From positions 19,618-83,617 of the forward strand of contig CADASN010000014.1 of the NCBI GenBank assembly GCA_902790635.1: a stretch of DNA of 64,000 bases, written 5' to 3'. Both the position numbers and the translations under genes were made by a program. The notes beneath the pieces are model-generated. The model did no database searches and had not been told where the DNA came from. It saw only the letters and a program-made list of their open reading frames with translations. Of the stretch, positions 1-64,000 are shown in pieces (position 1 is the first letter of the stretch; every line of letters starts with the position of its first letter). The DNA is from an uncultured Bacteroidia bacterium (GTDB lineage Bacteria > Bacteroidota > Bacteroidia > Bacteroidales > UBA932).

Positions 1-1
1 T

Positions 2-1450
2 GTTTCTGATATCGGACTCGTCGGACTCGCCGTCATGGGTGAGAACCTGGTCCTCAACATGGAAAGCAAAGGCTTCCACGTCAGCGTGTTCAACCGCACG
101 GTCGAGAAGGTCGACAAATTCATCAACGGCCGCGGCAAGGGTAAGAACTTCTACGGTGCCCACTCCCTCGAGGACCTGGTCGCTTCCCTGAAGACCCCGC
201 GCCGGGTCTTCCTGATGGTCAAGGCCGGCCAGCCGGTCGATGACTTCATCGACAAGCTGATCCCGCTCCTGGAGCCGGGTGACATCATCATCGACGGCGG
301 CAACTCCCATTTCCCGGATACGGCCCGCCGTACTGCCTATGTGGAGAGCAAGGGCCTGCTGTACATCGGTACCGGCGTGTCCGGCGGCGAAGAAGGCGCC
401 CTGAAGGGTCCCTCCATGATGCCCGGCGGCTCCCCGGCCGCATGGCCGCATGTCAAGCCCATTTTCCAGAGCATCTGCGCCAAGGTCGAGGACGGTTCCC
501 CGTGCTGCGACTGGGTGGGTGAGAACGGTGCCGGCCACTTCGTGAAGATGGTTCACAACGGCATCGAGTATGGTGACATCCAGCTCATTTGCGAGTGCTA
601 CCAGATCATGAAGGATATCCTCGGCATGACCAACGAAGAGATGCACCAGACCTTCGCCGAGTGGAACAAGGGCGACCTCGACAGCTACCTCGTGGAGATC
701 ACCCGCGACATCCTGGCCAAGAAGGACGAGGACGGCAAGTACGTGCTGGACTACATCCTCGATACCGCCGGCCAGAAGGGTACCGGCAAGTGGACGGCCA
801 TCGCTTCCCTGGACCAGGGCGTTCCCCTGACCCTCATCGGCGAATCCGTGTTCGCCCGCTGCCTGTCCGCCCAGAAGGAAGAGCGCGTCGCCGCCAGCAA
901 GGTGCTCGTCGGCCCGAAGCCGGCCAAGTTTACCGGTGACCGTGCCGCTTTCCTGGAGGATCTCCGCAAGGCCCTCTTCTCCGCCAAGGTCGTCTCCTAC
1001 GCCCAGGGCTACACGCTGATGCGTGCCGCGGCCAAGGAATACGGCTGGAACCTCAACTACGGCGGCATCGCCCTGATGTGGCGCGGCGGCTGCATCATCC
1101 GCAGCGTGTTCCTCGGCAAGATCAAGGAAGCCTTCGACAAGAATCCGGAACTGCCGAACCTCCTGCTTGACTCCTACTTCCAGGGCAAGCTCGCCGAGGC
1201 CCAGCAGAGCTGGCGCAACGTGATCGCCTGCGCAGTCATGAACGGTGTCCCGGCCCCGTGCCTCGCCGCTGCCCTCGAGTACTACGACGGCTATCGCTGT
1301 GACCGTCTGCCCGCCAACCTCCTGCAGGCCCAGCGCGACTACTTCGGCGCCCACACCTATGAGCGCACCGACAAGCCGCGCGGAGAGTTCTTCCATACCA
1401 ACTGGACCGGCCACGGCGGCGATACCGTTGCCGGTACGTACATCGCGTAA
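2..1450 (+). CDS. gnd: 6-phosphogluconate dehydrogenase, decarboxylating (5' end cut by window edge)
   Basis: Oxidative pentose phosphate pathway enzyme that converts 6-phosphogluconate to ribulose 5-phosphate, CO2 and NAD(P)H in the cytoplasm. The frame is open to the left edge and reads SDIGLVGLAVMGENL before the first internal ATG at 35. This is the family's N-terminal Rossmann motif, so the real start lies outside the window. Further family marks are IIDGGNSHFPDT, GTGVSGGEEGA and the C-terminal end with NWTGHGG. About 482 residues are visible, the usual length of the long bacterial form. A TTTTTCGG/CCGAAAAA hairpin at 1498-1522 lies in the 140-base gap to the next gene. The identification is firm; cofactor preference cannot be read from the sequence. 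Confidence 0.95.
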   Translation, partial: VSDIGLVGLAVMGENLVLNMESKGFHVSVFNRTVEKVDKFINGRGKGKNFYGAHSLEDLVASLKTPRRVFLMVKAGQPVDDFIDKLIPLLEPGDIIIDGGNSHFPDTARRTAYVESKGLLYIGTGVSGGEEGALKGPSMMPGGSPAAWPHVKPIFQSICAKVEDGSPCCDWVGENGAGHFVKMVHNGIEYGDIQLICECYQIMKDILGMTNEEMHQTFAEWNKGDLDSYLVEITRDILAKKDEDGKYVLDYILDTAGQKGTGKWTAIASLDQGVPLTLIGESVFARCLSAQKEERVAASKVLVGPKPAKFTGDRAAFLEDLRKALFSAKVVSYAQGYTLMRAAAKEYGWNLNYGGIALMWRGGCIIRSVFLGKIKEAFDKNPELPNLLLDSYFQGKLAEAQQSWRNVIACAVMNGVPAPCLAAALEYYDGYRCDRLPANLLQAQRDYFGAHTYERTDKPRGEFFHTNWTGHGGDTVAGTYIA

Positions 1451-1590
1451 TGATGGACGCCGCTGCGCGGTCTGTCAGACGGGCGGACGGATATTGTTTT
1501 TTCGGACAGGTTTGCCGAAAAACCAATTTCCGCTCCGCTTCGCTGCAGCGGCGTCAGATTTTAGATAACTACTAGTAAACCAATAACATT

Positions 1591-2736
1591 ATGTTAAAAA
1601 TCGGAAAATATTCCTTCGGTACCGGCGACCGTTTCGCCCACGAGGGAGTGAACCAGCTCAAGGCCCTCATCGAGGCCGAGAAGCTCTTCGGCGTGCACTT
1701 CGTGCCCGTCTGGAACAAATCCAACCGCGAGCATAATATCATCGGCACCGAACCGCTCAGCACCCGCCAGGAGGCTGATGCCGCCGTCAAGGCACTGGGC
1801 TACAAGGACCAGTATTTCGTAGATGCGGACCACATCAACCTGAACAACGTGGACCGTTTCATCGATGCTTCCGACTTCTTCACCATCGATGTCGCGGACT
1901 ATATCGGCCATTCCGGCACGATGGAGGAGCGTTTCCTCCCGGCCATCAAGGAGGCCGGCAAGATCTACCGCCACATCGCCGCCAAGAAAGGCGAGGGCAA
2001 CTTCGTGACCGAGGTTTCCATGGATGAGGTGGACGAGGCCCAGACCCCCGAGGAGCTTCGCTATATCCTGAAGGAGATTGCCAAGGAGCAGATTCCCGTC
2101 CAGACCATCGCCCCGAAGTTCACGGGACGTTTCAACAAGGGTGTGGACTACCGCGGTGACCTGGCCCGCTTCGAGAAGGAGTTCGAGCAGGACCTGCTCG
2201 TCATCGACGAGGCGGTCAAGGAGTATGGCCTGCCTGATAACCTCAAGCTCTCCATCCACTCCGGTTCCGACAAGTTCAGCATTTACCCGATCATGGGCCG
2301 CCTGATCCGCAAGTACGACAAGGGCATCCACATCAAGACCGCCGGCACTACCTGGCTTGAGGAGAACATCGGTCTCGCACTGGCCGCTCCCGAGGGGCTC
2401 GCGCTCGCGAAGAAGATCTATGTGAACGCCCTGGGCCGCATGGACGAACTGACCGTTCCGTACGCTACCGTCATCGACGTCGACAAGACGGCCCTCCCGT
2501 CCCCCGAAGAGGTGGAGAAGTGGGATGCCGAGACCTACGCCAAGACCATGCGTCACAACCAGGCCGAGCCGCTCTACAACCCGAACTTCCGCCAGCTCAT
2601 CCACGTCAGCTTCAAGATCGCTGCCGAGCTCAAGGACGAGTTCCTGCCGGCGCTCGAGAAGTACACCGATGTCATCGGCGACCAGATTACCGAGAACCTT
2701 TGCGAAAGACATATCAAGAGGCTTTTTGCTGAGTAA
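1591..2736 (+). CDS. uxaE: tagaturonate/fructuronate epimerase family protein (UxaE)
   Basis: Probable C4 epimerase that interconverts D-tagaturonate and D-fructuronate, linking galacturonate to glucuronate breakdown. The protein of 381 residues shows marks I associate with the UxaE family: SFGTGDRFAHEG near the N-terminus, VPVWNKSNREHNIIGTEP, VDADHINL, and IHSGSDKFSIYPIMGR in the second half with His and Asp as likely metal or substrate ligands. It starts at the ATG at 1591. Only 3 bases separate it from the next gene, a fructuronate reductase/mannitol dehydrogenase relative, which would use its product. That neighbour supports the assignment. The alternative is an unassigned sugar-acid isomerase of the same family. 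Confidence 0.8.
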   Translation: MLKIGKYSFGTGDRFAHEGVNQLKALIEAEKLFGVHFVPVWNKSNREHNIIGTEPLSTRQEADAAVKALGYKDQYFVDADHINLNNVDRFIDASDFFTIDVADYIGHSGTMEERFLPAIKEAGKIYRHIAAKKGEGNFVTEVSMDEVDEAQTPEELRYILKEIAKEQIPVQTIAPKFTGRFNKGVDYRGDLARFEKEFEQDLLVIDEAVKEYGLPDNLKLSIHSGSDKFSIYPIMGRLIRKYDKGIHIKTAGTTWLEENIGLALAAPEGLALAKKIYVNALGRMDELTVPYATVIDVDKTALPSPEEVEKWDAETYAKTMRHNQAEPLYNPNFRQLIHVSFKIAAELKDEFLPALEKYTDVIGDQITENLCERHIKRLFAE

Positions 2737-2739
2737 CAG

Positions 2740-4326
2740 ATGAAACTGACTGATATTCTTTCCAAGGGTTTCAACCCTGCGGAGTGGGAGCAGAAAGGCT
2801 ACCAGCTCCCCAAGTTTGATATCGCTGCGGTTCGGGAGAAGACCCGCAAGGAACCCACCTGGGTACACTTCGGCGGTGGCAATATCTTCCGTGCTTTCCC
2901 TGCGGCCATGCTCAACGATGCGCTGAACACCGGCCAGTATGACCGGGGCGTCATCGTCGCCGAGACCTTCGATTTCGAAGTGGTGGACAAAGCCTATGCG
3001 CCCTACGACAACCTTTCCCTCTCCGTCAGCCTCCAGTCTACGGGTACGGTCGAGAAGAAGGTCATCGCCAGTGTCACGGAGGCCCTGAAGGCCGACTACC
3101 AGTTTGAGGACTGGCAGCGTCTCGTGGACATCTTCCGCGCACCTTCGCTGCAGATGATCTCCTTCACCATCACCGAGAAAGGTTATGGATACAACGAAGC
3201 CGACCTCGCGCGTGGCCTGAAGCCCGTCTTCGCCCTGGGCAAAGTGACCGCCCTGCTTCGCGAGCGCTGGGAGGCGGGATGCCTGCCCCTGACGGTGCAG
3301 TCCATGGACAACTGCTCGCACAACGGCGACCGTGTCAAGGCCGGTGTCATGGCTTATGCCGAGCGCTGGGTGAAGGACGGCCTCGTGCCGCAGGCTTTCC
3401 TGGATTATCTCCAGAACGAGACCCTGATCACTTTCCCCTGGTCCATGATCGACAAGATCACCCCGCGTCCCCACGGAAAGGTCAAGGCGATGCTCGCCGA
3501 GGACGGATTCGAGGACAATGAATACATCGAGACCGAGAAGCACACCTTCACGGCTCCCTTCGTCAACGCCGAAGAGACGCAGTATCTGGTCATCGAGGAC
3601 AACTACACCAACGGCCGTCCGCCGCTGGATCTCGGCGGAGCCCTCTACACTACGCGTGAGACGGTGGACAAGGTCGAGACCATGAAGGTGACGACCTGCC
3701 TCAATCCGCTCCACACGGCCATGTCCATCTACGGCTGCATGCTGGGCTATACCCTGATCTCCGCGGAGATGGCGGATCCCGACATCCGTTCCTTCATCCA
3801 GAAGATCGGCTATATCGAGGCCATGCCCGTCGTGACGGATCCCGGCGTGTTGAATCCGTACGAGTTCATCGGCGCGGTGATCAACCGCCGCCTCCCGAAC
3901 CCCTTCATGCCCGACGCCCCGCAGCGTATCGCGATGGATACCTCCCAGAAGCTGGCCATCCGCTTCGGCGAGACCATCAAGAAGTACATCGCCCGCGGAC
4001 TGGACAAGGAGAACCTCCAGCTGATTCCGCTCGTGCTGGCCGGCTATGCCCGTTACCTGAAAGGAATCAAGGACGACGGCACCCCGTTCGATCCTTCTCC
4101 GGATCCTATGCTCGAAGAGCTGCAGGCCATCGTGGCTCCGCTCCAGATCGGCAAGCCCGACCAGGACTACAGCTGCCTGAAGGCCCTGTATACCCGCAAG
4201 GACGTCTTCGGCCTCGACCTCTATGAAGCAGGTCTTGGCGAGAAGATCGAAGGCATGGTGAAGGAACTCTTTGCCGGCACCGGCGCCGTCCGTGCTACCC
4301 TGCACAAATACGTGGACGCCCGCTAG
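2740..4326 (+). CDS. uxuB: mannitol dehydrogenase family protein, probable D-fructuronate reductase
   Basis: NAD-dependent polyol/uronate dehydrogenase of the long-chain mannitol dehydrogenase family (528 residues). The N-terminal Rossmann part carries VHFGGGNIFRAF. The C-terminal catalytic part carries KVTTCLNPLHTAMSIYGCMLGY, with the Lys-Asn-His arrangement of this family. It lies 3 bases after uxaE, so the likely job is reducing fructuronate to mannonate. Mannitol or tagaturonate as substrate cannot be excluded from sequence alone. A strong terminator follows directly. Confidence 0.82.
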   Translation: MKLTDILSKGFNPAEWEQKGYQLPKFDIAAVREKTRKEPTWVHFGGGNIFRAFPAAMLNDALNTGQYDRGVIVAETFDFEVVDKAYAPYDNLSLSVSLQSTGTVEKKVIASVTEALKADYQFEDWQRLVDIFRAPSLQMISFTITEKGYGYNEADLARGLKPVFALGKVTALLRERWEAGCLPLTVQSMDNCSHNGDRVKAGVMAYAERWVKDGLVPQAFLDYLQNETLITFPWSMIDKITPRPHGKVKAMLAEDGFEDNEYIETEKHTFTAPFVNAEETQYLVIEDNYTNGRPPLDLGGALYTTRETVDKVETMKVTTCLNPLHTAMSIYGCMLGYTLISAEMADPDIRSFIQKIGYIEAMPVVTDPGVLNPYEFIGAVINRRLPNPFMPDAPQRIAMDTSQKLAIRFGETIKKYIARGLDKENLQLIPLVLAGYARYLKGIKDDGTPFDPSPDPMLEELQAIVAPLQIGKPDQDYSCLKALYTRKDVFGLDLYEAGLGEKIEGMVKELFAGTGAVRATLHKYVDAR

Positions 4327-4345
4327 GCGGACATTCCTGAATGGA

Positions 4346-4373
4346 AAAGGCAGCCCGAGCGGCTGCCTTTTTT
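4346..4373 (+). terminator. intrinsic terminator after the uronate operon
   Basis: A 10-bp perfect stem (AAAGGCAGCC / GGCTGCCTTT) with a 5-base loop is followed by a T run. It lies 20 bases after the dehydrogenase stop. The A run on its 5' side means it can also end leftward transcription from fabD, so it is probably bidirectional between convergent genes. Confidence 0.9.
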
Positions 4374-4389
4374 ATTGTTTTGAAATCAT

Positions 4390-5274
4390 TTACAGAATTG
4401 TTACCTCCGCTCCTGCGGCCGTCGCGATCCGCTTCACCAAATTCTGCAGGACGGTGCCGGGGCCGATCTCCCGGAAATCCGTGGCGCCGTCCGCGAGCAT
4501 GTTCTTGACGGACTGGGTCCAGCGGACCGGAGATGTGAGCTGCTGCAGGAGGTTGTCCTTGATCCGCTCGGGATCCGTCTCCGGCAGGGCGGTGACGTTC
4601 TGGTAGATGGGGCAGCGGGGCGTGCGGACCGCGGTCTGGTCGATGGCTCTGGCCAGTGCCACACGGGCAGGCTCCATCAGCGGGCTGTGGAAGGCGCCGC
4701 TCACGCTGAGCGGCAGGGCGCGCTTCGCTCCCGCCTCCTTCATCGCCACGCAGGCACGGGCAACCGCTTCTTTTTCGCCGGAGATCACCACCTGGCCGTC
4801 ACAGTTGTAGTTGGCGGGGAGGACAATGCCTTCGATCCCCGCACAGATCTCCTCCACTTTCTCGTTCGGCATCGCGATGACGGCCGCCATCGTGCCGGGC
4901 ACCTGCTCGCAGCACTTCTGCATCTCGCTGGCGCGCACGGCGACGAGGCGCAGGGCGTCCTCGAAATCCACGGCACCCGCCGCCACGAGGGCGGAGAATT
5001 CGCCGAGAGAGTGGCCGCCGACCATGTCGGGGGCGGGGAGGTCTTCGGTGCAGAGGGCCGTAGCCACGGAATGCAGGAAGATGGCAGGCTGGGTCACGCG
5101 CGTGGCGCGCAGGTCGTCGTCGGAGCCATCGAACATGATGTCCGTGAGACGGAAACCGAGGATCTCGTTGGCTCGCTCCATCAGTTCACGGGCCTGGAGG
5201 CTGCTCTCGTACAGTTCTTTTCCCATTCCCGGGAACTGGGACCCCTGTCCGGGGAAGACGTATGCTCTTTTCAT
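4390..5274 (-). CDS. fabD: malonyl-CoA:ACP transacylase
   Basis: Loads malonate onto acyl carrier protein for type II fatty acid synthesis in the cytoplasm. The 294-residue protein begins with FPGQGSQFPGMGKEL. It has the nucleophile elbow GHSLGEFSA (Ser89) and the catalytic His in SGAFHSPLM (His196), the canonical arrangement. It starts at the ATG at 5274. A TAAATTTG -7 box at 5315-5322 on the minus strand gives a leader of about 35 bases. The gene is convergent with the uronate operon. Confidence 0.96.
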   Translation of the reverse strand: MKRAYVFPGQGSQFPGMGKELYESSLQARELMERANEILGFRLTDIMFDGSDDDLRATRVTQPAIFLHSVATALCTEDLPAPDMVGGHSLGEFSALVAAGAVDFEDALRLVAVRASEMQKCCEQVPGTMAAVIAMPNEKVEEICAGIEGIVLPANYNCDGQVVISGEKEAVARACVAMKEAGAKRALPLSVSGAFHSPLMEPARVALARAIDQTAVRTPRCPIYQNVTALPETDPERIKDNLLQQLTSPVRWTQSVKNMLADGATDFREIGPGTVLQNLVKRIATAAGAEVTIL

Positions 5275-5314
5275 AGGATGGTCTGTTTTTGAAAAATCGT
5301 TTCGTTTTGCAACG

Positions 5315-5322
5315 CAAATTTA
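5315..5322 (-). promoter_or_regulatory. -7 promoter box of fabD
   Basis: On the minus strand this reads TAAATTTG, a full match to the Bacteroidota -7 consensus TAnnTTTG. No TTTG is seen at the -33 position. It lies back to back with the tRNA-Arg -7 box. Confidence 0.55.
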
Positions 5323-5333
5323 CAAAAAAAGAG

Positions 5334-5341
5334 TATATTTG
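5334..5341 (+). promoter_or_regulatory. -7 promoter box of tRNA-Arg
   Basis: TATATTTG matches TAnnTTTG and lies 28 bases before the mature tRNA 5' end. A TTTG at 5306-5309 is 24 bases upstream, somewhat farther than the usual 19-21. Confidence 0.55.
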
Positions 5342-5369
5342 CATTCCCCAACGGCAGACCCGCGGGTAT

Positions 5370-5441
5370 GCCCCTGTAGTTTAATGGATAAAATTTCGGA
5401 TTCCGGTTCCGACGATAGGCGTTCGATTCGCCTCGGGGGTA
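5370..5441 (+). tRNA. tRNA-Arg (anticodon CCG)
   Basis: A complete 72-nt cloverleaf: acceptor GCCCCTG pairs with CGGGGGT with a G1-T72 wobble. The D stem is GTTT/AAAT, the anticodon stem TCGGA/TCCGA with loop TTCCGGT, and the T arm AGGCG-TTCGATT-CGCCT. The discriminator is A at 5441 and CCA is not encoded. The anticodon at 5403-5405 is CCG, reading the arginine codon CGG, which fits a GC-rich genome. Confidence 0.95.
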
Positions 5442-5477
5442 CGAGAAAGAGCCAACATTTCGTTGGCTCTTTCTCGT
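5441..5477 (+). terminator. 16-bp perfect hairpin at the 3' end of tRNA-Arg
   Basis: ACGAGAAAGAGCCAAC pairs perfectly with GTTGGCTCTTTCTCGT around a 5-base loop, beginning at the tRNA discriminator base. The core GAGCCAAC/GTTGGCTC followed by TTTCTCGT looks like a terminator. The stem is unusually long and includes the A- and T-rich flanks. It may end tRNA transcription or act as a processing signal. Confidence 0.6.
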
Positions 5478-5551
5478 ACCCGGCACCCTCGATTCAGCCG
5501 GGGAAGCATCCCCCACGGCCCCCTCGGTCAGCCTCCGGCCTCCGAAACGCT

Positions 5552-5649
5552 GCAGCCAGGGGCAAAACAGGCCCCCAGCGCCCCTGGCGGATGAAAAAAT
5601 GGGCTGCCAGGGGCAAAATGGCCCCTCAGCGCCCCGGGCGAGCGAAAAA
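5552..5649. repeat. two tandem copies of a ~50-base GC-rich hairpin unit
   Basis: Units at 5552-5598 and 5604-5649 share the order G-C-A/T-G-CCAGGGGCAAAA, then GGCCCC, then CAGCGCCCC, then GGCG and GAAAAA. In the first unit GCCAGGGGC can pair with GCCCCTGGC, and GGGGC with GCCCC inside. The second unit keeps most of the pairing. The function is unknown. Confidence 0.6.
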
Positions 5650-5742
5650 CAAATGTCCCCGTATCCTGACAGGGCGGATTGCCGTCCGGGCAAGCCGCGC
5701 GTTGACAGGACGCTGTTGGAATATTGTAAACAATTGATTAAA

Positions 5743-5770
5743 TTTGACTTTCGAAGTGTATTGTACCTTG
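5743..5770 (+). promoter_or_regulatory. possible promoter of the GH53 gene
   Basis: TTTG at 5743-5746 and TACCTTG at 5764-5770 are 17 bases apart. They resemble the TTTG/TAnnTTTG pair, but the spacing is short and the second box imperfect. They lie 23 bases before the start codon in the only AT-rich part of the gap. Confidence 0.35.
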
Positions 5771-5792
5771 AGATAAAATCACCCGACCTAAC

Positions 5793-6887
5793 ATGATGCG
5801 ATCGATCCACAAACTTTTTCTGGGCTGTCTGGCCCTCGTTATTTCTGCGTGTACGCAGACTGAACCTTTCTGGCTTGGGGCCGACATCAGCGGCTCCGAA
5901 GGGCAGCAGGCCCGGGGCGATTACTATTACGACGCGGAGGGCAACGGCCCGGTCGAGATCACGGCCCTGATGAAGCAGATGGGCCTCAATGCCGTCCGTT
6001 TCCGCGTCTGGGTGGAGCCCCGCCGCTGGGGCCGTCCCGGCCAGCCGGTGGACAGCACCGACAACCGCGGCCTCTGCAACAAGGAAGATGTCCTGCGCAG
6101 CTGTCAGCTGGCCAAGCAGTTGGGAATGGAGATCATGATAGACTTCCACTACAGCGATACCTGGGCTGATCCTGCACATCAGCCGATCCCGCGCTCCTGG
6201 CTGGGACATTCTTACGAGCAGATGAAGGAAGACCTCAAGGCCCATACCGTCGAGACCCTGCAGCTGCTCAAGGACAACGGTATCAAAGTCAAATGGGTAC
6301 AGGTGGGCAATGAGACCAGGAACGGCCTGCTTTGGAACAACGTCGGCGAGGAAGTGACCGAACACATGGGCCACAGCCGGCTGGATCCGGAGCAGTACGC
6401 CGGCTTCCTGGACGCCGGCTACGAGGCGGTCAAGAGCGTCTATCCCAAAGCCATCTGCATTGTCCATCTGGACAATGGCTACGATCAGGCCCTCTATGAC
6501 TGGAATCTCGGCATCCTCGAGAAGTATGGCACCCGTTATGACATGGTGGGCATGTCGCTCTATCCGTACTGGGCGGCGACCAACGGACTTACCGATGCTG
6601 ACAAGGTGATTGCCGACTGTGCGGCCAATATCCAGCACGTCTATGAGCGTTTCGGCAAAGAGTCCATGATCGTCGAGACGGGCGCCGAGGTCAATCTCGA
6701 GGATCCCGTCAAGATGGCCGAGAGCGTTCGCCAGATGCAGGAAATCGTGAAGATGGCCCGCAATGCCCCGCACAACCACGGCCTTTTCTACTGGAACCCC
6801 TGTTGCCGTCCCCGCGGCTACAGGCTGGGCGCCTTCGACATGGATGGCAAGCCGACCGGGATCATGGAAGCCTTTGTGGCAGAATAG
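5793..6887 (+). CDS. GH53 endo-beta-1,4-galactanase lipoprotein
   Basis: Predicted arabinogalactan endo-1,4-beta-galactanase of glycoside hydrolase family 53, anchored as a lipoprotein (signal peptide ending LVISAC, Cys20). It opens with the family signature GADISGSEGQQ and has NAVRFRVWVEP near residue 66. The two catalytic glutamates are in VQVGNETRN (acid/base, Glu174) and MIVETGAE (nucleophile, Glu295). The length of 364 residues is normal for a single-domain enzyme. It would cut pectic galactan side chains, which fits the uronate pair on the other side of fabD. There are no SusC/D genes beside it. Confidence 0.92.
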   Translation: MMRSIHKLFLGCLALVISACTQTEPFWLGADISGSEGQQARGDYYYDAEGNGPVEITALMKQMGLNAVRFRVWVEPRRWGRPGQPVDSTDNRGLCNKEDVLRSCQLAKQLGMEIMIDFHYSDTWADPAHQPIPRSWLGHSYEQMKEDLKAHTVETLQLLKDNGIKVKWVQVGNETRNGLLWNNVGEEVTEHMGHSRLDPEQYAGFLDAGYEAVKSVYPKAICIVHLDNGYDQALYDWNLGILEKYGTRYDMVGMSLYPYWAATNGLTDADKVIADCAANIQHVYERFGKESMIVETGAEVNLEDPVKMAESVRQMQEIVKMARNAPHNHGLFYWNPCCRPRGYRLGAFDMDGKPTGIMEAFVAE

Positions 6888-6920
6888 GCGGGGAACCGGA
6901 AAAACGGCTCCCCGTATATC

Positions 6921-7484
6921 CTATTTCAGCTGCAGACCGGCTTTGAAGGCATCTCCGACAACCTCGCCCAGGGCCACGCAGGTGTGGTTGAACGGATCGA
7001 AGGTGATCGGGGAGAGTTTGGCAACATCGATATTGCCCTTTTCGTCCAGAATGCATTCGTCGGCACTCACGTTGACGATCTCGCCCCGGAGGATGCCCGT
7101 CTGCTCATCGTAGGAAGTCAATTTGCACTCCAGTGCCAGCGGCAGTTCCCGGATCAGCGGGGCGTCCACGAAAGCGGACCTTTCCACGTGCCAACCTGCC
7201 CGGGCAACCTTGTCGGGCACCTGGTTGCCGGATACCACACCCACATAGTCGCAGGCGACCAGCTGGTCTTTCGTGCCCATGCTGACGGTGAAGGCCCCGC
7301 GTTTGCGGAGGTCCTGCACGGTCTTGTGTCCCTTGCTGAGGTCCATCGAGATCTCTTTAAAGTCAGAAATCCCGCCCCATGCGGCATTCATGGCTGACGG
7401 GACATCATTCTCGCCATAGGCGGCGATAATGAAAACGGGTTGGGGGAAACAAAGCGGCTTCGCGCCAAAATCTTTTCTTGCCAT
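6921..7484 (-). CDS. flavin reductase-like (FMN-binding split-barrel) protein
   Basis: A protein of 187 residues of the flavin reductase-like family, with QPVFIIAAYGENDVPSAMNAAWGG followed by the split-barrel pattern and GRGEIV-like strands (GILRGEIVNVSADE). Such proteins bind FMN and reduce flavins or act as small oxidoreductases; the substrate is not evident. I chose the ATG at 7484 (MARKDFGAKP). A longer frame to 7532 would overlap the upstream alaX gene. It is the last gene of a four-gene leftward run, 23 bases after alaX. Confidence 0.8.
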   Translation of the reverse strand: MARKDFGAKPLCFPQPVFIIAAYGENDVPSAMNAAWGGISDFKEISMDLSKGHKTVQDLRKRGAFTVSMGTKDQLVACDYVGVVSGNQVPDKVARAGWHVERSAFVDAPLIRELPLALECKLTSYDEQTGILRGEIVNVSADECILDEKGNIDVAKLSPITFDPFNHTCVALGEVVGDAFKAGLQLK

Positions 7485-7507
7485 ATTATCAAGGATTTGT
7501 CGTACGA

Positions 7508-7975
7508 TTACGGTTGAGGACTTACTTTCCAACGCACCCGCCAGCGGCCGTCCTCGAAGTCGTGGCTGAGGATTTTGAAGACGCCGATCCCGGAGGTGTT
7601 CCGGACATGCGCGCCGATGCAGGCGCAGGCATCGTAGTCGCCTACGCGCACGATCCGCAGGGTATCCGAGACATCGTCCGGCAGCTTGCTGAGGTCCACG
7701 ATGGAGGCGGCTTCTGCCCGGGGGACAAACTCAATGGTGACATCCAGGTCCCTGGCAATCACTTCGTTGACAGTCCGCTCGATCTCTGCGACCTGCTCAT
7801 CGGTCGGGCAGGAATCCAGCTGGTAGTCGCATTTGGATTTTTTCTTCTCGATATGGGCGTTGCGTGAGCGCGGACAGCCGAACATGCGGACCATCGTCGC
7901 GTTCAGGATGTGCTCCGCCGTGTGCATCGGCGGATACTCTTCTTTGTTGTGGCTGTTGAGGACCGGTTCTTCCAT
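7508..7975 (-). CDS. alaX: alanyl-tRNA editing protein, AlaX type
   Basis: A freestanding relative of the editing domain of alanyl- and threonyl-tRNA synthetases (155 residues), expected to hydrolyse mischarged Ser- or Gly-tRNA(Ala). The zinc ligands are visible: HTAEH (His18, His22) and CIGAH (Cys119, His123), the HxxxH...CxxxH signature. The protein is short and lacks the N-terminal glycine-rich barrel of the larger AlaX forms. It lies 18 bases after the gene for the small secreted protein. Confidence 0.88.
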   Translation of the reverse strand: MEEPVLNSHNKEEYPPMHTAEHILNATMVRMFGCPRSRNAHIEKKKSKCDYQLDSCPTDEQVAEIERTVNEVIARDLDVTIEFVPRAEAASIVDLSKLPDDVSDTLRIVRVGDYDACACIGAHVRNTSGIGVFKILSHDFEDGRWRVRWKVSPQP

Positions 7976-7993
7976 GTGGATTGTCAGTCTGGT

Positions 7994-8536
7994 TTACGGT
8001 TCGTCAGGGTGGATTCTCCGGTAGAACTTCACGCCGTTGACCATGGATCCCAGTTCGTTGTTGGCAATATAGGTGGCGCGGACATAGCCCTGGCGTTTCA
8101 CGCTGAATTCGACGTTGCGTGTGAAGATGAAGCGGCGGGCGGTGAGATAGACCGGCTCCTCTTCTGCCGTAGCGGGATTGGCCAGGGCCAGGCAGCCCGT
8201 AGCTTCCAGGGTGGTGCCGTCCGGCTCTTTGGCGACGGCCCGGAATTCTTCCAGTTTGGCCTGGGCCTCTTCCAACGTGTCTCCCAGCGGGAGGAAGAGC
8301 TGGAAGAGCGGATCGAGATGCAGCTGCACGAAGTCGTCGCCGATACCCAGCGTACCGACACAAAGGTAGTAGTGGTGCTGGTCTGCTTCGGGCATATCGA
8401 AGACGGAAATGGTCTTCTCGCCGTCATTGATTTCTAGTTCAGTGATCTCCAGCATCTGTTTCAGGAGCGGGTTCTCCTGGGCAGAGGCAGCAACGGTCCA
8501 GACCAGGAGGGTAAGGAGACAGAGTATCTTTTTCAT
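7994..8536 (-). CDS. secreted protein of unknown function
   Basis: 180 residues with a clear signal peptide (MKKILCLLTLLVWTVAASAQ, cleavage after AQ), so probably periplasmic or surface exposed. I do not recognise the domain. The mature part looks beta-rich, with a possible all-beta end (FIFTRNVEFSVKRQGYVRATYI). Its start codon overlaps the stop of the EamA permease by 4 bases, so the two are translationally coupled. Confidence 0.7.
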   Translation of the reverse strand: MKKILCLLTLLVWTVAASAQENPLLKQMLEITELEINDGEKTISVFDMPEADQHHYYLCVGTLGIGDDFVQLHLDPLFQLFLPLGDTLEEAQAKLEEFRAVAKEPDGTTLEATGCLALANPATAEEEPVYLTARRFIFTRNVEFSVKRQGYVRATYIANNELGSMVNGVKFYRRIHPDEP

Positions 8537-9549
8537 GATTGGGTGTGTATGGGGTTAACTCTAAATGGGTTATTCTTTCTGTGCGCAACTATCGTGCCCG
8601 TGCCGGGGGGGGTGTGCTTGGGAACGAAGTTCACAAGTCCCACGCCCGTGAATACCAGCACGGTAGCCAGCACTTTCAAGGTGTTGAGCGTATCCAGGCC
8701 CATCACCAGGGCGATGGCCATGGCGATGACCGGCTGGACATAGGAGTACATGCAGACAACCACGGGACGGAGCCGCTTCTGCCCGAACGGAATGAGGAAA
8801 TAGGCGATGAAAGTAGCGCCTACCACTACATAGATGACATGCCACATCACACCCGCGGGGACGGCTGCCAGGTCGGATGCCCGGAATGCGCCGAAGGCGA
8901 AAGGAAGCGCCATCAGGGAGGAGAAGAGGAACATCCACTTCATGAAAGTCACCACCGAATACTTCTGGATGACCGGCTTGAAGATGCCTACATAGCAGGC
9001 GAAGCAGAGGGTGTTGGACACCATGCCCAGGATGCCCCAGATGGAGGTGGAATCGGCTCCCGAACGGATCGAAACGCAGTTGAAGATCAGGATGAACACG
9101 CCCACGAGGCTGAGGACGATGCCCGAGATGCCGCTCCAGGTGATGCGCTCGTGAATCACGATGGCCGAGATGATGAGTGTCATGATCGGGCTGAGTGTGC
9201 TTAAGATCGAGACGTCGATGGCCGTCGTCTGGGTGATGGCGAAAAGGAACGATACCTGGGTCATGAAAAGTCCCAGGAAGGAGGCGATGACCACCTTCCA
9301 GACGTCTTTCTTCTCGATATGGTCATGCGGTGCCGTGAACAGGGACCAGATCCAGAACAGGGCCGTGGCGCCGAAGGAGCGCAGGCAGAACAGCGCCATC
9401 GGCGTGATGTTGCCGTCAAGGGCGATGTGCTTGCAGCTGATGATGTTGAATCCGAAGATGGCGTAGGCCGTGAAGCAGGCCAGGTTCCCGGCCACGGTGC
9501 CGTTCTGTGCTATTTTTCCTTTGATCCGCTGTCCCTGGGTCATGTTCAT
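8533..9549 (-). CDS. EamA/DMT-family permease
   Basis: Drug/metabolite transporter superfamily membrane protein with two EamA repeats and about ten hydrophobic segments (338 residues). Repeat one begins ACFTAYAIFGFNIISCKHIA and repeat two near ILGMVSNTLCFACYVGIFKPV. It would export metabolites; the substrate is unknown. The frame is open to 9744, but that part crosses the divergent promoter region, so I chose the ATG at 9549 (MNMTQGQ). A second, unlinked EamA gene points the other way across a 73-base gap. Confidence 0.85.
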   Translation of the reverse strand: MNMTQGQRIKGKIAQNGTVAGNLACFTAYAIFGFNIISCKHIALDGNITPMALFCLRSFGATALFWIWSLFTAPHDHIEKKDVWKVVIASFLGLFMTQVSFLFAITQTTAIDVSILSTLSPIMTLIISAIVIHERITWSGISGIVLSLVGVFILIFNCVSIRSGADSTSIWGILGMVSNTLCFACYVGIFKPVIQKYSVVTFMKWMFLFSSLMALPFAFGAFRASDLAAVPAGVMWHVIYVVVGATFIAYFLIPFGQKRLRPVVVCMYSYVQPVIAMAIALVMGLDTLNTLKVLATVLVFTGVGLVNFVPKHTPPGTGTIVAHRKNNPFRVNPIHTQS

Positions 9550-9568
9550 TTTGCATTCAAACAAGTGA

Positions 9569-9576
9569 CAAATGTA
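9569..9576 (-). promoter_or_regulatory. -7 promoter box of the leftward EamA operon
   Basis: On the minus strand this reads TACATTTG, a full match to TAnnTTTG, 19 bases before the ATG at 9549. No -33 TTTG is visible. It interleaves with the rightward box at 9590-9597. Confidence 0.5.
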
Positions 9577-9589
9577 ATCATTTTCCGTG

Positions 9590-9597
9590 TATATTTG
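9590..9597 (+). promoter_or_regulatory. -7 promoter box of the rightward EamA gene
   Basis: TATATTTG matches TAnnTTTG, 25 bases before the ATG at 9623. It overlaps the upstream in-frame ATG at 9587, which argues against that start because the transcript would begin after it. Confidence 0.55.
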
Positions 9598-9622
9598 CAC
9601 GACCGATTTGGCACGAACCCCG

Positions 9623-10504
9623 ATGAGACAATTGAGACGCCCCCTGATCCTTCTGCACACGGCCGTATTCCTGGCCGGCTGGACGGGTATTTTCGGCAGG
9701 TTGATCTCGTTGAGCGGCCTTCCGCTGGTCTGGTACCGCATCATGGTCAGTGTGGTGACCCTGGCGCTGGTGCTGGCCCTGATGAAGCGGCTCCACCGGA
9801 CGGGATGGAAGTCCGTGGCGATGATTGCCGGTTGCGGAGCGATCCTCTCCGTCCACTGGGTGGCATTCTATGCGAGCATCCAGGCCTCCAATGTCTCCAT
9901 CGGTGTGGCCTGCATCGCCACGACTTGCTTTTTTACCGCAATCTTCGACCCGCTCATCAACCGGAAGAAAGTGTCCTGGCTGGAAGTGCTGGTCAGTTTC
10001 ATCGCCATCGCGGGAGTCCTGCTGATCTTCAGTCTGGATGTGCGGTATCGCCTGGGCATCGCCCTGGGGCTGCTGGCCTCGGCAATGTATTCCGTTTTCT
10101 CCATCCTGAATATCAATGTGGCGGCGAAAACGGGGGAGGACAGCGCTACGATGCTGCTGTATGAGCTGATCGGCGGCGTGCTGTTCCTCTCGCTGCTGAT
10201 GCCTTTCTACACCTGGCTCTTTCCGGCGGACAGTATTGCCCTGCATGCGCGGGACGGCCTCTGGCTCCTGCTGCTGGGATCGGTCTTCACCATCCTGCCG
10301 TTCCTGTTCCAGCTGCAGGCGCTCCGTTCGCTGTCCGCTTTTACGGTCAATCTGACCTACAACCTGGAGCCGGTCTACAGCATTGCCATCGCTGCCGTCC
10401 TTTTCGGTGAATACCGGGAAGTCGGTTTCTCTTTCTGGCTGGGTATCCTGCTGATTTTGATCTGCGTATTGATCCAGACCTGGCGGGTCTGGAAGAAAGC
10501 CTAG
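9623..10504 (+). CDS. EamA/DMT-family permease
   Basis: Drug/metabolite transporter protein of 293 residues with ten likely membrane segments in two EamA repeats (LLHTAVFLAGWTGIFGRLI at the start, and VTLTYNLEPVYSIAIAA-like text near the end, here VNLTYNLEPVYSIAIAAVLF). The start at 9623 is set by the promoter box. It is divergent from another EamA gene but only distantly similar to it. Its stop TAG and the stop of the convergent phosphatase gene share the palindrome CTAG at 10501-10504. Confidence 0.86.
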   Translation: MRQLRRPLILLHTAVFLAGWTGIFGRLISLSGLPLVWYRIMVSVVTLALVLALMKRLHRTGWKSVAMIAGCGAILSVHWVAFYASIQASNVSIGVACIATTCFFTAIFDPLINRKKVSWLEVLVSFIAIAGVLLIFSLDVRYRLGIALGLLASAMYSVFSILNINVAAKTGEDSATMLLYELIGGVLFLSLLMPFYTWLFPADSIALHARDGLWLLLLGSVFTILPFLFQLQALRSLSAFTVNLTYNLEPVYSIAIAAVLFGEYREVGFSFWLGILLILICVLIQTWRVWKKA

Positions 10505-10968
10505 ATTCCGGCAAGCCTACCCTTACCGCCGTCGAGCAGGGCTTCGCAGCCTTCCAGCAGGTCCTGGAAGGTCCGTTCGAAATCTCCGGTGTACCAGGGG
10601 TCTGCGACATCGCGGCTCCTGCCGGTATAGGACATCATCAGGTGGATCTTCCCCTCCGGATCGGCGGGAATGATGTACTTGATCCACCGCAGGTTGGATG
10701 CATCCATGCAGATGATGCGGTCGAAGCGCCCGTAGTCGGCGCGCGTCAGCTGGCGGGCCCGTTTGGCCGGGTCGAACCATACGCCGTGCTGCTGCAGGCT
10801 GCGTTTGGCCGGCGGATAGATGGGATTGCCGGTCTCCTCGTCGGAGACGGCCGCGGACTCGATATAATAGTGCTGTTCCAGGCCTTTTGCCCGGACCAGC
10901 GCCTTGAGGATGAACTCTGCCATCGGGCTCCGGCAGATATTGCCGTGGCAGACAAACAGGATTCTCAT
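10501..10968 (-). CDS. low-molecular-weight protein tyrosine phosphatase
   Basis: Cytoplasmic phosphatase of the LMW-PTP family, 155 residues. The P-loop CHGNICRS starts at Cys7 with Arg13, and the general acid is Asp123 in ADPWYTG. These give the complete CX5R...DP signature. It is the last gene of the leftward run that starts at recF, 7 bases after the BASS transporter gene. The substrate is unknown. Confidence 0.93.
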   Translation of the reverse strand: MRILFVCHGNICRSPMAEFILKALVRAKGLEQHYYIESAAVSDEETGNPIYPPAKRSLQQHGVWFDPAKRARQLTRADYGRFDRIICMDASNLRWIKYIIPADPEGKIHLMMSYTGRSRDVADPWYTGDFERTFQDLLEGCEALLDGGKGRLAGI

Positions 10969-10975
10969 AGATGTC

Positions 10976-11824
10976 TCACTTGGAAAGCCGGGTCACTCCG
11001 ACATAGATCAGGAGGATGATGTTCATCAACAGGGAGTACAGGATGGCGGGGATGGCCATGACTTCATCGGCGAAAATGAGCGGGCTGGATGCGATGGCGA
11101 TGGCTTGTGCTGCATTCTGCATGCCGACTTCGATGATGACCGTCCGGCGCTGCCGGGCGTCGTTCCGGACCAGGCGGGACAGCAGGGATGAGCATCCGAT
11201 GGCCAGCAGGATCAGGGCGGTCACGCAGGCACCCAGTACCCCGATGTTGTCGAGGATCGTCCGGTGATGCTGGATGTAGAAGATGGTGATCAGGGTCAGC
11301 AAAAGCGGGAATGCCAGGCGCGAAAGCACCTTGTCGGTCTTCTCGGCCGCTTTCGGCCAGGCGTAGTGGAGGCCGATGCCCAGCAGGACCGGAAGGAGCA
11401 TCAGGACCAGGTTCTGCTTGATGAGATTGCCTACCGGCAGGGTGATGCCGATATTCTCGCCGACCAGTTTTGTGGTCCAGCTCATGATGACGGGTATCGT
11501 GAAAAGCGTGATGATGCTGCTGATGGCGGTCAGCGTGACCGAGAGGGCCACGTCTCCGTTCGCCAGCCTGGAGAACACATTGGAGGAGCTGCCGCCCGGA
11601 CAGCAGGCGATGAGGACGAGGCCGATGAAAAAGACCGGCGTCAGGTGGAAGAGGTGAGCCAGGCCGAGTGCAATCGCCGGCAGCAGGATCAGCTGGCCAA
11701 ACAGTGCCACGGCGATGGGCCAGGGGTGCCGGAATACCTTGCCGAAGTCCTCGAACCTGAGGGCAAGCCCCAGGTCGAACATCAGCAGGGTCAATATCGG
11801 CAGGACAATCCAGATGGTATTCAT
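10976..11824 (-). CDS. bile acid:sodium symporter (BASS) family transporter
   Basis: Integral membrane protein of 282 residues with nine or ten hydrophobic segments. It has the BASS marks CCPGGSSSNVFSRLANGDVALSV-type text (visible as ACCPGGSSSN and SRLANGDVALS) and GMQNAAQAIAIA in the second half. Family members move organic anions with sodium. The frame runs on to 12460, but that extension covers a tRNA gene and its terminator. The start is the ATG at 11824 (MNTIWIVLP). Confidence 0.9.
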   Translation of the reverse strand: MNTIWIVLPILTLLMFDLGLALRFEDFGKVFRHPWPIAVALFGQLILLPAIALGLAHLFHLTPVFFIGLVLIACCPGGSSSNVFSRLANGDVALSVTLTAISSIITLFTIPVIMSWTTKLVGENIGITLPVGNLIKQNLVLMLLPVLLGIGLHYAWPKAAEKTDKVLSRLAFPLLLTLITIFYIQHHRTILDNIGVLGACVTALILLAIGCSSLLSRLVRNDARQRRTVIIEVGMQNAAQAIAIASSPLIFADEVMAIPAILYSLLMNIILLIYVGVTRLSK

Positions 11825-11833
11825 AGGCGCGGT

Positions 11834-11873
11834 AAAAAAAACAGGCACTTGCAAAACTGCATAAGTGCCTGTT
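11834..11873 (-). terminator. intrinsic terminator of tRNA-Pro
   Basis: On the minus strand an 11-bp perfect stem (AACAGGCACTT / AAGTGCCTGTT) with a 12-base loop runs into eight T residues. It lies just after the tRNA 3' end and 10 bases before the BASS start codon. BASS expression therefore needs read-through or its own promoter. Confidence 0.88.
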
Positions 11874-11880
11874 CCTGTGG

Positions 11881-11953
11881 TCTGGGTGACTCGACTTGAA
11901 CGAGCGACCTCCTGGTCCCTAACCAGGTGCGCTACCAACTGCGCCACACCCAG
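11881..11953 (-). tRNA. tRNA-Pro (anticodon AGG)
   Basis: A complete 73-nt cloverleaf on the minus strand: acceptor CTGGGTG/CACCCAG, D stem GCGC/GCGC, anticodon stem CCTGG/CCAGG with loop TTAGGGA, T arm GCTCG-TTCAAGT-CGAGT, discriminator A. C1-G72, A73, G35, G36 and G37 are proline identity elements. The anticodon at 11918-11920 is AGG. A34 is uncommon in bacterial tRNAs outside tRNA-Arg(ACG) and may be deaminated to inosine. CCA is not encoded. Confidence 0.92.
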
Positions 11954-11988
11954 ATGCCCTCGAAAGGGATTGCAAAGAGGCAAAAAAA

Positions 11989-13155
11989 CTATGACCGCCC
12001 CATTTCTGTCTCTTCGTCTTCTTCGTGATCGGTCTTTTCCCGGTCCGGAATCAGGCGCCGGACGGGCTTCCAGTTGTAGAAGAAGCGGCTGGCAATCACG
12101 CGCAGGACCGTGTAGGAGGGGATCGCCACGAGCATCCCGACGGCCCCGCCGACGTGGCCGGCGATGAGCAGGACGATGAAAATCTCCAGCGGATGCGCCT
12201 TGATGCTGGTGGAGTAGATCAACGGCTGGTAGATGAAATTGTCCACCAGCTGCGCGCTGAGCATCAGGCCGAACACGATGAGGGCGAACCACCAGATCTG
12301 GACATCCAGTCCCATCCCCGTGGTGTATTTGAGGATGACGCAGAGCAGCACGCCTGTGATCTCTCCGATGAGCGGTCCGACATACGGGATGATATTGAGC
12401 AGGCCGGCGATGAAGGCGATACCCAGGGCATTGCGGACGCCGATCCCGGCGATGAGCCACAGGAGCAGGAAGTCCACGGCCATCACGCCGAGGATCTCGA
12501 TGATCAGGCCGACGAAATAGCGGGACAGGAGCCCCTCGATCTCGACGATGGTGGCGTCCACCCGGTTTTCGTGGCGGTCGGGGACCAGCGCGGAAACGAT
12601 GCGGCGGAAGAGCTTGTCGTCCTTGATGAAGAAGAAGGAGATGAAGACGGTCGCGAAGGCCCCGACGGCGAATCCGGCCACGGCGGAAGCAACGGAGCCG
12701 AGAAAGCCCGTGACGGCGGAGAAATTCGTGAATTCCTTGAGTTTGGCGGTCAGCAGGGCGATCCCGTCGAAGTCCTTCCCGAGTGCCGGGAACGTGGCGA
12801 CGAGCCAGTCATTGATCCGGTCGAGGAAGCTGCCGTCCGGAACGGCCTGGCTCCCGTTGGCGGCTTCGCGGATGATGCCGGTGACGACCGGGATGATCTG
12901 GGTGACAAGCAGCAGCAACAGGGCCGCGATGATGAGCAGGGTCAGGATGGCGAGCAGCCAGTCCGGCGCCCCCCGTCCCTTGATGCGCAGTTTGCGGAGC
13001 ACGCGCATGACCGGCTGGCCGATCAGCGACACCACGAAGGCGGCGATGATATAGACCAGCACGCTGCGGAAATACCAGCAAAGCAGGGCGATGATGGTGA
13101 ATATCGCCGTATTGAGGACTATCCGGGCCAGCCGGTCGGTGCTGCGCTCTTCCAT
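11989..13155 (-). CDS. AI-2E family transporter (DUF20 permease)
   Basis: Membrane protein of 388 residues with about eight hydrophobic segments: two N-terminal pairs, a hydrophilic stretch around residues 100-150, and the C-terminal block with GLLNIIPYVGPLIGEITG typical of the AI-2E/TqsA family (PF01594). Members have been linked to autoinducer export or Na+/H+ transport, so the role is uncertain. The acidic, charged C-terminus ends EEDEETEMGRS. The gene lies 3 bases after the DUF4301 gene. Confidence 0.9.
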   Translation of the reverse strand: MEERSTDRLARIVLNTAIFTIIALLCWYFRSVLVYIIAAFVVSLIGQPVMRVLRKLRIKGRGAPDWLLAILTLLIIAALLLLLVTQIIPVVTGIIREAANGSQAVPDGSFLDRINDWLVATFPALGKDFDGIALLTAKLKEFTNFSAVTGFLGSVASAVAGFAVGAFATVFISFFFIKDDKLFRRIVSALVPDRHENRVDATIVEIEGLLSRYFVGLIIEILGVMAVDFLLLWLIAGIGVRNALGIAFIAGLLNIIPYVGPLIGEITGVLLCVILKYTTGMGLDVQIWWFALIVFGLMLSAQLVDNFIYQPLIYSTSIKAHPLEIFIVLLIAGHVGGAVGMLVAIPSYTVLRVIASRFFYNWKPVRRLIPDREKTDHEEDEETEMGRS

Positions 13156-13158
13156 AGG

Positions 13159-14652
13159 CTACTGGTGCGCGTCGCGCAGGAGGTCAAGGACGACCTTGAC
13201 CGGGTTGAAGGTTTCGATCGGGACCTCGACGAAGAGGGTGTTCCAGTCGGACATGGAGCCATTCCACAGGCCCGGGAGTTCCAGCGCCTTGAGTTCGCGG
13301 CCCTGATAGCTCTTGGAACTGATCAGGCCGGTCTCTTCATCGACATAGTCCAGCAGGTTGAACTTGCTGCCGTCGTGACGGCGCAGGCAGCAGACCAGGT
13401 CCACGGGGTTGAAGTGCGTGGCGGCCTTCAGGCAGGCGACCGCCTGCGGGTCGTCGGGATTGATCTGGGCGCCTTCGAGGATCTGCAGGGAGGTGGCGCC
13501 GTCCTTGTCGCGGATGATGAAGGGGCCGCCGCCCGGCTCGCCGAGGTTCTTGACCATGCCGCAGACGCGGATCGGGCGGTCCAGCTTGGCTCGCAGCGCT
13601 TCGGCGCGGTCACGGCTGTCCTTGGCTTCGGGCATCTCGATGCAGAGTTCGTCGCGCAGGAAGGCCTCGATCTCGTTGCAGAGCTCCTGGCATTCGGGCG
13701 TGGCGAAGGGATCGTCGAGGGCGACCACGGTACCGGGCACGAAGGAGAGGTCGGACATCTCCTTGCGGACCTGGGTCAGCTGGTCCAGGGCGAAAATGTA
13801 GCCGTGGATGCGGTCGCGGAGTTCCAGCGCGCGGCCCATCAGGACCTTTTTCCAAAGGTAGGTCGCCGGCTGCATGCGCTCCACGCAGACGTTGTCGATG
13901 TTCTTGATGCTCACGAGTTCCGCATCCAGGGCGTTCAGGTTGTAGATGAGGGCGCCGTGGCCGGCAGGGCGGGTGAGGATGCTGCCGTCTTCCTTGAGGA
14001 AGGGCTTACAGTCTGCATCGACGGCGAGCGTGTCGGTCTCCTTGGCCTGGTAGGTGAAGGTGATGTTGTATTTCACGCCGTAGCGCGCTTCATACGCGTC
14101 CTTGATCTCTGCAACCGCGGCTTCGAACAGGGCCTGGTGCTCGGGAGAGATGGTCACGACGAGGTCCACGGTGCCGTCGGCATTGCGCATGTAGGCCTGG
14201 CCTTCGACGAAGTGCTCCGCCAGGGCGGTGCGCACTTCGGCGGGATAGCGGTGGAATTTCAGCACCCCCTTGGGTTTGCTGCCGTAGGCGAGCCCGGCAT
14301 CGGTCAGCAGTTTGCGGGCGGTGGCGGCTGGATCGAAGGGAGCGGTTCCGAAGACCTCCGGGGAATAGAAGGCGAATTTCTCCAGGTTGGCGGCCAACTT
14401 CTCGGTGGAGGCGTTGGGCGTGTCCATCCCGGCGAAAATATCCTTGAACATGCGGGAGGCGGCGCCGGAAGCCGGCACGAACTTGCAGCGGCCGTTGACT
14501 TCCGCCTCGTCGGCATAGCGGACGGCGGCGTCCTGCTGTTCTTGGTCCAGGACTTCGATGCCGTGGCCGGGCGTGGCCGGGGCGACGATCCGGAGCCAGG
14601 GGAATCCTTTGCGGAAGCGCTCGATCTGAGCATTCATAGTAATTTTGTCCAT
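13159..14652 (-). CDS. DUF4301 family protein
   Basis: A 497-residue cytoplasmic protein of the DUF4301 family, found mainly in Bacteroidota. It shows KFVPASGAASRMFKDIF near residue 57, as in nucleotidyltransferase-like folds, and PAGHGALIYNLN in the middle. RLKPA-like loops suggest a sugar-nucleotide or phosphate-binding fold, but no activity is established. It starts at the ATG at 14652 (MDKITMNAQ), 23 bases after pdxB, inside the recF run. Confidence 0.85.
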   Translation of the reverse strand: MDKITMNAQIERFRKGFPWLRIVAPATPGHGIEVLDQEQQDAAVRYADEAEVNGRCKFVPASGAASRMFKDIFAGMDTPNASTEKLAANLEKFAFYSPEVFGTAPFDPAATARKLLTDAGLAYGSKPKGVLKFHRYPAEVRTALAEHFVEGQAYMRNADGTVDLVVTISPEHQALFEAAVAEIKDAYEARYGVKYNITFTYQAKETDTLAVDADCKPFLKEDGSILTRPAGHGALIYNLNALDAELVSIKNIDNVCVERMQPATYLWKKVLMGRALELRDRIHGYIFALDQLTQVRKEMSDLSFVPGTVVALDDPFATPECQELCNEIEAFLRDELCIEMPEAKDSRDRAEALRAKLDRPIRVCGMVKNLGEPGGGPFIIRDKDGATSLQILEGAQINPDDPQAVACLKAATHFNPVDLVCCLRRHDGSKFNLLDYVDEETGLISSKSYQGRELKALELPGLWNGSMSDWNTLFVEVPIETFNPVKVVLDLLRDAHQ

Positions 14653-14675
14653 ATCGTGTTATGTATTTGTGGTTG

Positions 14676-15707
14676 TCAGAAATAAAACTCGCGCCGGTAG
14701 CTGTAGTTCGCCCGGAGTTCGCTGAAGCGCTCCGGCGACATCCGGAACATGAAGTCGTCCGTGAAGATGGGATAGTTGTACTGGATGATCGAGGCGATCT
14801 GCCCCTGCGTCTTCTCGTGCACGTCCACATGGACGGCCTGGTATTCGAGGATCTCCGTGGTGGGGAAGAAGTCGTACAGCTCGGCCAGGCCGAAGAAACG
14901 TGCGACGGCGCGGATGGCCAGCGAGGTACCGATCTGCTTGCCCTGAAGGGTGTAGCCGGCGATGTGCGGGGTGGCGATGTCCACGAGGTCCATCAATTCG
15001 CGGTTGATGTCGGGTTCGTGGCACCAGGTGTCGAGCGCGACGGGGCCGAGCCTGGGGATGGCCCGGATGAGGTCTTCCTCGACGACCAGCTCCCCCTGGG
15101 CGGTGTTGATGAAGAAGGCGCCGGGTTTCATTTTCTCGAAGAAGCCGGCATCCGCCATCCCGCGGGTCGTGTCGTTGACCGGGATGTGCATCGTGACGAT
15201 GTCGGACCCGGACAGGACGGTGTCCAGGTCGTGGAATTCGGTGTGCCATTCTTTCTCCTGGCGCCAGGGGTCGTAACGCAAGGTCTTGAATCCCAGGGCG
15301 AGCGCCATCTCTTCGACGCGCGTCCCGGCGGAGCCCAAGCCGATGATGCCCATCGTGGCTCCCGCCAGGGAAATGCTTTTGCGCGCGGCGGTTCCGTAGA
15401 GGGCGGAGAAAACGTAATTCGTGACGCCGCCGGCGTTGCAGCCGGAGGCGTTCCGGACGAAGATGCCGTGGTCCTTGCACCAGGCCTGGTCGATGTTGTC
15501 CATGCTGACCGTGGCGGTGGCGATGAGTTTGACGGCCGTGCCGTCCAACAGGGCTTCGTCGCAGCGGGTGCGGGTGCGGATGACCAGGGCGTCCGCATCC
15601 ATCAGGTCCTCCCGGCGGATCTCCGGCCCGTCGAGGTAGACCACTTCCGCCCAAGGCTCGAAGACGCCTTCGACGAAGGGAATGGCTTTGTCGATGACGA
15701 ATTTCAT
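14676..15707 (-). CDS. pdxB: erythronate-4-phosphate dehydrogenase
   Basis: D-2-hydroxyacid dehydrogenase of the deoxyxylulose-phosphate-dependent vitamin B6 pathway, oxidising 4-phosphoerythronate with NAD. The protein of 343 residues begins KFVIDKAIPFVEGVF, has TATVSMDNID, the NAD-binding MGIIGLGSAGTRV, and the catalytic Arg/Glu/His loops around INTAQGELVVEEDL and DTWCHEPDIN. The C-terminal dimerisation part (after residue 260) separates PdxB from simple hydroxyacid dehydrogenases. Its start overlaps the DUF721 stop by 4 bases. Confidence 0.93.
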   Translation of the reverse strand: MKFVIDKAIPFVEGVFEPWAEVVYLDGPEIRREDLMDADALVIRTRTRCDEALLDGTAVKLIATATVSMDNIDQAWCKDHGIFVRNASGCNAGGVTNYVFSALYGTAARKSISLAGATMGIIGLGSAGTRVEEMALALGFKTLRYDPWRQEKEWHTEFHDLDTVLSGSDIVTMHIPVNDTTRGMADAGFFEKMKPGAFFINTAQGELVVEEDLIRAIPRLGPVALDTWCHEPDINRELMDLVDIATPHIAGYTLQGKQIGTSLAIRAVARFFGLAELYDFFPTTEILEYQAVHVDVHEKTQGQIASIIQYNYPIFTDDFMFRMSPERFSELRANYSYRREFYF

Positions 15708-16024
15708 TTCAGGATCAGTTCTTGGACGGCCGGGGAGCCGTCACCGGTGAACAATTCGTCCTGCGCGAGCAGGGCGTTGACTTTCTCGAGGAGCGCCTCG
15801 CGCTGGAAGGACAGCTGGCTGCGCACCACCGAGGAGTCCACGGTGATGTAGAGCCGGCCGTCGCGGAAATAGCGGCGGACCGTGTAGCGGGCGGCACCGG
15901 ATGCGGTATCCCAGGCGGCGTAGATGCGCCGGGTGTTGAGCCCCGGGGTGAGCCGGCTGGTCCGGACGAATTCGTGGATGAGCTCCTCCAGGGGAAGGGC
16001 TGTCTTGCGTGCGACCCTACTCAT
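15704..16024 (-). CDS. DUF721 (DciA-like) protein
   Basis: A 106-residue protein of the DUF721 family, related to the DNA-helicase loader DciA. It has the conserved helix with the strand pattern RLYITVDSSVVRSQLSFQRE and ends VQELILK. The overlap of 8 bases with recF upstream and 4 with pdxB downstream ties it to a DNA-replication context. A role in DnaB loading is inferred from the family only. Confidence 0.8.
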   Translation of the reverse strand: MSRVARKTALPLEELIHEFVRTSRLTPGLNTRRIYAAWDTASGAARYTVRRYFRDGRLYITVDSSVVRSQLSFQREALLEKVNALLAQDELFTGDGSPAVQELILK

Positions 16025-17120
16025 TGACGGGAGTGAAGACGCCTCCTGCCGTCTCGAAATAACTGCGGTCCGCGGTCAGCTTGTCCACGATGGATTCCGT
16101 ACGGACCTTGTTGGAGTCTGAAAGGAAGATCTGGCCGAACTCCTTGCCGACGACCATCCGCAGGAGGTTGGCGACCCGGGACATGTCGAGCTTGTCGAAC
16201 AAGTCGTCCAGCAGCAGGATGGGCGGGAAGCCGCAGGCGGACTTCATCACTTCGTACTGGGCGAATTTGAGGGCGACCAGGAATGACTTCTGCTGGCCCT
16301 GGGAGCCGCAGCGGCGGATTGGATGCCCGTTCATCGTGAAGAGGAAGTCATCCCGCTGGATGCCGGCCGTGGTGAACTTGAAGACCTGGTCGCGGTCGCG
16401 GCGCTCGCGCAGCAGCCCGCGCAGGTCACCCTTCTGCAGGTCGGAGCGGTACTCGATCCCGACCTGCTCGCGGCCGCCGGAGATCTCGGCGTAGTACTGC
16501 TGCACGATGGGGACGAGGCTGTCGCAGAAAGCCGCCCTGCGGGCAAATATGGGTTCTGCCAGGGCGGCGAGCCGCTCGTCGAAGGTCGAGAGCAGGTCCT
16601 CGTCGCCGACGCCGGCCTTGAGCAGTTTGTTGCGCTGCAGCAGGTAGCGGTTGTACTGCTGCATGTCGGCCAGGTAGGGCTGGTGCATCTGCGAGAGGAC
16701 GGCGTTGACGAATTTGCGTCGCTCCTCGCCCGACTCGCTGACCATGGCGATGTCGGCGGGGGAGACCATCACGATCGGCAGGACGCCGATATGCTCGGAG
16801 ATGCGGGTGTAGGGCTTGTCGTCGCGCCGGATGCGCTTCTCGCCGCCTTCGCTGACCTGGATGCTGAAACGCGAGCTCGTCCCCCCGGGCATCAGGTAGG
16901 TGCCGGACAGGCCGAAGGCCGTCGTGCCGTAGCGGAAATTGAAGCGGTCGGAAGGGGAGAAGGCGCTCTTGGTCATGGACAGGTACCAGATCGCGTCGAG
17001 CAGGTTGGTCTTGCCTTCGCCGTTGCCGCCGCTGATGCAGTTGATGTTGGGCGAAAAGCTGAGCTCCTGCAAGGCGATGTTGCGGAAGTCCTGGATGACT
17101 ATTTTCTGGAGCGTCGGCAT
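16017..17120 (-). CDS. recF: DNA replication and repair protein RecF
   Basis: SMC-like ATPase that helps load RecA at gaps. The protein of 367 residues carries the Walker A motif GGNGEGKTN near residue 33, a signature region CGSQGQQKSFLVALKFAQ and Walker B PILLLDDLFDKLD, in the family order. It starts at the ATG at 17120 (MPTLQKIVIQDFRN). It is the first gene of the leftward run and has its own -7 box 5 bases before the ATG. Confidence 0.96.
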   Translation of the reverse strand: MPTLQKIVIQDFRNIALQELSFSPNINCISGGNGEGKTNLLDAIWYLSMTKSAFSPSDRFNFRYGTTAFGLSGTYLMPGGTSSRFSIQVSEGGEKRIRRDDKPYTRISEHIGVLPIVMVSPADIAMVSESGEERRKFVNAVLSQMHQPYLADMQQYNRYLLQRNKLLKAGVGDEDLLSTFDERLAALAEPIFARRAAFCDSLVPIVQQYYAEISGGREQVGIEYRSDLQKGDLRGLLRERRDRDQVFKFTTAGIQRDDFLFTMNGHPIRRCGSQGQQKSFLVALKFAQYEVMKSACGFPPILLLDDLFDKLDMSRVANLLRMVVGKEFGQIFLSDSNKVRTESIVDKLTADRSYFETAGGVFTPVNE

Positions 17121-17121
17121 G

Positions 17122-17153
17122 TTTGCAAAGTTAAAGAATAATTTCTAATTTTG
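17122..17153 (+). promoter_or_regulatory. promoter of the TPR/YebC operon
   Basis: TTTG at 17122-17125, a 20-base spacer, and TAATTTTG at 17146-17153: a full match to the Bacteroidota promoter. The expected transcript start near 17160 leaves a leader of about 30 bases to the ATG at 17190 and excludes the in-frame ATG at 17151. Confidence 0.8.
17126..17133 (-). promoter_or_regulatory. -7 promoter box of recF
   Basis: On the minus strand this reads TAACTTTG, 5 bases before the recF ATG. It lies inside the divergent promoter of the TPR gene, so the two units share one 69-base control region. Confidence 0.6.
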
Positions 17154-17189
17154 CGGGCTAATTGGTTCAGAAATTATAACGACAAAGAT

Positions 17190-17867
17190 ATGGCTCAGAA
17201 AAATCTGAAAGACAAGGAAGCCGAGCGGCAGGAGAATATCGAACAGACCGTCTCCGCCACCGAGCAGTTCTACAATGAGAACAAGAAATTGATCTGGGGT
17301 ATCGTGGCCGCCGTCCTCGTGATCGGCCTCGGAATCCTCGCTTACAACAAATTCATCTACCAGCCCCGTTGCGTGGAGGCCATGCAGCAGGCCTATCCTG
17401 CCGAGATGAGTTTCCAGAACGCCGAGTACGAGCTTGCGCTCAACGGCGACGGCAACAACCTCGGTTTCGCCGACATCATCGACGAGTACGGCACCAAGGC
17501 CGGCAAGGCCGTCTACCTGTACGCAGGTATCTGCGAACTGGAGCTCGGCAACTATGAGGAGGCCCTTTCCTACCTCAAGAAGTACAAGGGCAAGGAGCCC
17601 ATCCTCGCTGCCCGTGCCCGTTCCTGCGAGGGTGACGCCTATGTCGCCCTGGGTGACTACAACGCCGCCGTCCGCAGCTACAAGGCCGCCGCAGCTGTGG
17701 CTGACAACGTCCTGGCCGCCGGTTACCTCCTCAAGGAAGGTTCCGCATACGAGGCGCTGGGCCAGAATGCCGAGGCACTGGCCTGCTACAAGACCATCGA
17801 GGAGGACTATCCGCAGTCCATCGAGGCCTACGAGATTGCCAAACATATCGCCAGAGTCGCCGAATAG
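17190..17867 (+). CDS. membrane-anchored TPR protein, YfgM-like
   Basis: 225 residues: a charged N-terminus, one membrane segment at about residues 34-51 (LIWGIVAAVLVIGLGILA), then tetratricopeptide-like helices (YAGICELELGNYEEALSYL, GDAYVALGDYNAAVRSY, AYEALGQNAEALACY). It resembles YfgM/tetratricopeptide proteins that present a TPR domain to the periplasm. The exact role is unknown. The start at 17190 is fixed by the upstream promoter. yebC follows after 2 bases. Confidence 0.82.
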   Translation: MAQKNLKDKEAERQENIEQTVSATEQFYNENKKLIWGIVAAVLVIGLGILAYNKFIYQPRCVEAMQQAYPAEMSFQNAEYELALNGDGNNLGFADIIDEYGTKAGKAVYLYAGICELELGNYEEALSYLKKYKGKEPILAARARSCEGDAYVALGDYNAAVRSYKAAAAVADNVLAAGYLLKEGSAYEALGQNAEALACYKTIEEDYPQSIEAYEIAKHIARVAE

Positions 17868-17869
17868 TC

Positions 17870-18622
17870 ATGGGAAGAGCATTTGAATTCCGCAAGGAGC
17901 GCAAACTGAAGCGCTGGGGCCACATGGCCCGTACGTTCACCAAGCTGGGCAAGGAGATCACCATCGCCGTCAAGCAGGGCGGTCCCGACGTGACCGGCAA
18001 CCCGCGCCTCCGCGCCCTCATGGCCGAGGCCCGTTCGGAGCAGATGCCGAAGGAGAACATCGAGCGCGCCATCAAGAAGGCCACCGAGAGCAAGCAGGGT
18101 GACTTCAAGGAGATTATCTACGAAGGTTTCGGCCCGTACGGTGTCGCTTACCTCGTGGAGGCTGCCACCGACAACAATACCCGCACCGTGGCCAATGTCC
18201 GCAGCTATTTCAACAAATGCGGCGGTTCGCTCGGAACGACCGGCTCCGTGAGCTTCATGTTTGACCGCAAGTGCACCTTCCGCGTCAAGGAGAAAGAGGG
18301 CATCGACCTCGAAGAGCTCGAGCTCGAAATGATCGACTATGGCGTGGAGGAGCTCTTCCGCGAAGAAGAGGAGGACAAGGACGGCAACGTGACCCCCGTC
18401 ATCGTGATGTACGGCGAATATACGGCCTATGGCCAGATCCAGAAGTACATCGAGGAGAACGGCTACGAGCTCATCTCCGGCGGTTTCGAGCAGATTCCGA
18501 ATGTGGATCTCAAGGATGTCACCGAGGAGCAGCGCGCCACGCTCGAAAAGCTGACCGGCATGCTGGAGGATGACGAAGACGTCACCAACGTCTACACGAC
18601 GATGAAGCCCGCAGAGGAGTAA
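17870..18622 (+). CDS. yebC: YebC/PmpR family regulator
   Basis: A 250-residue member of the YebC/TACO1 family, which acts on translation of difficult sequences such as proline runs and has also been described as a DNA-binding regulator. The start MGRAFEFRKERKLKRWGHMA and the later GFGPYGVAYLVEAATDNNTR region are characteristic. It is the second gene of its operon and is followed by a terminator. Confidence 0.94.
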   Translation: MGRAFEFRKERKLKRWGHMARTFTKLGKEITIAVKQGGPDVTGNPRLRALMAEARSEQMPKENIERAIKKATESKQGDFKEIIYEGFGPYGVAYLVEAATDNNTRTVANVRSYFNKCGGSLGTTGSVSFMFDRKCTFRVKEKEGIDLEELELEMIDYGVEELFREEEEDKDGNVTPVIVMYGEYTAYGQIQKYIEENGYELISGGFEQIPNVDLKDVTEEQRATLEKLTGMLEDDEDVTNVYTTMKPAEE

Positions 18623-18660
18623 TTTCAGGGCGTTCGTCGAAGAAACCAGCCCATTCGTCG

Positions 18661-18691
18661 AAAAACCGGACCGGAAACGGCCCGGTTTTTC
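18661..18691 (+). terminator. intrinsic terminator after yebC
   Basis: AAAAACCGG pairs with CCGGTTTTT, with an inner CCG-GAAA-CGG stem separated by one mismatch, and a T run on the 3' side. The GAAA tetraloop adds stability. Confidence 0.85.
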
Positions 18692-18731
18692 TATGTTTGC
18701 TCCAGAAAGATGAACAACCAAAACTCATTTT

Positions 18732-19307
18732 ATGATGCATAAAAAACTAATCTCCCTGGTCCTCCTGCTCGCAAGTGCCGCAGGAGTGGCGATGGCTCAG
18801 GACGGACATCGCTACGGCATCAAGTCCGGCATCCTGACCCAGAAATCCGAGATGGGCGAGACCACCGTCTATTTCGACAACTACGGCGCTCTCGAAGCCC
18901 AGAAGATGAAAATGAACTTCATGGGCATGGACACCGAGATGACGATCATCCGCAAGGACGGCAAGACCTATATGGTCAACGCCGCCGAGAAGCAGGTCCA
19001 GGAGATGCCTGCCGGTGGCGGCATGGGCGGTGCTGACATCAACTTCCTCAACCTGACCGATGCGGTCAAGACCGCCAACAAGATCAAGGAAGCCGGCAAG
19101 GAGACCGTGCTCGGCCGCGAGTGCACCAAGTACACGATGCAGATGTCCCAGATGGGCATGGAGATGAACCAGACGGTCTGGATCTACAAGGGCATCGCCC
19201 TGAAGTCCCTCACCGACGGCGGCCAGTTCCAGTTCGGCAACGAGGCTGTCAAGTTCGAGGAGAACGCCCAGGTTCCCGCCAGTGTTTTTGAAGTTCCCAA
19301 GTTCTAA
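18732..19307 (+). CDS. secreted protein, possibly DUF4412-like
   Basis: 191 residues with a signal peptide (LISLVLLLASAAGVAMAQ). The mature part is rich in methionine and glycine (MKMNFMGMDTEM, PAGGGMGG, MQMSQMGMEMNQ) and has a beta-rich pattern like periplasmic lipoprotein-carrier folds of the DUF4412 type. The start may be either of two adjacent ATGs (18732 or 18735). It is a single-gene unit between two terminators. The function is unknown; the methionines could bind metal, but this is only a guess. Confidence 0.65.
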   Translation: MMHKKLISLVLLLASAAGVAMAQDGHRYGIKSGILTQKSEMGETTVYFDNYGALEAQKMKMNFMGMDTEMTIIRKDGKTYMVNAAEKQVQEMPAGGGMGGADINFLNLTDAVKTANKIKEAGKETVLGRECTKYTMQMSQMGMEMNQTVWIYKGIALKSLTDGGQFQFGNEAVKFEENAQVPASVFEVPKF

Positions 19308-19362
19308 ATATTTAAGTATTAAATTATAGGTAAAATTATTATTAACAAAGCTTCGGATTTTG

Positions 19363-19397
19363 ACAGACGGCCTGCGCGGGCCGTCTGTTAACTTTTT
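19363..19397 (+). terminator. terminator after the secreted Met-rich protein gene
   Basis: ACAGACGGCC pairs perfectly with GGCCGTCTGT around a 6-base loop and is followed by TAACTTTTT. It lies 55 bases after the stop, before the partner-switching operon. Confidence 0.8.
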
Positions 19398-19443
19398 GGC
19401 GGGTCCTTGGGGATAATCAGAGAAAAATGCTTATCTTAGAGCG

Positions 19444-19854
19444 ATGAAAAAAACTCTCGTCCTGTCCAATGATATCCGGCAGATTCCGGAACTCGCCGCC
19501 TTCGTGGAAGCGTTGGCGGAAGAGTTGTCGCTGAATCCTGCCGAGGCGATGAGCCTCAACCTGGCCTTGGAGGAAGCCGTGACGAATGTGATGATGTATG
19601 CCTATCCTGCCGGCGTGACCGGGCAGGTGGAGTTGGAAGTGGATGCGCTGCCGGGCCGGCTGGTCTTCGAACTCAGCGACTCCGGCGTGCCGTTCGACCC
19701 TACGGCGGCTCCGGATGCCGACATCAGCCTGGGCGTCGAGGAGCGTCCGATCGGCGGATTGGGAATCTTCCTGGTCCGGCAGATTATGGATTCCGTCGAG
19801 TACGCCCGGCGGGGCGGGAAAAATATCCTGACTTTGACGAAAAAACTAACTTAG
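19444..19854 (+). CDS. RsbW-like anti-sigma serine kinase (HATPase fold)
   Basis: A 136-residue GHKL ATPase of the RsbW/SpoIIAB type, expected to phosphorylate the STAS protein encoded 4 bases downstream. The N box LALEEAVTNVMMYAYPAG (Asn48), the G1 box LSDSGVPFDP (Asp79) and the G2 box GGLGIFLVRQIMD (residues 104 on) are all present, so ATP binding should be intact. No sigma factor or PP2C phosphatase gene is nearby. Instead the operon continues into an ABC transporter, so that transporter may be what the switch controls. Confidence 0.9.
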   Translation: MKKTLVLSNDIRQIPELAAFVEALAEELSLNPAEAMSLNLALEEAVTNVMMYAYPAGVTGQVELEVDALPGRLVFELSDSGVPFDPTAAPDADISLGVEERPIGGLGIFLVRQIMDSVEYARRGGKNILTLTKKLT

Positions 19855-19858
19855 ATAG

Positions 19859-20167
19859 ATGGAAATAGAAATTACCCAACAAGAGAATCAGATGACCGCA
19901 CGCCTGGTCGGGCGTCTGGACACTCCGGCTTCCCAGGAAGCCGCCGTCAAGATCCAGCCTTTGCTGGACCATGCCGACAAGACGATCGTAATGGATTGTA
20001 CGGAACTCAGCTACATCAGCAGCTCCGGCTTGCGTCTTTTCCTGACGCTTCGCAAGGCCTGCGCCGCGAAGGGCGGCAAGGTGGTGCTCCATGCCATCAA
20101 CAACGATATCCGCCAGGTCTTCACGATGACCGGCCTGCTGAGCCTGTTCGTCGTTGAGGATGCGTAG
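19859..20167 (+). CDS. STAS-domain anti-sigma factor antagonist
   Basis: 102 residues covering one STAS domain, like RsbV/SpoIIAA. The conserved loop DCTELSYISSSGLRLFL carries the expected phosphoserine (Ser55 by alignment with the DSSG of SpoIIAA). In known systems the unphosphorylated form binds the kinase and frees its partner. Its last 8 bases overlap the start of the transporter gene, which implies translational coupling. Confidence 0.9.
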   Translation: MEIEITQQENQMTARLVGRLDTPASQEAAVKIQPLLDHADKTIVMDCTELSYISSSGLRLFLTLRKACAAKGGKVVLHAINNDIRQVFTMTGLLSLFVVEDA

Positions 20168-21605
20168 GTTCCTTCTCGCGCTGTCGCTCCTCCTGACATT
20201 GGGCGGATGCATCCGGCAGGATGCGCCCCGCTCCCTGGAGGATCTTCAGGATGCCCGGATCGGAGTCCTGACAGGCTTGGCACATCGCCATGACCTGCAG
20301 GATGCGTTTCCGGGTTCATCTTTTATGAATTTTGAGGATCTGCCGCTGATGTGCATGGCGCTTCAGGGGCGGAGGATCGATGCGCTGGTGTGCCTCGAAC
20401 CGGGGCTGGATGAGTTGCTGGAAGGCAATCCCGGCTTCAGGGAATTACCGGGCCTTTCGATCCGGGATTCGGTCTGCGTGGCATTCCGCCTGGACGATCC
20501 GGATCTGGCCGGGGCGTTTGATGATTTCCTGGAAGAGATCCGGGCCGACGGCCGGATGGCGGAGATGGAGGCGAACTGGTTCGGCCCGGACGCTGCCCGG
20601 TCCTTCTACCACGCCCATGGCGGGGCGGGAGAGCCCCTGCGGGTGGGCATCGAGGTCGGACAGTCCGGCCTGACCGTGATGGAGGACGAGGAGGAGACGG
20701 GGTTCGAACCGGAGCTGATGCGCCGCTTCGCCGATCACCTCGGACGCCCGGTCCGGTTCATCGAGATGACCGGGACCGGCATGGTTCCCGCGCTGGCCTC
20801 GGGCCGCGTGGACGCCCTGGTGGACGCCATCACCCCGACCCGCGAACGCTCGCAGAGTTTCCGTTTCTCGCGGCCGTATTATTCCTGCGACCTGCATGTG
20901 GTCGTCCTGGATCCGGATTATGTCCCCGAGATCCGCCGCCAGACGCTCGGTGAGGTCCTCCGGACGAACCTGGTGGACGAAGGCCGCTACAAACTGATTC
21001 TCAACGGCCTCTGGATCACGCTGCTGATCATGTTCTGCTCGGTGCTCCTGGGCAGCATCCTGGGAGCGCTGCTCTGCTGGATGCTGCTGTGCAAGTCGAA
21101 GGCCCTGAAGAAGTTTGCCCATGCTTATTGCGAACTGATCGAGGGCATCCCGATCGTGGTGCTTCTCCTTTTCATGTTCTACGTCGTATTTGCCGCGACG
21201 CCGGTGACGGCGGTCGTGGTCGCGATCATCACGTATTCGCTGCATTTCGCGGCCGGCGCCTGCGAGAGCTTCCACAACGGGATCGAGAGTGTCCCGCACG
21301 GGCAGTTCGAGGGCGGCTTGGCGCTGGGCCTGACGGAGTTCGGGACCTATCGCTATGTCGTGCTGCCGCAGGCCATGCGCCAGATCCTGACCTTGTTCAA
21401 GGGCAAGAGCGTGGCGTTGATTGAGAATACTGCCATCGTCGGATTCATCGCCATCCAGGACCTGACCAAGGTGACGGACATCATCCGTACCCAGACCTAC
21501 AATTCGCTGATCCCCCTGGTCGTGGTGGGTCTGCTGTATTTCCTGCTGGCCCGGCTGATCGGATGGGCCATTGACAAACTGGGCGATTATCTCCTGAAGA
21601 AATGA
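20160..21605 (+). CDS. fused substrate-binding/permease protein of an amino-acid-type ABC transporter
   Basis: A 481-residue fusion. The lipoprotein-type signal ends LGGC (Cys17). Residues ~25-145 read like the second half of a family 3 solute-binding protein (IGVLTGLAHRHDLQDAF, GRRIDALVCLEPGLDELL, final ANWFG). Residues ~158-255 read like the first half (LRVGIEVGQSG, GFEPELMRRFADHLGRPVRF, ITPTRERSQSFRFSRPYYS). From ~280 come the membrane segments of a polar amino acid permease with an EAA-like loop (ESVPHGQFEGGLALGLTEF). I chose the ATG at 20160; a TTG at 20154 is possible. The ATPase gene overlaps by 4 bases. Confidence 0.88.
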   Translation: MRRFLLALSLLLTLGGCIRQDAPRSLEDLQDARIGVLTGLAHRHDLQDAFPGSSFMNFEDLPLMCMALQGRRIDALVCLEPGLDELLEGNPGFRELPGLSIRDSVCVAFRLDDPDLAGAFDDFLEEIRADGRMAEMEANWFGPDAARSFYHAHGGAGEPLRVGIEVGQSGLTVMEDEEETGFEPELMRRFADHLGRPVRFIEMTGTGMVPALASGRVDALVDAITPTRERSQSFRFSRPYYSCDLHVVVLDPDYVPEIRRQTLGEVLRTNLVDEGRYKLILNGLWITLLIMFCSVLLGSILGALLCWMLLCKSKALKKFAHAYCELIEGIPIVVLLLFMFYVVFAATPVTAVVVAIITYSLHFAAGACESFHNGIESVPHGQFEGGLALGLTEFGTYRYVVLPQAMRQILTLFKGKSVALIENTAIVGFIAIQDLTKVTDIIRTQTYNSLIPLVVVGLLYFLLARLIGWAIDKLGDYLLKK

Positions 21606-22690
21606 AAACGATCCTCAAAATAGAATCGCTCTATAAGCAGTTCGGTGACGTCCACGTTCTGAACGGCATCGACTGTGAGATCCGGGAGGGCGAGATCGTC
21701 TCCGTGATCGGACCGTCGGGCTGTGGCAAGAGTACCTTCATCCGCTGCCTGAACGGCCTGGAGCGTCCGACTTCCGGGCGTGTGCTGGTGGACGGCGTGG
21801 ATATCTTTTCGCCGGAGGCGGATCTGCCCGCCATCCGGAGCAAGGTGGGGATGGTCTTCCAGGAGATCAACATCTTCGGCCATCTGAGCGTCCTGGAGAA
21901 CGTGATGCTCGGCCTGCTCAAGATCCGCAAAATGCCCCGGAAGGAAGCGAACGCCGAAGCGGTGCGCCTGCTGCGGCTGGTCGGTCTGGGCGAGAAACTG
22001 GACGCGATGCCGGATGCGCTTTCCGGCGGGCAGAAGCAGCGTGTGGGTATCGCCCGCTGCCTGGCGATGCAGCCGGAGGTGATCCTGTTCGACGAGGCGA
22101 CCTCCTCGCTGGATCCCAGGATGAAGACCGAGGTGCTCAGTGTGATCCGCGAACTGGCCAAACAGGGCCATACGATGCTGGTCGTGACCCATGAACTCAA
22201 GTTCGCGCGCGACGTCAGCACGCGCGTGCTCTTCATGCACGAAGGGCGGATCGTGGAGGAAGGCTCTCCGGAGCAGGTCTTCGACCATCCGCAGAAGAGT
22301 CTGACGCGTGCGTTTGTCGACAACCTGCGCAGCCTGGTCTTCCAGATCGATTCGCAGGACTACGACCTCTACCAGCTCAATGCGGAGATCGAGTGGTTCT
22401 GCCAGCGCAATACGCTCGGCCGCCGCTATGTCTCACTGGAGCTGATTGTCGAGGAGATGCTCACCAAGATGATGCCGTTCACCGGTCCGATCCATATCTG
22501 CATCCACTGCAAGGAAATGTCGCAGGAAGTCTCGATTGAGATGGAGCAGGAGCAGTTCTCCGGCCAGATCGTCGGACGGGAAGGTACGGACGAGATCTCG
22601 CTGATGATCCTCCAGGGCCTCTGTGAGTCCATCGAGGAGGAGCAGCGCGGTACGACGCGCGTCGTCCGGATGGAAGCCCGGTCGGAATAG
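21602..22690 (+). CDS. ABC transporter ATPase with C-terminal RsbW-like (degenerate HATPase) domain
   Basis: Residues 1-240 form a standard amino-acid-type ABC ATPase: Walker A GPSGCGKS (37-44), Q loop at Gln87, LSGGQ (140-144), Walker B ILFDEA (161-166), switch His in THEL. Residues ~250-362 are an extension not usual in this family. By eye it follows the upstream RsbW-like kinase: YVSLELIVEEMLTKMM against MSLNLALEEAVTNVMM, and LMILQGLCESIEEEQRGTTR against IFLVRQIMDSVEYARRGGKN. The N-box Asn is Lys289 and the glycine boxes are missing, so it should not bind ATP. It could be a docking site for the STAS protein. A hairpin follows the gene. Confidence 0.88.
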   Translation: MKTILKIESLYKQFGDVHVLNGIDCEIREGEIVSVIGPSGCGKSTFIRCLNGLERPTSGRVLVDGVDIFSPEADLPAIRSKVGMVFQEINIFGHLSVLENVMLGLLKIRKMPRKEANAEAVRLLRLVGLGEKLDAMPDALSGGQKQRVGIARCLAMQPEVILFDEATSSLDPRMKTEVLSVIRELAKQGHTMLVVTHELKFARDVSTRVLFMHEGRIVEEGSPEQVFDHPQKSLTRAFVDNLRSLVFQIDSQDYDLYQLNAEIEWFCQRNTLGRRYVSLELIVEEMLTKMMPFTGPIHICIHCKEMSQEVSIEMEQEQFSGQIVGREGTDEISLMILQGLCESIEEEQRGTTRVVRMEARSE

Positions 22691-22710
22691 CGTCCGGAAT
22701 ACCGGAATGA

Positions 22711-22742
22711 AAAGCGGAGATCCTTCCCAGGGTCTCCGCTTT
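22711..22742 (+). terminator. hairpin ending the partner-switch/ABC operon
   Basis: AAAGCGGAGA pairs with TCTCCGCTTT around a 12-base loop. The 3' T tract is short (TTTCC), so termination may be partial. The hairpin also lies between convergent genes and could serve both. Confidence 0.7.
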
Positions 22743-22766
22743 CCGTGTCAGATATAGTCCTATTGT

Positions 22767-23513
22767 TTAGTTGTTCGGTTTCCTGATTTTGCCGATGCCG
22801 CGGACCTTACTGGAAATGTTCTCCGCTTTGAGGCCGAGCGCGTCGATATCGCCGGCGCCGCTGATGCTGAGCTCGGCGTTGCCGGTCTGTCCGGAGACCG
22901 TCGCATCGCCCGCGCCGTTGATGGCCAGGGAGAGCTCGTCGCTTTCAAGCTTGGAGAGGGTCACATCTCCGGCTCCGTTGACGATGATCTTGACCTTGCC
23001 GGCCTTCAGGCCGCTGATGCTCATGTCGCCGGCCCCGTTGACCGTGGCGTTGAAATCAAGTGCCGTGATGCCCTGCGGGGCGTCGAAGTCGACGGCACCA
23101 TTGAAGGTAACCTCTTCGAGCACGGGGCTGGAGACGGAAATCTTGACATTCTTGAGCTTGTTGAACTTGGTGCCGTCGCTCTTGACCGTGAGGGTGCCGT
23201 TCTCGTTTTTCACGCTGAGGTGCGCGAGGACATTGTCCGGGGCGTTGATGCTGAAGGCGCAGTCGCCGGGCGTGTAAACCAGGTCGCCGGGGAAGTTGAT
23301 CACCAGGTTGTGGAACTCGCCGGTCACTTCGTCCTGTGAGATGAAGTTGTCACTGGCATCGATGCTTTCGCCGTTCTCATCGGATTCGAAGTGGATGCCG
23401 TAGTTGTTGCCCTGCATCTGCTGCTTGAGTTCGTCGCTGATCGTGATGAAGCGGCAGGAGGGGAGGGTGAGCAGCGCGCAGGCTGCAGCGAGGAGGAAAA
23501 TATGGCGTTTCAT
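22767..23513 (-). CDS. DUF2807 (GIN-domain) lipoprotein
   Basis: 248 residues with a lipoprotein signal (LLTLPSC, Cys20) and a C-terminal right-handed beta-helix-like part of the DUF2807 family. It carries the repeated motif NGAGD/SGAGD five times (at ~160-225), spaced by about 20 residues. Such proteins are envelope-anchored and of unknown function, though annotated as putative adhesin heads. It is the last gene of the GntR-controlled ABC operon, 12 bases after the regulator gene, so it may be part of the same envelope-stress or export response. Confidence 0.88.
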   Translation of the reverse strand: MKRHIFLLAAACALLTLPSCRFITISDELKQQMQGNNYGIHFESDENGESIDASDNFISQDEVTGEFHNLVINFPGDLVYTPGDCAFSINAPDNVLAHLSVKNENGTLTVKSDGTKFNKLKNVKISVSSPVLEEVTFNGAVDFDAPQGITALDFNATVNGAGDMSISGLKAGKVKIIVNGAGDVTLSKLESDELSLAINGAGDATVSGQTGNAELSISGAGDIDALGLKAENISSKVRGIGKIRKPNN

Positions 23514-23525
23514 GTTTTATTGTTG

Positions 23526-23864
23526 TCAGTCAATGAATTCTTTGAGGTTGATGCCGAGCAGGGCGGCGCGGTTGCGGAAGATGGGGAGTTCCTCGTCGAG
23601 GAACTTGCGGCGCTCCGATTCGCGGATGAGGTCGATGGCGTCGCCGGCGACGAAGAAACCGATGCCGCGCTGGTTGAAGATGACCTTGCGGTCTGTCAGG
23701 AGTTCGTAGGAACGGGCCACGGTGTTGGGGTTGACTCCGATCGTTGCGCCCCATTCCCGGACCGAGGGGATGCGCCCTCCGGGTTTGAATTCCCCGGTGA
23801 GGATCCGGTCGCAGAGGTTGTCTGCGATCTGGACATAGATGGGTTTGTTGGCGTCGAATTCCAT
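23526..23864 (-). CDS. GntR-family regulator, YtrA type
   Basis: 112 residues: an N-terminal winged helix (PIYVQIADNLCDRILTGEFKPGGRIPSVREWGATIGVNPNTVARSYELL region, read in parts) with a short C-terminal dimerisation tail, typical of the YtrA subfamily. These regulators usually repress their own ABC-transporter operon. The palindrome at 25503-25524 in front of the first gene is the likely operator. The gene lies 4 bases after the permease gene. Confidence 0.9.
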   Translation of the reverse strand: MEFDANKPIYVQIADNLCDRILTGEFKPGGRIPSVREWGATIGVNPNTVARSYELLTDRKVIFNQRGIGFFVAGDAIDLIRESERRKFLDEELPIFRNRAALLGINLKEFID

Positions 23865-23868
23865 AATG

Positions 23869-24669
23869 CTAGTGTTTTAGGGTGCGGAGGCGGTAGTAGA
23901 TGCCGCCGAGAAGTCCGCCGATGATCAGGGTAAACAAGATGCTGATGGTCCAGTTGAAGGTGCTGATTGCCTTGTCCGGGCTGGAGAAGTATTCGGTGAA
24001 CATCTGGGGATCGATGTCGGCGGTGCCCAGGACAGCGACCATCAGGGCGGAGCAGGCCATGCCGAACAGCATCAGGCAGAGGAGGGTCTTGGCGACCTTG
24101 GCTTTCTTGAAGCAGATGGCGCCGAGGGTGAAGACCAGGATGTTCTCGCACCAGGAGAGAAAGACGATGGCCGGGAAATTGAAGGTGATCCCTTCGGAAG
24201 CCAGCATCTCATGAAACTCGCGGCCCAGGCCGAGGGAGAACACGCGGTCACCGTAGGCGGTCGGGAAGACCAGCCCCATCAGGCCGTCGGTAGCGAAGAG
24301 CAGGGCGAACAGGATGACCGGGAGGACGATGCAGACGATCACGGCCATCGAGAGCCATTTCTCGAGGGTGGAGGCGGGAAGCATCAGGAAGTCCGACCCC
24401 GCCCGTTTCTCCGTAACGAAACCGTAGAGTTTGGCGCCGGCACCGAAGAAGACCACGATGCAGGCCAGGAAGATGCCCAGGAATTTCATCTCGTCGGGGG
24501 TCTCGCCGATGCCGTCGCCGCTGATCAGGCTGACGAACTGGAAGACCAGGAAAATGAGGGCCGGGATGATGCCGAGCAGCAGCAGGCTGATGCCGTAATT
24601 GTTCCAGCCACGGCGCAGGTCATACAGGAAGTAGTTGCCGAAGCGCTTGATATCGAAAATGTTATTCAT
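23869..24669 (-). CDS. ABC transporter membrane subunit (putative)
   Basis: 266 residues with about six hydrophobic segments (GISLLLLGIIPALIFLVFQF, FLGIFLACIVVFFGAGAKLY, WLSMAVIVCIVLPVILFALL, FPAIVFLSWCENILVFTLGA and two more). It has no clear family signature but is translationally coupled (8-base overlap) to the ATPase gene and followed by the GntR gene, as in YtrA-type ABC-2 operons. The substrate is unknown. Confidence 0.75.
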   Translation of the reverse strand: MNNIFDIKRFGNYFLYDLRRGWNNYGISLLLLGIIPALIFLVFQFVSLISGDGIGETPDEMKFLGIFLACIVVFFGAGAKLYGFVTEKRAGSDFLMLPASTLEKWLSMAVIVCIVLPVILFALLFATDGLMGLVFPTAYGDRVFSLGLGREFHEMLASEGITFNFPAIVFLSWCENILVFTLGAICFKKAKVAKTLLCLMLFGMACSALMVAVLGTADIDPQMFTEYFSSPDKAISTFNWTISILFTLIIGGLLGGIYYRLRTLKH

Positions 24670-25492
24670 GGTTGAAAAGGCTTTTTACGAGTTCTTTGTG
24701 CTTGTGGACAGTGTTGAAGAGGGCCTCGATGTTCACCTTGCTGTCTCGCTTGTCCGTGTTGGGGAGGACCTGGATGAAGCCGCCGGGCAGCTGCTCGGAG
24801 TAGAGGCTGTCGGGATGCAGGGTGACGCCGTAGTCAAAGTAGAGTTTGTCGGCGATCTGTTCCAGGGAAGCGTTGAGCAGGACGTCCTGGCGGTCCAGGA
24901 TGATGATCGGGTCGATGATGTTCTCGAGGTCACGCACCTGGTGGGTGGAGATCACGATGGTCGCATCTTCGGCCGTGTACTTCATCAGGGCGGAGCGGAA
25001 CTGCGCCTTGGAGGGGATGTCCAGGCCGTTGGTCGGCTCGTCCAGGAAGAGGAAGCGGACGCCGGCGGCAAGCGCGAAGGCGATATAGGTCTTTTTGAGT
25101 TGGCCGGCGGACATGGCGTTCATCTTCTGGTCAGGCTCGACCTCGAACTCGCGGAGGATGGCCTCGAAGTTCGCTGCGGAGAATTTCGGCCAGAACTTGC
25201 CCGTGGCTTTGCCCCAGGCGAGGGCCTTGTCGTTGACGGGAGCGACTTCATCGGGGAGGTAGTACTGGTCCTGGAGGAGGACAGGTTCGCGCTTCCAGGG
25301 ATTGTGGCCATCCGTGGTGATCGTGCCTGCCTGGGTCTTCTTCAGGCCGCAGAGGAGGGTCAGCAGCGTTGTCTTGCCAACGCCGTTCTCTCCCAGCAGT
25401 CCGTAGATCTTGCCGGGTTCGAGGTTCATCGTAATGTTGCGGAGAACCTCTGTGGAGCCGTAGCTGAATGCGAGATTGTCGATTTGTATCAT
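24662..25492 (-). CDS. ABC transporter ATP-binding protein
   Basis: 276 residues: Walker A GENGVGKT near residue 34, a signature variant MSAGQLKK, Walker B FLFLDEPTNGLD and the switch His in ISTHQV. The signature MSAGQ and the overall form match ABC-2-type ATPases such as YtrB. First gene of a four-gene leftward operon (ATPase, membrane subunit, GntR, DUF2807). It has a full promoter and a likely GntR operator directly upstream. Confidence 0.92.
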   Translation of the reverse strand: MIQIDNLAFSYGSTEVLRNITMNLEPGKIYGLLGENGVGKTTLLTLLCGLKKTQAGTITTDGHNPWKREPVLLQDQYYLPDEVAPVNDKALAWGKATGKFWPKFSAANFEAILREFEVEPDQKMNAMSAGQLKKTYIAFALAAGVRFLFLDEPTNGLDIPSKAQFRSALMKYTAEDATIVISTHQVRDLENIIDPIIILDRQDVLLNASLEQIADKLYFDYGVTLHPDSLYSEQLPGGFIQVLPNTDKRDSKVNIEALFNTVHKHKELVKSLFNHE

Positions 25493-25502
25493 AACCTTTG
25501 TA

Positions 25503-25524
25503 GTGTATTAGTTCATTAGCACAC
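25503..25524 (-). promoter_or_regulatory. likely GntR/YtrA operator
   Basis: An imperfect 22-bp palindrome, GTGTNNTANTNNANTANNACAC in both directions. It starts 3 bases after the -7 box and covers the expected transcript start. Its form resembles YtrA-type GTGTA/TACAC sites, and the operon encodes a YtrA-type GntR protein, so autorepression is likely. Confidence 0.65.
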
Positions 25525-25526
25525 CA

Positions 25527-25557
25527 CAAAGGTACGGCAATTTTTGAATAATCCAAA
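25527..25557 (-). promoter_or_regulatory. promoter of the GntR-controlled ABC operon
   Basis: On the minus strand: TTTG (25554-25557), a 19-base spacer, then TACCTTTG (25527-25534). Both boxes and the spacing match the Bacteroidota consensus exactly. The leader to the ATG at 25492 is about 28 bases. Confidence 0.85.
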
Positions 25558-25606
25558 TTTTTTTTCAAATATTTTTCCTGTTTTTTTCACTCCGGCAGTT
25601 TTTTAT

Positions 25607-25614
25607 TAATTTTG
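25607..25614 (+). promoter_or_regulatory. -7 promoter box of the 5'-nucleotidase gene
   Basis: TAATTTTG matches TAnnTTTG and ends 6 bases before the chosen ATG at 25621. The transcript start would fall at or next to the start codon. No -33 TTTG is seen. Confidence 0.5.
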
Positions 25615-25620
25615 TATGTG

Positions 25621-27357
25621 ATGAAACGCGTTTGCTATTGCCTTCTTGCGGCGGCGCTGCTGATACTGGCCGCCTCTTGCTCCCCGGACGAGCGTATCCT
25701 CCATATCGTGACTACCGGCGATGTCCATGGAAGTTGGTTTGATGAGCCTTACGTCGATGGGCAGGCGACCAAGACGAGCCTGATGTCCGTCAGTGCCTGG
25801 GTGGACAGCCTCCGGGGGGCGGTAGGGGAGCGCAATGTCCTGCTGCTGGACGCGGGGGACTGCCTGCAGGGAGACAATGCTCCTTATTATTATAATTATG
25901 TCGCAGAGCTGGAGGAACATCTCTTCCCGCGTATCGTCTCCTATATGAAATATGACGCGGTCACCGTGGGAAACCATGACATCGAGACCGGGCATCCGGT
26001 CTATGACTGGATTGCGAAGGAACTGGCCGCCCGCAAGATTCCCTTCCTGGGCGGCAATGCCGTCCGAACGGACAACGGAGAGCCGTATTTCCCTGTTTAT
26101 AAAATGTTCCGCCGCGGCGGGATGAAGGTGGCCGTGCTGGGTTTCACCAATCCGAACATGAAAGCCTGGCTGGCCGAACCGATCTGGAGCGGCATCGAGT
26201 TCGTGTCCCTGATTCCCTGCGTGCAGGAATGGGTGGACCGCGTGCGGGCGAAGGAGAAGCCCGACGTGGTGGTGGTGCTGGTGCATTCCGGGACAGGCAG
26301 CGGTGACGGCGCGGTCCTGGAGAGCCAGGGTCTCGACCTGCTGGACACGCTGAAGGGCGTGGACGTGCTGGTAACTTCCCACGATCACCGTCCCTATGTC
26401 CAGGAAAAGGACGGCACCTGGCTGATCAATGGCGGCGCCCGCGCCGGCAATGTCGGCCACGCGGTGATCAAGGCTGCCAAGAAGGACGGCCACCTGGACA
26501 AGGAGATCCGGGGCGAGTATGTCCGGATGGACAAGAACAAGGTCAACGAAGCGATGAAGGAGCATTTCCGTCCCGATTTCGAGCGGATCAAGGCCTTCAC
26601 CCTGCAGCCTGTGGGTGAACTGGGTGTAGAACTTCGCACGCGTGACGCCTACACGGGCATGTCCGACTATACCAATCTCGTGCATACGGTGCAGCTCGGT
26701 GTTCCGGATGTCCGCCTGTCTTTCGCCGCTCCATTGACTTACAACGGCACCGTCAATGCCGGACAGGTGATCTATAACGACATGTTCACGATCTATCCTT
26801 TCGAGAACCAGCTCTACATCGTGAAGATGAAAGGCTCCGAGGTCAAGAACTACCTGGAGTACTCCTATGATCACTGGATCCAGACACCGGGCCAGCATGT
26901 CCTGCGGATCCAGGATGCGCCCGACGCCCGGACCGGGGCGAAGCGCTGGTCTTTCGTGTATCGTTCATACAATTTCGACTCGGCGGCCGGCCTGGTCTAT
27001 ACGGTGGACGTGACCCGTCCCGCAGGCAGCCGCGTGCAGATCAAGTCCCTTGCGGACGGGTCCCCCTTCGACCCGGACGGCTGGTACAACGTAGCGATGA
27101 CCTCCTACCGCGCCAGCGGCGGAGGCAACATCATTCCGGAGGGTGCCGGCCTGAGCCAGGAGGAGATGGACGAACGGATCGTGAACCGGCTGCCGGAGAT
27201 CCGGGAGCTGATCTATCAGTATATCAAAGAGCACGGCACCATCGATGCCGCGCTCATCCGTGACCATAGCCTTCTCGGCGAGTGGCACTTCGTGCCGGAG
27301 AAACTCGTGAATCCGATGCTGGAGGCCGATATGGAGCTTATCTTCGGAAAGCCTTGA
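25621..27357 (+). CDS. 5'-nucleotidase/UshA-like metallophosphoesterase lipoprotein
   Basis: 578 residues with a lipoprotein signal (ILAASC, Cys20). The N-terminal calcineurin-like domain has TTGDVHGSW (metal ligands Asp34, His36), LLDAGDCLQG, TVGNHDIE and SHDHRPY. The C-terminal 5'-nucleotidase domain starts near residue 350 with substrate-stacking aromatics expected around NYLEYSYDHW. Such enzymes split nucleotides or related phosphate esters outside the inner membrane. The first in-frame ATG (25612) lies in the promoter box, so 25621 is preferred. The 3' end overlaps ffh by 20 bases (convergent). Confidence 0.9.
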   Translation: MKRVCYCLLAAALLILAASCSPDERILHIVTTGDVHGSWFDEPYVDGQATKTSLMSVSAWVDSLRGAVGERNVLLLDAGDCLQGDNAPYYYNYVAELEEHLFPRIVSYMKYDAVTVGNHDIETGHPVYDWIAKELAARKIPFLGGNAVRTDNGEPYFPVYKMFRRGGMKVAVLGFTNPNMKAWLAEPIWSGIEFVSLIPCVQEWVDRVRAKEKPDVVVVLVHSGTGSGDGAVLESQGLDLLDTLKGVDVLVTSHDHRPYVQEKDGTWLINGGARAGNVGHAVIKAAKKDGHLDKEIRGEYVRMDKNKVNEAMKEHFRPDFERIKAFTLQPVGELGVELRTRDAYTGMSDYTNLVHTVQLGVPDVRLSFAAPLTYNGTVNAGQVIYNDMFTIYPFENQLYIVKMKGSEVKNYLEYSYDHWIQTPGQHVLRIQDAPDARTGAKRWSFVYRSYNFDSAAGLVYTVDVTRPAGSRVQIKSLADGSPFDPDGWYNVAMTSYRASGGGNIIPEGAGLSQEEMDERIVNRLPEIRELIYQYIKEHGTIDAALIRDHSLLGEWHFVPEKLVNPMLEADMELIFGKP

Positions 27358-28660
27358 GACGCTGCTGAAGGGAGCCGTCCACGGCCATCTTCATCATTTT
27401 GCGCGTCTGCTCAAACTGTTTGAGAAGTTTGTTGACGTCTGCGACGCTGGTACCGGATCCTTTCGCGATGCGGCTGCGGCGCGAGCCGTTGAGGCATTCG
27501 GGGTGCTCTTTTTCGTAAGGAGTCATCGACCGGATGATGGCCTCGGTCGGCTTGAATGCGTCGTCCGGGATGTCCACGTCTTTGAGCGCCTTGTCCATTC
27601 CGGGGAGCATCCCCGCCAGATCCTTCATGCTGCCCATTTTCTGGACCTGCTGGATCTGATTATAGAAATCATTCAGTGTGAATTGGTTATGTGCAATCTT
27701 TTTCTTGAGTGCGCGCGCCTCTTTCTCGTCATACTGCTCCTGGGCCTTTTCGACCAGGGACACGACGTCGCCCATCCCGAGGATGCGGTCGGCGACGCGC
27801 GCCGGATAGAAGATGTCGAGGGCTTCCATCTTCTCGCCCGAGCTGACGAACTTGATGGGTTTGCCGGTCACGGCCTTGATCGAGAGGGCCGCACCGCCGC
27901 GGGTGTCGCCGTCCATCTTGGTCAGCACCACGCCGTCGTAGTCGATGGCTTGGTTGAAGGCCTTGGCGGATTCGACGGCGTCCTGGCCGGTCATCGCATC
28001 CACGACGAAGAGGGTCTCAGTCGGATTGACGGCCTTGTGGAGGGTGGAAATCTCCGCCATCAGTTCCTGGTCCACGGTCAGGCGTCCGGCAGTATCCACG
28101 ATCACGACGCTGTAGCCTTGCTGGCGGGCATACTGGATGGCATCTTTGGCGACTTTGACGGGGTCTTTCTCCCCGTCCTGCGAATAAACCTCCACGCCCA
28201 CCTGGGCGCCCAGGGTCTTGAGCTGCTCGATGGCAGCCGGACGGAAGGTGTCGCAGGCCGCGAGCAGGACCTTCATGCCGCGCTTGCTCTTGATGTGCAG
28301 GGCCAGCTTGCCGCTGAAGGTCGTCTTACCGGAACCGTTCAGACCGGCTACGAGCACCACGGCAGGGGAGCCTTTGACATTGATCTCGCTATGCTCGGAA
28401 CCCATGAACGCGGCCAGTTCGTCGTGGACGATCTTGACCATCATCTGCTGCGGCTTGACGGCCGTGAGCACACCGGTGCCCAGCGCCTGCGTCTTGACGC
28501 GGTCGCAGAATTCCTTGGCGACCTTGTAGGAGACGTCCGCGTCCAGCAGGGCCCGGCGGATTTCCTTGACGGTCTCGGCTACGTTGACTTCGGTGATCTT
28601 GCCTTCGCCCTTGAGGATCTTGAAGGATCTTTCCAGTCTGTCTGACAGATTTTCGAACAT
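27338..28660 (-). CDS. ffh: signal recognition particle protein Ffh
   Basis: SRP54 GTPase that targets nascent membrane proteins to FtsY. 440 residues: N domain (MFENLSDRLERSFKIL), G domain with GLNGSGKTT, DTAGR, TKMDGD, and a C-terminal M domain with methionine-rich helices, from the long linker (MGSMKDLAGMLPGM) on. The frame is open to 29023, but MFENL at 28660 is the family start and a -7 box lies at 28688-28695. Confidence 0.97.
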   Translation of the reverse strand: MFENLSDRLERSFKILKGEGKITEVNVAETVKEIRRALLDADVSYKVAKEFCDRVKTQALGTGVLTAVKPQQMMVKIVHDELAAFMGSEHSEINVKGSPAVVLVAGLNGSGKTTFSGKLALHIKSKRGMKVLLAACDTFRPAAIEQLKTLGAQVGVEVYSQDGEKDPVKVAKDAIQYARQQGYSVVIVDTAGRLTVDQELMAEISTLHKAVNPTETLFVVDAMTGQDAVESAKAFNQAIDYDGVVLTKMDGDTRGGAALSIKAVTGKPIKFVSSGEKMEALDIFYPARVADRILGMGDVVSLVEKAQEQYDEKEARALKKKIAHNQFTLNDFYNQIQQVQKMGSMKDLAGMLPGMDKALKDVDIPDDAFKPTEAIIRSMTPYEKEHPECLNGSRRSRIAKGSGTSVADVNKLLKQFEQTRKMMKMAVDGSLQQRLKAFRR

Positions 28661-28687
28661 GGGAATTGCTACTAAAAATTCAAAGCA

Positions 28688-28695
28688 CAAAGATA
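28688..28695 (-). promoter_or_regulatory. -7 promoter box of ffh
   Basis: On the minus strand this reads TATCTTTG, 27 bases before the ffh ATG. Its last base overlaps the start codon of the divergent AraC-type gene. Confidence 0.55.
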
Positions 28696-29087
28696 TGAAA
28701 CTTTTTTTACGCCGCATAATCCATCGGCTCAAATGCGATCCCGCGGAGCAGCTGTATGAGCGGATTGCCCGGTCAGTAGATACCTGGGTGGCCGGAAAGG
28801 GCTTCCTGAAAGTCCTTCCGACGGTGCCCGCCATCGCCTCCGATATCGGCGTGGGGCCGGACCAGTTGGCCCGGCTCATCCGGATCCGAACCGGCCAGAC
28901 CATACTGGGGTGGCGCAAGTGCCTGCGAATCGACGAAGCGAAAAGCATCCTGCGCGAATACCCCGCGCTGCCGCTTTCGTCCGTGGCGTCGATGGTCGGC
29001 ATCGGCGACAAGTCCAATTTCAAGCGTCAGTTCACGGAAGTGGTGGGGATGTCTCCCGGGGAATGGCGGAAGCGGGGAACGGCGTGA
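28695..29087 (+). CDS. small AraC-type DNA-binding protein
   Basis: 130 residues, essentially only the double helix-turn-helix of the AraC/XylS family: first HTH around VPAIASDIGVGPDQLARLIR, second around LPLSSVASMVGIGDKSNFKRQFTEVVG (in parts), ending SPGEWRK. No sensor domain. The ATG at 28695 (MKLFLRRIIHRLKC) lies on top of the ffh promoter, so its own promoter would be inside the 5' end of ffh. Longer in-frame starts inside ffh are unlikely. The target is unknown. Confidence 0.78.
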   Translation: MKLFLRRIIHRLKCDPAEQLYERIARSVDTWVAGKGFLKVLPTVPAIASDIGVGPDQLARLIRIRTGQTILGWRKCLRIDEAKSILREYPALPLSSVASMVGIGDKSNFKRQFTEVVGMSPGEWRKRGTA

Positions 29088-29093
29088 CGGAGT

Positions 29094-29720
29094 CTATTTC
29101 CCGGACAGGGTCCGGAGGGCCTCCAGGGCCAGGCGGACGGTGTTGAAGAGGATAACGGCCGAGATGACGAGGCTGATCAGGGGATCGATGATGTGCAGTC
29201 CGGTGCGGCTGATGACGATGCCGGAGATCACCACGCCAAGCGAAAGCAGCGAGTCGGTGGCCATGTGCAGGAAGGCGGCCCGCGTGTTGATGTCCTGGCG
29301 ATGGCGCATCAGCAGCCAGGCACTCAGGCCGCTGACCAGGATGCCGACTCCGGCAGTCCAGGAGATGGCCGTCCCGTCCACCGGGGCGGGTTCGGAGATC
29401 TTGAGGATGCTCTCGCGGACAATCAGTCCGACGGCTACCAGCAGGATGAGGGCATTGACCAGGGCAATCCCGGCGGAGATCCGCCGGAAATCCCCGTTCT
29501 GCCGCAGTGCCAGGTGGAAGCCCACCAGGGCAATCAGCAGGGAGAAGACGTCGATGAGTTTGTGCCCGGCATCGGAGACCAGTCCCAGGGAATGGTGGGT
29601 CAGTCCGATGACCACTTCGAGAATGACGAAGGCCAGGTTGAGGGCGATGGACACCTTGTAGGCACCGTACAATGCGTGGTTGTCCGGCTCCGGCGGGATA
29701 TGCTGATGAGTATGCATCAT
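29094..29720 (-). CDS. CDF-family cation efflux protein, short form
   Basis: 208 residues with six membrane segments. It keeps the metal-site patterns of cation diffusion facilitators: SDAGHKLID (Asp50, His53, Asp57) in segment 2 and HMATD (His152, Asp156) in segment 5. It ends right after segment 6 and lacks the usual cytoplasmic C-terminal metal-sensing domain. The N-terminus has a short His cluster (MMHTHQH). Zn, Co or Cd efflux is likely. The start may be either ATG of the ATGATG doublet directly behind the -7 box. Confidence 0.88.
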   Translation of the reverse strand: MMHTHQHIPPEPDNHALYGAYKVSIALNLAFVILEVVIGLTHHSLGLVSDAGHKLIDVFSLLIALVGFHLALRQNGDFRRISAGIALVNALILLVAVGLIVRESILKISEPAPVDGTAISWTAGVGILVSGLSAWLLMRHRQDINTRAAFLHMATDSLLSLGVVISGIVISRTGLHIIDPLISLVISAVILFNTVRLALEALRTLSGK

Positions 29721-29721
29721 A

Positions 29722-29729
29722 CAAAGATA
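29722..29729 (-). promoter_or_regulatory. -7 promoter box of the CDF gene
   Basis: On the minus strand this reads TATCTTTG and ends one base before ATGATG. The transcript would start inside the first codons, pointing to a leaderless mRNA. The surrounding 20 bases are identical to those at the start of uvrA2. Confidence 0.6.
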
Positions 29730-29824
29730 CGCTTTTTTATGGTTCGGTGGGCCTTTTTTCCAATTTGCCAGTCCTAAATTCGCATTTGAATGGACAAATT
29801 GTTATCTTTATAGTCCTTAATAAC

Positions 29825-30913
29825 GTGACTTTGGAAGCAACTATCCATGCGATTTTCTCGACCTTGCCCTTTGCCGTCTGCCTGGTCTGGTCCGTCCTGC
29901 TCTTCCAGGCGGCATGGAAGCGCCCGGTCGGTGCCCTCAGGATGCTGGCGGGCTTTGCCATAGTGTGCACTGTGCTGTATTTCTGCCATGCCGTTTATTT
30001 CAATGGGGAGGAAGTGCTGGTCACGCGTGCCATCTACCGTTGCGCAAACCTGGCTGTATATCCGTTGTTCTGGCTGTATATCCGCGCTTTGAGTGAAGCG
30101 GAGCCCCTGCCTTTCCGTGCCTTTTGGGCGCTGATTCCTGCTGTCGTGTCCTTGCTGCTGTCGACAATCGCCTATGCGTTGGGTGCCCCGGAGGATTTCG
30201 CCGAATTGCCGCTGCGCTTTATTTTCCTGGTTGAGGTGGCCTGGGTCAGTATCGCCGGGATCAGGCGGTTGGATGCTTATGACCGCAAGGTGCATAATTT
30301 CTATGCAGATACGGAGGGGAAGTCGATGGTGCCGCTGCGCAACCTGTTGTATCTGCTGCTGTTGACATCATTGGTTTCGGCGCTGATGAGTGTCATGGGC
30401 CGTTCCGTATTCGCATCGGACCTGCTGCTGGTCATCCCTTCCATCCTCTTCAGCGTATTGCTTGCCTGCATTTTCGACATCGGCTCCCGGATAGAATATA
30501 CTGCGCTGGAGGTCAGTGCCCGTCCTGAAAACGCCCTGGAGACGGATCCCGATACCGGTGAATTCCAGGCGTTGATGGACCGGATCGTTGACCAGATGGA
30601 GAACAGGCAACTCTTCCGGACACCCGGCCTCAAGATCACGGACCTTGCTACGGAGTTGGGCAGCAACCGGACCTATGTGTCCAACTGCATCAACCGCATG
30701 GCCGGACAATCCTTCTCGGACTACGTCAATTCGTATCGCATCCGGTATGCCCAGATCCTGATGCAGATGAATGACAGCGGCCAGACCCTCTCGCAGATCG
30801 GCACTCAGGCCGGCTTCTCGGGAGAGACTTCTTTCTTCCGTAATTTCAAGAAGATCACAGGTCAGACCCCTTCGGAGTGGTTGTCCTCCCGCAAGCCTTC
30901 GGACAAATCCTGA
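29825..30913 (+). CDS. membrane-bound AraC-family regulator
   Basis: About 362 residues: an N-terminal part with six or seven hydrophobic segments (from FSTLPFAVCLVWSVLLFQAA to LLVIPSILFSVLLACIF) and a C-terminal AraC-type double HTH (LKITDLATELGSNRTYVSNC, then LSQIGTQAGFSGETSFFRNF). The layout suggests a membrane sensor that binds DNA directly, common in Bacteroidota. No ATG exists in frame near the likely start. I chose the GTG at 29825; the ATG at 29672 lies inside the divergent CDF gene. The 3' end overlaps the convergent prsW gene by 52 bases. Confidence 0.8.
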   Translation: MTLEATIHAIFSTLPFAVCLVWSVLLFQAAWKRPVGALRMLAGFAIVCTVLYFCHAVYFNGEEVLVTRAIYRCANLAVYPLFWLYIRALSEAEPLPFRAFWALIPAVVSLLLSTIAYALGAPEDFAELPLRFIFLVEVAWVSIAGIRRLDAYDRKVHNFYADTEGKSMVPLRNLLYLLLLTSLVSALMSVMGRSVFASDLLLVIPSILFSVLLACIFDIGSRIEYTALEVSARPENALETDPDTGEFQALMDRIVDQMENRQLFRTPGLKITDLATELGSNRTYVSNCINRMAGQSFSDYVNSYRIRYAQILMQMNDSGQTLSQIGTQAGFSGETSFFRNFKKITGQTPSEWLSSRKPSDKS

Positions 30914-31614
30914 GCATAGAGCCGCTTCATGCTCTTCAGGGACCAGCGCAGGGAGAAATAGATCAGCACAATCAGGAACAGCGGGACGAGTCCCAGCATC
31001 GTGGCTCCACCCACATCGTCCTGCACGCAGAAAACGGCAGTATCATACAGTCCGTGCAACAGGACAGGCAAGGCCCAGACGCAGAGCACGGCTTTACGGG
31101 GAGAGATCTCCCCGAAATGATACCTGGAATAGAAATACCCCATGATCACGGCATAGCAGAAATGACCGGGGACGGCAAACAGCCCCCGCATGATGCCGGT
31201 CGCAGCGACAGACTCTTCTTCGAGCATGAGGTAGAGTACATTCTCGATGGAGGCGAATCCGAGACCGACGCTGACGGCATAGACAATCCCGTCCAGGCGC
31301 TCGTCAAAAAACGGGTTCTTCCTCAGTAAAAACCAGATCATCAGGAGTTTGACCGACTCTTCGGGGATGGCGGCCGCGAAGAAGGCGTGCCGCATGTGCA
31401 TCCCGACAGAATCGTCCGGTCCCGGATCCACGTCCAGCCCCGTCCATTCGAAGACAGAAGCCAGGAAGACGGCTGAGAACGCTGACAGTATACCATACAG
31501 GAAACCCTTGGCCAGCTGGGCCGGGGGCTCCTTCTTGTATCGGTCCACCCACCAGGTGTAGGCGAACAGGACGGCGGCAGGCAGCAGCGCCAACAGGAGC
31601 TTCAGGAGAATCAT
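30862..31614 (-). CDS. PrsW-family intramembrane metalloprotease
   Basis: 250 residues with about eight membrane segments. It carries the PrsW catalytic marks: IPEESVKLLM (EExxK), the second motif around FASIENVLYL (E) and VPGHFCYAVIMGYF plus HGLYD (His residues). In Bacillus, PrsW cuts an anti-sigma factor; the target here is unknown. It overlaps the upstream gene by 4 bases, so it is translationally coupled to the paralogous envelope proteins, which might be substrates or partners (inference). Confidence 0.88.
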   Translation of the reverse strand: MILLKLLLALLPAAVLFAYTWWVDRYKKEPPAQLAKGFLYGILSAFSAVFLASVFEWTGLDVDPGPDDSVGMHMRHAFFAAAIPEESVKLLMIWFLLRKNPFFDERLDGIVYAVSVGLGFASIENVLYLMLEEESVAATGIMRGLFAVPGHFCYAVIMGYFYSRYHFGEISPRKAVLCVWALPVLLHGLYDTAVFCVQDDVGGATMLGLVPLFLIVLIYFSLRWSLKSMKRLYAQDLSEGLREDNHSEGV

Positions 31615-32261
31615 TCGAGGATGTATTTCTCCGTGGTGCCTGCCTGTGACAGGAGAACGACCTTGCGGTCGGGCGAGACCGCCAGGGAAGCGCGGGATTC
31701 AGGATCCTCGGGATTCCAGAGCGCGTAAGTGCTCCACCCGAATCCGTCCGTGCTGAAAAGCTCGGTGTATTCTGCTCCAGGGAAGAAACGCAGGGCCGCG
31801 CCCTTGCCGTTTTCCGGGATGTTGAAGAGCATGTAGGGCCCTTCCGGGTTGCCGGCTTCGCGGTATATGCGGTTGGTGTAGGGTTGCACGTTCGTGGTCA
31901 GGCGGGGCTCGGTCCGGTCCCAGGTGCCGTCTTTGGCGACGCAGTAGCCGTCGTGGGCATAGGTGAAATGGGCCAGGCAGCCGCTCTCATCCACGTAGTA
32001 GTATTTCCCCCTGTCCTTGATCCAGGCGCTTCGGGCCATGATGCCGCTGCCGGCTTTGTTGTAGATCATTTCCCCGGAGGGGAGGGTCTCCCAACTGCCG
32101 CCGGAGAGGGCGTAGGTGGCCGGGGTATAGTCGTCTTCAGGCTCGGCGATACCGAGTTCGGCGCGCCGCTGTGCGGCTGTCTTTTCCTGCTGCGCCCGGA
32201 CGGCCGGGCAGAGCAGGGCTGCGCCGAGAAGCACGCAGAGGGCGAGGTGGATTCGTTTCAT
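31611..32261 (-). CDS. secreted protein, paralogue of the next gene
   Basis: 216 residues with a signal peptide (ending CPAVRAQ). The mature part shares an ordered set of motifs with the neighbouring upstream gene: ALSGGSWETLPSGEMIY, YYYVDESGCLAHFTYAHDGY, DGTWDR, YREAGNPEGPY, YALWNPEDPESRASLAVSPD, VLLSQAG. I do not recognise the family. It lies 11 bases after its paralogue and overlaps prsW. Confidence 0.7.
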   Translation of the reverse strand: MKRIHLALCVLLGAALLCPAVRAQQEKTAAQRRAELGIAEPEDDYTPATYALSGGSWETLPSGEMIYNKAGSGIMARSAWIKDRGKYYYVDESGCLAHFTYAHDGYCVAKDGTWDRTEPRLTTNVQPYTNRIYREAGNPEGPYMLFNIPENGKGAALRFFPGAEYTELFSTDGFGWSTYALWNPEDPESRASLAVSPDRKVVLLSQAGTTEKYILE

Positions 32262-32272
32262 GGCTACAGGCT

Positions 32273-33025
32273 TTATTCTTTGATGAATCTCAGGGTCTCA
32301 CCGGCCTGGGACATCAGGACGGTCTTGCCGTCGGGCAGGACGACGAGGTGGGCACGGGTCTCCGGATCGTTCTCTTTGGCGAGGGCATAGGCGCCACGGC
32401 CGAACGGGTCAAGCAGGTAGGTCTCGGAGAAGCCCAGGGTCGGATAAGTGCGGGTGACCTTGTACCGGTCTTCCTGCACCGCTTCGAACTGGACATACAG
32501 ACCTGTCGGGTTGCCCTCTTCGCGGTATTTGCATCCGGTGCCGGGCCGTGTATCTTCGGTCAGGCGCGGGATGTTCTCGACCCAGGAACCGTCTTCTCCG
32601 GCGTAATAGCCGTCGAAGGCGTAGATGTTGCGCGCCAGGCAGCCGCTCTCGTCGATGAACCAGAGCTTGTTGTTATCCGATACCCACACGCTGCGGCGCA
32701 GCATGTCGTCCGCGAAGCGCCGGTACACGATCTCGCCGGACTCCAGGGTCTCCATGGCACCGTTGGTCAGGGCATAGTGCCAGGGCGTATGTCCCTCCGT
32801 GGCGGACACTTCGCGGGGATCCCGGATCTTGAGGCCGGGCACGACGAAGGCCCCGCCGTCCATGCCCGTATGCGCAATCTGGTCTTCGTAGGCTTCGTCC
32901 TCGGTCAGCCAGGGCTCGTCGGGCGGGGGATTGTTGGGCCCGCATGCCCCGAGAATATAGAGGCCGCCCACGACGATACCGCCGATACCGAGCAGCCAGC
33001 CGATGATCTTTCCAATATTACCCAT
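32273..33025 (-). CDS. membrane-anchored protein, paralogue of the downstream gene
   Basis: 250 residues starting MGNIGKIIGWLLGIGG with one N-terminal hydrophobic segment or lipoprotein signal (LYILGAC). The outer part parallels the downstream gene: ALTNGAMETLESGEIVY, LWFIDESGCLARNIYAFDGY, DGSWVE, YREEGNPTGLY, YALAKENDPETRAHLVVLPD, VLMSQAG. The repeated clause ESGCLA...DGY suggests a beta-propeller- or WG-repeat-like fold (inference). I chose the ATG at 33025 because the longer frame to 33118 has no signal sequence. Confidence 0.7.
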   Translation of the reverse strand: MGNIGKIIGWLLGIGGIVVGGLYILGACGPNNPPPDEPWLTEDEAYEDQIAHTGMDGGAFVVPGLKIRDPREVSATEGHTPWHYALTNGAMETLESGEIVYRRFADDMLRRSVWVSDNNKLWFIDESGCLARNIYAFDGYYAGEDGSWVENIPRLTEDTRPGTGCKYREEGNPTGLYVQFEAVQEDRYKVTRTYPTLGFSETYLLDPFGRGAYALAKENDPETRAHLVVLPDGKTVLMSQAGETLRFIKE

Positions 33026-33128
33026 ATTCAGTCGAATTTGTTGAAAGTTAGCAAAGTCTGTCCCGAATTGCAAGGGGCTTGTTGTCGGATAGTACGAAAA
33101 GATTGCTGAATGATACAATTTGCGCCCG

Positions 33129-35687
33129 CTACAAGGACACGCGGAAGGAGACCTTGAATCCGTTCTTGGCGGCGCGGTCCAGTCCCTCGGTGTAGCTTAT
33201 GCGCCGGAAATACTCTACGCGCAGGAGGTTGAAAATGTTCTCCAGACCGACGGAGTATTCCATGTACGGCACGGGACCGAGGATCCGCGTTTGCTCGGGG
33301 AAGACATACAGTCCGCTGCCGGGGGTGGGCATGTTGCGTTCGCTGACCGTTCCGGCAAGGGCCCGGAAGGACATGACTTCCCGGAGGCCGAGGCGGTTGA
33401 TCAGCGGGATGCGGTTGAGGATCCAGCCTTTGAGGAAATAGGTGGCGGAGAAACAGGCGTAGCGGTCGGAGATGAACTCCATGGGCTGCATCAGGTTGAA
33501 GGCGTCATCCTGCAGGATGAAAGACAGGTTGGCGTTGGGCGTGAACAGTTTGGGGAGGGGAACCCGGTTCCAGACGATACCGGCGTCCAGGGAGGCGTCG
33601 ATGTGTCCGAAGGCGGAGAGCCAGAAGCGCTTCTGGGCATTGATCTCCGTCCGGTTGTACCAGAAACTGTTGTCAAAGCGCCCCACCGTGTGGGTCAGGC
33701 TGAAGATGGGGGCGTCGCGGGTGAGCAGCAGCGGGGCGTCCTTGCCCAGGCGGCTGGAGAAGAGCGGCTCGCCCGGGGCAAAGCGCAGGCGGGTGGTCCA
33801 GGAGAGGTCGTTGTAGTAGGGGACGGGTTCGGTCTGGCCGTCCGTTCCGAGGCGCTGATAGGAGAGCGTCCCCGTCGGTTCGACGCGGTCGAGGCGCAGC
33901 CGGGTATCCAGGGACAGACGCGAAATCCACTCCCGCTCATAAGCCAGCTGGAAGCGGCGAACATACTGCAGGGGCTGGGCCGCGATCGAACTCATCATGA
34001 TGTGGTCCCGGTCCATCAGGGCGAAACTCTGTCCGGGGCCTTCCAGGTCGTAACTGGCTTTCAGGGAGAGGTTGTGCCGCAGCGGCTCGTACGGGTGGTA
34101 TTCCCGCGGGACAAAACTGTGGACCAGGGTCAGGTCCCCCTTCAAGCGTTTGTCACCGAAGCCGTAAGCGACGTAGGCGCTCAGGAAATTGCGGGGATTC
34201 AGGTTGGCGGTGGTCATGCCTCCGATGCGCAGGCGGAACCCTTCCACCGGATCGTAGTGGGCGATGCTGGACAGGGGGCCGTAATCCCAGCGGGATGCGC
34301 TCCGGTCGCGGGATGTGGGCATGAATTCCGTGGAGAGGGTCTCGATGGCGTCAATGACGTCGCTCAGGCGCGGTTCCCGCCGGATCTCTACCTTCAGGCT
34401 GTCCATGACGAGTTCCTTCTCCGAGAGGGGGGTGGTGCGGACATCGTGCCAATACTCGTCCGGGCGCCACCAGTCCTTGTTGAAAACCAGGCGGTCCGGC
34501 AGCCGGGCGAGGGTGTCGGGCATTGCGGCCGCGGTGCTGAAGTCGTAGTCGTGGTGGGTGACGCTGCGGCGGGCGTAGAGCTGCTGCATCCATTGGAAGA
34601 TGTAGAAGCGTGCCTGGGTATTCTTCTCCCGGGATGCCCAGACGCCATCGGGCGTCTGGACGAAGTCTTCCTCGATGGACAGCTCGCTGACGAAGTTGAG
34701 GTTGATCCGGGCGGGGATGCCCAGGGCATAGCGCTTGAGGGCATAGCTGCCGTCGTTGACGACATACAGGTGGCCGGTGAACCCGTAGCTGCGGTTGTTG
34801 ACCGGAACGAAGGTCAGATCGATGCATTCGATCCCGTCCACGCTCAGCGTATCGGAGATGTAGTATCGGTAGAAACTTGTGGCAAGCGAGGAGGAGAGCG
34901 GGCTGACGAAGCGGTTCATCAGGACTTCCATGTTGTCGTCGCAGATATCGGCATCCTTGAAGACGGACTGGATGTTGGCGCGCAGGGCACCCTTGTCCAG
35001 GAATTCAGCCATGCCCAGCAGGCGGCGCCGGTTGACGAGCGTGCGGGTCTTGCCGCTCTGGCGCTGGTAGTAGGTGAGTTCCTCCTGCTCGAGCAGCGAG
35101 ATGGGCAGCACGGGCATCTGCTCCGTCTGGAGCGTATCCACATATTTCTCGAAGAAGGGAAATTTGCGCCAGAAGCGGCTGCTGTCGAAGTCCACGCGGA
35201 AATCGTCCAGGTAGATCACCTGCTTCTCGTAGTCCTTGCTGCTGTACTGCTCAAGCCGGTTGATGTGGTTGGCTCCCTTGCGTGCGATGACTTTCTCCAC
35301 CAGCTCCACGGCCGGATTGCCGCGCCGCCGGTAGGGGACGTTGCGCTTGGGCTTGACCACGGCGCTCTGCAGGCCGTAGGCGTCTATGGGCAGGGCGATC
35401 TTGAGGCCTTCGGTGGTTTTCCCGGCTTCGACGGGGATGTTGAGGGTCTGGTAGCCGAGCATCTGGAAGCTCAGTACGTTGTAGTCGCGGAAGTTCTCGA
35501 TCGAGAAGTCGCCGTCCAGCCCTGTGATCGTGCCGATGTTGGAGCCCAGGAAGACGACAGAGACATAGGGCAGGGGCTCTCCGCTGGCGGCGTCGATGAC
35601 GACGCCCCGGACCCGGGTGGGCCCGGCGGCCAGGGCGGCGGCAGCGCATAGCAGCGCCAGACACAGCAGACAAGCCTTGCGGAACAT
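33129..35687 (-). CDS. DUF5686 outer-membrane protein with carboxypeptidase-regulatory domain
   Basis: 852 residues. A signal peptide (LLCLALLCAAAALAAG) is followed by a carboxypeptidase-regulatory-like beta domain (VRGVVIDAASGEPLPYVSVVF ... GLDGDFSIE), the DUF5686 region and a C-terminal beta-rich barrel-like part ending FKVSFRVSL. The architecture is typical of Bacteroidota outer-membrane proteins of unknown function. The start is the ATG at 35687, 4 bases after a -7 box. The gene follows the P-type ATPase gene by 19 bases. Confidence 0.88.
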   Translation of the reverse strand: MFRKACLLCLALLCAAAALAAGPTRVRGVVIDAASGEPLPYVSVVFLGSNIGTITGLDGDFSIENFRDYNVLSFQMLGYQTLNIPVEAGKTTEGLKIALPIDAYGLQSAVVKPKRNVPYRRRGNPAVELVEKVIARKGANHINRLEQYSSKDYEKQVIYLDDFRVDFDSSRFWRKFPFFEKYVDTLQTEQMPVLPISLLEQEELTYYQRQSGKTRTLVNRRRLLGMAEFLDKGALRANIQSVFKDADICDDNMEVLMNRFVSPLSSSLATSFYRYYISDTLSVDGIECIDLTFVPVNNRSYGFTGHLYVVNDGSYALKRYALGIPARINLNFVSELSIEEDFVQTPDGVWASREKNTQARFYIFQWMQQLYARRSVTHHDYDFSTAAAMPDTLARLPDRLVFNKDWWRPDEYWHDVRTTPLSEKELVMDSLKVEIRREPRLSDVIDAIETLSTEFMPTSRDRSASRWDYGPLSSIAHYDPVEGFRLRIGGMTTANLNPRNFLSAYVAYGFGDKRLKGDLTLVHSFVPREYHPYEPLRHNLSLKASYDLEGPGQSFALMDRDHIMMSSIAAQPLQYVRRFQLAYEREWISRLSLDTRLRLDRVEPTGTLSYQRLGTDGQTEPVPYYNDLSWTTRLRFAPGEPLFSSRLGKDAPLLLTRDAPIFSLTHTVGRFDNSFWYNRTEINAQKRFWLSAFGHIDASLDAGIVWNRVPLPKLFTPNANLSFILQDDAFNLMQPMEFISDRYACFSATYFLKGWILNRIPLINRLGLREVMSFRALAGTVSERNMPTPGSGLYVFPEQTRILGPVPYMEYSVGLENIFNLLRVEYFRRISYTEGLDRAAKNGFKVSFRVSL

Positions 35688-35691
35688 GCTG

Positions 35692-35699
35692 CAAAGATA
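35692..35699 (-). promoter_or_regulatory. -7 promoter box of the DUF5686 gene
   Basis: On the minus strand this reads TATCTTTG, ending 4 bases before the ATG at 35687. The leader would be very short or absent. Confidence 0.5.
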
Positions 35700-35706
35700 C
35701 GAAAAA

Positions 35707-37626
35707 TTACCTAAGTGCCCGCATGGCATTGAGCACGGCCAGCACGGTCACGCCCACATCGGCGAAGACGGCCATCCAGAGCGTGGCGACCCCGCAGGCC
35801 GCGAGCACCAGTACGGCCAGCTTGATGCCCACGGCGAACCACATGTTCTCTTGCGCGATCCGCAGGGTCCGCCGGGCGATGCGGATCGCCAGCGCGACCT
35901 TGGACGGTTTGTCGTCCATCAAGACCACGTCCGCGGCTTCGATGGCGGCGTCGGAACCCAGCGCGCCCATGGCGATGCCCAGGTCGGCGCGTGCAAGCAC
36001 CGGGGCGTCATTGATGCCGTCTCCGACAAAGGCGAGTTTCCCTCCAGTGAGCCATTCCTCCACGCAGCGGACCTTGTCCTCCGGCAGCAGGCCGGCCCGG
36101 AAGCCGTCCAGCCGGAGCGTATCCGCCACGGTTTCGGCGATGGGCTGCCGGTCGCCGGTGAGCATCATCACCTGCCGGACGCCCGCGGCGTGCAGTTCCG
36201 CCACGGCGCGGGCAGCGTCTTCCTTGATGCGGTCTGCGATCACGATATGTCCGGCATAAACGCCGTCCAGGGCCACGTGGACGAGGGTCCCCGTGTGCGT
36301 GCAGGGACGCCAGGCGGCACCGACCATTTCCATCAGTTTCTCATTGCCCACGGCCACGGTCCGGCCGTTGACCTCGGCGGTGAGGCCTTTCCCCGCGTAT
36401 TCGCGGATGCCGCTGACGCTGCAGTCGTCCTGCTCATCGGGGTAAGCCTGCAGGAGCGCAGCTGCGATGGGATGGGTGGAATGCTGCTCCACATGCGCGG
36501 CCAGGTGCAGCAGTTCCCGTTCGTCCAGCTGCTCGGGATGGACGGCCGTGACTGTGAAGACCCCTTCGGTGAGCGTGCCTGTCTTGTCGAAGACGACGCT
36601 GCGTACGCGGGAAAGGGTGTCCAGGAAGGCTGCCCCCTTGACGAGGATGCCCTGGCGGGAAGCGCCGCCGATGCCGCCGAAAAAGGTGAGCGGCACGGAG
36701 ATGACCAGCGCGCAGGGGCAAGAGACCACCAGGAACATCAGCGCCCGGTAGATCCAGGTCGCCCAGACGCCGCCCAGCAGGGGCGGAACCAGGGCCAGCA
36801 GCACGGCCAGGCCGACGACGACCGGAGTGTACACCCGCGCGAAGCGGGTGATGAAATGTTCGCTGCGGGATTTGTTCTCCGCTGCGTGCTCCACCAGTTC
36901 GAGGATGCGGGAAGCGGTGGATTCGCCGAAGGCCTTGACGGTGCGGATGCGCAGCACGCCGCTGAGGTTGACGCAGCCGGACAGGACTTCGTCGCCGACG
37001 GCGATTTCCCGCGGTACGCTCTCCCCGGTCAGCGCCATGGTATCGAGGGATGAACTGCCTTCCAGCACGATTCCGTCCATGGGGATGCGCTCTCCGGGGC
37101 GGACCAGGACGGTCTCCCCGACGGCGACGCTCTCGCAGGGAACGCTTTGCAGGACCCCGTCCCGTTCCACGTTCGCCTGGTCCGGCCGGATATCCATCAG
37201 ATGGGCCACCGACCGGCGCGACCTGCCTTCGGCAATCCCTTCGAACAGCTCGCCGAGCTGGAAAAACAGCATCACGAAGACCGCTTCCGGAAATTGCGTC
37301 TCCGCTTCCGGCAGGAAGCCGATGGCGAGCGCGCCCAGCGTCGCGATGCTCATCAGGAAATTCTCATCCAGGGCCTCCCCGTGTGCGAGCGCCTCGGCCG
37401 CTTCTTTGAGCGTGTCCCAGCCGACGAGGAGGTAGGGGACCAGATAAAGCAACAGATACTGCCAGGCAGCCCAGGATGTTTTCTTTTCGATCAGGATGGC
37501 AGCGGCCAGCAGGACGGCCGCCGCGATGATTTTGACGATCCGTCCGCGCGCGCCCTCTTCTTCGTGGTGATGTTCGTGCACGTGCACGTGCTCGTGCTCA
37601 TGGTGATGATGATGTTCGTGTGCCAT
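35707..37626 (-). CDS. heavy-metal P-type ATPase (Zn/Cd type)
   Basis: 639 residues. A histidine-rich N-terminus (MAHEHHHHHEHEHVHVHEHH) replaces the usual CxxC metal-binding domain. Eight membrane segments follow, with the ion-site motif SCPCALV, TGES in the actuator domain, the phosphorylation motif DKTGTLT, a His-Pro dipeptide (THPIAAA) and the hinge GDGINDAP. The motif set is that of P1B-type ATPases for Zn, Cd or Pb. The start at 37626 follows the family; the longer frame to 37677 crosses the promoter. Likely role is metal efflux across the inner membrane. Confidence 0.93.
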   Translation of the reverse strand: MAHEHHHHHEHEHVHVHEHHHEEEGARGRIVKIIAAAVLLAAAILIEKKTSWAAWQYLLLYLVPYLLVGWDTLKEAAEALAHGEALDENFLMSIATLGALAIGFLPEAETQFPEAVFVMLFFQLGELFEGIAEGRSRRSVAHLMDIRPDQANVERDGVLQSVPCESVAVGETVLVRPGERIPMDGIVLEGSSSLDTMALTGESVPREIAVGDEVLSGCVNLSGVLRIRTVKAFGESTASRILELVEHAAENKSRSEHFITRFARVYTPVVVGLAVLLALVPPLLGGVWATWIYRALMFLVVSCPCALVISVPLTFFGGIGGASRQGILVKGAAFLDTLSRVRSVVFDKTGTLTEGVFTVTAVHPEQLDERELLHLAAHVEQHSTHPIAAALLQAYPDEQDDCSVSGIREYAGKGLTAEVNGRTVAVGNEKLMEMVGAAWRPCTHTGTLVHVALDGVYAGHIVIADRIKEDAARAVAELHAAGVRQVMMLTGDRQPIAETVADTLRLDGFRAGLLPEDKVRCVEEWLTGGKLAFVGDGINDAPVLARADLGIAMGALGSDAAIEAADVVLMDDKPSKVALAIRIARRTLRIAQENMWFAVGIKLAVLVLAACGVATLWMAVFADVGVTVLAVLNAMRALR

Positions 37627-37652
37627 ATTGCGTGTTTTTTGTTTTCCGGGGA

Positions 37653-37660
37653 CAAAGATA
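37653..37660 (-). promoter_or_regulatory. -7 promoter box of the P-type ATPase gene
   Basis: On the minus strand this reads TATCTTTG, 26 bases before the ATG at 37626. No clear -33 box. Confidence 0.5.
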
Positions 37661-37723
37661 CCGGACTGTCGCTGCAACCCGGTTGCAAATGTGTTTCGGG
37701 ACGGCCCTTCCGTTTTTTTTTGC

Positions 37724-37731
37724 TATATTTG
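37724..37731 (+). promoter_or_regulatory. -7 promoter box of the GH8 gene
   Basis: TATATTTG matches TAnnTTTG. It lies about 84 bases before the start codon, so the GH8 mRNA would carry an unusually long leader for this window. Confidence 0.45.
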
Positions 37732-37815
37732 CGACAGACAATGCCAAAATCTTGAGGAGCCGGTTCCGGCTCACGCCCGGTTGCTTTGACTGGATATTAA
37801 TTTAATAACGTGAGT

Positions 37816-39111
37816 ATGTCATTCAATTTCCTCAAGAGGATCCTGATCCTATCCGCTTGTCTGGCACCGCTGGTGGCGTGTGGCCAGAAAACCCTCAAGC
37901 CCTGGACGAAGGGCGGACTCGACACCGGAAAATACCGCAATGTCTTTCAGGAGATGGGCTATGCCCCGAAAGAGATCGACGCCAAACTGGAGAGCATCTA
38001 CCAGGAAGTTTTCCACGGCCCGGACAAAGTCTATTTCGAAGTAGGTGACGACATGGGCTACATGTCTGACGTCAAGAACTTTGACGCACGTACCGAAGGG
38101 ATGTCCTACGGCATGATGATCACGGTCCAGCTTGACAAGAAGGACGAATTCGACCGTCTGTTCCGCTGGGCGAAGAAGTACATGCAGTACCAGGACGGTC
38201 CGATGAAGGGCTATTTCGCCTGGAGCCTCAGCCCGGACGGCACCATTCGCGGTGCGGGTCCGGCCTCCGACGGCGAACTGTATTTCATCACCTCGCTGAT
38301 CTTCGCTTCCAACCGCTGGGGCAACGACGGAGAAATCAACTATCTCGCCGAAGCGCAGAATATCCTGAATTCTTCCTGGGAAAAGGACGGCTCCGAGGGC
38401 ATCATGCCTTTCATCAACAAGGAGAACCACCTCATCGTATTCACGCCTGACGGACGGGGGATCTCCTACACCGATCCGTCCTACCACCTGCCCGCCTTCT
38501 ACGAAGTATGGGCCCGCTGGGCCGACGACGGCCGGGCTGATTTCTATCGCGAATGTGCGAAAGCCAGCCGGGAGTATCTCCACAAGAGCATCAACCCGGA
38601 GACGGGCCTCAATCCGGACACCAACAACTTCGACGGCTCCTTCATCGAGATGCCGGCTTTCTTCGGCCGCACCATGAAGCCGGCGTTCCGTTTCGACTCC
38701 TGGCGCGTGCCGATGAACATCGCCCTGGATTATTCCTGGGCCTGTGCCGACCGCGAATGGCAGACGAATTATGCCAACACCATCCAGGATTTCTTCTATT
38801 CCAAGGGGATTGATGAATTTGCCGATCAGTACAACGTTGACGGGACGGAGGTTGATTTCGCCATGCCGGCAGGCATGGGCGAGTTCCGCGGCACGGGTAC
38901 GCGCCACTCCGTGGGCCTTGTCTCCACGCTGGCCGCAGCCACGCTCGCGGCCGACCACGAGATTGCCCGCGAGTTCGCACAGCGGCTCTGGGACAGCGAG
39001 AACAAGCCCTACGAGGACGGGTACTTCGACGCTTACTACGACGGAATATTAAGATTATTCGCGTTTATGCACCTAAGCGGCCACTACCGCGTCATCGAGC
39101 CGGGGAAGTAG
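37816..39111 (+). CDS. GH8 glycoside hydrolase lipoprotein, likely exo-oligoxylanase
   Basis: 431 residues with a lipoprotein signal (LAPLVAC). Glycoside hydrolase family 8 marks: RTEGMSYGMMITVQLD (Glu of TEGMSYG as proton donor), YFAWSLSPDGT, ASDGELYFITSLIFAS (catalytic Asp/Glu region) and RVPMNIALDYSW. The sequence pattern is closest in my judgement to reducing-end xylose-releasing exo-oligoxylanases, but endo-glucanase or chitosanase activity cannot be excluded. I chose the ATG at 37816 over a GTG at 37810. The last 35 bases are duplicated 113 bases downstream. Confidence 0.9.
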   Translation: MSFNFLKRILILSACLAPLVACGQKTLKPWTKGGLDTGKYRNVFQEMGYAPKEIDAKLESIYQEVFHGPDKVYFEVGDDMGYMSDVKNFDARTEGMSYGMMITVQLDKKDEFDRLFRWAKKYMQYQDGPMKGYFAWSLSPDGTIRGAGPASDGELYFITSLIFASNRWGNDGEINYLAEAQNILNSSWEKDGSEGIMPFINKENHLIVFTPDGRGISYTDPSYHLPAFYEVWARWADDGRADFYRECAKASREYLHKSINPETGLNPDTNNFDGSFIEMPAFFGRTMKPAFRFDSWRVPMNIALDYSWACADREWQTNYANTIQDFFYSKGIDEFADQYNVDGTEVDFAMPAGMGEFRGTGTRHSVGLVSTLAAATLAADHEIAREFAQRLWDSENKPYEDGYFDAYYDGILRLFAFMHLSGHYRVIEPGK

Positions 39112-39141
39112 CCTTCGCTTATGTGCATAGGTGTCGGACGA

Positions 39142-39163
39142 TCGAGGGGGCGTACCCCCTCGA
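39142..39163. repeat. hairpin TCGAGGGGG/CCCCCTCGA
   Basis: A perfect 9-bp stem with loop CGTA, between the two copies of the GH8 tail. There is no T run, so a simple intrinsic terminator is unlikely. Confidence 0.6.
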
Positions 39164-39189
39164 GCACCCCTGCGTCGCTGCGCTCCGAT

Positions 39190-39224
39190 GCGGCCATTAC
39201 CGCGTCATCGAGCCGGAAAAGTAA
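39190..39224 (+). repeat. duplicated 3' tail of the GH8 gene
   Basis: These 35 bases match 39077-39111 at 31 positions and would read CGHYRVIEPEK-stop, against SGHYRVIEPGK-stop at the true gene end. The copy stands alone, without an upstream frame. Confidence 0.75.
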
Positions 39225-39229
39225 TTCCG

Positions 39230-40117
39230 TTACCAGGGGGGCAACAGCTTGCGGTAGTACGGCCGCAGGGGATCGTCCACGACGACGCTGGCCGAGCGGC
39301 TCGGGCAGACGGCGAACCAGCCCAGGGCGTTCTCGCCCCGGATGTTGGTCGGGGCGTTGGCGGGTTGGGGAGAGAAAATGGGGATGCTGATCCCGCTCGA
39401 GCGCACCGCCGACTGGAAATCGTAGAAACCCTTGTCGAGGGTGAGCACGTTGAGCGTGATCTCGTCCCCGGTCTCCAGGTATTTGAAGCAGGGGCCGTGC
39501 TGGCGTCGCAGCTCCGTGGTCTGTATGAGCGTGGTGATGGGGAATCCCTTGACTTCCTTGCCGTTGAACATTTTGTCATCGATGACTTCCGTCATAAAGT
39601 AGGGGTATTCCCAGCCGTTGATGGCGACGGAGACCTGGTAGTAACTGGCGAACTGCTCGTCCCGGCCCCAGACGGCAAGGGTCCAGAGACTGTCGATCCC
39701 CTTGGCCTTGTTGCCGGCGAAAGCATAGTCGACCGCATCCAGGCGGAAGCCCGGCTCCGGCATCGAGGCTTCGGCCTCATAGACCTGACCTTCCGGCAAC
39801 TCGATCCGCAAGTGGTAGTCCACGCCCGCTTCGCAGCAGAAACCCTCCGGGGCTAGGTAGCGGCCCCTTCCGTAGTGGTCAAAAACGGCATCATTGACAG
39901 TCACCCGGGCTTCGTACACGGAGGGGTCGTCCTCCTCCCGGAAATAGGAAATGGTGCGGGACAGCAGGACCTGCTGGAGCTCATCGGGATTGTCCGTGAG
40001 CACGGACTCCACCACCAGGTAGTCGTGGTAGTCCGCGCGGGAATGGATGTCGATCTCCTCCGTACAGGCAGGCAGGAGCAGCAGATAACCCAGCAGCAGT
40101 GGAAGAATGCGTCTCAT
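39230..40117 (-). CDS. DUF4249 lipoprotein, TonB-receptor partner
   Basis: 295 residues with a lipoprotein signal (LLLPACTEE, Cys18), then a beta-rich domain of the DUF4249 family: ITVNDAV-like text (VTVNDAVFDHY), a strand pair YHLRIELPEGQVYEAEASMPE and a C-terminal domain with the conserved end region (NIRGENALGWFAV). Members are usually encoded beside a TonB-dependent receptor and are thought to be its surface lid or accessory. Here it follows such a receptor by 8 bases. Confidence 0.88.
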   Translation of the reverse strand: MRRILPLLLGYLLLLPACTEEIDIHSRADYHDYLVVESVLTDNPDELQQVLLSRTISYFREEDDPSVYEARVTVNDAVFDHYGRGRYLAPEGFCCEAGVDYHLRIELPEGQVYEAEASMPEPGFRLDAVDYAFAGNKAKGIDSLWTLAVWGRDEQFASYYQVSVAINGWEYPYFMTEVIDDKMFNGKEVKGFPITTLIQTTELRRQHGPCFKYLETGDEITLNVLTLDKGFYDFQSAVRSSGISIPIFSPQPANAPTNIRGENALGWFAVCPSRSASVVVDDPLRPYYRKLLPPW

Positions 40118-40125
40118 GCCCTCAC

Positions 40126-42480
40126 TCAGAATTTGATGTTATAGGAAACGGAAGGGATCACGCTGAAAAGCCAGACCTTGAACGGGGTCGTGCGTCTCTG
40201 GTCGTAATCGTAGCGGAAATCGACGGTCCAGGCGTTGTGCCGCGCATAGACGTTGTAGAAGGAGAGATTCCATTCGCCGCTCCAGCGCTTGCCCTCCACG
40301 CGCTGCCGCGTCCGCCAGGTGACGGACAGGTCCAGCCGGTGGTAGTCCGGCAGGCGGTCGAGGTTGCGGGAGGCATAGACGGGTTTCCAGGTATCCCGGT
40401 AGCGGAAGCGGCCGACGGGATAGGTTGTCGGTGCGCCGCTGTAGTACACCCATTCGGCGGAAGCCGACCATTGCTTGGAGAAATCGTAAGTCAGCACGAA
40501 ATTGACCGCGTGCTCGTGGTTCAACGGGGAAGGATAAGGCTCGCCGCCGTTCAGCTCCGGGATCCGGTAGTTCGCGCGCGACCAGGTGTAGGCCAGCCAG
40601 CCGTTCCAGCGGGTGAAATCGTACTTGAGCATCAATTCAGCGCCGAAGGCCCGGGATTCCCCGAAGCGGAGCAGGCCCTCCCGGTCGGGATTGTCCAGCA
40701 CCAGGCCGGGATTGTCCACGAAGTCCATCGCGCCCTGGTTGTGCTTGTAGAAAGCCTCCAGGGAGAGTTGCAGGGCCTGTTCGGCGAACAGGGCGTTGAT
40801 CCCGGCGGAGAATTGGTCGGAGACCTGGGGCTTGACGCCCGGTGAAGCGGTGAACCAGGTGTCGACGGGGCTTCCGCTGATGCTGACCCGGGCCTGCTGC
40901 AGGTACTGCACGGTCCGGGACCAGGCAGCTTTGAGCGAAAGGTCTTCATGCAGGGAGAGCGAAGCGGAAATGCGCGGCTCCAGCCCCATGTAGGTCTGGA
41001 TGGGCGTCCCGCGTTCGACGGTCCGCACTTCCGTCAGCGCGTGCGAGGACGGGTCGAAATAGCGCTGCTCCGTCGGCCCGAAGGTCGTGAAGGTGGAGAA
41101 GCGCAGCCCGTAGCGCAGGGTGAGGTTCCGGATCTTGTGCTCGTTCTGGATATAGGCGGAAGGCTGGAAGGCATGGATTCCAGGCATTTCGATGCGGTTG
41201 ACCAGGCTGGATTCTTCGCGGGGCTCGGTAGTGCCCGGGGAGATGGCGAACCAGGCCAGGTTCACCCCGGCGCGGAAGGTCATGTCCGGACGGGGATACC
41301 AGCTCCATCCCGCCTTGACCCCCGTCTCCCGGATGCCTTGGAGGTAATCGAAGGCCGCATCCGGCATGTCGGTACCTATCGTGTTGCGGAACAAGGAGTT
41401 GTATGCCGTGACATCGGAAGTCAGTTTCTGGGACCAAAGGTGGTTCCAGCGCAGGGACTGGGTGTGGTTGGCGTTGCCGAACTGCATGTGCCCGAAGTCG
41501 AAATCCTCCAGGCTGAAGCCGAAGATGTCGCTGCCGCTGAACGCGCTCAGATAGATACGGTCGCGGCTGCCTGCCGTCCAGCTGAGCTTGGCATTGGCAT
41601 CGTAGAAGAACATCCGGGTCTTGTCCGGGATGCGGTCGCCAAAGAGCGGGAAGAAGAGGTCGAGGTAGGTGCGGCGGGCCGAAAGCATGAAGGAGAGTTT
41701 GTCCGGTACGATGGGACCTTCGACAAACAGTTTGGAGGTAATCAGGCCGATGGAGGCGTTGCCGCCGAACTGCTGTTTGTTGCCGTCCTTGGTGGAAATG
41801 TCCAGCACGGAGGCGATGCGCCCGCCGTACTGGGCGGGGAAGTCCCCCTTGTAGAGCTCGGCGCTGCGGATGGCGTCGCCGTTGAACATCGACAGGAATC
41901 CCAGGAAATGTCCGCTGTTGTAGATGGGTGCACCGTCCATCAGGATCAGGTTCTGGTCCACGCCGCCGCCCCGTACGCTGAAGCCGGTGGATCCCTCGCT
42001 CGGAGCCTGTACGCCGGGCATCATCTGGATCACCCGGATGATGTCGGCTTCGCCCATCAGGGTGGGGAGCCGCTGCACGAGTGCGGCGTCCACCCGTTCC
42101 ATGCCCAGCTGGGGTAGTACCAGCTCCTTTCTCTTCGAGCGGGAGAGGATGGTCGCGGCATCCAGTTGCTCGCGCTCCGGCTCCATCCGAAAATCCAGCT
42201 TTTGCGTACTGCTGACCTCCACCTCCGCCGTCTTGTAGCCGAAATAACTGCAGGTCAGGGTGTGGCTGCCCGGGGGGAGGGTGAGGGAATAGAATCCGCT
42301 GCCGTCGGTGGCGACGGCGGTTTTCCGGTCTTCCAGGTAGAGCACCGCCTGCACGAGCGGCTCGCCGCTGCCGGCGTCCGTCACGTGGCCGGAGACCACG
42401 GCCCTGCGCCCCTGGGCGCCTGCCGGAAGCGACAGGACCAGCCAGAGAAAGGCGAAGAGGATGCGGCGCGCAGCGGTCAT
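40126..42480 (-). CDS. TonB-dependent receptor with carboxypeptidase-regulatory domain
   Basis: 784 residues: signal peptide (LVLSLPAGAQ), a carboxypeptidase-regulatory-like domain (VVSGHVTDAGSGEPLVQAVL), the plug domain (PTLMGEADIIRVIQMMPGVQ, FSVRGGGVDQNLILMDGAPIYN) and a 22-strand-type barrel ending in an aromatic residue (SYNIKF). It would import an unknown ligand across the outer membrane with the DUF4249 partner. The gene starts 5 bases after uvrA2, so it may be cotranscribed with it. Confidence 0.93.
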   Translation of the reverse strand: MTAARRILFAFLWLVLSLPAGAQGRRAVVSGHVTDAGSGEPLVQAVLYLEDRKTAVATDGSGFYSLTLPPGSHTLTCSYFGYKTAEVEVSSTQKLDFRMEPEREQLDAATILSRSKRKELVLPQLGMERVDAALVQRLPTLMGEADIIRVIQMMPGVQAPSEGSTGFSVRGGGVDQNLILMDGAPIYNSGHFLGFLSMFNGDAIRSAELYKGDFPAQYGGRIASVLDISTKDGNKQQFGGNASIGLITSKLFVEGPIVPDKLSFMLSARRTYLDLFFPLFGDRIPDKTRMFFYDANAKLSWTAGSRDRIYLSAFSGSDIFGFSLEDFDFGHMQFGNANHTQSLRWNHLWSQKLTSDVTAYNSLFRNTIGTDMPDAAFDYLQGIRETGVKAGWSWYPRPDMTFRAGVNLAWFAISPGTTEPREESSLVNRIEMPGIHAFQPSAYIQNEHKIRNLTLRYGLRFSTFTTFGPTEQRYFDPSSHALTEVRTVERGTPIQTYMGLEPRISASLSLHEDLSLKAAWSRTVQYLQQARVSISGSPVDTWFTASPGVKPQVSDQFSAGINALFAEQALQLSLEAFYKHNQGAMDFVDNPGLVLDNPDREGLLRFGESRAFGAELMLKYDFTRWNGWLAYTWSRANYRIPELNGGEPYPSPLNHEHAVNFVLTYDFSKQWSASAEWVYYSGAPTTYPVGRFRYRDTWKPVYASRNLDRLPDYHRLDLSVTWRTRQRVEGKRWSGEWNLSFYNVYARHNAWTVDFRYDYDQRRTTPFKVWLFSVIPSVSYNIKF

Positions 42481-42485
42481 GGGAT

Positions 42486-45014
42486 TCAGAGATATTTGCC
42501 GGTGATGCTGCCGGGGTTGGCGGCAATCTCCCCGGGTGTCCCGCTGGCGACGATACGTCCGCCCTGCAGACCGCCGCCGGGGCCCATATCAACCACATAA
42601 TCAGCGCTCCGGATGACGTCGAGGTCGTGCTCGATGACGATGACCGTGGCCCCCTGGTCGATCAGGTGGCGGAAGACGGCCATCAGCGTCCGGACATCCA
42701 GGGGATGCAGGCCGATCGTCGGCTCGTCGAAGACGAAGATGCTGCCGGACTGGGCGCGCCCCATTTCGCTGGCCAGTTTGAGGCGTTGCGCTTCGCCGCC
42801 GGAGAGGCTGGGCGTGGCTTCACCCAGGGTGAGGTAGCCCAAGCCGAGATCGTGGAGCACCTGCAGGCGACTGCTGACCAGCGGCAGGTCGGCGCATTCC
42901 TGGATTGCTTCGTCGATGCTCATCGACATCAGTTTCGGCAGGGAGCAGGGCTGGCCGCCTTTTTTCTTACGCGGAATCTGGTAGGCGATGCGGGCATAGC
43001 GGGAGCCGCGGCAGTCGGGACAGGGGATGTCCACATCGGGCAGGAACTGCACGTCCAGGCTGATGCTGCCGGTGCCGTCGCAGGTCGGACAGCGCAACGC
43101 GCCGGTGTTGTAGGAGAAGTCTCCGGCCTTGAATCCGCGGGTCTTTGCCTCTTCGGAGCGGGCGTACACTTTGCGCAGTTCGTCATGGATGCCGGCGTAG
43201 GTGGCGACGGTCGAGCGGACGTTGATGCCGATCGGGGTGGCGTCGATGAGCTTGACCTGCGAGATGCCCGGAGCTTCCGCCGCCATCACGTGGGCGGGCA
43301 GGGGCTTGCCTGCCATGGCGGCCTGCAGGCCGGGAATGAGGCTCTCGAGGATCATCGTCGTCTTGCCGGAACCGGACACGCCCGTCACCACGGACAGGCG
43401 TCCCTTCGGGAATCGGACCTCCAGCGGCTGCACGGTGTGGATCGCGCCGGTACGCATGGAGACGGACCCTTCGGCGAACAGCTCCGCTGCGCCGGACGAT
43501 ACCGCGTCAGGCATTGTCCGGGCCTCCTTTTTCCTGCCATCCCCGACCGGATCGGGAATCTCCAGGAAAGGTCCGATCTTGGAGACGGGATTGCTGCGGA
43601 TATCCGCGACGGTGCCCTGTGCGAGGAGGGTCCCGCCGCCGGCGCCGGCGTCCGGGCCCAGCTCGATGATCCAGTCCGCATGCGAAAGCACCTGCGTATC
43701 GTGGTCCACCAGGAGTACGGAGTTGCCGTCCGCGACGAGGTCGTCCATCACCCCGGTCAACCCTTCGAGGTTGGAAGGGTGCAGTCCGATGGACGGCTCG
43801 TCCAGGACGTAAAGGACTCCGGTGGTACGGTTGCGCACCGACCGGGCCAGTTGGACGCGCTGCCTTTCTCCCGTCGAAAGGGTCGATGCTGCGCGGTCGA
43901 GGCTGAGATAGCTTAGGCCCAGGTCAACCAGCCGCCTGGCGGTGTCCTGGAAGGATTCGCAGATGCGTTCGGCCATCGGCCGCATCGGCTCCGGGAGCGA
44001 AGCCGGCACGCCTTCCACCCAGACGATCAATTCGGCAAGCGTCATCCGGCAGGCGTCCGCGAGGCTGATTCCGCGCAGGCGCGGCGCCCGGGCCGCGTCA
44101 GAAAGGCGTGTGCCGCCGCAGTCGGGGCAGGGGTCCTGGCGCAGGAATTTCTCCACACGCTTCATCCCTTTCTCGTCCGTGACTTTCGCAAGGGCGTTCT
44201 CCACCGAATAGACAGCGCTATAGTAGGTAAAGTCCATTTCGGCGAAGCCGTTGGTCTTCTCGTTCCTGTAGATGATGTGGCGCTTTTCGGCAGGCCCGTG
44301 ATAGACGATTTCTTTTTCCTCCGGGCTGAGTTCCCGGAAGGGGATGTCCGTGCGCACGCCCATGTCGCGGGCGATGTCCTTCATGAGGGACCACATCAGC
44401 GAACCCCAGGGGGCCACGGCGCCTTCGTCGATGGACAGGGAGTCGTCGGGCACGAGCGTGGATTCGTCCACGGTCCAGACGGTGCCGGTGCCGCCGCATC
44501 GCTTGCAGGCGCCCTGGCTGTTGAAGGCCAGTTCCTCCGCCCCGGGGGCGAAGAAATGCGCCCCGCACACGGGGCAGACCAGTTCCTGCTCGGCGGCTAC
44601 GGCGAGGCTCGGCTCGAGATAGTGGCCGTTGGGACAGCGATGGCTGGACAGGCGGGAGAACATCAGACGCAGGCTGTTGAGCAGTTCGGACATCGTTCCG
44701 AAGGTACTGCGGATGCCGGGCACGCCGGGCCGCTGGTGCAGGGCCAGCGCCGCCGGTACATAGCGTACCTCGTCCACCTGGGCCCGGCTGGCCTGGGTCA
44801 TCCGGCGGCGGGTATAGGTTGACAGGGATTCCAGATACCTGCGGGATCCTTCGGCGTACAGCACGCCGAGGGCGAGCGAAGACTTGCCCGAGCCCGATAC
44901 GCCGGCGATGCCGACGATTTTGCCCAGGGGAATGTCTACGTCGATGTTCTTGAGATTGTGGGCCCGCGCACCGCGGACTTCGATCTTGTCAGGGGATTTC
45001 TGGGATTGCATCAT
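42486..45014 (-). CDS. UvrA2-type excinuclease ATPase
   Basis: 842 residues, shorter than the ~940 of UvrA1. Two ABC ATPase halves: Walker A GVSGSGKSS and GVSGSGKTT, signatures STGERQRVQLA and LSGGEAQRLKLA, and zinc-finger cysteines in CPVCGAHF...CKRCGGTG and CPTCDGTG...CPDCRGSR. The UvrB-binding insertion of UvrA1 is missing. UvrA2/DrrC relatives are linked to resistance to DNA-binding drugs. The segment EIPDPVGDGRKKEARTMPDA between the halves looks repeat-derived (43537-43563). The start is ATGATG, one base after a -7 box. Confidence 0.92.
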   Translation of the reverse strand: MMQSQKSPDKIEVRGARAHNLKNIDVDIPLGKIVGIAGVSGSGKSSLALGVLYAEGSRRYLESLSTYTRRRMTQASRAQVDEVRYVPAALALHQRPGVPGIRSTFGTMSELLNSLRLMFSRLSSHRCPNGHYLEPSLAVAAEQELVCPVCGAHFFAPGAEELAFNSQGACKRCGGTGTVWTVDESTLVPDDSLSIDEGAVAPWGSLMWSLMKDIARDMGVRTDIPFRELSPEEKEIVYHGPAEKRHIIYRNEKTNGFAEMDFTYYSAVYSVENALAKVTDEKGMKRVEKFLRQDPCPDCGGTRLSDAARAPRLRGISLADACRMTLAELIVWVEGVPASLPEPMRPMAERICESFQDTARRLVDLGLSYLSLDRAASTLSTGERQRVQLARSVRNRTTGVLYVLDEPSIGLHPSNLEGLTGVMDDLVADGNSVLLVDHDTQVLSHADWIIELGPDAGAGGGTLLAQGTVADIRSNPVSKIGPFLEIPDPVGDGRKKEARTMPDAVSSGAAELFAEGSVSMRTGAIHTVQPLEVRFPKGRLSVVTGVSGSGKTTMILESLIPGLQAAMAGKPLPAHVMAAEAPGISQVKLIDATPIGINVRSTVATYAGIHDELRKVYARSEEAKTRGFKAGDFSYNTGALRCPTCDGTGSISLDVQFLPDVDIPCPDCRGSRYARIAYQIPRKKKGGQPCSLPKLMSMSIDEAIQECADLPLVSSRLQVLHDLGLGYLTLGEATPSLSGGEAQRLKLASEMGRAQSGSIFVFDEPTIGLHPLDVRTLMAVFRHLIDQGATVIVIEHDLDVIRSADYVVDMGPGGGLQGGRIVASGTPGEIAANPGSITGKYL

Positions 45015-45015
45015 A

Positions 45016-45023
45016 CAAAGATA
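45016..45023 (-). promoter_or_regulatory. -7 promoter box of uvrA2
   Basis: On the minus strand this reads TATCTTTG and ends one base before the ATGATG start. Identical over 20 bases to the CDF gene start. Confidence 0.6.
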
Positions 45024-45038
45024 CGCAATAATTCCGTA

Positions 45039-45551
45039 TCAGTCGTCGATCCGCTGATACGCGAGCCGCTCGTCACCATTGGCCAGCAGAATGATGCCGC
45101 AGTAGGAGAACCCGTGCTTGAGAATGTTGTGCTGCATGATCCGGTTGTCCCGGTGCGTGTCGATGCGGATGTTGGGGTCATGCCGGAAGGCGAACTGCAT
45201 GATGTCGCGGAAAATCCCGTGGGCATCGGGCTTGCTGGCAATCCGGTGGATCACGTGGTAGGGGAGCGAGTCGTCTAGCCAGGCTCCGCCGTAAATGCGT
45301 GCGTAGGTGGGCTCCGGGGATGCCAGAAAGGCGAAATAGGCGGAGATGTCCTTCCCGTCCTGGATCACGAAAGCGCCGTTGCGGATGATGTCGGCGGCGA
45401 TATGTTCTGCCGCCGGATAGCCGTCGGCCCACTGGTGGAGATTGCCGTCTGCGCGCATGATAGCTTTGGCCGCCGCCATCACTTCCAGGATGGCGGGAAT
45501 GTCCGCTTCTGCGGCGGGCCGGATCTGCCGGGAAAGGGCTTGCTCGTTCAT
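45039..45551 (-). CDS. GNAT-family N-acetyltransferase
   Basis: 170 residues of the GNAT fold. It starts IRPAAEADIPAILEVMAAAK, continues with IQDGKDISAYFAFL and the acetyl-CoA-binding region near IHRIASKPDAHGIFRDIM, and ends with NILKHGFSYCGII. The pattern resembles the many unassigned small-molecule or peptide acetyltransferases. It is a single gene with its own promoter, 24 bases before the uvrA2 promoter region. Confidence 0.87.
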   Translation of the reverse strand: MNEQALSRQIRPAAEADIPAILEVMAAAKAIMRADGNLHQWADGYPAAEHIAADIIRNGAFVIQDGKDISAYFAFLASPEPTYARIYGGAWLDDSLPYHVIHRIASKPDAHGIFRDIMQFAFRHDPNIRIDTHRDNRIMQHNILKHGFSYCGIILLANGDERLAYQRIDD

Positions 45552-45556
45552 GGTGG

Positions 45557-45586
45557 CAAAGATAAAGATTTACCCGGTGTGTGCAA
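45557..45586 (-). promoter_or_regulatory. promoter of the GNAT gene
   Basis: On the minus strand: TTG (45584-45586, within ATTG), a 19-base spacer, TATCTTTG (45557-45564), ending 5 bases before the ATG. A near-consensus promoter with a very short leader. Confidence 0.65.
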
Positions 45587-46071
45587 TCACTCTGATTACA
45601 AAAATCTTCCCCATCCTGTTGACGCCGGGCCACTTCGTGACGAGGGATCCGAAATCTTTTCCAAAACGGGTTATCTGCAGGCACAAGGGTTTGCGGGGAG
45701 CGGGAAAATGAATCATTGCTCTTCAGCACCGCAAAGGGCAGCAGCATCGCGGCGTAGACCGCAATAAATGGGATAGATGGGAATGCCTCGTCCTATAAAG
45801 CGGGAGTGGAAGCATGGGGGCCAGGTCCGGTTTTTAATAGCGGGAGTGGACCTGGTCTAAGTTATCGAACTTTTCCGGGGAGTGGACCTGGTCCGATTCT
45901 GTCTGGCGGACCAGGTCCTGGCAGTCATGGCCAGGATGGTGTAGAATGGGATATTGGTGGACCCGGTCCGGTATCCCGAAGTGGACTTGGTCCACTGCAA
46001 GACTAGGAGGAAAAGACGGAACTGGGATGGAACAGAATCCTGGATCCGGTTTTTCTTTGTCAAGTTTCTAT
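45587..46071. other. 485-base gene-free region with a palindrome array
   Basis: No credible gene on either strand. The right half holds the GGACCNGGTCC array described separately. The left half (45587-45800) shows nothing I can name. A 66-codon frame at 45806-46006 reads Gly-Pro repeats only because of the palindromes. Confidence 0.6.
45819..45993. repeat. array of six GGACCNGGTCC-like palindromes
   Basis: 11-bp palindromic units at 45819-45829 (variant GGCCAGGTCCG), 45848-45857 (GGACCTGGTC), 45884-45894 (GGACCTGGTCC), 45908-45918 (GGACCAGGTCC), 45959-45969 (GGACCCGGTCC) and 45983-45993 (GGACTTGGTCC). Most have GTG before them. A seventh copy lies at 47131-47141 inside the 15-bp palindrome CCGGACCAGGTCCGG. 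Spacings are irregular (15-51 bases between units), unlike a CRISPR. Confidence 0.75.
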
Positions 46072-46079
46072 TATCTTTG
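46072..46079 (+). promoter_or_regulatory. -7 promoter box of the esterase gene
   Basis: TATCTTTG, ending 4 bases before the ATG at 46084. It rules out in-frame starts farther upstream. Confidence 0.5.
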
Positions 46080-46083
46080 TGGT

Positions 46084-46896
46084 ATGATGACCCACAAACA
46101 ATGCCTTCTCCTGCCGCTGCTGATGGCAGCGCTGCTGTTGGCCAGCCTCCGTTCGGCAGCGGCCCAGACCCCCCTCACTTTCCAGCTTTCCCCGGACGGG
46201 GAGGCAACGCTGACCGCATTTCTGCCCGAGCATCCTGACGGGCGGGCCATCCTGGCCTTCCCCGGCGGAGGATACCGTCAGACCAGTATCGGCAACAATG
46301 CCCAGTGGGCTCCGCTCTACAACAGCCTGGGAATCAGTTATTTCATCCTGAAATACCGAATGCCGCAGGGGCACCCGGAGACGACTCTCGGAGACGCCGA
46401 GGCCGCGATGCGCCTGATCCTGGACCATGCGGAAGGCTGGGGTATTGACCCCAAACGCATCGGCGTGATGGGCACCTCGGCCGGCGGGCACCTCGCCACC
46501 ACGATGGCCACCTCCGCGCCGGAACCCCTGCGCCCGGCGTTCCAGATACTCTTCTACCCGGTCATCACTTTCGGGGAAGGTTGCCACAAGGGCTCCCGGG
46601 ATAATTTCCTGGGAGAGAAGGCCTCTGACCCCGCGCTAATTGAGCGCTATTCCTCCGAGAAGCAGGTCACGGCGTCCACGCCGCCCGCCATCATTTTCGC
46701 CAACAGCGATGATCGCGGCGTCCCGCCGGAATTCAACGCGGCGGCCTACTACATCGCCATGACGCTCCAGGGCTGCCCGGCCAGCCTGCACATCTACCCC
46801 GAAGGCGGACACGGCTGGACTTTTGCGTCCGCCTACCGCTATCATGATCAGGCAGTTTCGGAACTGACGGCCTGGCTGGAGGCGCTTCAGCTGTAA
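46084..46896 (+). CDS. secreted alpha/beta-hydrolase (carbohydrate esterase-like)
   Basis: 270 residues with a signal peptide (ASLRSAAAQ). Alpha/beta-hydrolase marks: oxyanion region AFPGGGYRQTS, nucleophile elbow GTSAGGHLA, and the acid and His near IIFANSDDRGVPP and YPEGGHGWTFA. Bacteroidota proteins of this type often act as acetyl-xylan or feruloyl esterases, which would complement the GH8 and GH53 enzymes in this window. The substrate is not proven. It starts at the ATG at 46084 just behind the promoter box. Confidence 0.88.
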   Translation: MMTHKQCLLLPLLMAALLLASLRSAAAQTPLTFQLSPDGEATLTAFLPEHPDGRAILAFPGGGYRQTSIGNNAQWAPLYNSLGISYFILKYRMPQGHPETTLGDAEAAMRLILDHAEGWGIDPKRIGVMGTSAGGHLATTMATSAPEPLRPAFQILFYPVITFGEGCHKGSRDNFLGEKASDPALIERYSSEKQVTASTPPAIIFANSDDRGVPPEFNAAAYYIAMTLQGCPASLHIYPEGGHGWTFASAYRYHDQAVSELTAWLEALQL

Positions 46897-47176
46897 GACA
46901 CGGCGTCCTTCCTTTTCCCTGCCATCACGGTTTTTGCCGTGATGTTGTCCTTTGCAGTGCTTGATTTGTTTCCCCTTCCATCGCAGGCCCTGGCGCCTGC
47001 ATTTTCAACACGCCTTTCTCACAGAGGCCGACTTTGCGACGCTTATGGCCGCAGGCTGTCCGGACCTGCGGAAACTGTCGGGAGGGTGCGGACTGACATG
47101 GCAGACCAGACAGAGTTTTTTTTTGCGCCCGGACCAGGTCCGGAAATGGGAAGGGGAAACCTTGCTTCCGGGCGCC
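46897..47176. other. gene-free gap between convergent genes
   Basis: 280 bases. A hairpin CATCACGG/CCGTGATG with loop TTTTTG at 46923-46944 may act as a terminator for the esterase gene, although no T run follows. The palindrome CCGGACCAGGTCCGG lies at 47129-47143. No gene is seen. Confidence 0.55.
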
Positions 47177-49000
47177 TTAGCAGTGGGCATCCAGGACCTC
47201 CGCGATGTCGCGGACGGGTCGGTCGGCCTGGCGGACGAAGGTCGCGAGGCACAGCGGACAGGCGGTGACGATCTGGTCGGGGTTCGCGACGGTCAGGTTT
47301 TCGAGGGCGTTGCGGGTCATCGGGCGGCGCTGGTCGTAGCTGAGGGTCAGGCTGCCGAGCGACCCGCCGCAGCAGATGGCTTCGGCGTGGTGCTTGCCCG
47401 CTTCGACCAGTTCGCCGGCGGCGGCGACGGCGCGGCGCGGCTCTTCGTAGATGCCGCAGCCCCGTCCCAGTTCGCAGGGATCGTGGAAGACGAGTTTCAG
47501 GCCGTCGTCGCGGCGGACCTGAAGTTGTCCGCCGGCGATCAGCTCTTCGAAAAAGACGCTGTGGTGCACCACCCGGACGCCTTCAAGCTTGTACTCTTCG
47601 AGAAATACCTTATAGCAGATCGGGCAGGAGAGCAGCAGGGTGTCGCAGCCGCTGGCCCGGATGATCTCCGCGTTCTTGGCGATCAGTTCGCGCGCCTGTT
47701 CCGTCCGTCCGGCCATCATCAGCGGACGGCCGCAGCAGAGGCCGTTCTCCGGGTCCATCATCTGCCAGCGCACGCCCGCCTTGTCCAGCAGGGAGGCGGT
47801 GGCCCGGCGGATGGAGGGGGTCAGGTGGGTCATGCATCCGGCAAAATACAACACGCCGCCGGACTCTCCGCCGGCGCCATGCACCACGGCGGAGGCCAAC
47901 GGCCGCACGTTGATCGCGGAATAGGAAGGGGACAGGGCATAGGCCCTCCGTTCGCGCTGTGCGATCCGCAGCTCCGGGCCCTGCACGCCCACCTGGCAGA
48001 CAGCCGTGCATTTGCCGCAGAGCAGGCATTTGTCGGAGATCTCCTCGATGCGGCGTTCGTTGCCGCGCCGCAGCATGCGGTTCAGGTAGACGGTGGTGTC
48101 CTTGCAGTTGACCTTGCGCACGCTCATCGGACAAGCGTCAATGCAGACCCCGCAGGCCGGGCAGGAGTACACCTCCAGCAAGGCAAATCCCTTGCGCGGA
48201 TGGCGGATGCGGATCCCGGCGTTGCGCATCGGGATCAGCAGCATCTCCGCGGGGATGTGCATGTAGCGGGTGAACGGCAGCACGCACATGAAGACGCACA
48301 GCGCAATCGAATAAGCCCACCAGGTCGGCAGGGCATGGAGGTCATTGCCGAGGAACTGCCGGAAGACCCAGTTGGCCGGAATCGTCAGGAAGCTGCCGCC
48401 GCTGATGTGCGCGGTGAAACTCTCCGCCAGCAGGCGCAGCGGGAAAATGGCCCACAGCGAATAGAGGCCGACCTGGTCCATCAGGCTCAGGCGGGTGGTG
48501 CGCCGCATCCCCACGATGCGGGAGGCGAAACGCTTGATGATCGCGAGTACGATGCCGCTCAGAATGATGAGCAGGAAAAAGTCCATCAGGAACATCAGCA
48601 GCGAGCCCTGGATGGTGCTCTCCGTCTCGGCGACGAAATAATTGAAGAAAATCGGGTAGTAGAAAAGGTGGATGCGGTTCGGGAGGAACAGGATTACCTC
48701 CAGATGTCCCAGCAGGATGATCATGAACCAACCGAAGGCGATGCTGGAATGCATGTAGCCCAGCACCTTGTTGCGCTTCCACAACTTGACGTGGATCAGA
48801 CAGTTGAGGAAGATGTCCCGGATGTTCATCCAGATGTATTTCGGCGTGATCAGGGTCAGCAGGAAGCGCTTGCGGTCGGCCTTGGGCAGCTGGATGATGA
48901 TCCGGAACATCGCGACGATGCAGTAGCCCAGCACAAAGGCCATCCCGATGAGGAAGGGGATGACGAAGGGGTCGAAGCCGTTGGCAAAACGTTCTCTCAT
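47177..49000 (-). CDS. membrane-bound HdrD-like Fe-S oxidoreductase
   Basis: 607 residues. Residues ~1-260 hold five or six membrane segments like a cytochrome b/NarI-type or HdrE/DsrM subunit (FVIPFLIGMAFVLGYCIVAM, IAFGWFMIILLGHLEVILF). Next come two 4Fe-4S motifs (CPACGVCIDACP, CLLCGKCTAVC) and two cysteine-rich CCG domains (FAGCMTHLTP...CCGRPLMMAGR; HDPCELGRGCGIYEEPRR...CCGGSLGS...CPLC). This is an HdrE-HdrD-like fusion that could pass electrons between a quinone and a soluble partner. The ATG at 49000 overlaps the previous gene by 4 bases. Last gene of the Hdr-like operon. Confidence 0.85.
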   Translation of the reverse strand: MRERFANGFDPFVIPFLIGMAFVLGYCIVAMFRIIIQLPKADRKRFLLTLITPKYIWMNIRDIFLNCLIHVKLWKRNKVLGYMHSSIAFGWFMIILLGHLEVILFLPNRIHLFYYPIFFNYFVAETESTIQGSLLMFLMDFFLLIILSGIVLAIIKRFASRIVGMRRTTRLSLMDQVGLYSLWAIFPLRLLAESFTAHISGGSFLTIPANWVFRQFLGNDLHALPTWWAYSIALCVFMCVLPFTRYMHIPAEMLLIPMRNAGIRIRHPRKGFALLEVYSCPACGVCIDACPMSVRKVNCKDTTVYLNRMLRRGNERRIEEISDKCLLCGKCTAVCQVGVQGPELRIAQRERRAYALSPSYSAINVRPLASAVVHGAGGESGGVLYFAGCMTHLTPSIRRATASLLDKAGVRWQMMDPENGLCCGRPLMMAGRTEQARELIAKNAEIIRASGCDTLLLSCPICYKVFLEEYKLEGVRVVHHSVFFEELIAGGQLQVRRDDGLKLVFHDPCELGRGCGIYEEPRRAVAAAGELVEAGKHHAEAICCGGSLGSLTLSYDQRRPMTRNALENLTVANPDQIVTACPLCLATFVRQADRPVRDIAEVLDAHC

Positions 49001-49335
49001 CGTACGACCTCCCCCTTCCGGCTCAGGCGGCAGAGCGTCAGGATGAGATGCCGCGTGTTGATCCCGCGCGGGCAGACCATCGTGCACTTGCCGCACAACA
49101 TACACTTGGACAGCATGCTGTCGACTTCATCGTCCCGGCCGCGCTGCAGGCCGAGGAGCACCTTGCGTACGCTCATCCCCGACCACGGCGCCGCCGTGCA
49201 CGTAGCGCTGCAACTGCCGCAGCCGATGCATGTGAGTGCATCGGGCACGAGCTGCACGAGCCGGTCGTAGCGGGCGTGGTCCACCGTGTCCAGGTTGACC
49301 GCCGAGCTGGGACTGAGCTTGAAACCGAAATCCAT
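48997..49335 (-). CDS. HdrC-like 4Fe-4S protein (short)
   Basis: 112 residues with two 4Fe-4S motifs, CIGCGSCSATC and CMLCGKCTMVCP, and the HdrC helix region (GMSVRKVLLGLQ). It would wire HdrA/HdrB-like subunits to the membrane HdrD-like subunit. It lies 3 bases after the HdrA-like gene and overlaps the downstream gene. Confidence 0.85.
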   Translation of the reverse strand: MDFGFKLSPSSAVNLDTVDHARYDRLVQLVPDALTCIGCGSCSATCTAAPWSGMSVRKVLLGLQRGRDDEVDSMLSKCMLCGKCTMVCPRGINTRHLILTLCRLSRKGEVVR

Positions 49336-49338
49336 CCC

Positions 49339-50361
49339 TTATCCGCGATTGTTGAAATAATGATGGATGGCCAGGGCGGCGCTGCGGGCTTCCGCGAGCG
49401 TCTCCGGGATGGTCTTGGCGCCGGTGCAGGCACCGGCAAAGAAGACGCCGGGGCGCGAGGACTCGACGATGGAGCCCAGGTTGTTCCGGCTCTTGAGGAA
49501 ACCGTCATCGTCGATTGCCACCCCGATCTGCTGCGCATAGGATTGCGCATCGGGGTTGCAGACGATGCCGGACATCAGGACCAGCAGGTCGAGGGTGACT
49601 TTGACGGGCTTGCCGCTGAGGGTGTCCTCCGCCTTGACGACCACGCGGCCGTCAATGTCTTCGCCGACTTCGGACACGCGGCCGCGGATGAAGTGGATGC
49701 CGAGGTCCCGCTGCGCCCGGATGTAGAAATCTTCGTATTTCTTGCCGTACAGGCGCAGGTCCATATAGAAACAGTACACTTCGGCGTCGGGGAAAGCTTC
49801 CTTGACCTCGATGGCCTCCTTGATCGCGGTGATGCAGCAGACCTTGGAGCACTGGGTGTTACCGGCCTTGACATCGCGCGAACCGACGCAGTGCACAAAG
49901 CCGACAGCCTTGGGATGCCGGATGCGCTCATCCTGCCGGGTATTGAACCATTGCTCGAGGTCACGGTTGGTAATGACCCGGTCATAAATACCATAGCCGT
50001 ATTCCTCCTTCTTGGATGCGTCGAAGAGATGGAAGCCCGTGGCGAAGAGCACTGCCTGGCAGACCAGGATGTTTCCGTCGGAGAGGACCAGGCTGTAGCC
50101 GTCCTTGAGGCGGTTGATGCTGGCAATCTCGGTCCCGGTCATGGTGCGCACCTTGGCGGTGGCGGCCTCCAGGGACTGGACGAGGTCGGCGGCCGGACTC
50201 ATGTCCGGGAAAAGCCGGTTCCATTCGGCAACGTGCCCGCCGGTAACGGGCGCTTTTTCGATCAGGACGGGTTCATAGCCCAGGGCGGAGAGCTGACGGG
50301 CGGCTTCCAGCCCGGCGATGCCGGCACCGATGATGGCGATGACAGGAGTACGGTTGACCAT
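49339..50361 (-). CDS. HdrA-like FAD-dependent oxidoreductase
   Basis: 340 residues with the FAD motif IIGAGIAGLEAARQLSALGY, the second dinucleotide-binding region (QAVLFATGF) and the HdrA cysteine patch VGSRDVKAGNTQCSKVCC (read in parts: CVGSRD and CSKVCC). It ends with the flavin-binding motif GVFFAGACTGAKTIPETLAEA. It is a short HdrA without the extra ferredoxin or F420/MvhD modules, so its electron donor must be another protein. It lies 3 bases after the HdrB-like gene. Confidence 0.88.
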   Translation of the reverse strand: MVNRTPVIAIIGAGIAGLEAARQLSALGYEPVLIEKAPVTGGHVAEWNRLFPDMSPAADLVQSLEAATAKVRTMTGTEIASINRLKDGYSLVLSDGNILVCQAVLFATGFHLFDASKKEEYGYGIYDRVITNRDLEQWFNTRQDERIRHPKAVGFVHCVGSRDVKAGNTQCSKVCCITAIKEAIEVKEAFPDAEVYCFYMDLRLYGKKYEDFYIRAQRDLGIHFIRGRVSEVGEDIDGRVVVKAEDTLSGKPVKVTLDLLVLMSGIVCNPDAQSYAQQIGVAIDDDGFLKSRNNLGSIVESSRPGVFFAGACTGAKTIPETLAEARSAALAIHHYFNNRG

Positions 50362-50364
50362 AGG

Positions 50365-51435
50365 TTAACAGCATTTGAGGGACGTGGGGAGTCCCGGGGT
50401 CTTGATCTTTTTCTCGTCGAGCCCGAGGTACTTGCGGGCGGGATCGTAAGGGATGCCGATCTTGTCCAGGAGGGGCTCGATGGCCACTTGGTGCACCTGC
50501 AGTCCGAGGTCCCACGGGTCCATGCCCAGTACCAGCCCGGCCAGCTCCTCGTAGGTGAGGGCGGGGATGCCGTAGCCGTTCTGCCCGTAGGTCTTGCCGT
50601 TCATCTCGGCGATCACATACTGCCAGCGGTCCAGGAAATAGGGACAGCCCGGGCAGTTGGTGAGGATCAGGTCCGGGTGGAAAGGTTCCATCGACTCGAA
50701 TTTCTTGTGCGTATTGGACAGGGAATAGCCGCGGTTGGCCTTGACATGGTACTGGCGGAAGCCGTAGCCGCAGCAGTGGCGGCGCTCCGGGTAGTCGATC
50801 ACCCGGCCGCCCCAGGACTCGACCATGCCGCTGAGCACACAGGGGTATTCGGCCCCGCCGACACCCTTGTGGGGGAACATCTTGGCATAGTGGCAGCCGA
50901 TGTGCTCCACCACCCGCAGGGGTTCGCCGGTGGCGCGCGAGACGAGCTGGAACTTGGCGCGTTCGGCGATCTCGCCGCGCAGCTTGAACATCAGGTCACT
51001 GGCGTGGGCGAGGTATTTGGGCTTCTCGAACTCGCGGCGGCAGGCTTTCCAGAGGTTCTCTCGGATCTTCGCCTCCAGCTCCGGGAACTCGCGCCAGGTC
51101 TCCAGGATCTCGCAGTAGTTGCCGAAGGAGGTGATGCAGGAGGTCACCAGATTGTCGTAGCCGGCTTCGGTCATCAGCGCGAACTGCCGCGCGACGACGG
51201 TCATCGCTGTCTCCTGCGGGATGGTGTCGCAGTGATAGGCGATCCCGGCGCAGGTGGTGTGGTGTTCGGACTCGAAGATGTCGCGGCCCAGCATGTCCCG
51301 GCAGATGGTGAGGAAATATTTCTCGCTGGCCGGGAAGAAATTCTGCCGGATGCAGCTGCGGACATAGAACCAATGGTTGTCCGGTATCTCTTTCTGGTAG
51401 TCAGCCCAGATTTTCTGTTTTCCCTGGTAGATCAT
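50365..51435 (-). CDS. HdrB-like CCG-domain protein
   Basis: 356 residues with two cysteine-rich CCG-type regions: SCIRQNFFPASEKYF...TCAGIAYHCD and HIGCHYAKMFP...HCCGYGFRQYH...TNCPGCPYFLD. It is related to the HdrB subunit that holds the noncubane Fe-S sites used for disulfide chemistry. It ends in KCC. The start overlaps the preceding HdrC-like gene by 4 bases. The substrate is unknown; Bacteroidota lack the methanogen heterodisulfide. Confidence 0.83.
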   Translation of the reverse strand: MIYQGKQKIWADYQKEIPDNHWFYVRSCIRQNFFPASEKYFLTICRDMLGRDIFESEHHTTCAGIAYHCDTIPQETAMTVVARQFALMTEAGYDNLVTSCITSFGNYCEILETWREFPELEAKIRENLWKACRREFEKPKYLAHASDLMFKLRGEIAERAKFQLVSRATGEPLRVVEHIGCHYAKMFPHKGVGGAEYPCVLSGMVESWGGRVIDYPERRHCCGYGFRQYHVKANRGYSLSNTHKKFESMEPFHPDLILTNCPGCPYFLDRWQYVIAEMNGKTYGQNGYGIPALTYEELAGLVLGMDPWDLGLQVHQVAIEPLLDKIGIPYDPARKYLGLDEKKIKTPGLPTSLKCC

Positions 51436-52130
51436 TCGTTGTTGAAGTGTCCCGGCGAGCAGTGCTCGAAGGTGTATTTCGTGTATTCGTCAAAGTCCAT
51501 TCCCATCTCCGCGGCCTTCTCGCGCGAAGCGCGCTCCACGGCTTCGATGCGCTCCGTGCCGCCGGTCACGTCGAAGATGGCCTGGAGCTCATCCAGGTCC
51601 TCCTGGGGGATGCGGCGCAGCACACCGGGCCCCTTGCCCTGGTAGTTGGCCCCGAGCCGGCCGTACACCTCCTCCTTGTTCTCCACGACCCAGCGGGAGA
51701 TGGGGCCGGCTTCCGGATGATCATCCGGATCGAAGGTGCTGGGGTGGACGCAGTAGCCGAAGCGCAGGATGTTGCCGGTGAGCATCTTGGTCAGCGGCCA
51801 GAGCTGGCGGCCCTTTTCCGAACAGGTGAAATACCCGAGCTTCGCGGAGAGGTTGCGCAGCGCCATGATCACCAGCCCTGCGCCGTTCTTGCGGGGGCAG
51901 CGGGTCACGCAGGACATGCACTCGCCGCAATACCAGATGGTATCGCTCTTGAGCAGGGCTTCGATATCGGCGTCGTTCTTGCGCTGGACCGTGTCGAGGA
52001 TTTTGCGGGGGTCGTATTTATAGAACTCCGCCGCCGGGCAGATGGCCGTGCAGGTCCCGCAGTTGATGCAGGTCTTGAGTCCTTCCCGGAAGCGGTAATC
52101 TTGGCTGAGTTCGTCGTAAAGCTTACCCAT
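51432..52130 (-). CDS. HdrC-like 4Fe-4S protein (long)
   Basis: 232 residues with two 4Fe-4S motifs (CINCGTCTAICPAAEF, CGECMSCVTRCP) and the helix that follows in HdrC (GLVIMALRNLSAKLG). A C-terminal extension of about 110 residues has no recognised domain. First gene of the five-gene Hdr-like operon. The ATG at 52130 is chosen over a TTG at 52139, which lies in the promoter box. Confidence 0.85.
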   Translation of the reverse strand: MGKLYDELSQDYRFREGLKTCINCGTCTAICPAAEFYKYDPRKILDTVQRKNDADIEALLKSDTIWYCGECMSCVTRCPRKNGAGLVIMALRNLSAKLGYFTCSEKGRQLWPLTKMLTGNILRFGYCVHPSTFDPDDHPEAGPISRWVVENKEEVYGRLGANYQGKGPGVLRRIPQEDLDELQAIFDVTGGTERIEAVERASREKAAEMGMDFDEYTKYTFEHCSPGHFNNE

Positions 52131-52136
52131 ATTACA

Positions 52137-52167
52137 CAAAGATAGGAAAAAGTCTCACTTGTGCAAA
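52137..52167 (-). promoter_or_regulatory. promoter of the Hdr-like operon
   Basis: On the minus strand: TTTG (52164-52167), 19 bases, TATCTTTG (52137-52144), an exact match in sequence and spacing. It overlaps the 3' end of the GH3 gene, and its -7 box ends 6 bases before the ATG. Confidence 0.82.
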
Positions 52168-53234
52168 GGGTGCACATCCCGGAGGCCCTGGATCCGATCC
52201 AAGCTTGCATCGAGCCTGGCTTCCGGAATGCGGCCGTTTTCGAGCGCATCCACCACGGCATCAAAGGCTTCGCAAAAATCCAGCGGGCAGAGAAGCAGAT
52301 CCGCTCCGGCTTCGAAAGCCCGGACGGCCGCTTCGCCGGAGCCGTAGCGCTGCGTGATGGCTCCCATCTCCAGGGCGTCGGTGATGACGACGCCGGTGAA
52401 CCCCAGCTCCCCGCGCAGCTTGTCCGTCAGCAGGACACGGCACAGGGTGGCGGGCAGGTCGGATCCCGTCACGGCGGGGGCGGCAATGTGGGCGGCCATG
52501 ACCAGCGGCGCGCCGGCGGCGATGCCCGCGCGGAAGCTGACCATTTCGCAAACGCGCATTTCCTCCCAGCGCTTGCGCGTGAAGGCGTAGCCGAGGTGCG
52601 TGTCGGCAAGGGTATCCCCGTGGCCGGGGAAATGCTTGAGGCAGCCGGCGATCCCGGCGTCCGCGAGGCCGCGCACATAAGCGGAGACCAGCGGGGCGGC
52701 CCGCAGTGGGTCATCGCTGAAGGCGCGCGTGCCGATGATGATGTTCTGCGGATTGGTGTTGACATCCGCCACGGGGGCGAAATCGATGTCAAAGCCGTAG
52801 CGCTTCAAGTAGCGGCCGATGGCGCGGGCCGCTTCGAAGGTGGCGTCCGGACCGGCCGCCGCCAGGGCCGCGGCGCTCTCGTAGCGCGGCACATCGAAGG
52901 CCGGATTGCCGGCGATGCGGCTGACGCGTCCGCCCTCCTCGTCGATGCAGAGCAGGGGAGTGCCGGGCAGGGACTTCAGTTCGCGGATGAAGCGGTCCAA
53001 CTGCGCCGGATCGGCGATGTTGTGCCCGTACAGCAATACCCCGCCTGCGGGGTAAAGCTCTGCACGCGAGCGCATTCCGTCGCTGACTGCCTGCAGGCGG
53101 AAAGGCGGGAGCTCCGCGTCGGAAGCGTAACGGATCGTGGGCTCGAGCGACTCCGGCCGCACGATGAAGAGCTGTCCGACTTTTTCCCGAAGGGACAGGG
53201 CACGGCCCGTCTCAGGCTTTGTTCCGCAGGTCAT
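52155..53234 (-). CDS. GH3 beta-N-acetylhexosaminidase-like protein
   Basis: 359 residues, a single-domain glycoside hydrolase family 3 enzyme of the NagZ type. The signature GCLKHFPGHGDTLADTHLGYA carries the His-Asp dyad that serves as acid/base, and the nucleophile Asp is in ITDALEMGAI. No signal peptide, so it is probably cytoplasmic and used for peptidoglycan recycling. I chose the ATG at 53234 (MTCGTKPETG); it overlaps the alarmone synthetase stop by 23 bases. The longer frame to 53309 lies inside that gene. Confidence 0.88.
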   Translation of the reverse strand: MTCGTKPETGRALSLREKVGQLFIVRPESLEPTIRYASDAELPPFRLQAVSDGMRSRAELYPAGGVLLYGHNIADPAQLDRFIRELKSLPGTPLLCIDEEGGRVSRIAGNPAFDVPRYESAAALAAAGPDATFEAARAIGRYLKRYGFDIDFAPVADVNTNPQNIIIGTRAFSDDPLRAAPLVSAYVRGLADAGIAGCLKHFPGHGDTLADTHLGYAFTRKRWEEMRVCEMVSFRAGIAAGAPLVMAAHIAAPAVTGSDLPATLCRVLLTDKLRGELGFTGVVITDALEMGAITQRYGSGEAAVRAFEAGADLLLCPLDFCEAFDAVVDALENGRIPEARLDASLDRIQGLRDVHPLHK

Positions 53235-53883
53235 GGACATGCTGCATCCGGGCGTCGATGTTTGCGCACGCATCCGCGCAGGCACGCAACTCGGCGGCGA
53301 TCTCGTCAATATAGGGACTGCTCTCCTTCTTGTAGCGGAATTTGTGCTCCAGGCTGGCCCAGGTGTCCATCGACAGGGTACGCATCTGCACTTCCACCTC
53401 CATCATGCGTTTCTGGTTCTCCAGGAAGATGGGGGTGCTGATAATCAGGTGCAGGCTGCGGTAGCCGTTCTCCTTGGGCTCCGCGATGTAGTCCTTGCGC
53501 TCGACGAGGAACACGTCGTCCTGGCCGACGAAAGCATCCGCGAGGGCATAGATATCCGATATCGTGGAGCAGATCACGCGGACGCCCGCGATGTCGTGGA
53601 GGTTCTTCTCGATGGCCTCGACCGTGAGCGGGAGCCCCTTCTTCTGCATTTTCTTGAAAATGCTCCGCGAGGATTTGAGGCGGGACTGGATGCTTTCGAT
53701 GGGGTTGCAGTCGTCGCCGAGGGAGAAATTCTTGGAGAGGACCTTGAACTTGGTCTCCACCTCCATGATGGCGCATTCATAGTAAGCCATCAGTTTCCGG
53801 TAATCGGTCGAGCTCTCTTCCATCCAGAGCTCCATCAGTTCCTGTGCTTTGTCTTTTCCTTCCATGTTGATGCAATTGGTCAT
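53212..53883 (-). CDS. small alarmone synthetase (RelA/SpoT synthetase domain)
   Basis: About 223 residues, a stand-alone (p)ppGpp synthetase domain like RelQ/YjbM: RLKSSRSIFKKMQKKG, HDIAGVRVICSTISDIY, KENGYRSLHLIIST, and VEVQMRTLSMDTWASLEHKFRYK (the catalytic Glu region). No hydrolase, TGS or ACT domains. I take the ATG at 53883, 2 bases after the promoter box; the ATG at 53865 is an alternative and the one at 53898 lies above the box. The gene is cotranscribed with the GH3 gene. Confidence 0.9.
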   Translation of the reverse strand: MTNCINMEGKDKAQELMELWMEESSTDYRKLMAYYECAIMEVETKFKVLSKNFSLGDDCNPIESIQSRLKSSRSIFKKMQKKGLPLTVEAIEKNLHDIAGVRVICSTISDIYALADAFVGQDDVFLVERKDYIAEPKENGYRSLHLIISTPIFLENQKRMMEVEVQMRTLSMDTWASLEHKFRYKKESSPYIDEIAAELRACADACANIDARMQHVHDLRNKA

Positions 53884-53885
53884 CC

Positions 53886-53893
53886 CAAATATA
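53886..53893 (-). promoter_or_regulatory. -7 promoter box of the alarmone synthetase gene
   Basis: On the minus strand this reads TATATTTG, ending 2 bases before the ATG at 53883. It stands back to back with the promoter of the TPP leader. Confidence 0.55.
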
Positions 53894-53917
53894 CGCATAA
53901 AAGTAGAAAAAAAGCAT

Positions 53918-53925
53918 TATCTTTG
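53918..53925 (+). promoter_or_regulatory. -7 promoter box of the thiamin uptake operon
   Basis: TATCTTTG, about 20 bases before the riboswitch. No clear -33 box. Confidence 0.55.
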
Positions 53926-53945
53926 CCTCCGGTTTGCAAAGCGCA

Positions 53946-54029
53946 GACTAAGGGGTGCTGAGGCCCAGGCGGCCGATGCTGAGATGATACCCTCATACCT
54001 GATCGGGGTAATGCCCGCGTAGGAAACCG
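53946..54029 (+). ncRNA. TPP riboswitch (THI element)
   Basis: The conserved blocks of the thiamin pyrophosphate aptamer are present in order: ACTAAGGGGTGCT (from 53948), CTGAGATGATACC (53979-53991), ACCTGATCGGGGTAATGCC (53997-54015) and GCGTAGGAAA (54017-54026). It lies 53 bases before a TonB receptor gene. The short space to the ATG has no strong terminator hairpin, so control is more likely at translation start. Confidence 0.96.
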
Positions 54030-54081
54030 TTATCTTCCCACTTTCCCCCTTATTGTAGTATTTTATACATTAAGGTTTATT

Positions 54082-56448
54082 ATGTCTTCATCTTTGTTGA
54101 GATTTGTCCTGCCTGCACTCCTGCTGGCAGGGAGTTCTTTGTCCGCCGGTGCCCAGGAGCCGGATTCCCTGGCCGTCGAGCAGTTGCAGGAGGTCGTGGT
54201 CGCCGCCGTTCGCGCCGCGAAGGACGCGCCTTTCGCCGTCGCCAACATTTCCCGCAGGGAGCTGCAGGACTTCTCCGTGACCGGCATCGAACTGCCCATG
54301 CTCTTCGCCCGCACGCCGGGCATCCTCGCCTGGAGCGAGAACGGTGTGGGCACGGGTACCAGCTACATGCGCATCCGCGGCGCGGGCGGCTCCCGCATCA
54401 ACGTCACCCTGGACGGCGTGCCGCTCAATTCGCCCGAAGACCAGACGGTCTTCTGGGCCAATATGAACTCCTACGGTGCCCTGATGGGCAGCGTGCAGAT
54501 CCAGCGGGGCGTCGGCTCCTCCACCAACGGTGACGGCGCTTTCGGGGGGACCATCGCCCTGGGGACCAAGGCCCCTTCGCTCGTGCCGGCCGCGGAGATG
54601 AACGTCTCCTACGGTTCCTGGCATACGATGAACCTGGGCGTGAACCTCTCCTCGGGGCTGGTCTGGCGCCATCTCGTCCTCGAGGGCGGCTATCACCAGA
54701 CGACCACCGACGGCTACCTGCACGGCACCTCCGGTCGCTCGGGCAGCTGGTACGGCGGCCTGACCTGGTTGGGGCGCGACTGGAAGTTGTCCTACAAGCT
54801 GCTTGGCAATTTCGAGAATACCGGCCAGGCATGGAACGGCGTCACCGCCGGAAATGACGACCTGTCCCTGATGGACGGCACCTACGGCGATCACACCGGG
54901 ATCCACACCTACGGCGACCTGTGGAACGCCGGGCTGGGCTTGTACAATTCGCTCTACGAGCGGCTGATCATCGATGGCAGCAAATATACCCTGGAGCGCT
55001 ACAACATGCAGGACGGCAGCCACTGGCCCCGCACCACCGACAACTTCTGGCAGACCCATCACATCCTGAATTTCGCGTGGGACATCAATCCTTACTGGAA
55101 GCTTTCTGTCTCGCCCCACTACACCCACGGTTATGGTTACTACGAGGAGTTCCGCTACCAGAACAAATTGACCAAATACGGCATCCCCACCTTTGTCAGG
55201 CCGGACGGCCAGACCATCAAGCGCAGTGATTTCGTGCGCCAGAAGGGCATCACGCAGGATACCTACGGCGCCGTGGCGAATGTCACCTACCGGCGGGGCG
55301 GCTGGGATATCGTCGGCGGGCTCAGCGTGCAGCAGTTCAAGGGCAATCACTTCGGCAACCTGATCTATGTCAGCGACCCGGATCTCCGGATCTCCCTCTC
55401 CCTGGCGAGCAGTTCAAGTTATCCTTACTACGATTCCGATGCCGCCAAGCTGGACGCCAGCGGCTTCGTGAAAGCGGCCTATGCCTTCTCGGAGTCCTGG
55501 AGCGTCTTCGGCGACCTGCAGTACCGCCACGTGGACTACCGCACCGACGGCTACAACGACAAGTACTATATCGACGACAACGGCTTCCCGCAGAAACATT
55601 TCCTGGACGTGGACGTCCACTACGATTTCTTCAATCCCAAGGCTGGCGTCAACTTCCAGCGGGACGGCCACCGCGCCTTCGCCTCCTTCGCGATGAGCCA
55701 CCGGGAGCCGGAGCGCAACAATTTCACGGACAACGGGAGATACCCCGCCCCGCGCGCCGAGCGCCTGCTCGACTGGGAGGCGGGCTACCAGTATGAGGGC
55801 CGCCGCTGGCGGGCCGGTGCCACACTATACTATATGCGCTATCTGGACCAGCTGGTCCAGACCGGCGAACTGAGCGATATCGGCGAGGCACTGACCACCA
55901 ACATCCCGGACTCCTACCGCCTGGGCGCCGAACTGACGGCCGGCTGGGACATCACGTCCTGGCTGACCCTGGAGGGCAATGCCGCCCTGAGCCGCAACCG
56001 CCTGCTGGACTTCGACGAATACGTCGAGGACTGGGACAACGGCGTCACCGTGCTGCACTACGACGACGCGCCGCTGGCCTACTCCCCGGAGGCCATCCTG
56101 AACGGCTTCCTGACCGTGCACTTCGGCGGTTTCCGCGCCGTCTGGCACACCAACTACGTCAGCCGGATGTATCTCGACAACAGCGGCAACGCCGACCGTT
56201 CGCTGCCCGCCTACAGTCTGACGAATGTCAACCTCGGCTATAAGTTCCGGCCGCGCAAGGTTGTGAAAGAACTCGACCTGGGGGTGGATTTCAACAACCT
56301 CTTCTCCGCCCGCGTGGCGCAGAGCGGCTGGGTCTACAGCGCCATCTATGAGAGCGGCGGCCACGGCAATGACAACCGCTACTACCAGATCGGCTTCATC
56401 CCGGTGGCGCCGCTCACCGTGCTGGGTCACATTTCTTTACGCTTCTAG
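54082..56448 (+). CDS. TonB-dependent receptor, predicted thiamin transporter
   Basis: 788 residues: signal peptide (LLAGSSLSAGAQ), TonB-box region (QLQEVVVAAVRA), plug domain (FARTPGILAWSENG, MRIRGAGGSRINVTLDGVPLN, VQIQRGVGSSTNGDGAFGGT) and a barrel ending in HISLRF. The TPP riboswitch and the PnuT gene make it the outer-membrane receptor for thiamin or thiamin phosphates (OMR type). It has no carboxypeptidase-regulatory domain, unlike the receptor at 40.1 kb. Confidence 0.93.
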   Translation: MSSSLLRFVLPALLLAGSSLSAGAQEPDSLAVEQLQEVVVAAVRAAKDAPFAVANISRRELQDFSVTGIELPMLFARTPGILAWSENGVGTGTSYMRIRGAGGSRINVTLDGVPLNSPEDQTVFWANMNSYGALMGSVQIQRGVGSSTNGDGAFGGTIALGTKAPSLVPAAEMNVSYGSWHTMNLGVNLSSGLVWRHLVLEGGYHQTTTDGYLHGTSGRSGSWYGGLTWLGRDWKLSYKLLGNFENTGQAWNGVTAGNDDLSLMDGTYGDHTGIHTYGDLWNAGLGLYNSLYERLIIDGSKYTLERYNMQDGSHWPRTTDNFWQTHHILNFAWDINPYWKLSVSPHYTHGYGYYEEFRYQNKLTKYGIPTFVRPDGQTIKRSDFVRQKGITQDTYGAVANVTYRRGGWDIVGGLSVQQFKGNHFGNLIYVSDPDLRISLSLASSSSYPYYDSDAAKLDASGFVKAAYAFSESWSVFGDLQYRHVDYRTDGYNDKYYIDDNGFPQKHFLDVDVHYDFFNPKAGVNFQRDGHRAFASFAMSHREPERNNFTDNGRYPAPRAERLLDWEAGYQYEGRRWRAGATLYYMRYLDQLVQTGELSDIGEALTTNIPDSYRLGAELTAGWDITSWLTLEGNAALSRNRLLDFDEYVEDWDNGVTVLHYDDAPLAYSPEAILNGFLTVHFGGFRAVWHTNYVSRMYLDNSGNADRSLPAYSLTNVNLGYKFRPRKVVKELDLGVDFNNLFSARVAQSGWVYSAIYESGGHGNDNRYYQIGFIPVAPLTVLGHISLRF

Positions 56449-56451
56449 GAC

Positions 56452-57054
56452 ATGACTGCGCTGCGCTTCCTGGACATCCTCGGATTCGTCGTCGGGCTGG
56501 TCTATCTCTGGCTCGAGTACAAGGCCAGCATCTGGCTTTGGCTGGCCAGCATCATCATGCCGGCCATCGACATGGTGCTGTACTACAAGGCGGGCCTGTA
56601 CGCCGACTTCGGCATGGCCATTTATTATTGCCTCGCTGGCGTGTACGGCTGGCTGTCCTGGCGATATTTCAAGTCTGCCAGGCGCCTGAAGGAGGAAAAG
56701 AAAGGGGAGCGGCCGGTCACGCGCTACAAGCGCACCCACATCCTTCCGTCGCTGGCCGCGATGCTGCTGCTCTGGTTCGGCATCTGGTGGATACTCACGC
56801 ACTGGACGAATTCCACCGTCCCGGTGGCGGATGCCTTCACCACGGCGCTGAGCATCGTGGCGCTCTGGGCCCTCGCGCAGAAATACGCCGAGCAATGGCT
56901 CCTGTGGCTGGTCGTGGATGTGGTCTGCTGTATCCTGTATGTCCGGAAAGGGATTCCTTTCAAGGCCGCGATCTATGGTATTTACTGTGTCGTGGCCGTG
57001 TTCGGATACCGGAAGTGGCTGCGGATGATCAACGCATCCCCCGCTGCTTCTTGA
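56452..57054 (+). CDS. pnuT: PnuC-family thiamin transporter PnuT
   Basis: 200 residues with seven or eight membrane segments, PnuC family (MTALRFLDILGFVVGLVYLW, WLSWRYFK, WLLWLVVDVVCCILYVRKG). It lies 3 bases after a TonB receptor under a TPP riboswitch, so thiamin rather than nicotinamide riboside is the likely substrate. A thiamin pyrophosphokinase gene often follows in Bacteroidota but is absent here. The next gene is convergent and overlaps by 26 bases. Confidence 0.92.
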   Translation: MTALRFLDILGFVVGLVYLWLEYKASIWLWLASIIMPAIDMVLYYKAGLYADFGMAIYYCLAGVYGWLSWRYFKSARRLKEEKKGERPVTRYKRTHILPSLAAMLLLWFGIWWILTHWTNSTVPVADAFTTALSIVALWALAQKYAEQWLLWLVVDVVCCILYVRKGIPFKAAIYGIYCVVAVFGYRKWLRMINASPAAS

Positions 57055-57820
57055 TGGTCTCGTAGGCTTCCTGGATCTGGCGGAACTTCTCCTCGGCGGC
57101 CTTCTGGACGTCGGGACCCAGGGATGCGACCTTGTCCGGATGGTTTTTCATGGCCATGCGCCGGTAGGCGCTCTTGACCTCGTCGTCCGTGGCGGAAGGG
57201 GAGATTTCCAGGACGGAGTAGGCGGAATCGGCATCCTTGTAGAACATGGCGATGACGGACGCGGCGTCGGCGGCATTCAGCCGGATCGCCGAGGCGATGG
57301 CCTCCAGGACCTCCTTCTCCGTCTTGCTGAAATCCTGGTCCGCGATGGCGATCTGCGTCAGGTAGTGGAAAAGCTGCAGGCGTTGCGAGTAATTCATATA
57401 GGTGGCAATCTGCGTGCCGACCTCATAGATGTTGACCTGCTGGCGGTTCAGTCCGTCCAGGATCCGCATGGCGTCCTCTACGGCGGCTTCGCCGAAATTG
57501 CGCCGGACGAATTCGCGCACGACGTCCAGTTCCGACTGGCGGACGTTGCCGTCGGCCTTGATAACGGCCGAGGAGAGTACCAACAGGCTCATCAGGAAGC
57601 TGTTGCGCTGCTCCGTGGCAGTATAGCTGCGGGCGCGGGCTGCCTGCTGCCGCCAGTCGGGCCGGGGACCGGCCGTTCCCTGGGGCGCTCCGCCGGTAAG
57701 TTGCCGCAGCGTGTCCAGTCCGCTTTCCATGACCGTGCCCACCAGGAAGCCGAGCAGCGCCCCGATCGGTCCGCCCGATACCCAGCCGAGAAAGCCTACG
57801 ATCCACTTGAGTGATCCCAT
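57029..57820 (-). CDS. TerB-DnaJ protein (DjlA-like)
   Basis: 263 residues. A glycine-rich hydrophobic N-terminus (WIVGFLGWVSGGPIGALLGF), a TerB-like helical domain (LLVLSSAVIKADGNVRQSELD ... IAIADQDFSKTEKEVLEAIA) with acidic metal-site residues, and a C-terminal J domain (DSAYSVLEISPSATDDEVKSAYRRM, then HPDK). The HPD motif shows it can stimulate an Hsp70. It resembles DjlA. The start at 57820 (MGSLKWIVG) follows the family; the frame to 58147 crosses the promoter of the response regulator. Confidence 0.88.
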   Translation of the reverse strand: MGSLKWIVGFLGWVSGGPIGALLGFLVGTVMESGLDTLRQLTGGAPQGTAGPRPDWRQQAARARSYTATEQRNSFLMSLLVLSSAVIKADGNVRQSELDVVREFVRRNFGEAAVEDAMRILDGLNRQQVNIYEVGTQIATYMNYSQRLQLFHYLTQIAIADQDFSKTEKEVLEAIASAIRLNAADAASVIAMFYKDADSAYSVLEISPSATDDEVKSAYRRMAMKNHPDKVASLGPDVQKAAEEKFRQIQEAYETIKKQRGMR

Positions 57821-57906
57821 GGTCTGTGAGAATGATTTGAAGGTTTGTCCTCCGTTTTCCGCAAATACCGGTCCAATGTCGCCGGACTGACATTCTGTCG
57901 TTTTTA

Positions 57907-57938
57907 TTTGTTTTTCTCTCGGGTTGCGCGTAAATTTG
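57907..57938 (+). promoter_or_regulatory. promoter of the NtrC-type response regulator gene
   Basis: TTTG (57907-57910), 20 bases, TAAATTTG (57931-57938): both boxes and spacing match. The -7 box ends 9 bases before the ATG at 57948. Confidence 0.82.
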
Positions 57939-57947
57939 GCTTCGATT

Positions 57948-59354
57948 ATGGCTTCGAAGAAAGGAAAGATACTGATCGTGGATGACAATGCGGGGATCCG
58001 GCGGACGCTGGAAATCCTGCTCCCGATGCATTTCGTGGAGGTGAAGACGATTCCTTCGCCGGCGACACTTGTCTCCTCGCTGGAGCAGTTCCGCCCGGAC
58101 GTGGTGCTGCTGGATATGAATTTCAATACTTCCATCAATACCGGCAATGAAGGCCTCTACTGGGCCGGGGAGATCAAGAAGCTGGTGCCGGAGGTGGAGG
58201 TGGTGCTGTTCACGGCCTATGCCGATATCGCCCTGGCGGTGGAAGGAATGAAGCGCGGCGCCTTTGATTTCATCGTAAAGCCCTGGGACAACGACAAATT
58301 GATCGAGGTGCTGACAGCGGCCCGGGATAAGGCCCGGAAGGCGATGGGGAGAGATGCCCGATCGGGGTCGGGTATGACCGAAAACGTCATTCCCGGCTTG
58401 ACCGGGAATCTCATGTTCTGGGGCACCTCCAAGCCCATGGCGGCCATCCGGAAGACGCTGGAGAAGATCGCCCCCACGGATGCCACGGTGCTGATCACCG
58501 GCGAAAACGGCACCGGCAAGGACGTGCTGGCGCGGGAGATCCACGCTAGAAGCCTGCGAAGCGGGAAACCGATGGTGGCGGTGGATGCCGGCGCCATCAC
58601 GGAGACGCTGTTCGAGAGCGAACTGTTCGGCCACGTGAAAGGCGCCTTCACCGATGCGCACGCGGACCATGCGGGCAAATTCGAGCAGGCCGACGGGGGC
58701 ACGCTTTTCCTGGACGAGATCGGCAACATTCCGCTGCACCTGCAGGCGAAATTGCTTCGCGTCATCCAGAGCCGCAGCGTCGTCCGCGTGGGCGGCACGC
58801 TCGCCACGCCCGTCAATATCCGGCTGATCTGCGCCACCAACATGGACCTGGAAGCCCTGGTGCGGGAAGGTCGGTTCCGCGAGGATCTCTACTACAGGAT
58901 CAACACCGTGCATCTGGCCTTGCCGCCCCTGCGGGAGCGAAAGGAGGATATCGTACCGCTGGCGCAGATCTTCCTGGAGCGCTTCGCAGAGAAGTACCAC
59001 CGGTCGCTGACCGGAATCGAGCCCGATGCCGCTGCGCTGCTGACCGGTCAGCACTGGAGCGGCAACATCCGGGAACTGCAGAATGTCATAGAAAAGGCTG
59101 TCATTCTGAGCGAAGCGAAGAACCTCACGGTGAAGGATTTCCAGTTGGATCCTTCGGGCTCCGCCCTCAGGATGACGGATGGTGGCTACCAGGGCAGCCT
59201 GGACGCCCGCTCTTTTTATCATTCTGAGCGCAGCGAAGAATCTATGGTCCGCGATGCCATGGAGCGCACGGACGGGAATATCTCTGCCGCGGCCAAGTTG
59301 CTGGGCGTGAGCCGGCCGACGCTGTATGCGAAACTGAAAAAATACGGTTTATAG
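57948..59354 (+). CDS. sigma-54-dependent response regulator (NtrC type) with repeat-derived inserts
   Basis: 468 residues. Receiver domain with DDN and phospho-acceptor Asp56 (VVLLDMNF); AAA+ domain with Walker A GENGTGKD (~184), the sigma-54 contact loop GAFTDA (~232) and Walker B LFLDEIGN; C-terminal Fis-type HTH (DGNISAAAKLLGVSRPTLYAKL). Palindromic repeat arms are read in frame at residues ~135-155 (GSGMTENVIPGLTGNL), ~384-410 (AVILSEAKNL ... LDPSGSALRMTDG) and ~424-432 (HSERSEES). They fall in linkers between domains. With the downstream kinase it probably controls the efflux genes that follow. Confidence 0.93.
   Translation: MASKKGKILIVDDNAGIRRTLEILLPMHFVEVKTIPSPATLVSSLEQFRPDVVLLDMNFNTSINTGNEGLYWAGEIKKLVPEVEVVLFTAYADIALAVEGMKRGAFDFIVKPWDNDKLIEVLTAARDKARKAMGRDARSGSGMTENVIPGLTGNLMFWGTSKPMAAIRKTLEKIAPTDATVLITGENGTGKDVLAREIHARSLRSGKPMVAVDAGAITETLFESELFGHVKGAFTDAHADHAGKFEQADGGTLFLDEIGNIPLHLQAKLLRVIQSRSVVRVGGTLATPVNIRLICATNMDLEALVREGRFREDLYYRINTVHLALPPLRERKEDIVPLAQIFLERFAEKYHRSLTGIEPDAAALLTGQHWSGNIRELQNVIEKAVILSEAKNLTVKDFQLDPSGSALRMTDGGYQGSLDARSFYHSERSEESMVRDAMERTDGNISAAAKLLGVSRPTLYAKLKKYGL
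58351..58412. repeat. palindromic repeat (CATTCCCGG family) inside the response regulator gene
   Basis: A diverged left arm at 58351-58378 (GAGATGCCCGATCG...GGGTATGAC) and a right arm at 58386-58412 (GTCATTCCCGGC...CCGGGAATCTC) form an inverted repeat of ~27 bases around 7 bases. The insert keeps the frame and falls in the receiver-to-AAA+ linker. Confidence 0.8.
59099..59176. repeat. palindromic repeat pair (CATTCTGAG family) inside the response regulator gene
   Basis: Left arm TGTCATTCTGAGCGAAGCGA... at 59099-59126 and inverted right arm GGATCCTTCGGG...CAGGATGAC at 59147-59176 enclose about 20 bases. Both are translated in frame between the AAA+ domain and the HTH. Confidence 0.8.
59217..59243. 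repeat. single arm of the CATTCTGAG repeat in the response regulator gene
   Basis: TATCATTCTGAGCGCAGCGA followed by AGAATCT. It is read as YHSERSEES, in a second frame relative to the arm at 59099, directly before the HTH. Confidence 0.8.
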
Positions 59355-59467
59355 ATCCTTCGGGCTTCGCCCTCAAGATGACAGTGGACATGTCATTTAG
59401 ATGTATATGTGATTTGATGTGCTTGTTGTTTTGAAGTTTTTGTCATTCTGAGCGAAGCGAAGAATCT
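59352..59467. repeat. MITE-like element between response regulator and kinase genes
   Basis: An inverted pair of the CATTCTGAG family: AGATCCTTCGGGC...AAGATGACA (59353-59383, starting in the stop codon) and TGTCATTCTGAGCGAAGCGA...GAATCT (59441-59467), about 115 bases in all, with an AT-rich centre. It ends 5 bases before the kinase start codon. Confidence 0.8.
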
Positions 59468-59472
59468 TTTGG

Positions 59473-60351
59473 ATGATGCGTGCCGAATATGTCATATTAC
59501 TCTGTCTTATCGCCGCTGTCGTCGCAGCGGTGATCGCCTCCATCCTGACCAAACACAAGGATATCCGGAAGGTGGCGTATATGATGGATGCGCTGGAGGA
59601 CGGGGAGCTGAATTTCCGTTTCCAGGAAAAGAACAAGTTCAACCGCACACTGAACCGTATCCGCACCATCTTCGAGAAGCAGCGCCAGGCCCACGAGCAG
59701 GATTCCTGGACCAAGCTCATCCGCGTGCTCACGCACGAGATCATGAATACGGTATCGCCTATCGCATCTTTGAGCGACGCCATGGCCAAGTCGGTGGATG
59801 AGAACGGCCACAGTGAGCTGGACATCAAGGCGGGCCTGGAGACGATTTCGGATTCTTCGAAGAATCTGATAGATTTCGTGCAGACCTACCGGCAGCTCTC
59901 CGGTGTGGCCAAACCTGTACGCAAGGCGCTGGAACTGCAGGAGTTGATGGATAGCGTCATCGCGCTGAACAGCGAGTTTGCCACGTCCTGCGGAGCCGTC
60001 TGTTCCTATAGGCCCGAGGAGCCGGACCTGATGATTTACGCGGACGAGGGACAGATCTCCCAGATCCTGATCAACCTGATCAAAAACGCCTTGCAGGCAG
60101 GCGCAAAACACATCGATATCAGTGCCGGGATGGGCAAGGACGACGAAGTCATCGTCCGGGTGGCCAATGACGGCGAGGAGATCCCCGTTTCCGCCCAGGA
60201 ACAGATATTCATCCCGTTCTACACCACCAAGAAAGAAGGCTCCGGCATCGGGCTCAGCATTTCCCGCCAGATCATGCGCAACCACAACGGCAGCATCGAG
60301 CTGGTACGGAGCGACGCCAAGCAGACCGTCTTTGAACTCCGCTTCCGCTGA
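59473..60351 (+). CDS. sensor histidine kinase (short NtrB-like)
   Basis: 292 residues. One N-terminal membrane segment (VILLCLIAAVVAAVIASIL), a linker, the phospho-acceptor helix RVLTHEIMNTVSP (His88) and an HATPase domain with N box NLIKNALQAG, and G boxes in SGIGLSISRQI. There is no periplasmic sensor or PAS domain; the protein looks shortened at its N-terminus compared with two-membrane-helix kinases. The repeat element sits directly before its start, so a truncation by that element is possible. Partner of the preceding regulator. Confidence 0.88.
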   Translation: MMRAEYVILLCLIAAVVAAVIASILTKHKDIRKVAYMMDALEDGELNFRFQEKNKFNRTLNRIRTIFEKQRQAHEQDSWTKLIRVLTHEIMNTVSPIASLSDAMAKSVDENGHSELDIKAGLETISDSSKNLIDFVQTYRQLSGVAKPVRKALELQELMDSVIALNSEFATSCGAVCSYRPEEPDLMIYADEGQISQILINLIKNALQAGAKHIDISAGMGKDDEVIVRVANDGEEIPVSAQEQIFIPFYTTKKEGSGIGLSISRQIMRNHNGSIELVRSDAKQTVFELRFR

Positions 60352-60377
60352 TCGGTCGAAGGAAAACTGTAAAGTGT

Positions 60378-60429
60378 AAAGCCGGAAGTGTAAAGAGATG
60401 TAAAGATCCTTTACACTTCCGGCTTTTTG
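60378..60429 (+). terminator. strong terminator after the two-component genes
   Basis: A perfect 18-bp stem (AAAGCCGGAAGTGTAAAG / CTTTACACTTCCGGCTTT), a 13-base loop and a T run. It separates the regulator pair from the efflux operon. Confidence 0.93.
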
Positions 60430-60470
60430 TATTTTGTCATTTTATATTTATATTCAATTAGTTAGCGTGA

Positions 60471-60489
60471 TTGGCACGAAGGGTGTTGC
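60471..60489 (+). promoter_or_regulatory. possible sigma-54 promoter of the efflux operon
   Basis: TTGGCACG at 60471-60478 is a perfect -24 element. At the canonical spacing the -12 region is GTGTT (weak); a TTGC lies 3 bases farther. An NtrC-type activator is encoded just upstream, which makes sigma-54 control plausible. It lies 28 bases before the TolC-type start codon. Confidence 0.4.
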
Positions 60490-60516
60490 CGGAATGGGCG
60501 ATTAAACGATTACGCT

Positions 60517-61884
60517 ATGCACAATAGTATCAAGTATTATTGGATTGTCTCAGCCCTGGCGCTTGCCGTGACGGTCAGCGCCAGCGGCCAAAACCCGATG
60601 ACGCTGCATGACTGCATGGAATACGCGATTTCCAATGCGACGAAGATCCGGATCCAGCAGGCGGAGACCGGCGATGCCCGCATCGCCCGGCGCGATGCCC
60701 TCCTTTCGGTGTTCCTGCCGTCAATCAGCGCGGGGACTTCGGCCTCTTACAGCTTTGGCCGCAACATCGACCCGGAGACCAATACCTACATCAACACCGT
60801 CTCGTTCAGCAACGGTTACAACCTTTCCGCGGGCATCACCCTTTTCAACGGATTCTCCGCGGTCAACAATCTCCGGATCTCCCAGACTTCGCTCAAGATG
60901 GGGGAGACGCGGGAGCGGCAGGTTGAGGCGGATATCTGCCTGGCCGTGATGGAGGCGTACTACAATGTGGTATATTACAAACGACTCTGCGACGTGTACG
61001 AGGAGCAGGTGGCCGTGGCCGAGACGGCGCTGGCAAAGGCTCGCCGGCAGGAAGAGCTGGGCCAGAAAGGCCATGCGGACGTGATCCAGATGGAGGCGGA
61101 CCTGGCTGACCGGCGCTATGACCTCGTGACTACGCAGAATGCCTGCAAGGACTGCCTCATCCAGTTGGAGGACCTGATGTTCTGGTCGATGGATGAGGAG
61201 CTGGTGATTGACACTGACTACAGATCCTTCGCTGGCACTCAGGATGACCATGTTGTCATTCTGAGGGAACCGGAGGGGACCGAGGAATCCATCGTGGCCT
61301 TCGCCCTCACGCACAACCCGGGCGTACAAATTGCCGATTGGACCCGGCAGAATGCCAAACTTGAGCTGAACACGGCCAAGTGGCAGATCCTGCCGAGCGT
61401 CAGCCTCAACGGCGGCTGGAGTACGAGTTACTATAGTTTCCAAGGTGCCCAGCAGGCCCCGTACTGGGATATGCTTCAGCGAAACGGGGGCGAATATGTG
61501 TCCTTGTCCGTGAGCGTGCCCATCTTCAACCGACTTTCCCGCCAGTCGAACATTGCCCGCAGGCGCAATGCCCTGGCGCGCGCCGAGGCCGAATACGACC
61601 AGAAGCTCCGCGATGTAGAGTCGGAGGTGCGCCGGGCCGTCCAGGACCGCGACGGTGCGGCCACGGCCTATCAGCAGGCCGAGCGCAAGGCGGAGGTCCA
61701 GGCCGAGGCGTACACGCTGAACCTGAAGAAACTGGAGCAGGGGCTCATCTCCCCGCTGGAGTTCCAGACCGCAGGCAACAATTACCTGAAGGCCCAGGCC
61801 GATGAGATGAACAGCCTTTTCAAGTATCTCATCAAACAGGCAGTCGTAAGGTATTACAATGGAGTTGAATACGTAAATCAATAA
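60517..61884 (+). CDS. TolC-family outer-membrane efflux protein
   Basis: 455 residues with a signal peptide (ALALAVTVSASGQ) and the two repeats of the outer-membrane efflux protein family (TLHDCMEYAISNATKIRIQQAE at the start; ARAEAEYDQKLRDVESEVRRAVQDRD in the second half). It forms the trimeric channel of a tripartite efflux pump with the following HlyD-like and MacB-like proteins. Residues ~236-258 (RSFAGTQDDHVVILREPEGT region) are read from an inserted palindromic repeat. Confidence 0.93.
   Translation: MHNSIKYYWIVSALALAVTVSASGQNPMTLHDCMEYAISNATKIRIQQAETGDARIARRDALLSVFLPSISAGTSASYSFGRNIDPETNTYINTVSFSNGYNLSAGITLFNGFSAVNNLRISQTSLKMGETRERQVEADICLAVMEAYYNVVYYKRLCDVYEEQVAVAETALAKARRQEELGQKGHADVIQMEADLADRRYDLVTTQNACKDCLIQLEDLMFWSMDEELVIDTDYRSFAGTQDDHVVILREPEGTEESIVAFALTHNPGVQIADWTRQNAKLELNTAKWQILPSVSLNGGWSTSYYSFQGAQQAPYWDMLQRNGGEYVSLSVSVPIFNRLSRQSNIARRRNALARAEAEYDQKLRDVESEVRRAVQDRDGAATAYQQAERKAEVQAEAYTLNLKKLEQGLISPLEFQTAGNNYLKAQADEMNSLFKYLIKQAVVRYYNGVEYVNQ
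61223..61289. repeat. palindromic repeat (CATTCTGAG family) inside the TolC-like gene
   Basis: Left arm GATCCTTCGCTGG...CAGGATGAC (61223-61248) and right arm GTCATTCTGAGGG...GAGGAATC (61255-61289) around 6 bases. The right arm is diverged in its middle. The insert keeps the reading frame. Confidence 0.75.
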
Positions 61885-61936
61885 TTTACTGGGACCCCCT
61901 GCCTCCCAGCAAACAAACAGAATAAACAACGATATT

Positions 61937-63193
61937 ATGGATAAGATTATTGAGAAGAAAACCGGATGGCGCGTAGCGTTTACGAAGAAGGCTCTGCCGT
62001 GGTGGCTGGGTGCGCTGCTGCTGGCATTTATCGTGTACCTGATCGCGCGGCCGAACAACAAGACGCTGCGGGTGGACCGGGATAGCATTACCGTGTCCAA
62101 TGCCGTCAAGGGAGAGTTCAATGACTACATCCGCATCAGCGGACGTGTGCAGCCTATGACGACCATTCAGCTGAGCCCGCAGGAAGGCGGCATCGTAGAG
62201 AAGATTCTCATCGAGGAAGGCTCCCCGGTGAAGGCCGGCGATGCTATTCTGGTGCTCACCAATGACAACCTGGACATGCAGATCCTCAATGCTGAGGCTG
62301 ACCTGGCCGAGAAGGAGAACATCCAGCGCAACACGCAGATTTCCATGGAGCAGCAGAAACTGGATGTGCGCCAGAACGTGCTGGAATACAGCATCCAGGT
62401 GGAGCGCCTGCGCCGTGCCTACGAGCAGCAGAAAGCCCTCTACGAGGATAAACTCATCGCCCGCGAGGAGTACCTGAAGGCTGAGGAAGATTACCGCCTG
62501 GCGAAGCAGAAATATGACCTGGTCCGCGAGCGCGCTGTCCAGGACAGTTTGTATCGCGGTGCCCAGATCAACCGGATGGAGGAGAGCCTGGAGAGCATGC
62601 TCCTCAATATGCAGATGATCCGCAAACGCAAATCCAACCTCATTGTGAAGGCGCCCATCGACGGTGAACTGGGCCTGCTGGACGTGGTGCTTGGGCAGAG
62701 CGTCGCCTCGGGGACCAAGATCGGCCAGATCAATTCCGTAGGTACCTACAAGGTAGAAGCGCAGATCGACGAGCACTACATCGACCGTGTCGCAGACGGC
62801 CTGGAGGCCACTTTCGAACGCCAGGGCGAGACCTATTCCATGCTCATCCGCAAAGTCTATCCGGAGGTCCGCGACGGCAAATTCAAGGCTGATTTCAAGT
62901 TCGACGGCGAGCAGCCGGACAACATCCGCTCCGGCCAGACCTACTACCTGAACCTGCAGCTCGGCCAGCCGGAAGAGGCCATCATCATCCCGCGAGGCAC
63001 CTTCTACCAGAAGACCGGCGGTAAATGGATCTATGTCGTCAACAAGGATGGCACCAAGGCCGTCAAGCGTGAAATCCGCATCGGACGCCAGAATCCCCAG
63101 TACTACGAAGTTCTGGAAGGCCTGGAGCCGGGAGAAAAGGTGATTACCTCCGGGTATGATACGTATGGTGATAGTGATGTATTGGTATTCTAA
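61937..63193 (+). CDS. HlyD/MFP-type periplasmic adaptor
   Basis: 418 residues: a cytoplasmic N-terminus, one membrane segment (WWLGALLLAFIVYLIA), the lipoyl-like half motifs (GGIVEKILIEEGSPVKAGDAIL and LIVKAPIDGELGLLDVVLGQ), a long coiled coil between them (about residues 115-215), and a beta-barrel plus membrane-proximal domain (YEVLEGLEPGEKVITSGYD). It joins a MacB-type permease to the TolC channel. The repeat-bounded GIY-YIG element begins 2 bases after its stop. Confidence 0.93.
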   Translation: MDKIIEKKTGWRVAFTKKALPWWLGALLLAFIVYLIARPNNKTLRVDRDSITVSNAVKGEFNDYIRISGRVQPMTTIQLSPQEGGIVEKILIEEGSPVKAGDAILVLTNDNLDMQILNAEADLAEKENIQRNTQISMEQQKLDVRQNVLEYSIQVERLRRAYEQQKALYEDKLIAREEYLKAEEDYRLAKQKYDLVRERAVQDSLYRGAQINRMEESLESMLLNMQMIRKRKSNLIVKAPIDGELGLLDVVLGQSVASGTKIGQINSVGTYKVEAQIDEHYIDRVADGLEATFERQGETYSMLIRKVYPEVRDGKFKADFKFDGEQPDNIRSGQTYYLNLQLGQPEEAIIIPRGTFYQKTGGKWIYVVNKDGTKAVKREIRIGRQNPQYYEVLEGLEPGEKVITSGYDTYGDSDVLVF

Positions 63194-63195
63194 AC

Positions 63196-63550
63196 TGTCA
63201 TTCTGAGCGAAGCGAAGAATCTAAAATTGATATATGTACAACGCATATTATACTTACATTATGTCCAGTCTGAATAACTCAACAATCTATGTTGGTGTGA
63301 CTAACGACTTAAAACGAAGAGTTTCTGAACATAAATCCGGTTTGATACCAGGTTTTACCCAAAAGTACAACTGTAAAAAGCTTGTATACTTTGAATCATT
63401 CACTGATATAGAACAAGCTATAGCTAGAGAAAAACAATTGAAGGGGTGGGTCAGAAAGAAGAAAGATGCTTTAATTGATTCAATGAATCCCGATAGGAAT
63501 GATTTGGCTGCTGGCTGGATTCTAGATTCTTCGCTGCGCTCAGAATGACA
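63196..63550 (+). mobile_element. candidate mobile cassette: GIY-YIG gene between 28-bp inverted repeats
   Basis: TGTCATTCTGAGCGAAGCGA(AGAATCTA) at 63196-63223 and its inverted copy at 63523-63550 agree at 27 of 28 positions. They enclose only the GIY-YIG gene. The inside is AT-rich (33 of the 100 bases 63234-63333 are G or C) in a GC-rich genome, which points to transfer. The cassette sits inside an efflux operon. No direct target duplication is obvious. The same repeat family occurs at least four times within the preceding 4.5 kb. Confidence 0.7.
63234..63548 (+). CDS. GIY-YIG nuclease-domain protein
   Basis: 104 residues of the small single-domain GIY-YIG family (UPF0213/YhbQ-like): AYYTYIMSSLNNSTIYVGVTNDLKRRVSEH (read in parts; the GIY is TYI and the YIG is YVG, Arg in LKRR) and a C-terminal EKQLKGWVRKKKDALI plus MNPDRNDL. 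The last codons (LDSSLRSE) are inside the right inverted repeat. Codon use and base composition differ strongly from the neighbours. It may act on the repeat itself, but function is unproven. Confidence 0.88.
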   Translation: MYNAYYTYIMSSLNNSTIYVGVTNDLKRRVSEHKSGLIPGFTQKYNCKKLVYFESFTDIEQAIAREKQLKGWVRKKKDALIDSMNPDRNDLAAGWILDSSLRSE

Positions 63551-63556
63551 ATGACT

Positions 63557-64000
63557 ATGAAAAGCTTTTGGAACTTCCTTAAGAAGAATAAGTTATACGG
63601 GACTATCAACCTCGTGGGCCTGACGGTGTCGATGGCCTTCGTGCTCCTGCTGGCGGTGTATATCCAGCGGCAGTTGTCCACGGATTCTTTCCAGCAGAAT
63701 GCGGACCGGATCTATGTGATTGCCAATGAGGATAACGTGATGATGGGTTATTGGCTGGACAAGCACCTGAAGAACAATTTCCCTGAAATCGAGAAGGGCT
63801 GCTGCGTGGCCAATATTGCTTCTGCTTCGGCCTTTACCATCGGAGGCGAATGGGTGTATGGTAGCACAATGGCAGCGGATAGCACCTTCTTTGAAATGTT
63901 TAGCTATGACCTGGTGCAAGGCAATAAGGCCGACTGGCGTGTGTCCTGGGACCGCTGTATGGTGAGCCGGGAATTCGCCAATGCCCATTTCGGGGACAAG
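63557..64000 (+). CDS. MacB/FtsX-type ABC permease (3' end cut by window edge)
   Basis: 148 codons are visible and the frame is still open at 64000. It begins MKSFWNFLKKNKLYGTINLV, then a membrane segment (LVGLTVSMAFVLLLAVYIQ) and the start of the periplasmic MacB core domain (DSFQQNADRIYVIANED). The ATG at 63557 is preferred; an ATG at 63551 is possible and touches the inverted repeat. It completes the TolC-HlyD-permease set; the ATPase gene would lie outside the window. Confidence 0.88.
   Translation, partial: MKSFWNFLKKNKLYGTINLVGLTVSMAFVLLLAVYIQRQLSTDSFQQNADRIYVIANEDNVMMGYWLDKHLKNNFPEIEKGCCVANIASASAFTIGGEWVYGSTMAADSTFFEMFSYDLVQGNKADWRVSWDRCMVSREFANAHFGDK

Follow-up and report, generated by a model that had tools for sequence, protein, structure and literature searches.

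A candidate partner switch at an ABC importer whose ATPase carries a degenerate RsbW-like domain

Partner switching is known chiefly as a way of controlling gene expression. The RsbU/RsbV/RsbW and SpoIIE/SpoIIAA/SpoIIAB systems comprise the same three parts as the one described here, namely a SpoIIE-type PP2C phosphatase, a STAS protein with a phosphosite serine and a GHKL kinase with an intact catalytic site, but no sigma factor was found beside the unit reported below, which presents a dead RsbW-like domain fused to an ABC ATPase. The SiaABCD partner switch of Pseudomonas has a non-transcriptional output, a diguanylate cyclase, whereas the output would here be an importer; both systems feature a Cache-type PP2C phosphatase. 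The phosphatase of one related operon (locus L091, family f136) shows a weak match to the SiaA model, with an E-value of 6.3e-26 and 91 bits where the cut-off is 700. C-terminal regulatory domains are also known from the ABC ATPases MetN (NIL/ACT), MalK and ModC. As in these proteins, the domain studied here follows the nucleotide-binding domain and may regulate transport, but it is RsbW-like.

In MlaFEDB, according to the available part of its report, the STAS protein MlaB binds the ABC ATPase MlaF and is required for function, and phosphoregulation has been proposed for MlaB Thr52 (PMC7367683). The pairing of a STAS protein with an ABC ATPase is shared with the unit described here, where docking is inferred, but MlaB binds MlaF itself and an extension of about 25 aa, and the same text describes no kinase, phosphatase or RsbW-like domain in MlaFEDB. 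The initial annotation of the locus knew of no transporter controlled by partner switching, and our search of the open-licence literature likewise found no precedent, with MlaB as the nearest case.

A four-gene unit of switch and importer genes

The analyzed window, a 64-kb stretch of DNA, contains at positions 19444-22690 a tight unit encoding an RsbW-type kinase, a STAS antagonist, a substrate-binding protein (SBP)-permease fusion and an ABC ATPase that ends in a C-terminal domain (CTD), confirming the coordinates, frames and families first assigned to the four overlapping or adjacent genes (Table 1). The start of the SBP-permease gene overlaps the STAS gene by 8 bases, and the ATPase gene is joined to the SBP-permease gene by an ATGA overlap. 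The fusion protein matches SBP_bac_3 (1.3e-24) and BPD_transp_1 (8.6e-18), and the ATPase matches the GlnQ model at 4.2e-83, under that model's cut-off. With all three subunit families matched (SBP_bac_3, BPD_transp_1 and ABC_tran), the transporter is predicted to be a polar amino acid ABC importer.

Table 1. Features of the four-gene unit and its upstream flank (window coordinates).
Feature	Coordinates	Strand	Evidence
Terminator-like hairpin 5' of the unit	19360..19391	+	4 sites of this kind in the region, 2.5 expected by chance
RsbW-type Ser kinase, 136 aa	19444..19854	+	HATPase_c_2 8.2e-29
STAS antagonist protein, 102 aa	19859..20167	+	STAS 4e-17 (Pfam), ant_ant_sig 2.4e-20 (NCBIfam)
STAS Ser55 codon, equivalent to SpoIIAA Ser58 / RsbV Ser56	20021..20023	+	Alignment to solved STAS proteins
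SBP-permease fusion (SBP_bac_3 / BPD_transp_1), lipoprotein-like, of the polar amino acid importer type, 481 aa	20160..21605	+	
ABC ATPase, 362 aa: GlnQ-like nucleotide-binding domain and CTD	21602..22690	+	ABC_tran 1.5e-35
CTD, degenerate RsbW-like domain, residues 241-362, ~120 aa	22322..22687	+	Profile comparison, residue counts

Two elements of a partner switch, a GHKL kinase and a STAS protein with a phosphosite serine, are present in the unit. The window's kinase retains the N-box Asn48, the G1 Asp79 and Gly81 and the G2 box. Catalytic residues are invariant in all 11 kinases of the reference alignment (A4), and in a wider set the N-box Asn and the G1 Asp are found in 26/26 sequences and the G1 Gly in 25/26. 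Judged by these intact residues, the protein is an active-type GHKL serine kinase. At the position of STAS Ser55, a serine occupies 39/39 aligned rows, six genes being counted twice. The adjacent Ser56 was discarded as phosphosite, since proteins of the related family f136 carry Ala there and alignment to solved STAS proteins points to Ser55. The window's STAS protein scores 20.8 bits against the NCBIfam MlaB model, well below its cut-off of 90.

Among nine neighbouring proteins (16.0-27.4 kb of the window) we found no sigma factor, and searches of the 64-kb window with our own models, that for SpoIIE being built from a single sequence, revealed no SpoIIE gene, second kinase or second STAS gene. 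The initial statement that neither a sigma factor nor a PP2C gene lies nearby therefore stands for the surroundings of the unit, but a PP2C phosphatase probably belongs to the system: many relatives encode one within the operon, and the window's genome (83% complete) encodes two SpoIIE phosphatases on other contigs, which are candidate partners of the module. The STAS gene of the unit is the only STAS match in that genome.

Relationship of the C-terminal domain to RsbW

The window's CTD alone yields no significant Pfam match (the best, at 0.15, is unrelated) and no NCBIfam match, and it aligns to the window's kinase by BLASTP with an E-value of 0.17; a profile of ten window-type CTDs reaches E 0.1 against kinases. 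Significance arises only through relatives of this domain. An alignment of 20 CTDs (A2) matched the 11 kinases of A4, three of which come from genomes of the 295-genome order sample, in register by hhalign (E 2.2e-9, score 57.2); among 100 column-shuffled controls the best score was 18.8, and the reversed alignment scored 11.9. The score was 63.0 when the six window-type rows were removed and 44.8 when the nine most divergent CTDs were added (A5). Two CTD/kinase alignments initially drawn by eye proved to be exactly in register in the merged alignment. The proposed comparison with HATPase_c_2 was borne out in 8 of the 20 A2 members (best 5.1e-7), but not for the window's CTD by itself. Run over genomes, moreover, the CTD profile recovers genuine kinases (G232, E 4.5e-7; G195, E 2.4e-6; G409, E 9.6e-6).

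The most divergent CTDs (A3) do not match kinases on their own, but match the other CTDs with an E-value of 2.2e-18. Against PDB sequences the CTD profile produced 19 weak matches (E 0.81 or worse), including the glucocorticoid receptor, chalcone synthase, a viral chemokine inhibitor and MetN, with RsbW and SpoIIAB absent, whereas the kinase profile recovers both; Pfam matches to NIL, ACT or TOBE are lacking in the CTD. A chance resemblance to RsbW would account for the silence of the window's CTD and of the A3 sequences when each is searched alone. We nevertheless consider it very improbable given the distance between the profile score and its shuffled and reversed controls, the HATPase_c_2 matches in relatives and the recovery of genuine kinases. 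By sequence comparison, the CTD is an RsbW/HATPase_c_2-derived domain.

Neither the N-box Asn, whose loss had been noted from the window, nor the G1 Asp is present in any of the 79 CTDs (one row is gapped at each position), which identifies the domain as a relative of RsbW that is not a kinase; in the merged alignment it has also lost the ATP-lid region. Judging from these residues, the CTD is catalytically dead. Other RsbW features are retained. The available text on RsbW states that its Glu49 touches the phosphosite serine of RsbV and that its pairing face consists of strand 1 and helix 1 (PMC7340262). A Glu equivalent to Glu49 occurs in 26/26 linked CTDs, 37/45 unlinked ones and 7/8 of those in genomes devoid of the switch module, although these rows are not independent. 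The most constant CTD residues are a Phe-Cys pair (79/79 and 78/79), found in the stretch that corresponds to helix 1.

Linkage of switch and transporter genes across genomes

CTD-bearing ATPases recur among other members of the order and also in a second class of its phylum, and switch genes are joined to the transporter in seven different arrangements across the two classes. In family f136 of that second class, 8 of 41 loci are complete operons encoding a Cache-SpoIIE phosphatase, the SBP/permease, the ATPase with its CTD, the STAS protein and the kinase, with no further recurrent gene within. Excluding the window, linkage was detected in 3/16 genomes of the order, against 0.18 expected by chance, and the ATPase tree calls for no fewer than 12 gains or losses of linkage. 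Among 295 genomes of the order, all 17 with a CTD ATPase harbor an RsbW-type kinase, compared to 118/278 of the others (Fisher 9.5e-7). A "strong" kinase cut (E <=9e-29; 17/17 vs 43/278) was chosen post hoc and dropped as evidence.

Linkage is far from general. No switch gene lies within 7.5 kb of 51 of the 79 distinct ATPases, some of these loci ending at contig ends. In 29 genomes of families f135, f136 and f153, which mostly carry unlinked loci, a detectable kinase is absent from 8, a STAS match from 9 and both from 8, which retain the CTD; co-occurrence of kinase and CTD ATPase in f136 and its neighbours is hence not strict. The CTD must therefore also work without the switch, and these observations argue against a universal switch role. 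Conservation of gene order, proposed initially as a check, is likewise partial: the order is kept in 5/9 window-type loci and linkage recurs, but the unlinked ATPases and the genomes lacking the switch depart from it.

These same exceptions would be expected if the CTD were an ordinary regulatory domain that pairs the ATPases or responds to a small molecule, comparable to those of MetN or MalK but of RsbW-fold descent, with the switch genes regulating something else. Constraint on the CTD points both ways. In favour of a partner switch, all 28 pairs within the window's clade of eight ATPases show stronger conservation of the CTD than of the nucleotide-binding domain (85 vs 74%), as do just 3/2199 other pairs. 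Linked CTDs appeared more constrained across all rows (6/2000 permutations), but this excess is due to the window's clade alone (385/2000 without it) and is missing among linked f136 rows (1231/2000), in line with an ordinary regulatory domain. Repeated linkage in seven arrangements, at frequencies above chance, speaks against an ordinary regulatory domain, and we regard this explanation as unlikely.

Candidate mechanism and conservation of its parts

The genes, their homology, the dead site of the CTD, the intact kinase and phosphosite and the recurrent linkage are observed. On this basis, we give about an even chance to a partner-switching module that has the ABC importer as its target, with the STAS protein docking on the dead CTD and changing transport. 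Dephosphorylation of STAS Ser55 would fall to a SpoIIE-type phosphatase that carries an extracytoplasmic Cache sensor and whose gene is part of the operon in relatives but lies apart from it in the window's genome; the unphosphorylated STAS protein would then dock on the CTD and alter transport, more likely by switching it on, and the live kinase would end the signal by rephosphorylating the STAS protein. Docking, its sign and the gating are all inferred. Given that the importer works with a pair of ATPases, two CTDs probably pair through the RsbW-type face (strand 1 and helix 1). Retention of the Glu49 equivalent in all linked CTDs speaks for this proposal; the loss of the ATP-lid region from the CTD speaks against it, as do loci L039-L041 and L022, in which the kinase adjoins the transporter and the STAS gene does not.

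With slightly less confidence, somewhat short of even, we extend this proposal to a family of ABC importers gated post-translationally by serine partner switching, in which the CTD would serve unphosphorylated STAS as a docking platform, its state being controlled by the Cache-SpoIIE phosphatase and the kinase. Signalling would then target the transporter directly instead of transcription, in two classes of one phylum.

The signal might instead run in reverse, the CTD pairing with or recruiting the live kinase so that transport tunes the kinase, the transporter serves as sensor and the STAS protein acts elsewhere. The constant Phe-Cys residues fall in the region of the RsbW pairing face, as the available text delimits it. 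Moreover, among the nine window-type loci the kinase adjoins the transporter in 7 and the STAS gene in only 4, and for L062/L063 the STAS gene of the genome belongs to a separate cluster that includes a phosphatase-kinase fusion. The f136 operons, however, already include a sensor, in the domain of the phosphatase itself, and no other target gene recurs in them; the pairing-face residues are also retained in genomes without the kinase, which fits CTD-CTD pairing equally well. We consider this reversal improbable.

If correct, STAS docking on the CTD would directly link STAS serine phosphorylation to nutrient uptake, supply a possible target for RsbW, STAS and SpoIIE genes in bacteria with no evident sigma target, and give a reason for fusing a dead kinase domain to an ABC ATPase. 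Whether STAS phosphorylation regulates ABC transport was left open for MlaB in the available part of its report (PMC7367683); with kinase and phosphatase in the same operon in relatives, that question can be asked here with purified parts.

Conservation across the unit varies with the locus compared. For L038 and L042, respectively, it amounts to 92 and 92% in the STAS protein, 93 and 87% in the CTD, 78 and 79% in the kinase, 85 and 80% in the permease and 88 and 80% in the nucleotide-binding domain. That the STAS protein and the CTD are the two most conserved parts holds for these two loci and was rejected as a general feature, since it fails for L045 and L046, where the CTD reaches 55% in both cases and the nucleotide-binding domain 63 and 64%.

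Relationship of the ATPase C-terminal domain to RsbW

By itself, the C-terminal domain (CTD) of the window's GlnQ-like ABC ATPase matched no RsbW-type kinase or domain family in domain, profile or pairwise comparisons. CTD relatives came from the genus and order, from nine rumen Bacteroidales loci (L038-L046, here called window-type loci) and from the phylum. Over 102 columns, a profile of 20 CTDs could be aligned with 11 kinases at E = 2.2e-9 and a score of 57.2, against controls scoring at most 18.8 (column-shuffled kinase alignments, n = 100) and 11.9 (reversed alignment); the score was 63.0 without the six window-type rows and 44.8 with nine divergent CTDs added. Pfam HATPase_c_2 matched 8 of the 20 profiled CTDs (best 5.1e-7) and the CTD of L091, a locus of family f136 (1.7e-4), and the CTD profile recovered true kinases in three genomes.

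Both segment pairs of CTD and kinase that the initial annotation had matched by eye fell in register in the merged alignment. The N-box Asn, which it described as lost along with the glycine boxes, and the G1 Asp occur in 0/79 distinct CTDs (one gapped row at each site), and the CTDs have a shortened lid between the G boxes. Kinases at linked loci, those with a switch gene (RsbW-type kinase, STAS or SpoIIE phosphatase) near the ATPase, retain Asn and Asp in 26/26 cases. Judged by its sequence, the CTD is RsbW-like and catalytically dead.

According to PMC7340262, the RsbW pair forms via helix 1 and strand 1, RsbV is contacted by Arg23, Asp42, Lys44/Ser48, Glu49 and Tyr118, and Glu49 faces the RsbV phosphosite Ser56. 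We placed these contacts on the CTD by hand, via the HMMER alignment. Within the helix-1 region, a Phe-Cys pair is kept in 79/79 and 78/79 CTDs, and the Glu49 equivalent in 26/26 CTDs with linked STAS or kinase, 37/45 unlinked ones and 7/8 from genomes without the module, counts that are not independent, the rows being related. Because the Phe-Cys pair and Glu49 equivalent are kept, we read the CTD as a domain that would still pair, could still present a STAS-facing Glu and would phosphorylate nothing.

Distribution of switch genes around the transporter

No sigma factor was found among the nine proteins neighbouring the tightly packed four-gene unit, and our own models found no SpoIIE gene within the window. 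The window's genome encodes a single STAS match, located in this operon, and two SpoIIE proteins, one of them fused to a HATPase_c_2 kinase and bearing a Cache domain. The initial annotation noted no nearby PP2C gene; for the system as a whole this needs correcting, with a SpoIIE phosphatase inside the operon in relatives of f136, a family from another class of the phylum. There, at least one switch gene adjoins the ATPase at 16/41 loci and none at 25/41. Eight of the 16 (seven genomes) carry Cache-SpoIIE, SBP/permease gene(s), ATPase-CTD, STAS and kinase on one strand; five carry STAS and kinase with no SpoIIE in view (contig ends cut some), two SpoIIE and STAS, and one SpoIIE only. A complete switch is present in relatives' loci. 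In one genome (L092 and L093, G414:C1) the six-part operon occurs in two copies separated by about 206 kb, and their ATPases are identical.

Among Bacteroidales loci, a Cache-SpoIIE-kinase fusion lies directly ahead of the permease (L013) or immediately behind the ATPase (L035), a kinase precedes the permease (L022), a divergent Cache-SpoIIE adjoins kinase-STAS-permease-ATPase (L045), and SpoIIE, kinase, STAS and a second ABC cassette share the strand of the CTD transporter (L070); L096, of family f135, reads STAS-SpoIIE-SBP-permease-ATPase. In total, seven arrangements were found, and on the nucleotide-binding-domain tree linkage to any switch gene changes state at least 12 times.

A conserved four-gene order held only in part at the window-type loci: permease and ATPase are present at 9/9 and the kinase at 7/9, but an adjacent STAS gene at just 4/9. 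At L043 and L044, with neither kinase nor STAS adjacent, the contig itself carries both STAS and a Cache-SpoIIE-kinase fusion, at distances of about 19 and 25 kb; at L039 and L040 the genome's sole STAS match is in another cluster with such a fusion; the L041 genome, when searched, gave no STAS match. Among 31 searched genomes with CTD ATPases, 29 had a STAS match and all 31 a SpoIIE match.

Across 295 genomes of the order, the full CTD ATPase occurs in 17, all 17 with an RsbW-type kinase (E 1e-10 or better; the query alignment itself includes three kinases from surveyed genomes), against 118/278 others (Fisher 9.5e-7, kinship ignored). A kinase lies within 10 kb of the ATPase in 3 of the 16 CTD-ATPase genomes other than the window's, against 0.18 expected by a rough estimate based on genome sizes (P = 8e-4).

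Locations of features in the window and related loci
Feature	Location	Description
Terminator-like hairpin	19360-19391	Upstream of unit; 4 such sites found, 2.5 expected
Four-gene unit	19444-22690 (+)	
Kinase		136 aa; HATPase_c_2 8.2e-29; N and G boxes intact
STAS protein		102 aa; STAS 4e-17; also anti-sigma antagonist superfamily
Third gene		SBP_bac_3 regions fused to BPD_transp_1 permease
Binding part of fusion	20214-20912	Residues 19-251, ahead of membrane part; looks lobe-swapped, as if circularly permuted: 19-141 match C-terminal half of SBP model (ArtJ 114-241), 159-250 its N-terminal part (25-117 of 250)
Fourth gene		GlnQ-like ABC ATPase with ~120-aa CTD
Permease and CTD ATPase, apparently one frame	L017:12927-15650; L018:799-2799; L034:6698-9691	L017: second CTD transporter nearby, opposite strand
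Second ABC cassette	L070:4787-8810	ABC_sub_bind, BPD_transp_2, ABC_tran; same gene run as CTD transporter; includes 424-aa protein with N-terminal STAS domain
STAS clusters	L062:5795-11348; L063:4589-9630	STAS gene, then 362-aa protein (by eye resembles a RelA/SpoT-type synthetase), 218-aa protein (L062), 466-aa protein, Cache-SpoIIE-kinase fusion
Other frames, partial CTD-profile match	G112:C210:1766-1975; G216:C60:2560-2769; G136:C18:77048-77173	613, 605 and 296 aa

Proposed switching of the importer and its limits

No switch gene lies within 7.5 kb of 51/79 ATPases. In a survey of 29 genomes, 25 of them f136 with only unlinked loci in view, no kinase was found in eight and no STAS match in nine; the eight kinase-less genomes, several 97-100% complete, all lack STAS too. 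Since the CTD is retained in genomes without kinase and STAS, it has a use, or persistence, independent of the switch. Greater conservation of linked CTDs in general was rejected, the excess coming from the window's clade alone; there, the CTD outconserves the nucleotide-binding domain in 28/28 pairs, which points to strong constraint on it.

The likeliest target of the switch is the importer. The phosphatase would act as sensor and remove phosphate from Ser55 of the STAS protein, which in this form would dock onto paired CTDs and alter transport; the kinase would reset it. By analogy with classical partner-switching systems we lean towards docking activating transport, a sign fixed by nothing here. 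The main rival inverts this direction: the transporter would recruit the kinase via the pairing face of the CTD. A third reading takes the CTD as a pairing domain whose linkage to switch genes has another meaning.

Partner switching is known, including switches with non-sigma outputs such as SiaABCD. The STAS protein MlaB sits on an ABC ATPase, according to PMC7367683. In the open-licence literature searched we found neither an RsbW-like domain described on an ABC ATPase nor an importer described as subject to partner switching; the initial annotation, too, knew of no transporter controlled this way.

The L062 and L063 clusters may represent a further output of the same STAS protein. Open frames of 416-432 aa gave STAS matches in 10 of the 31 genomes searched.
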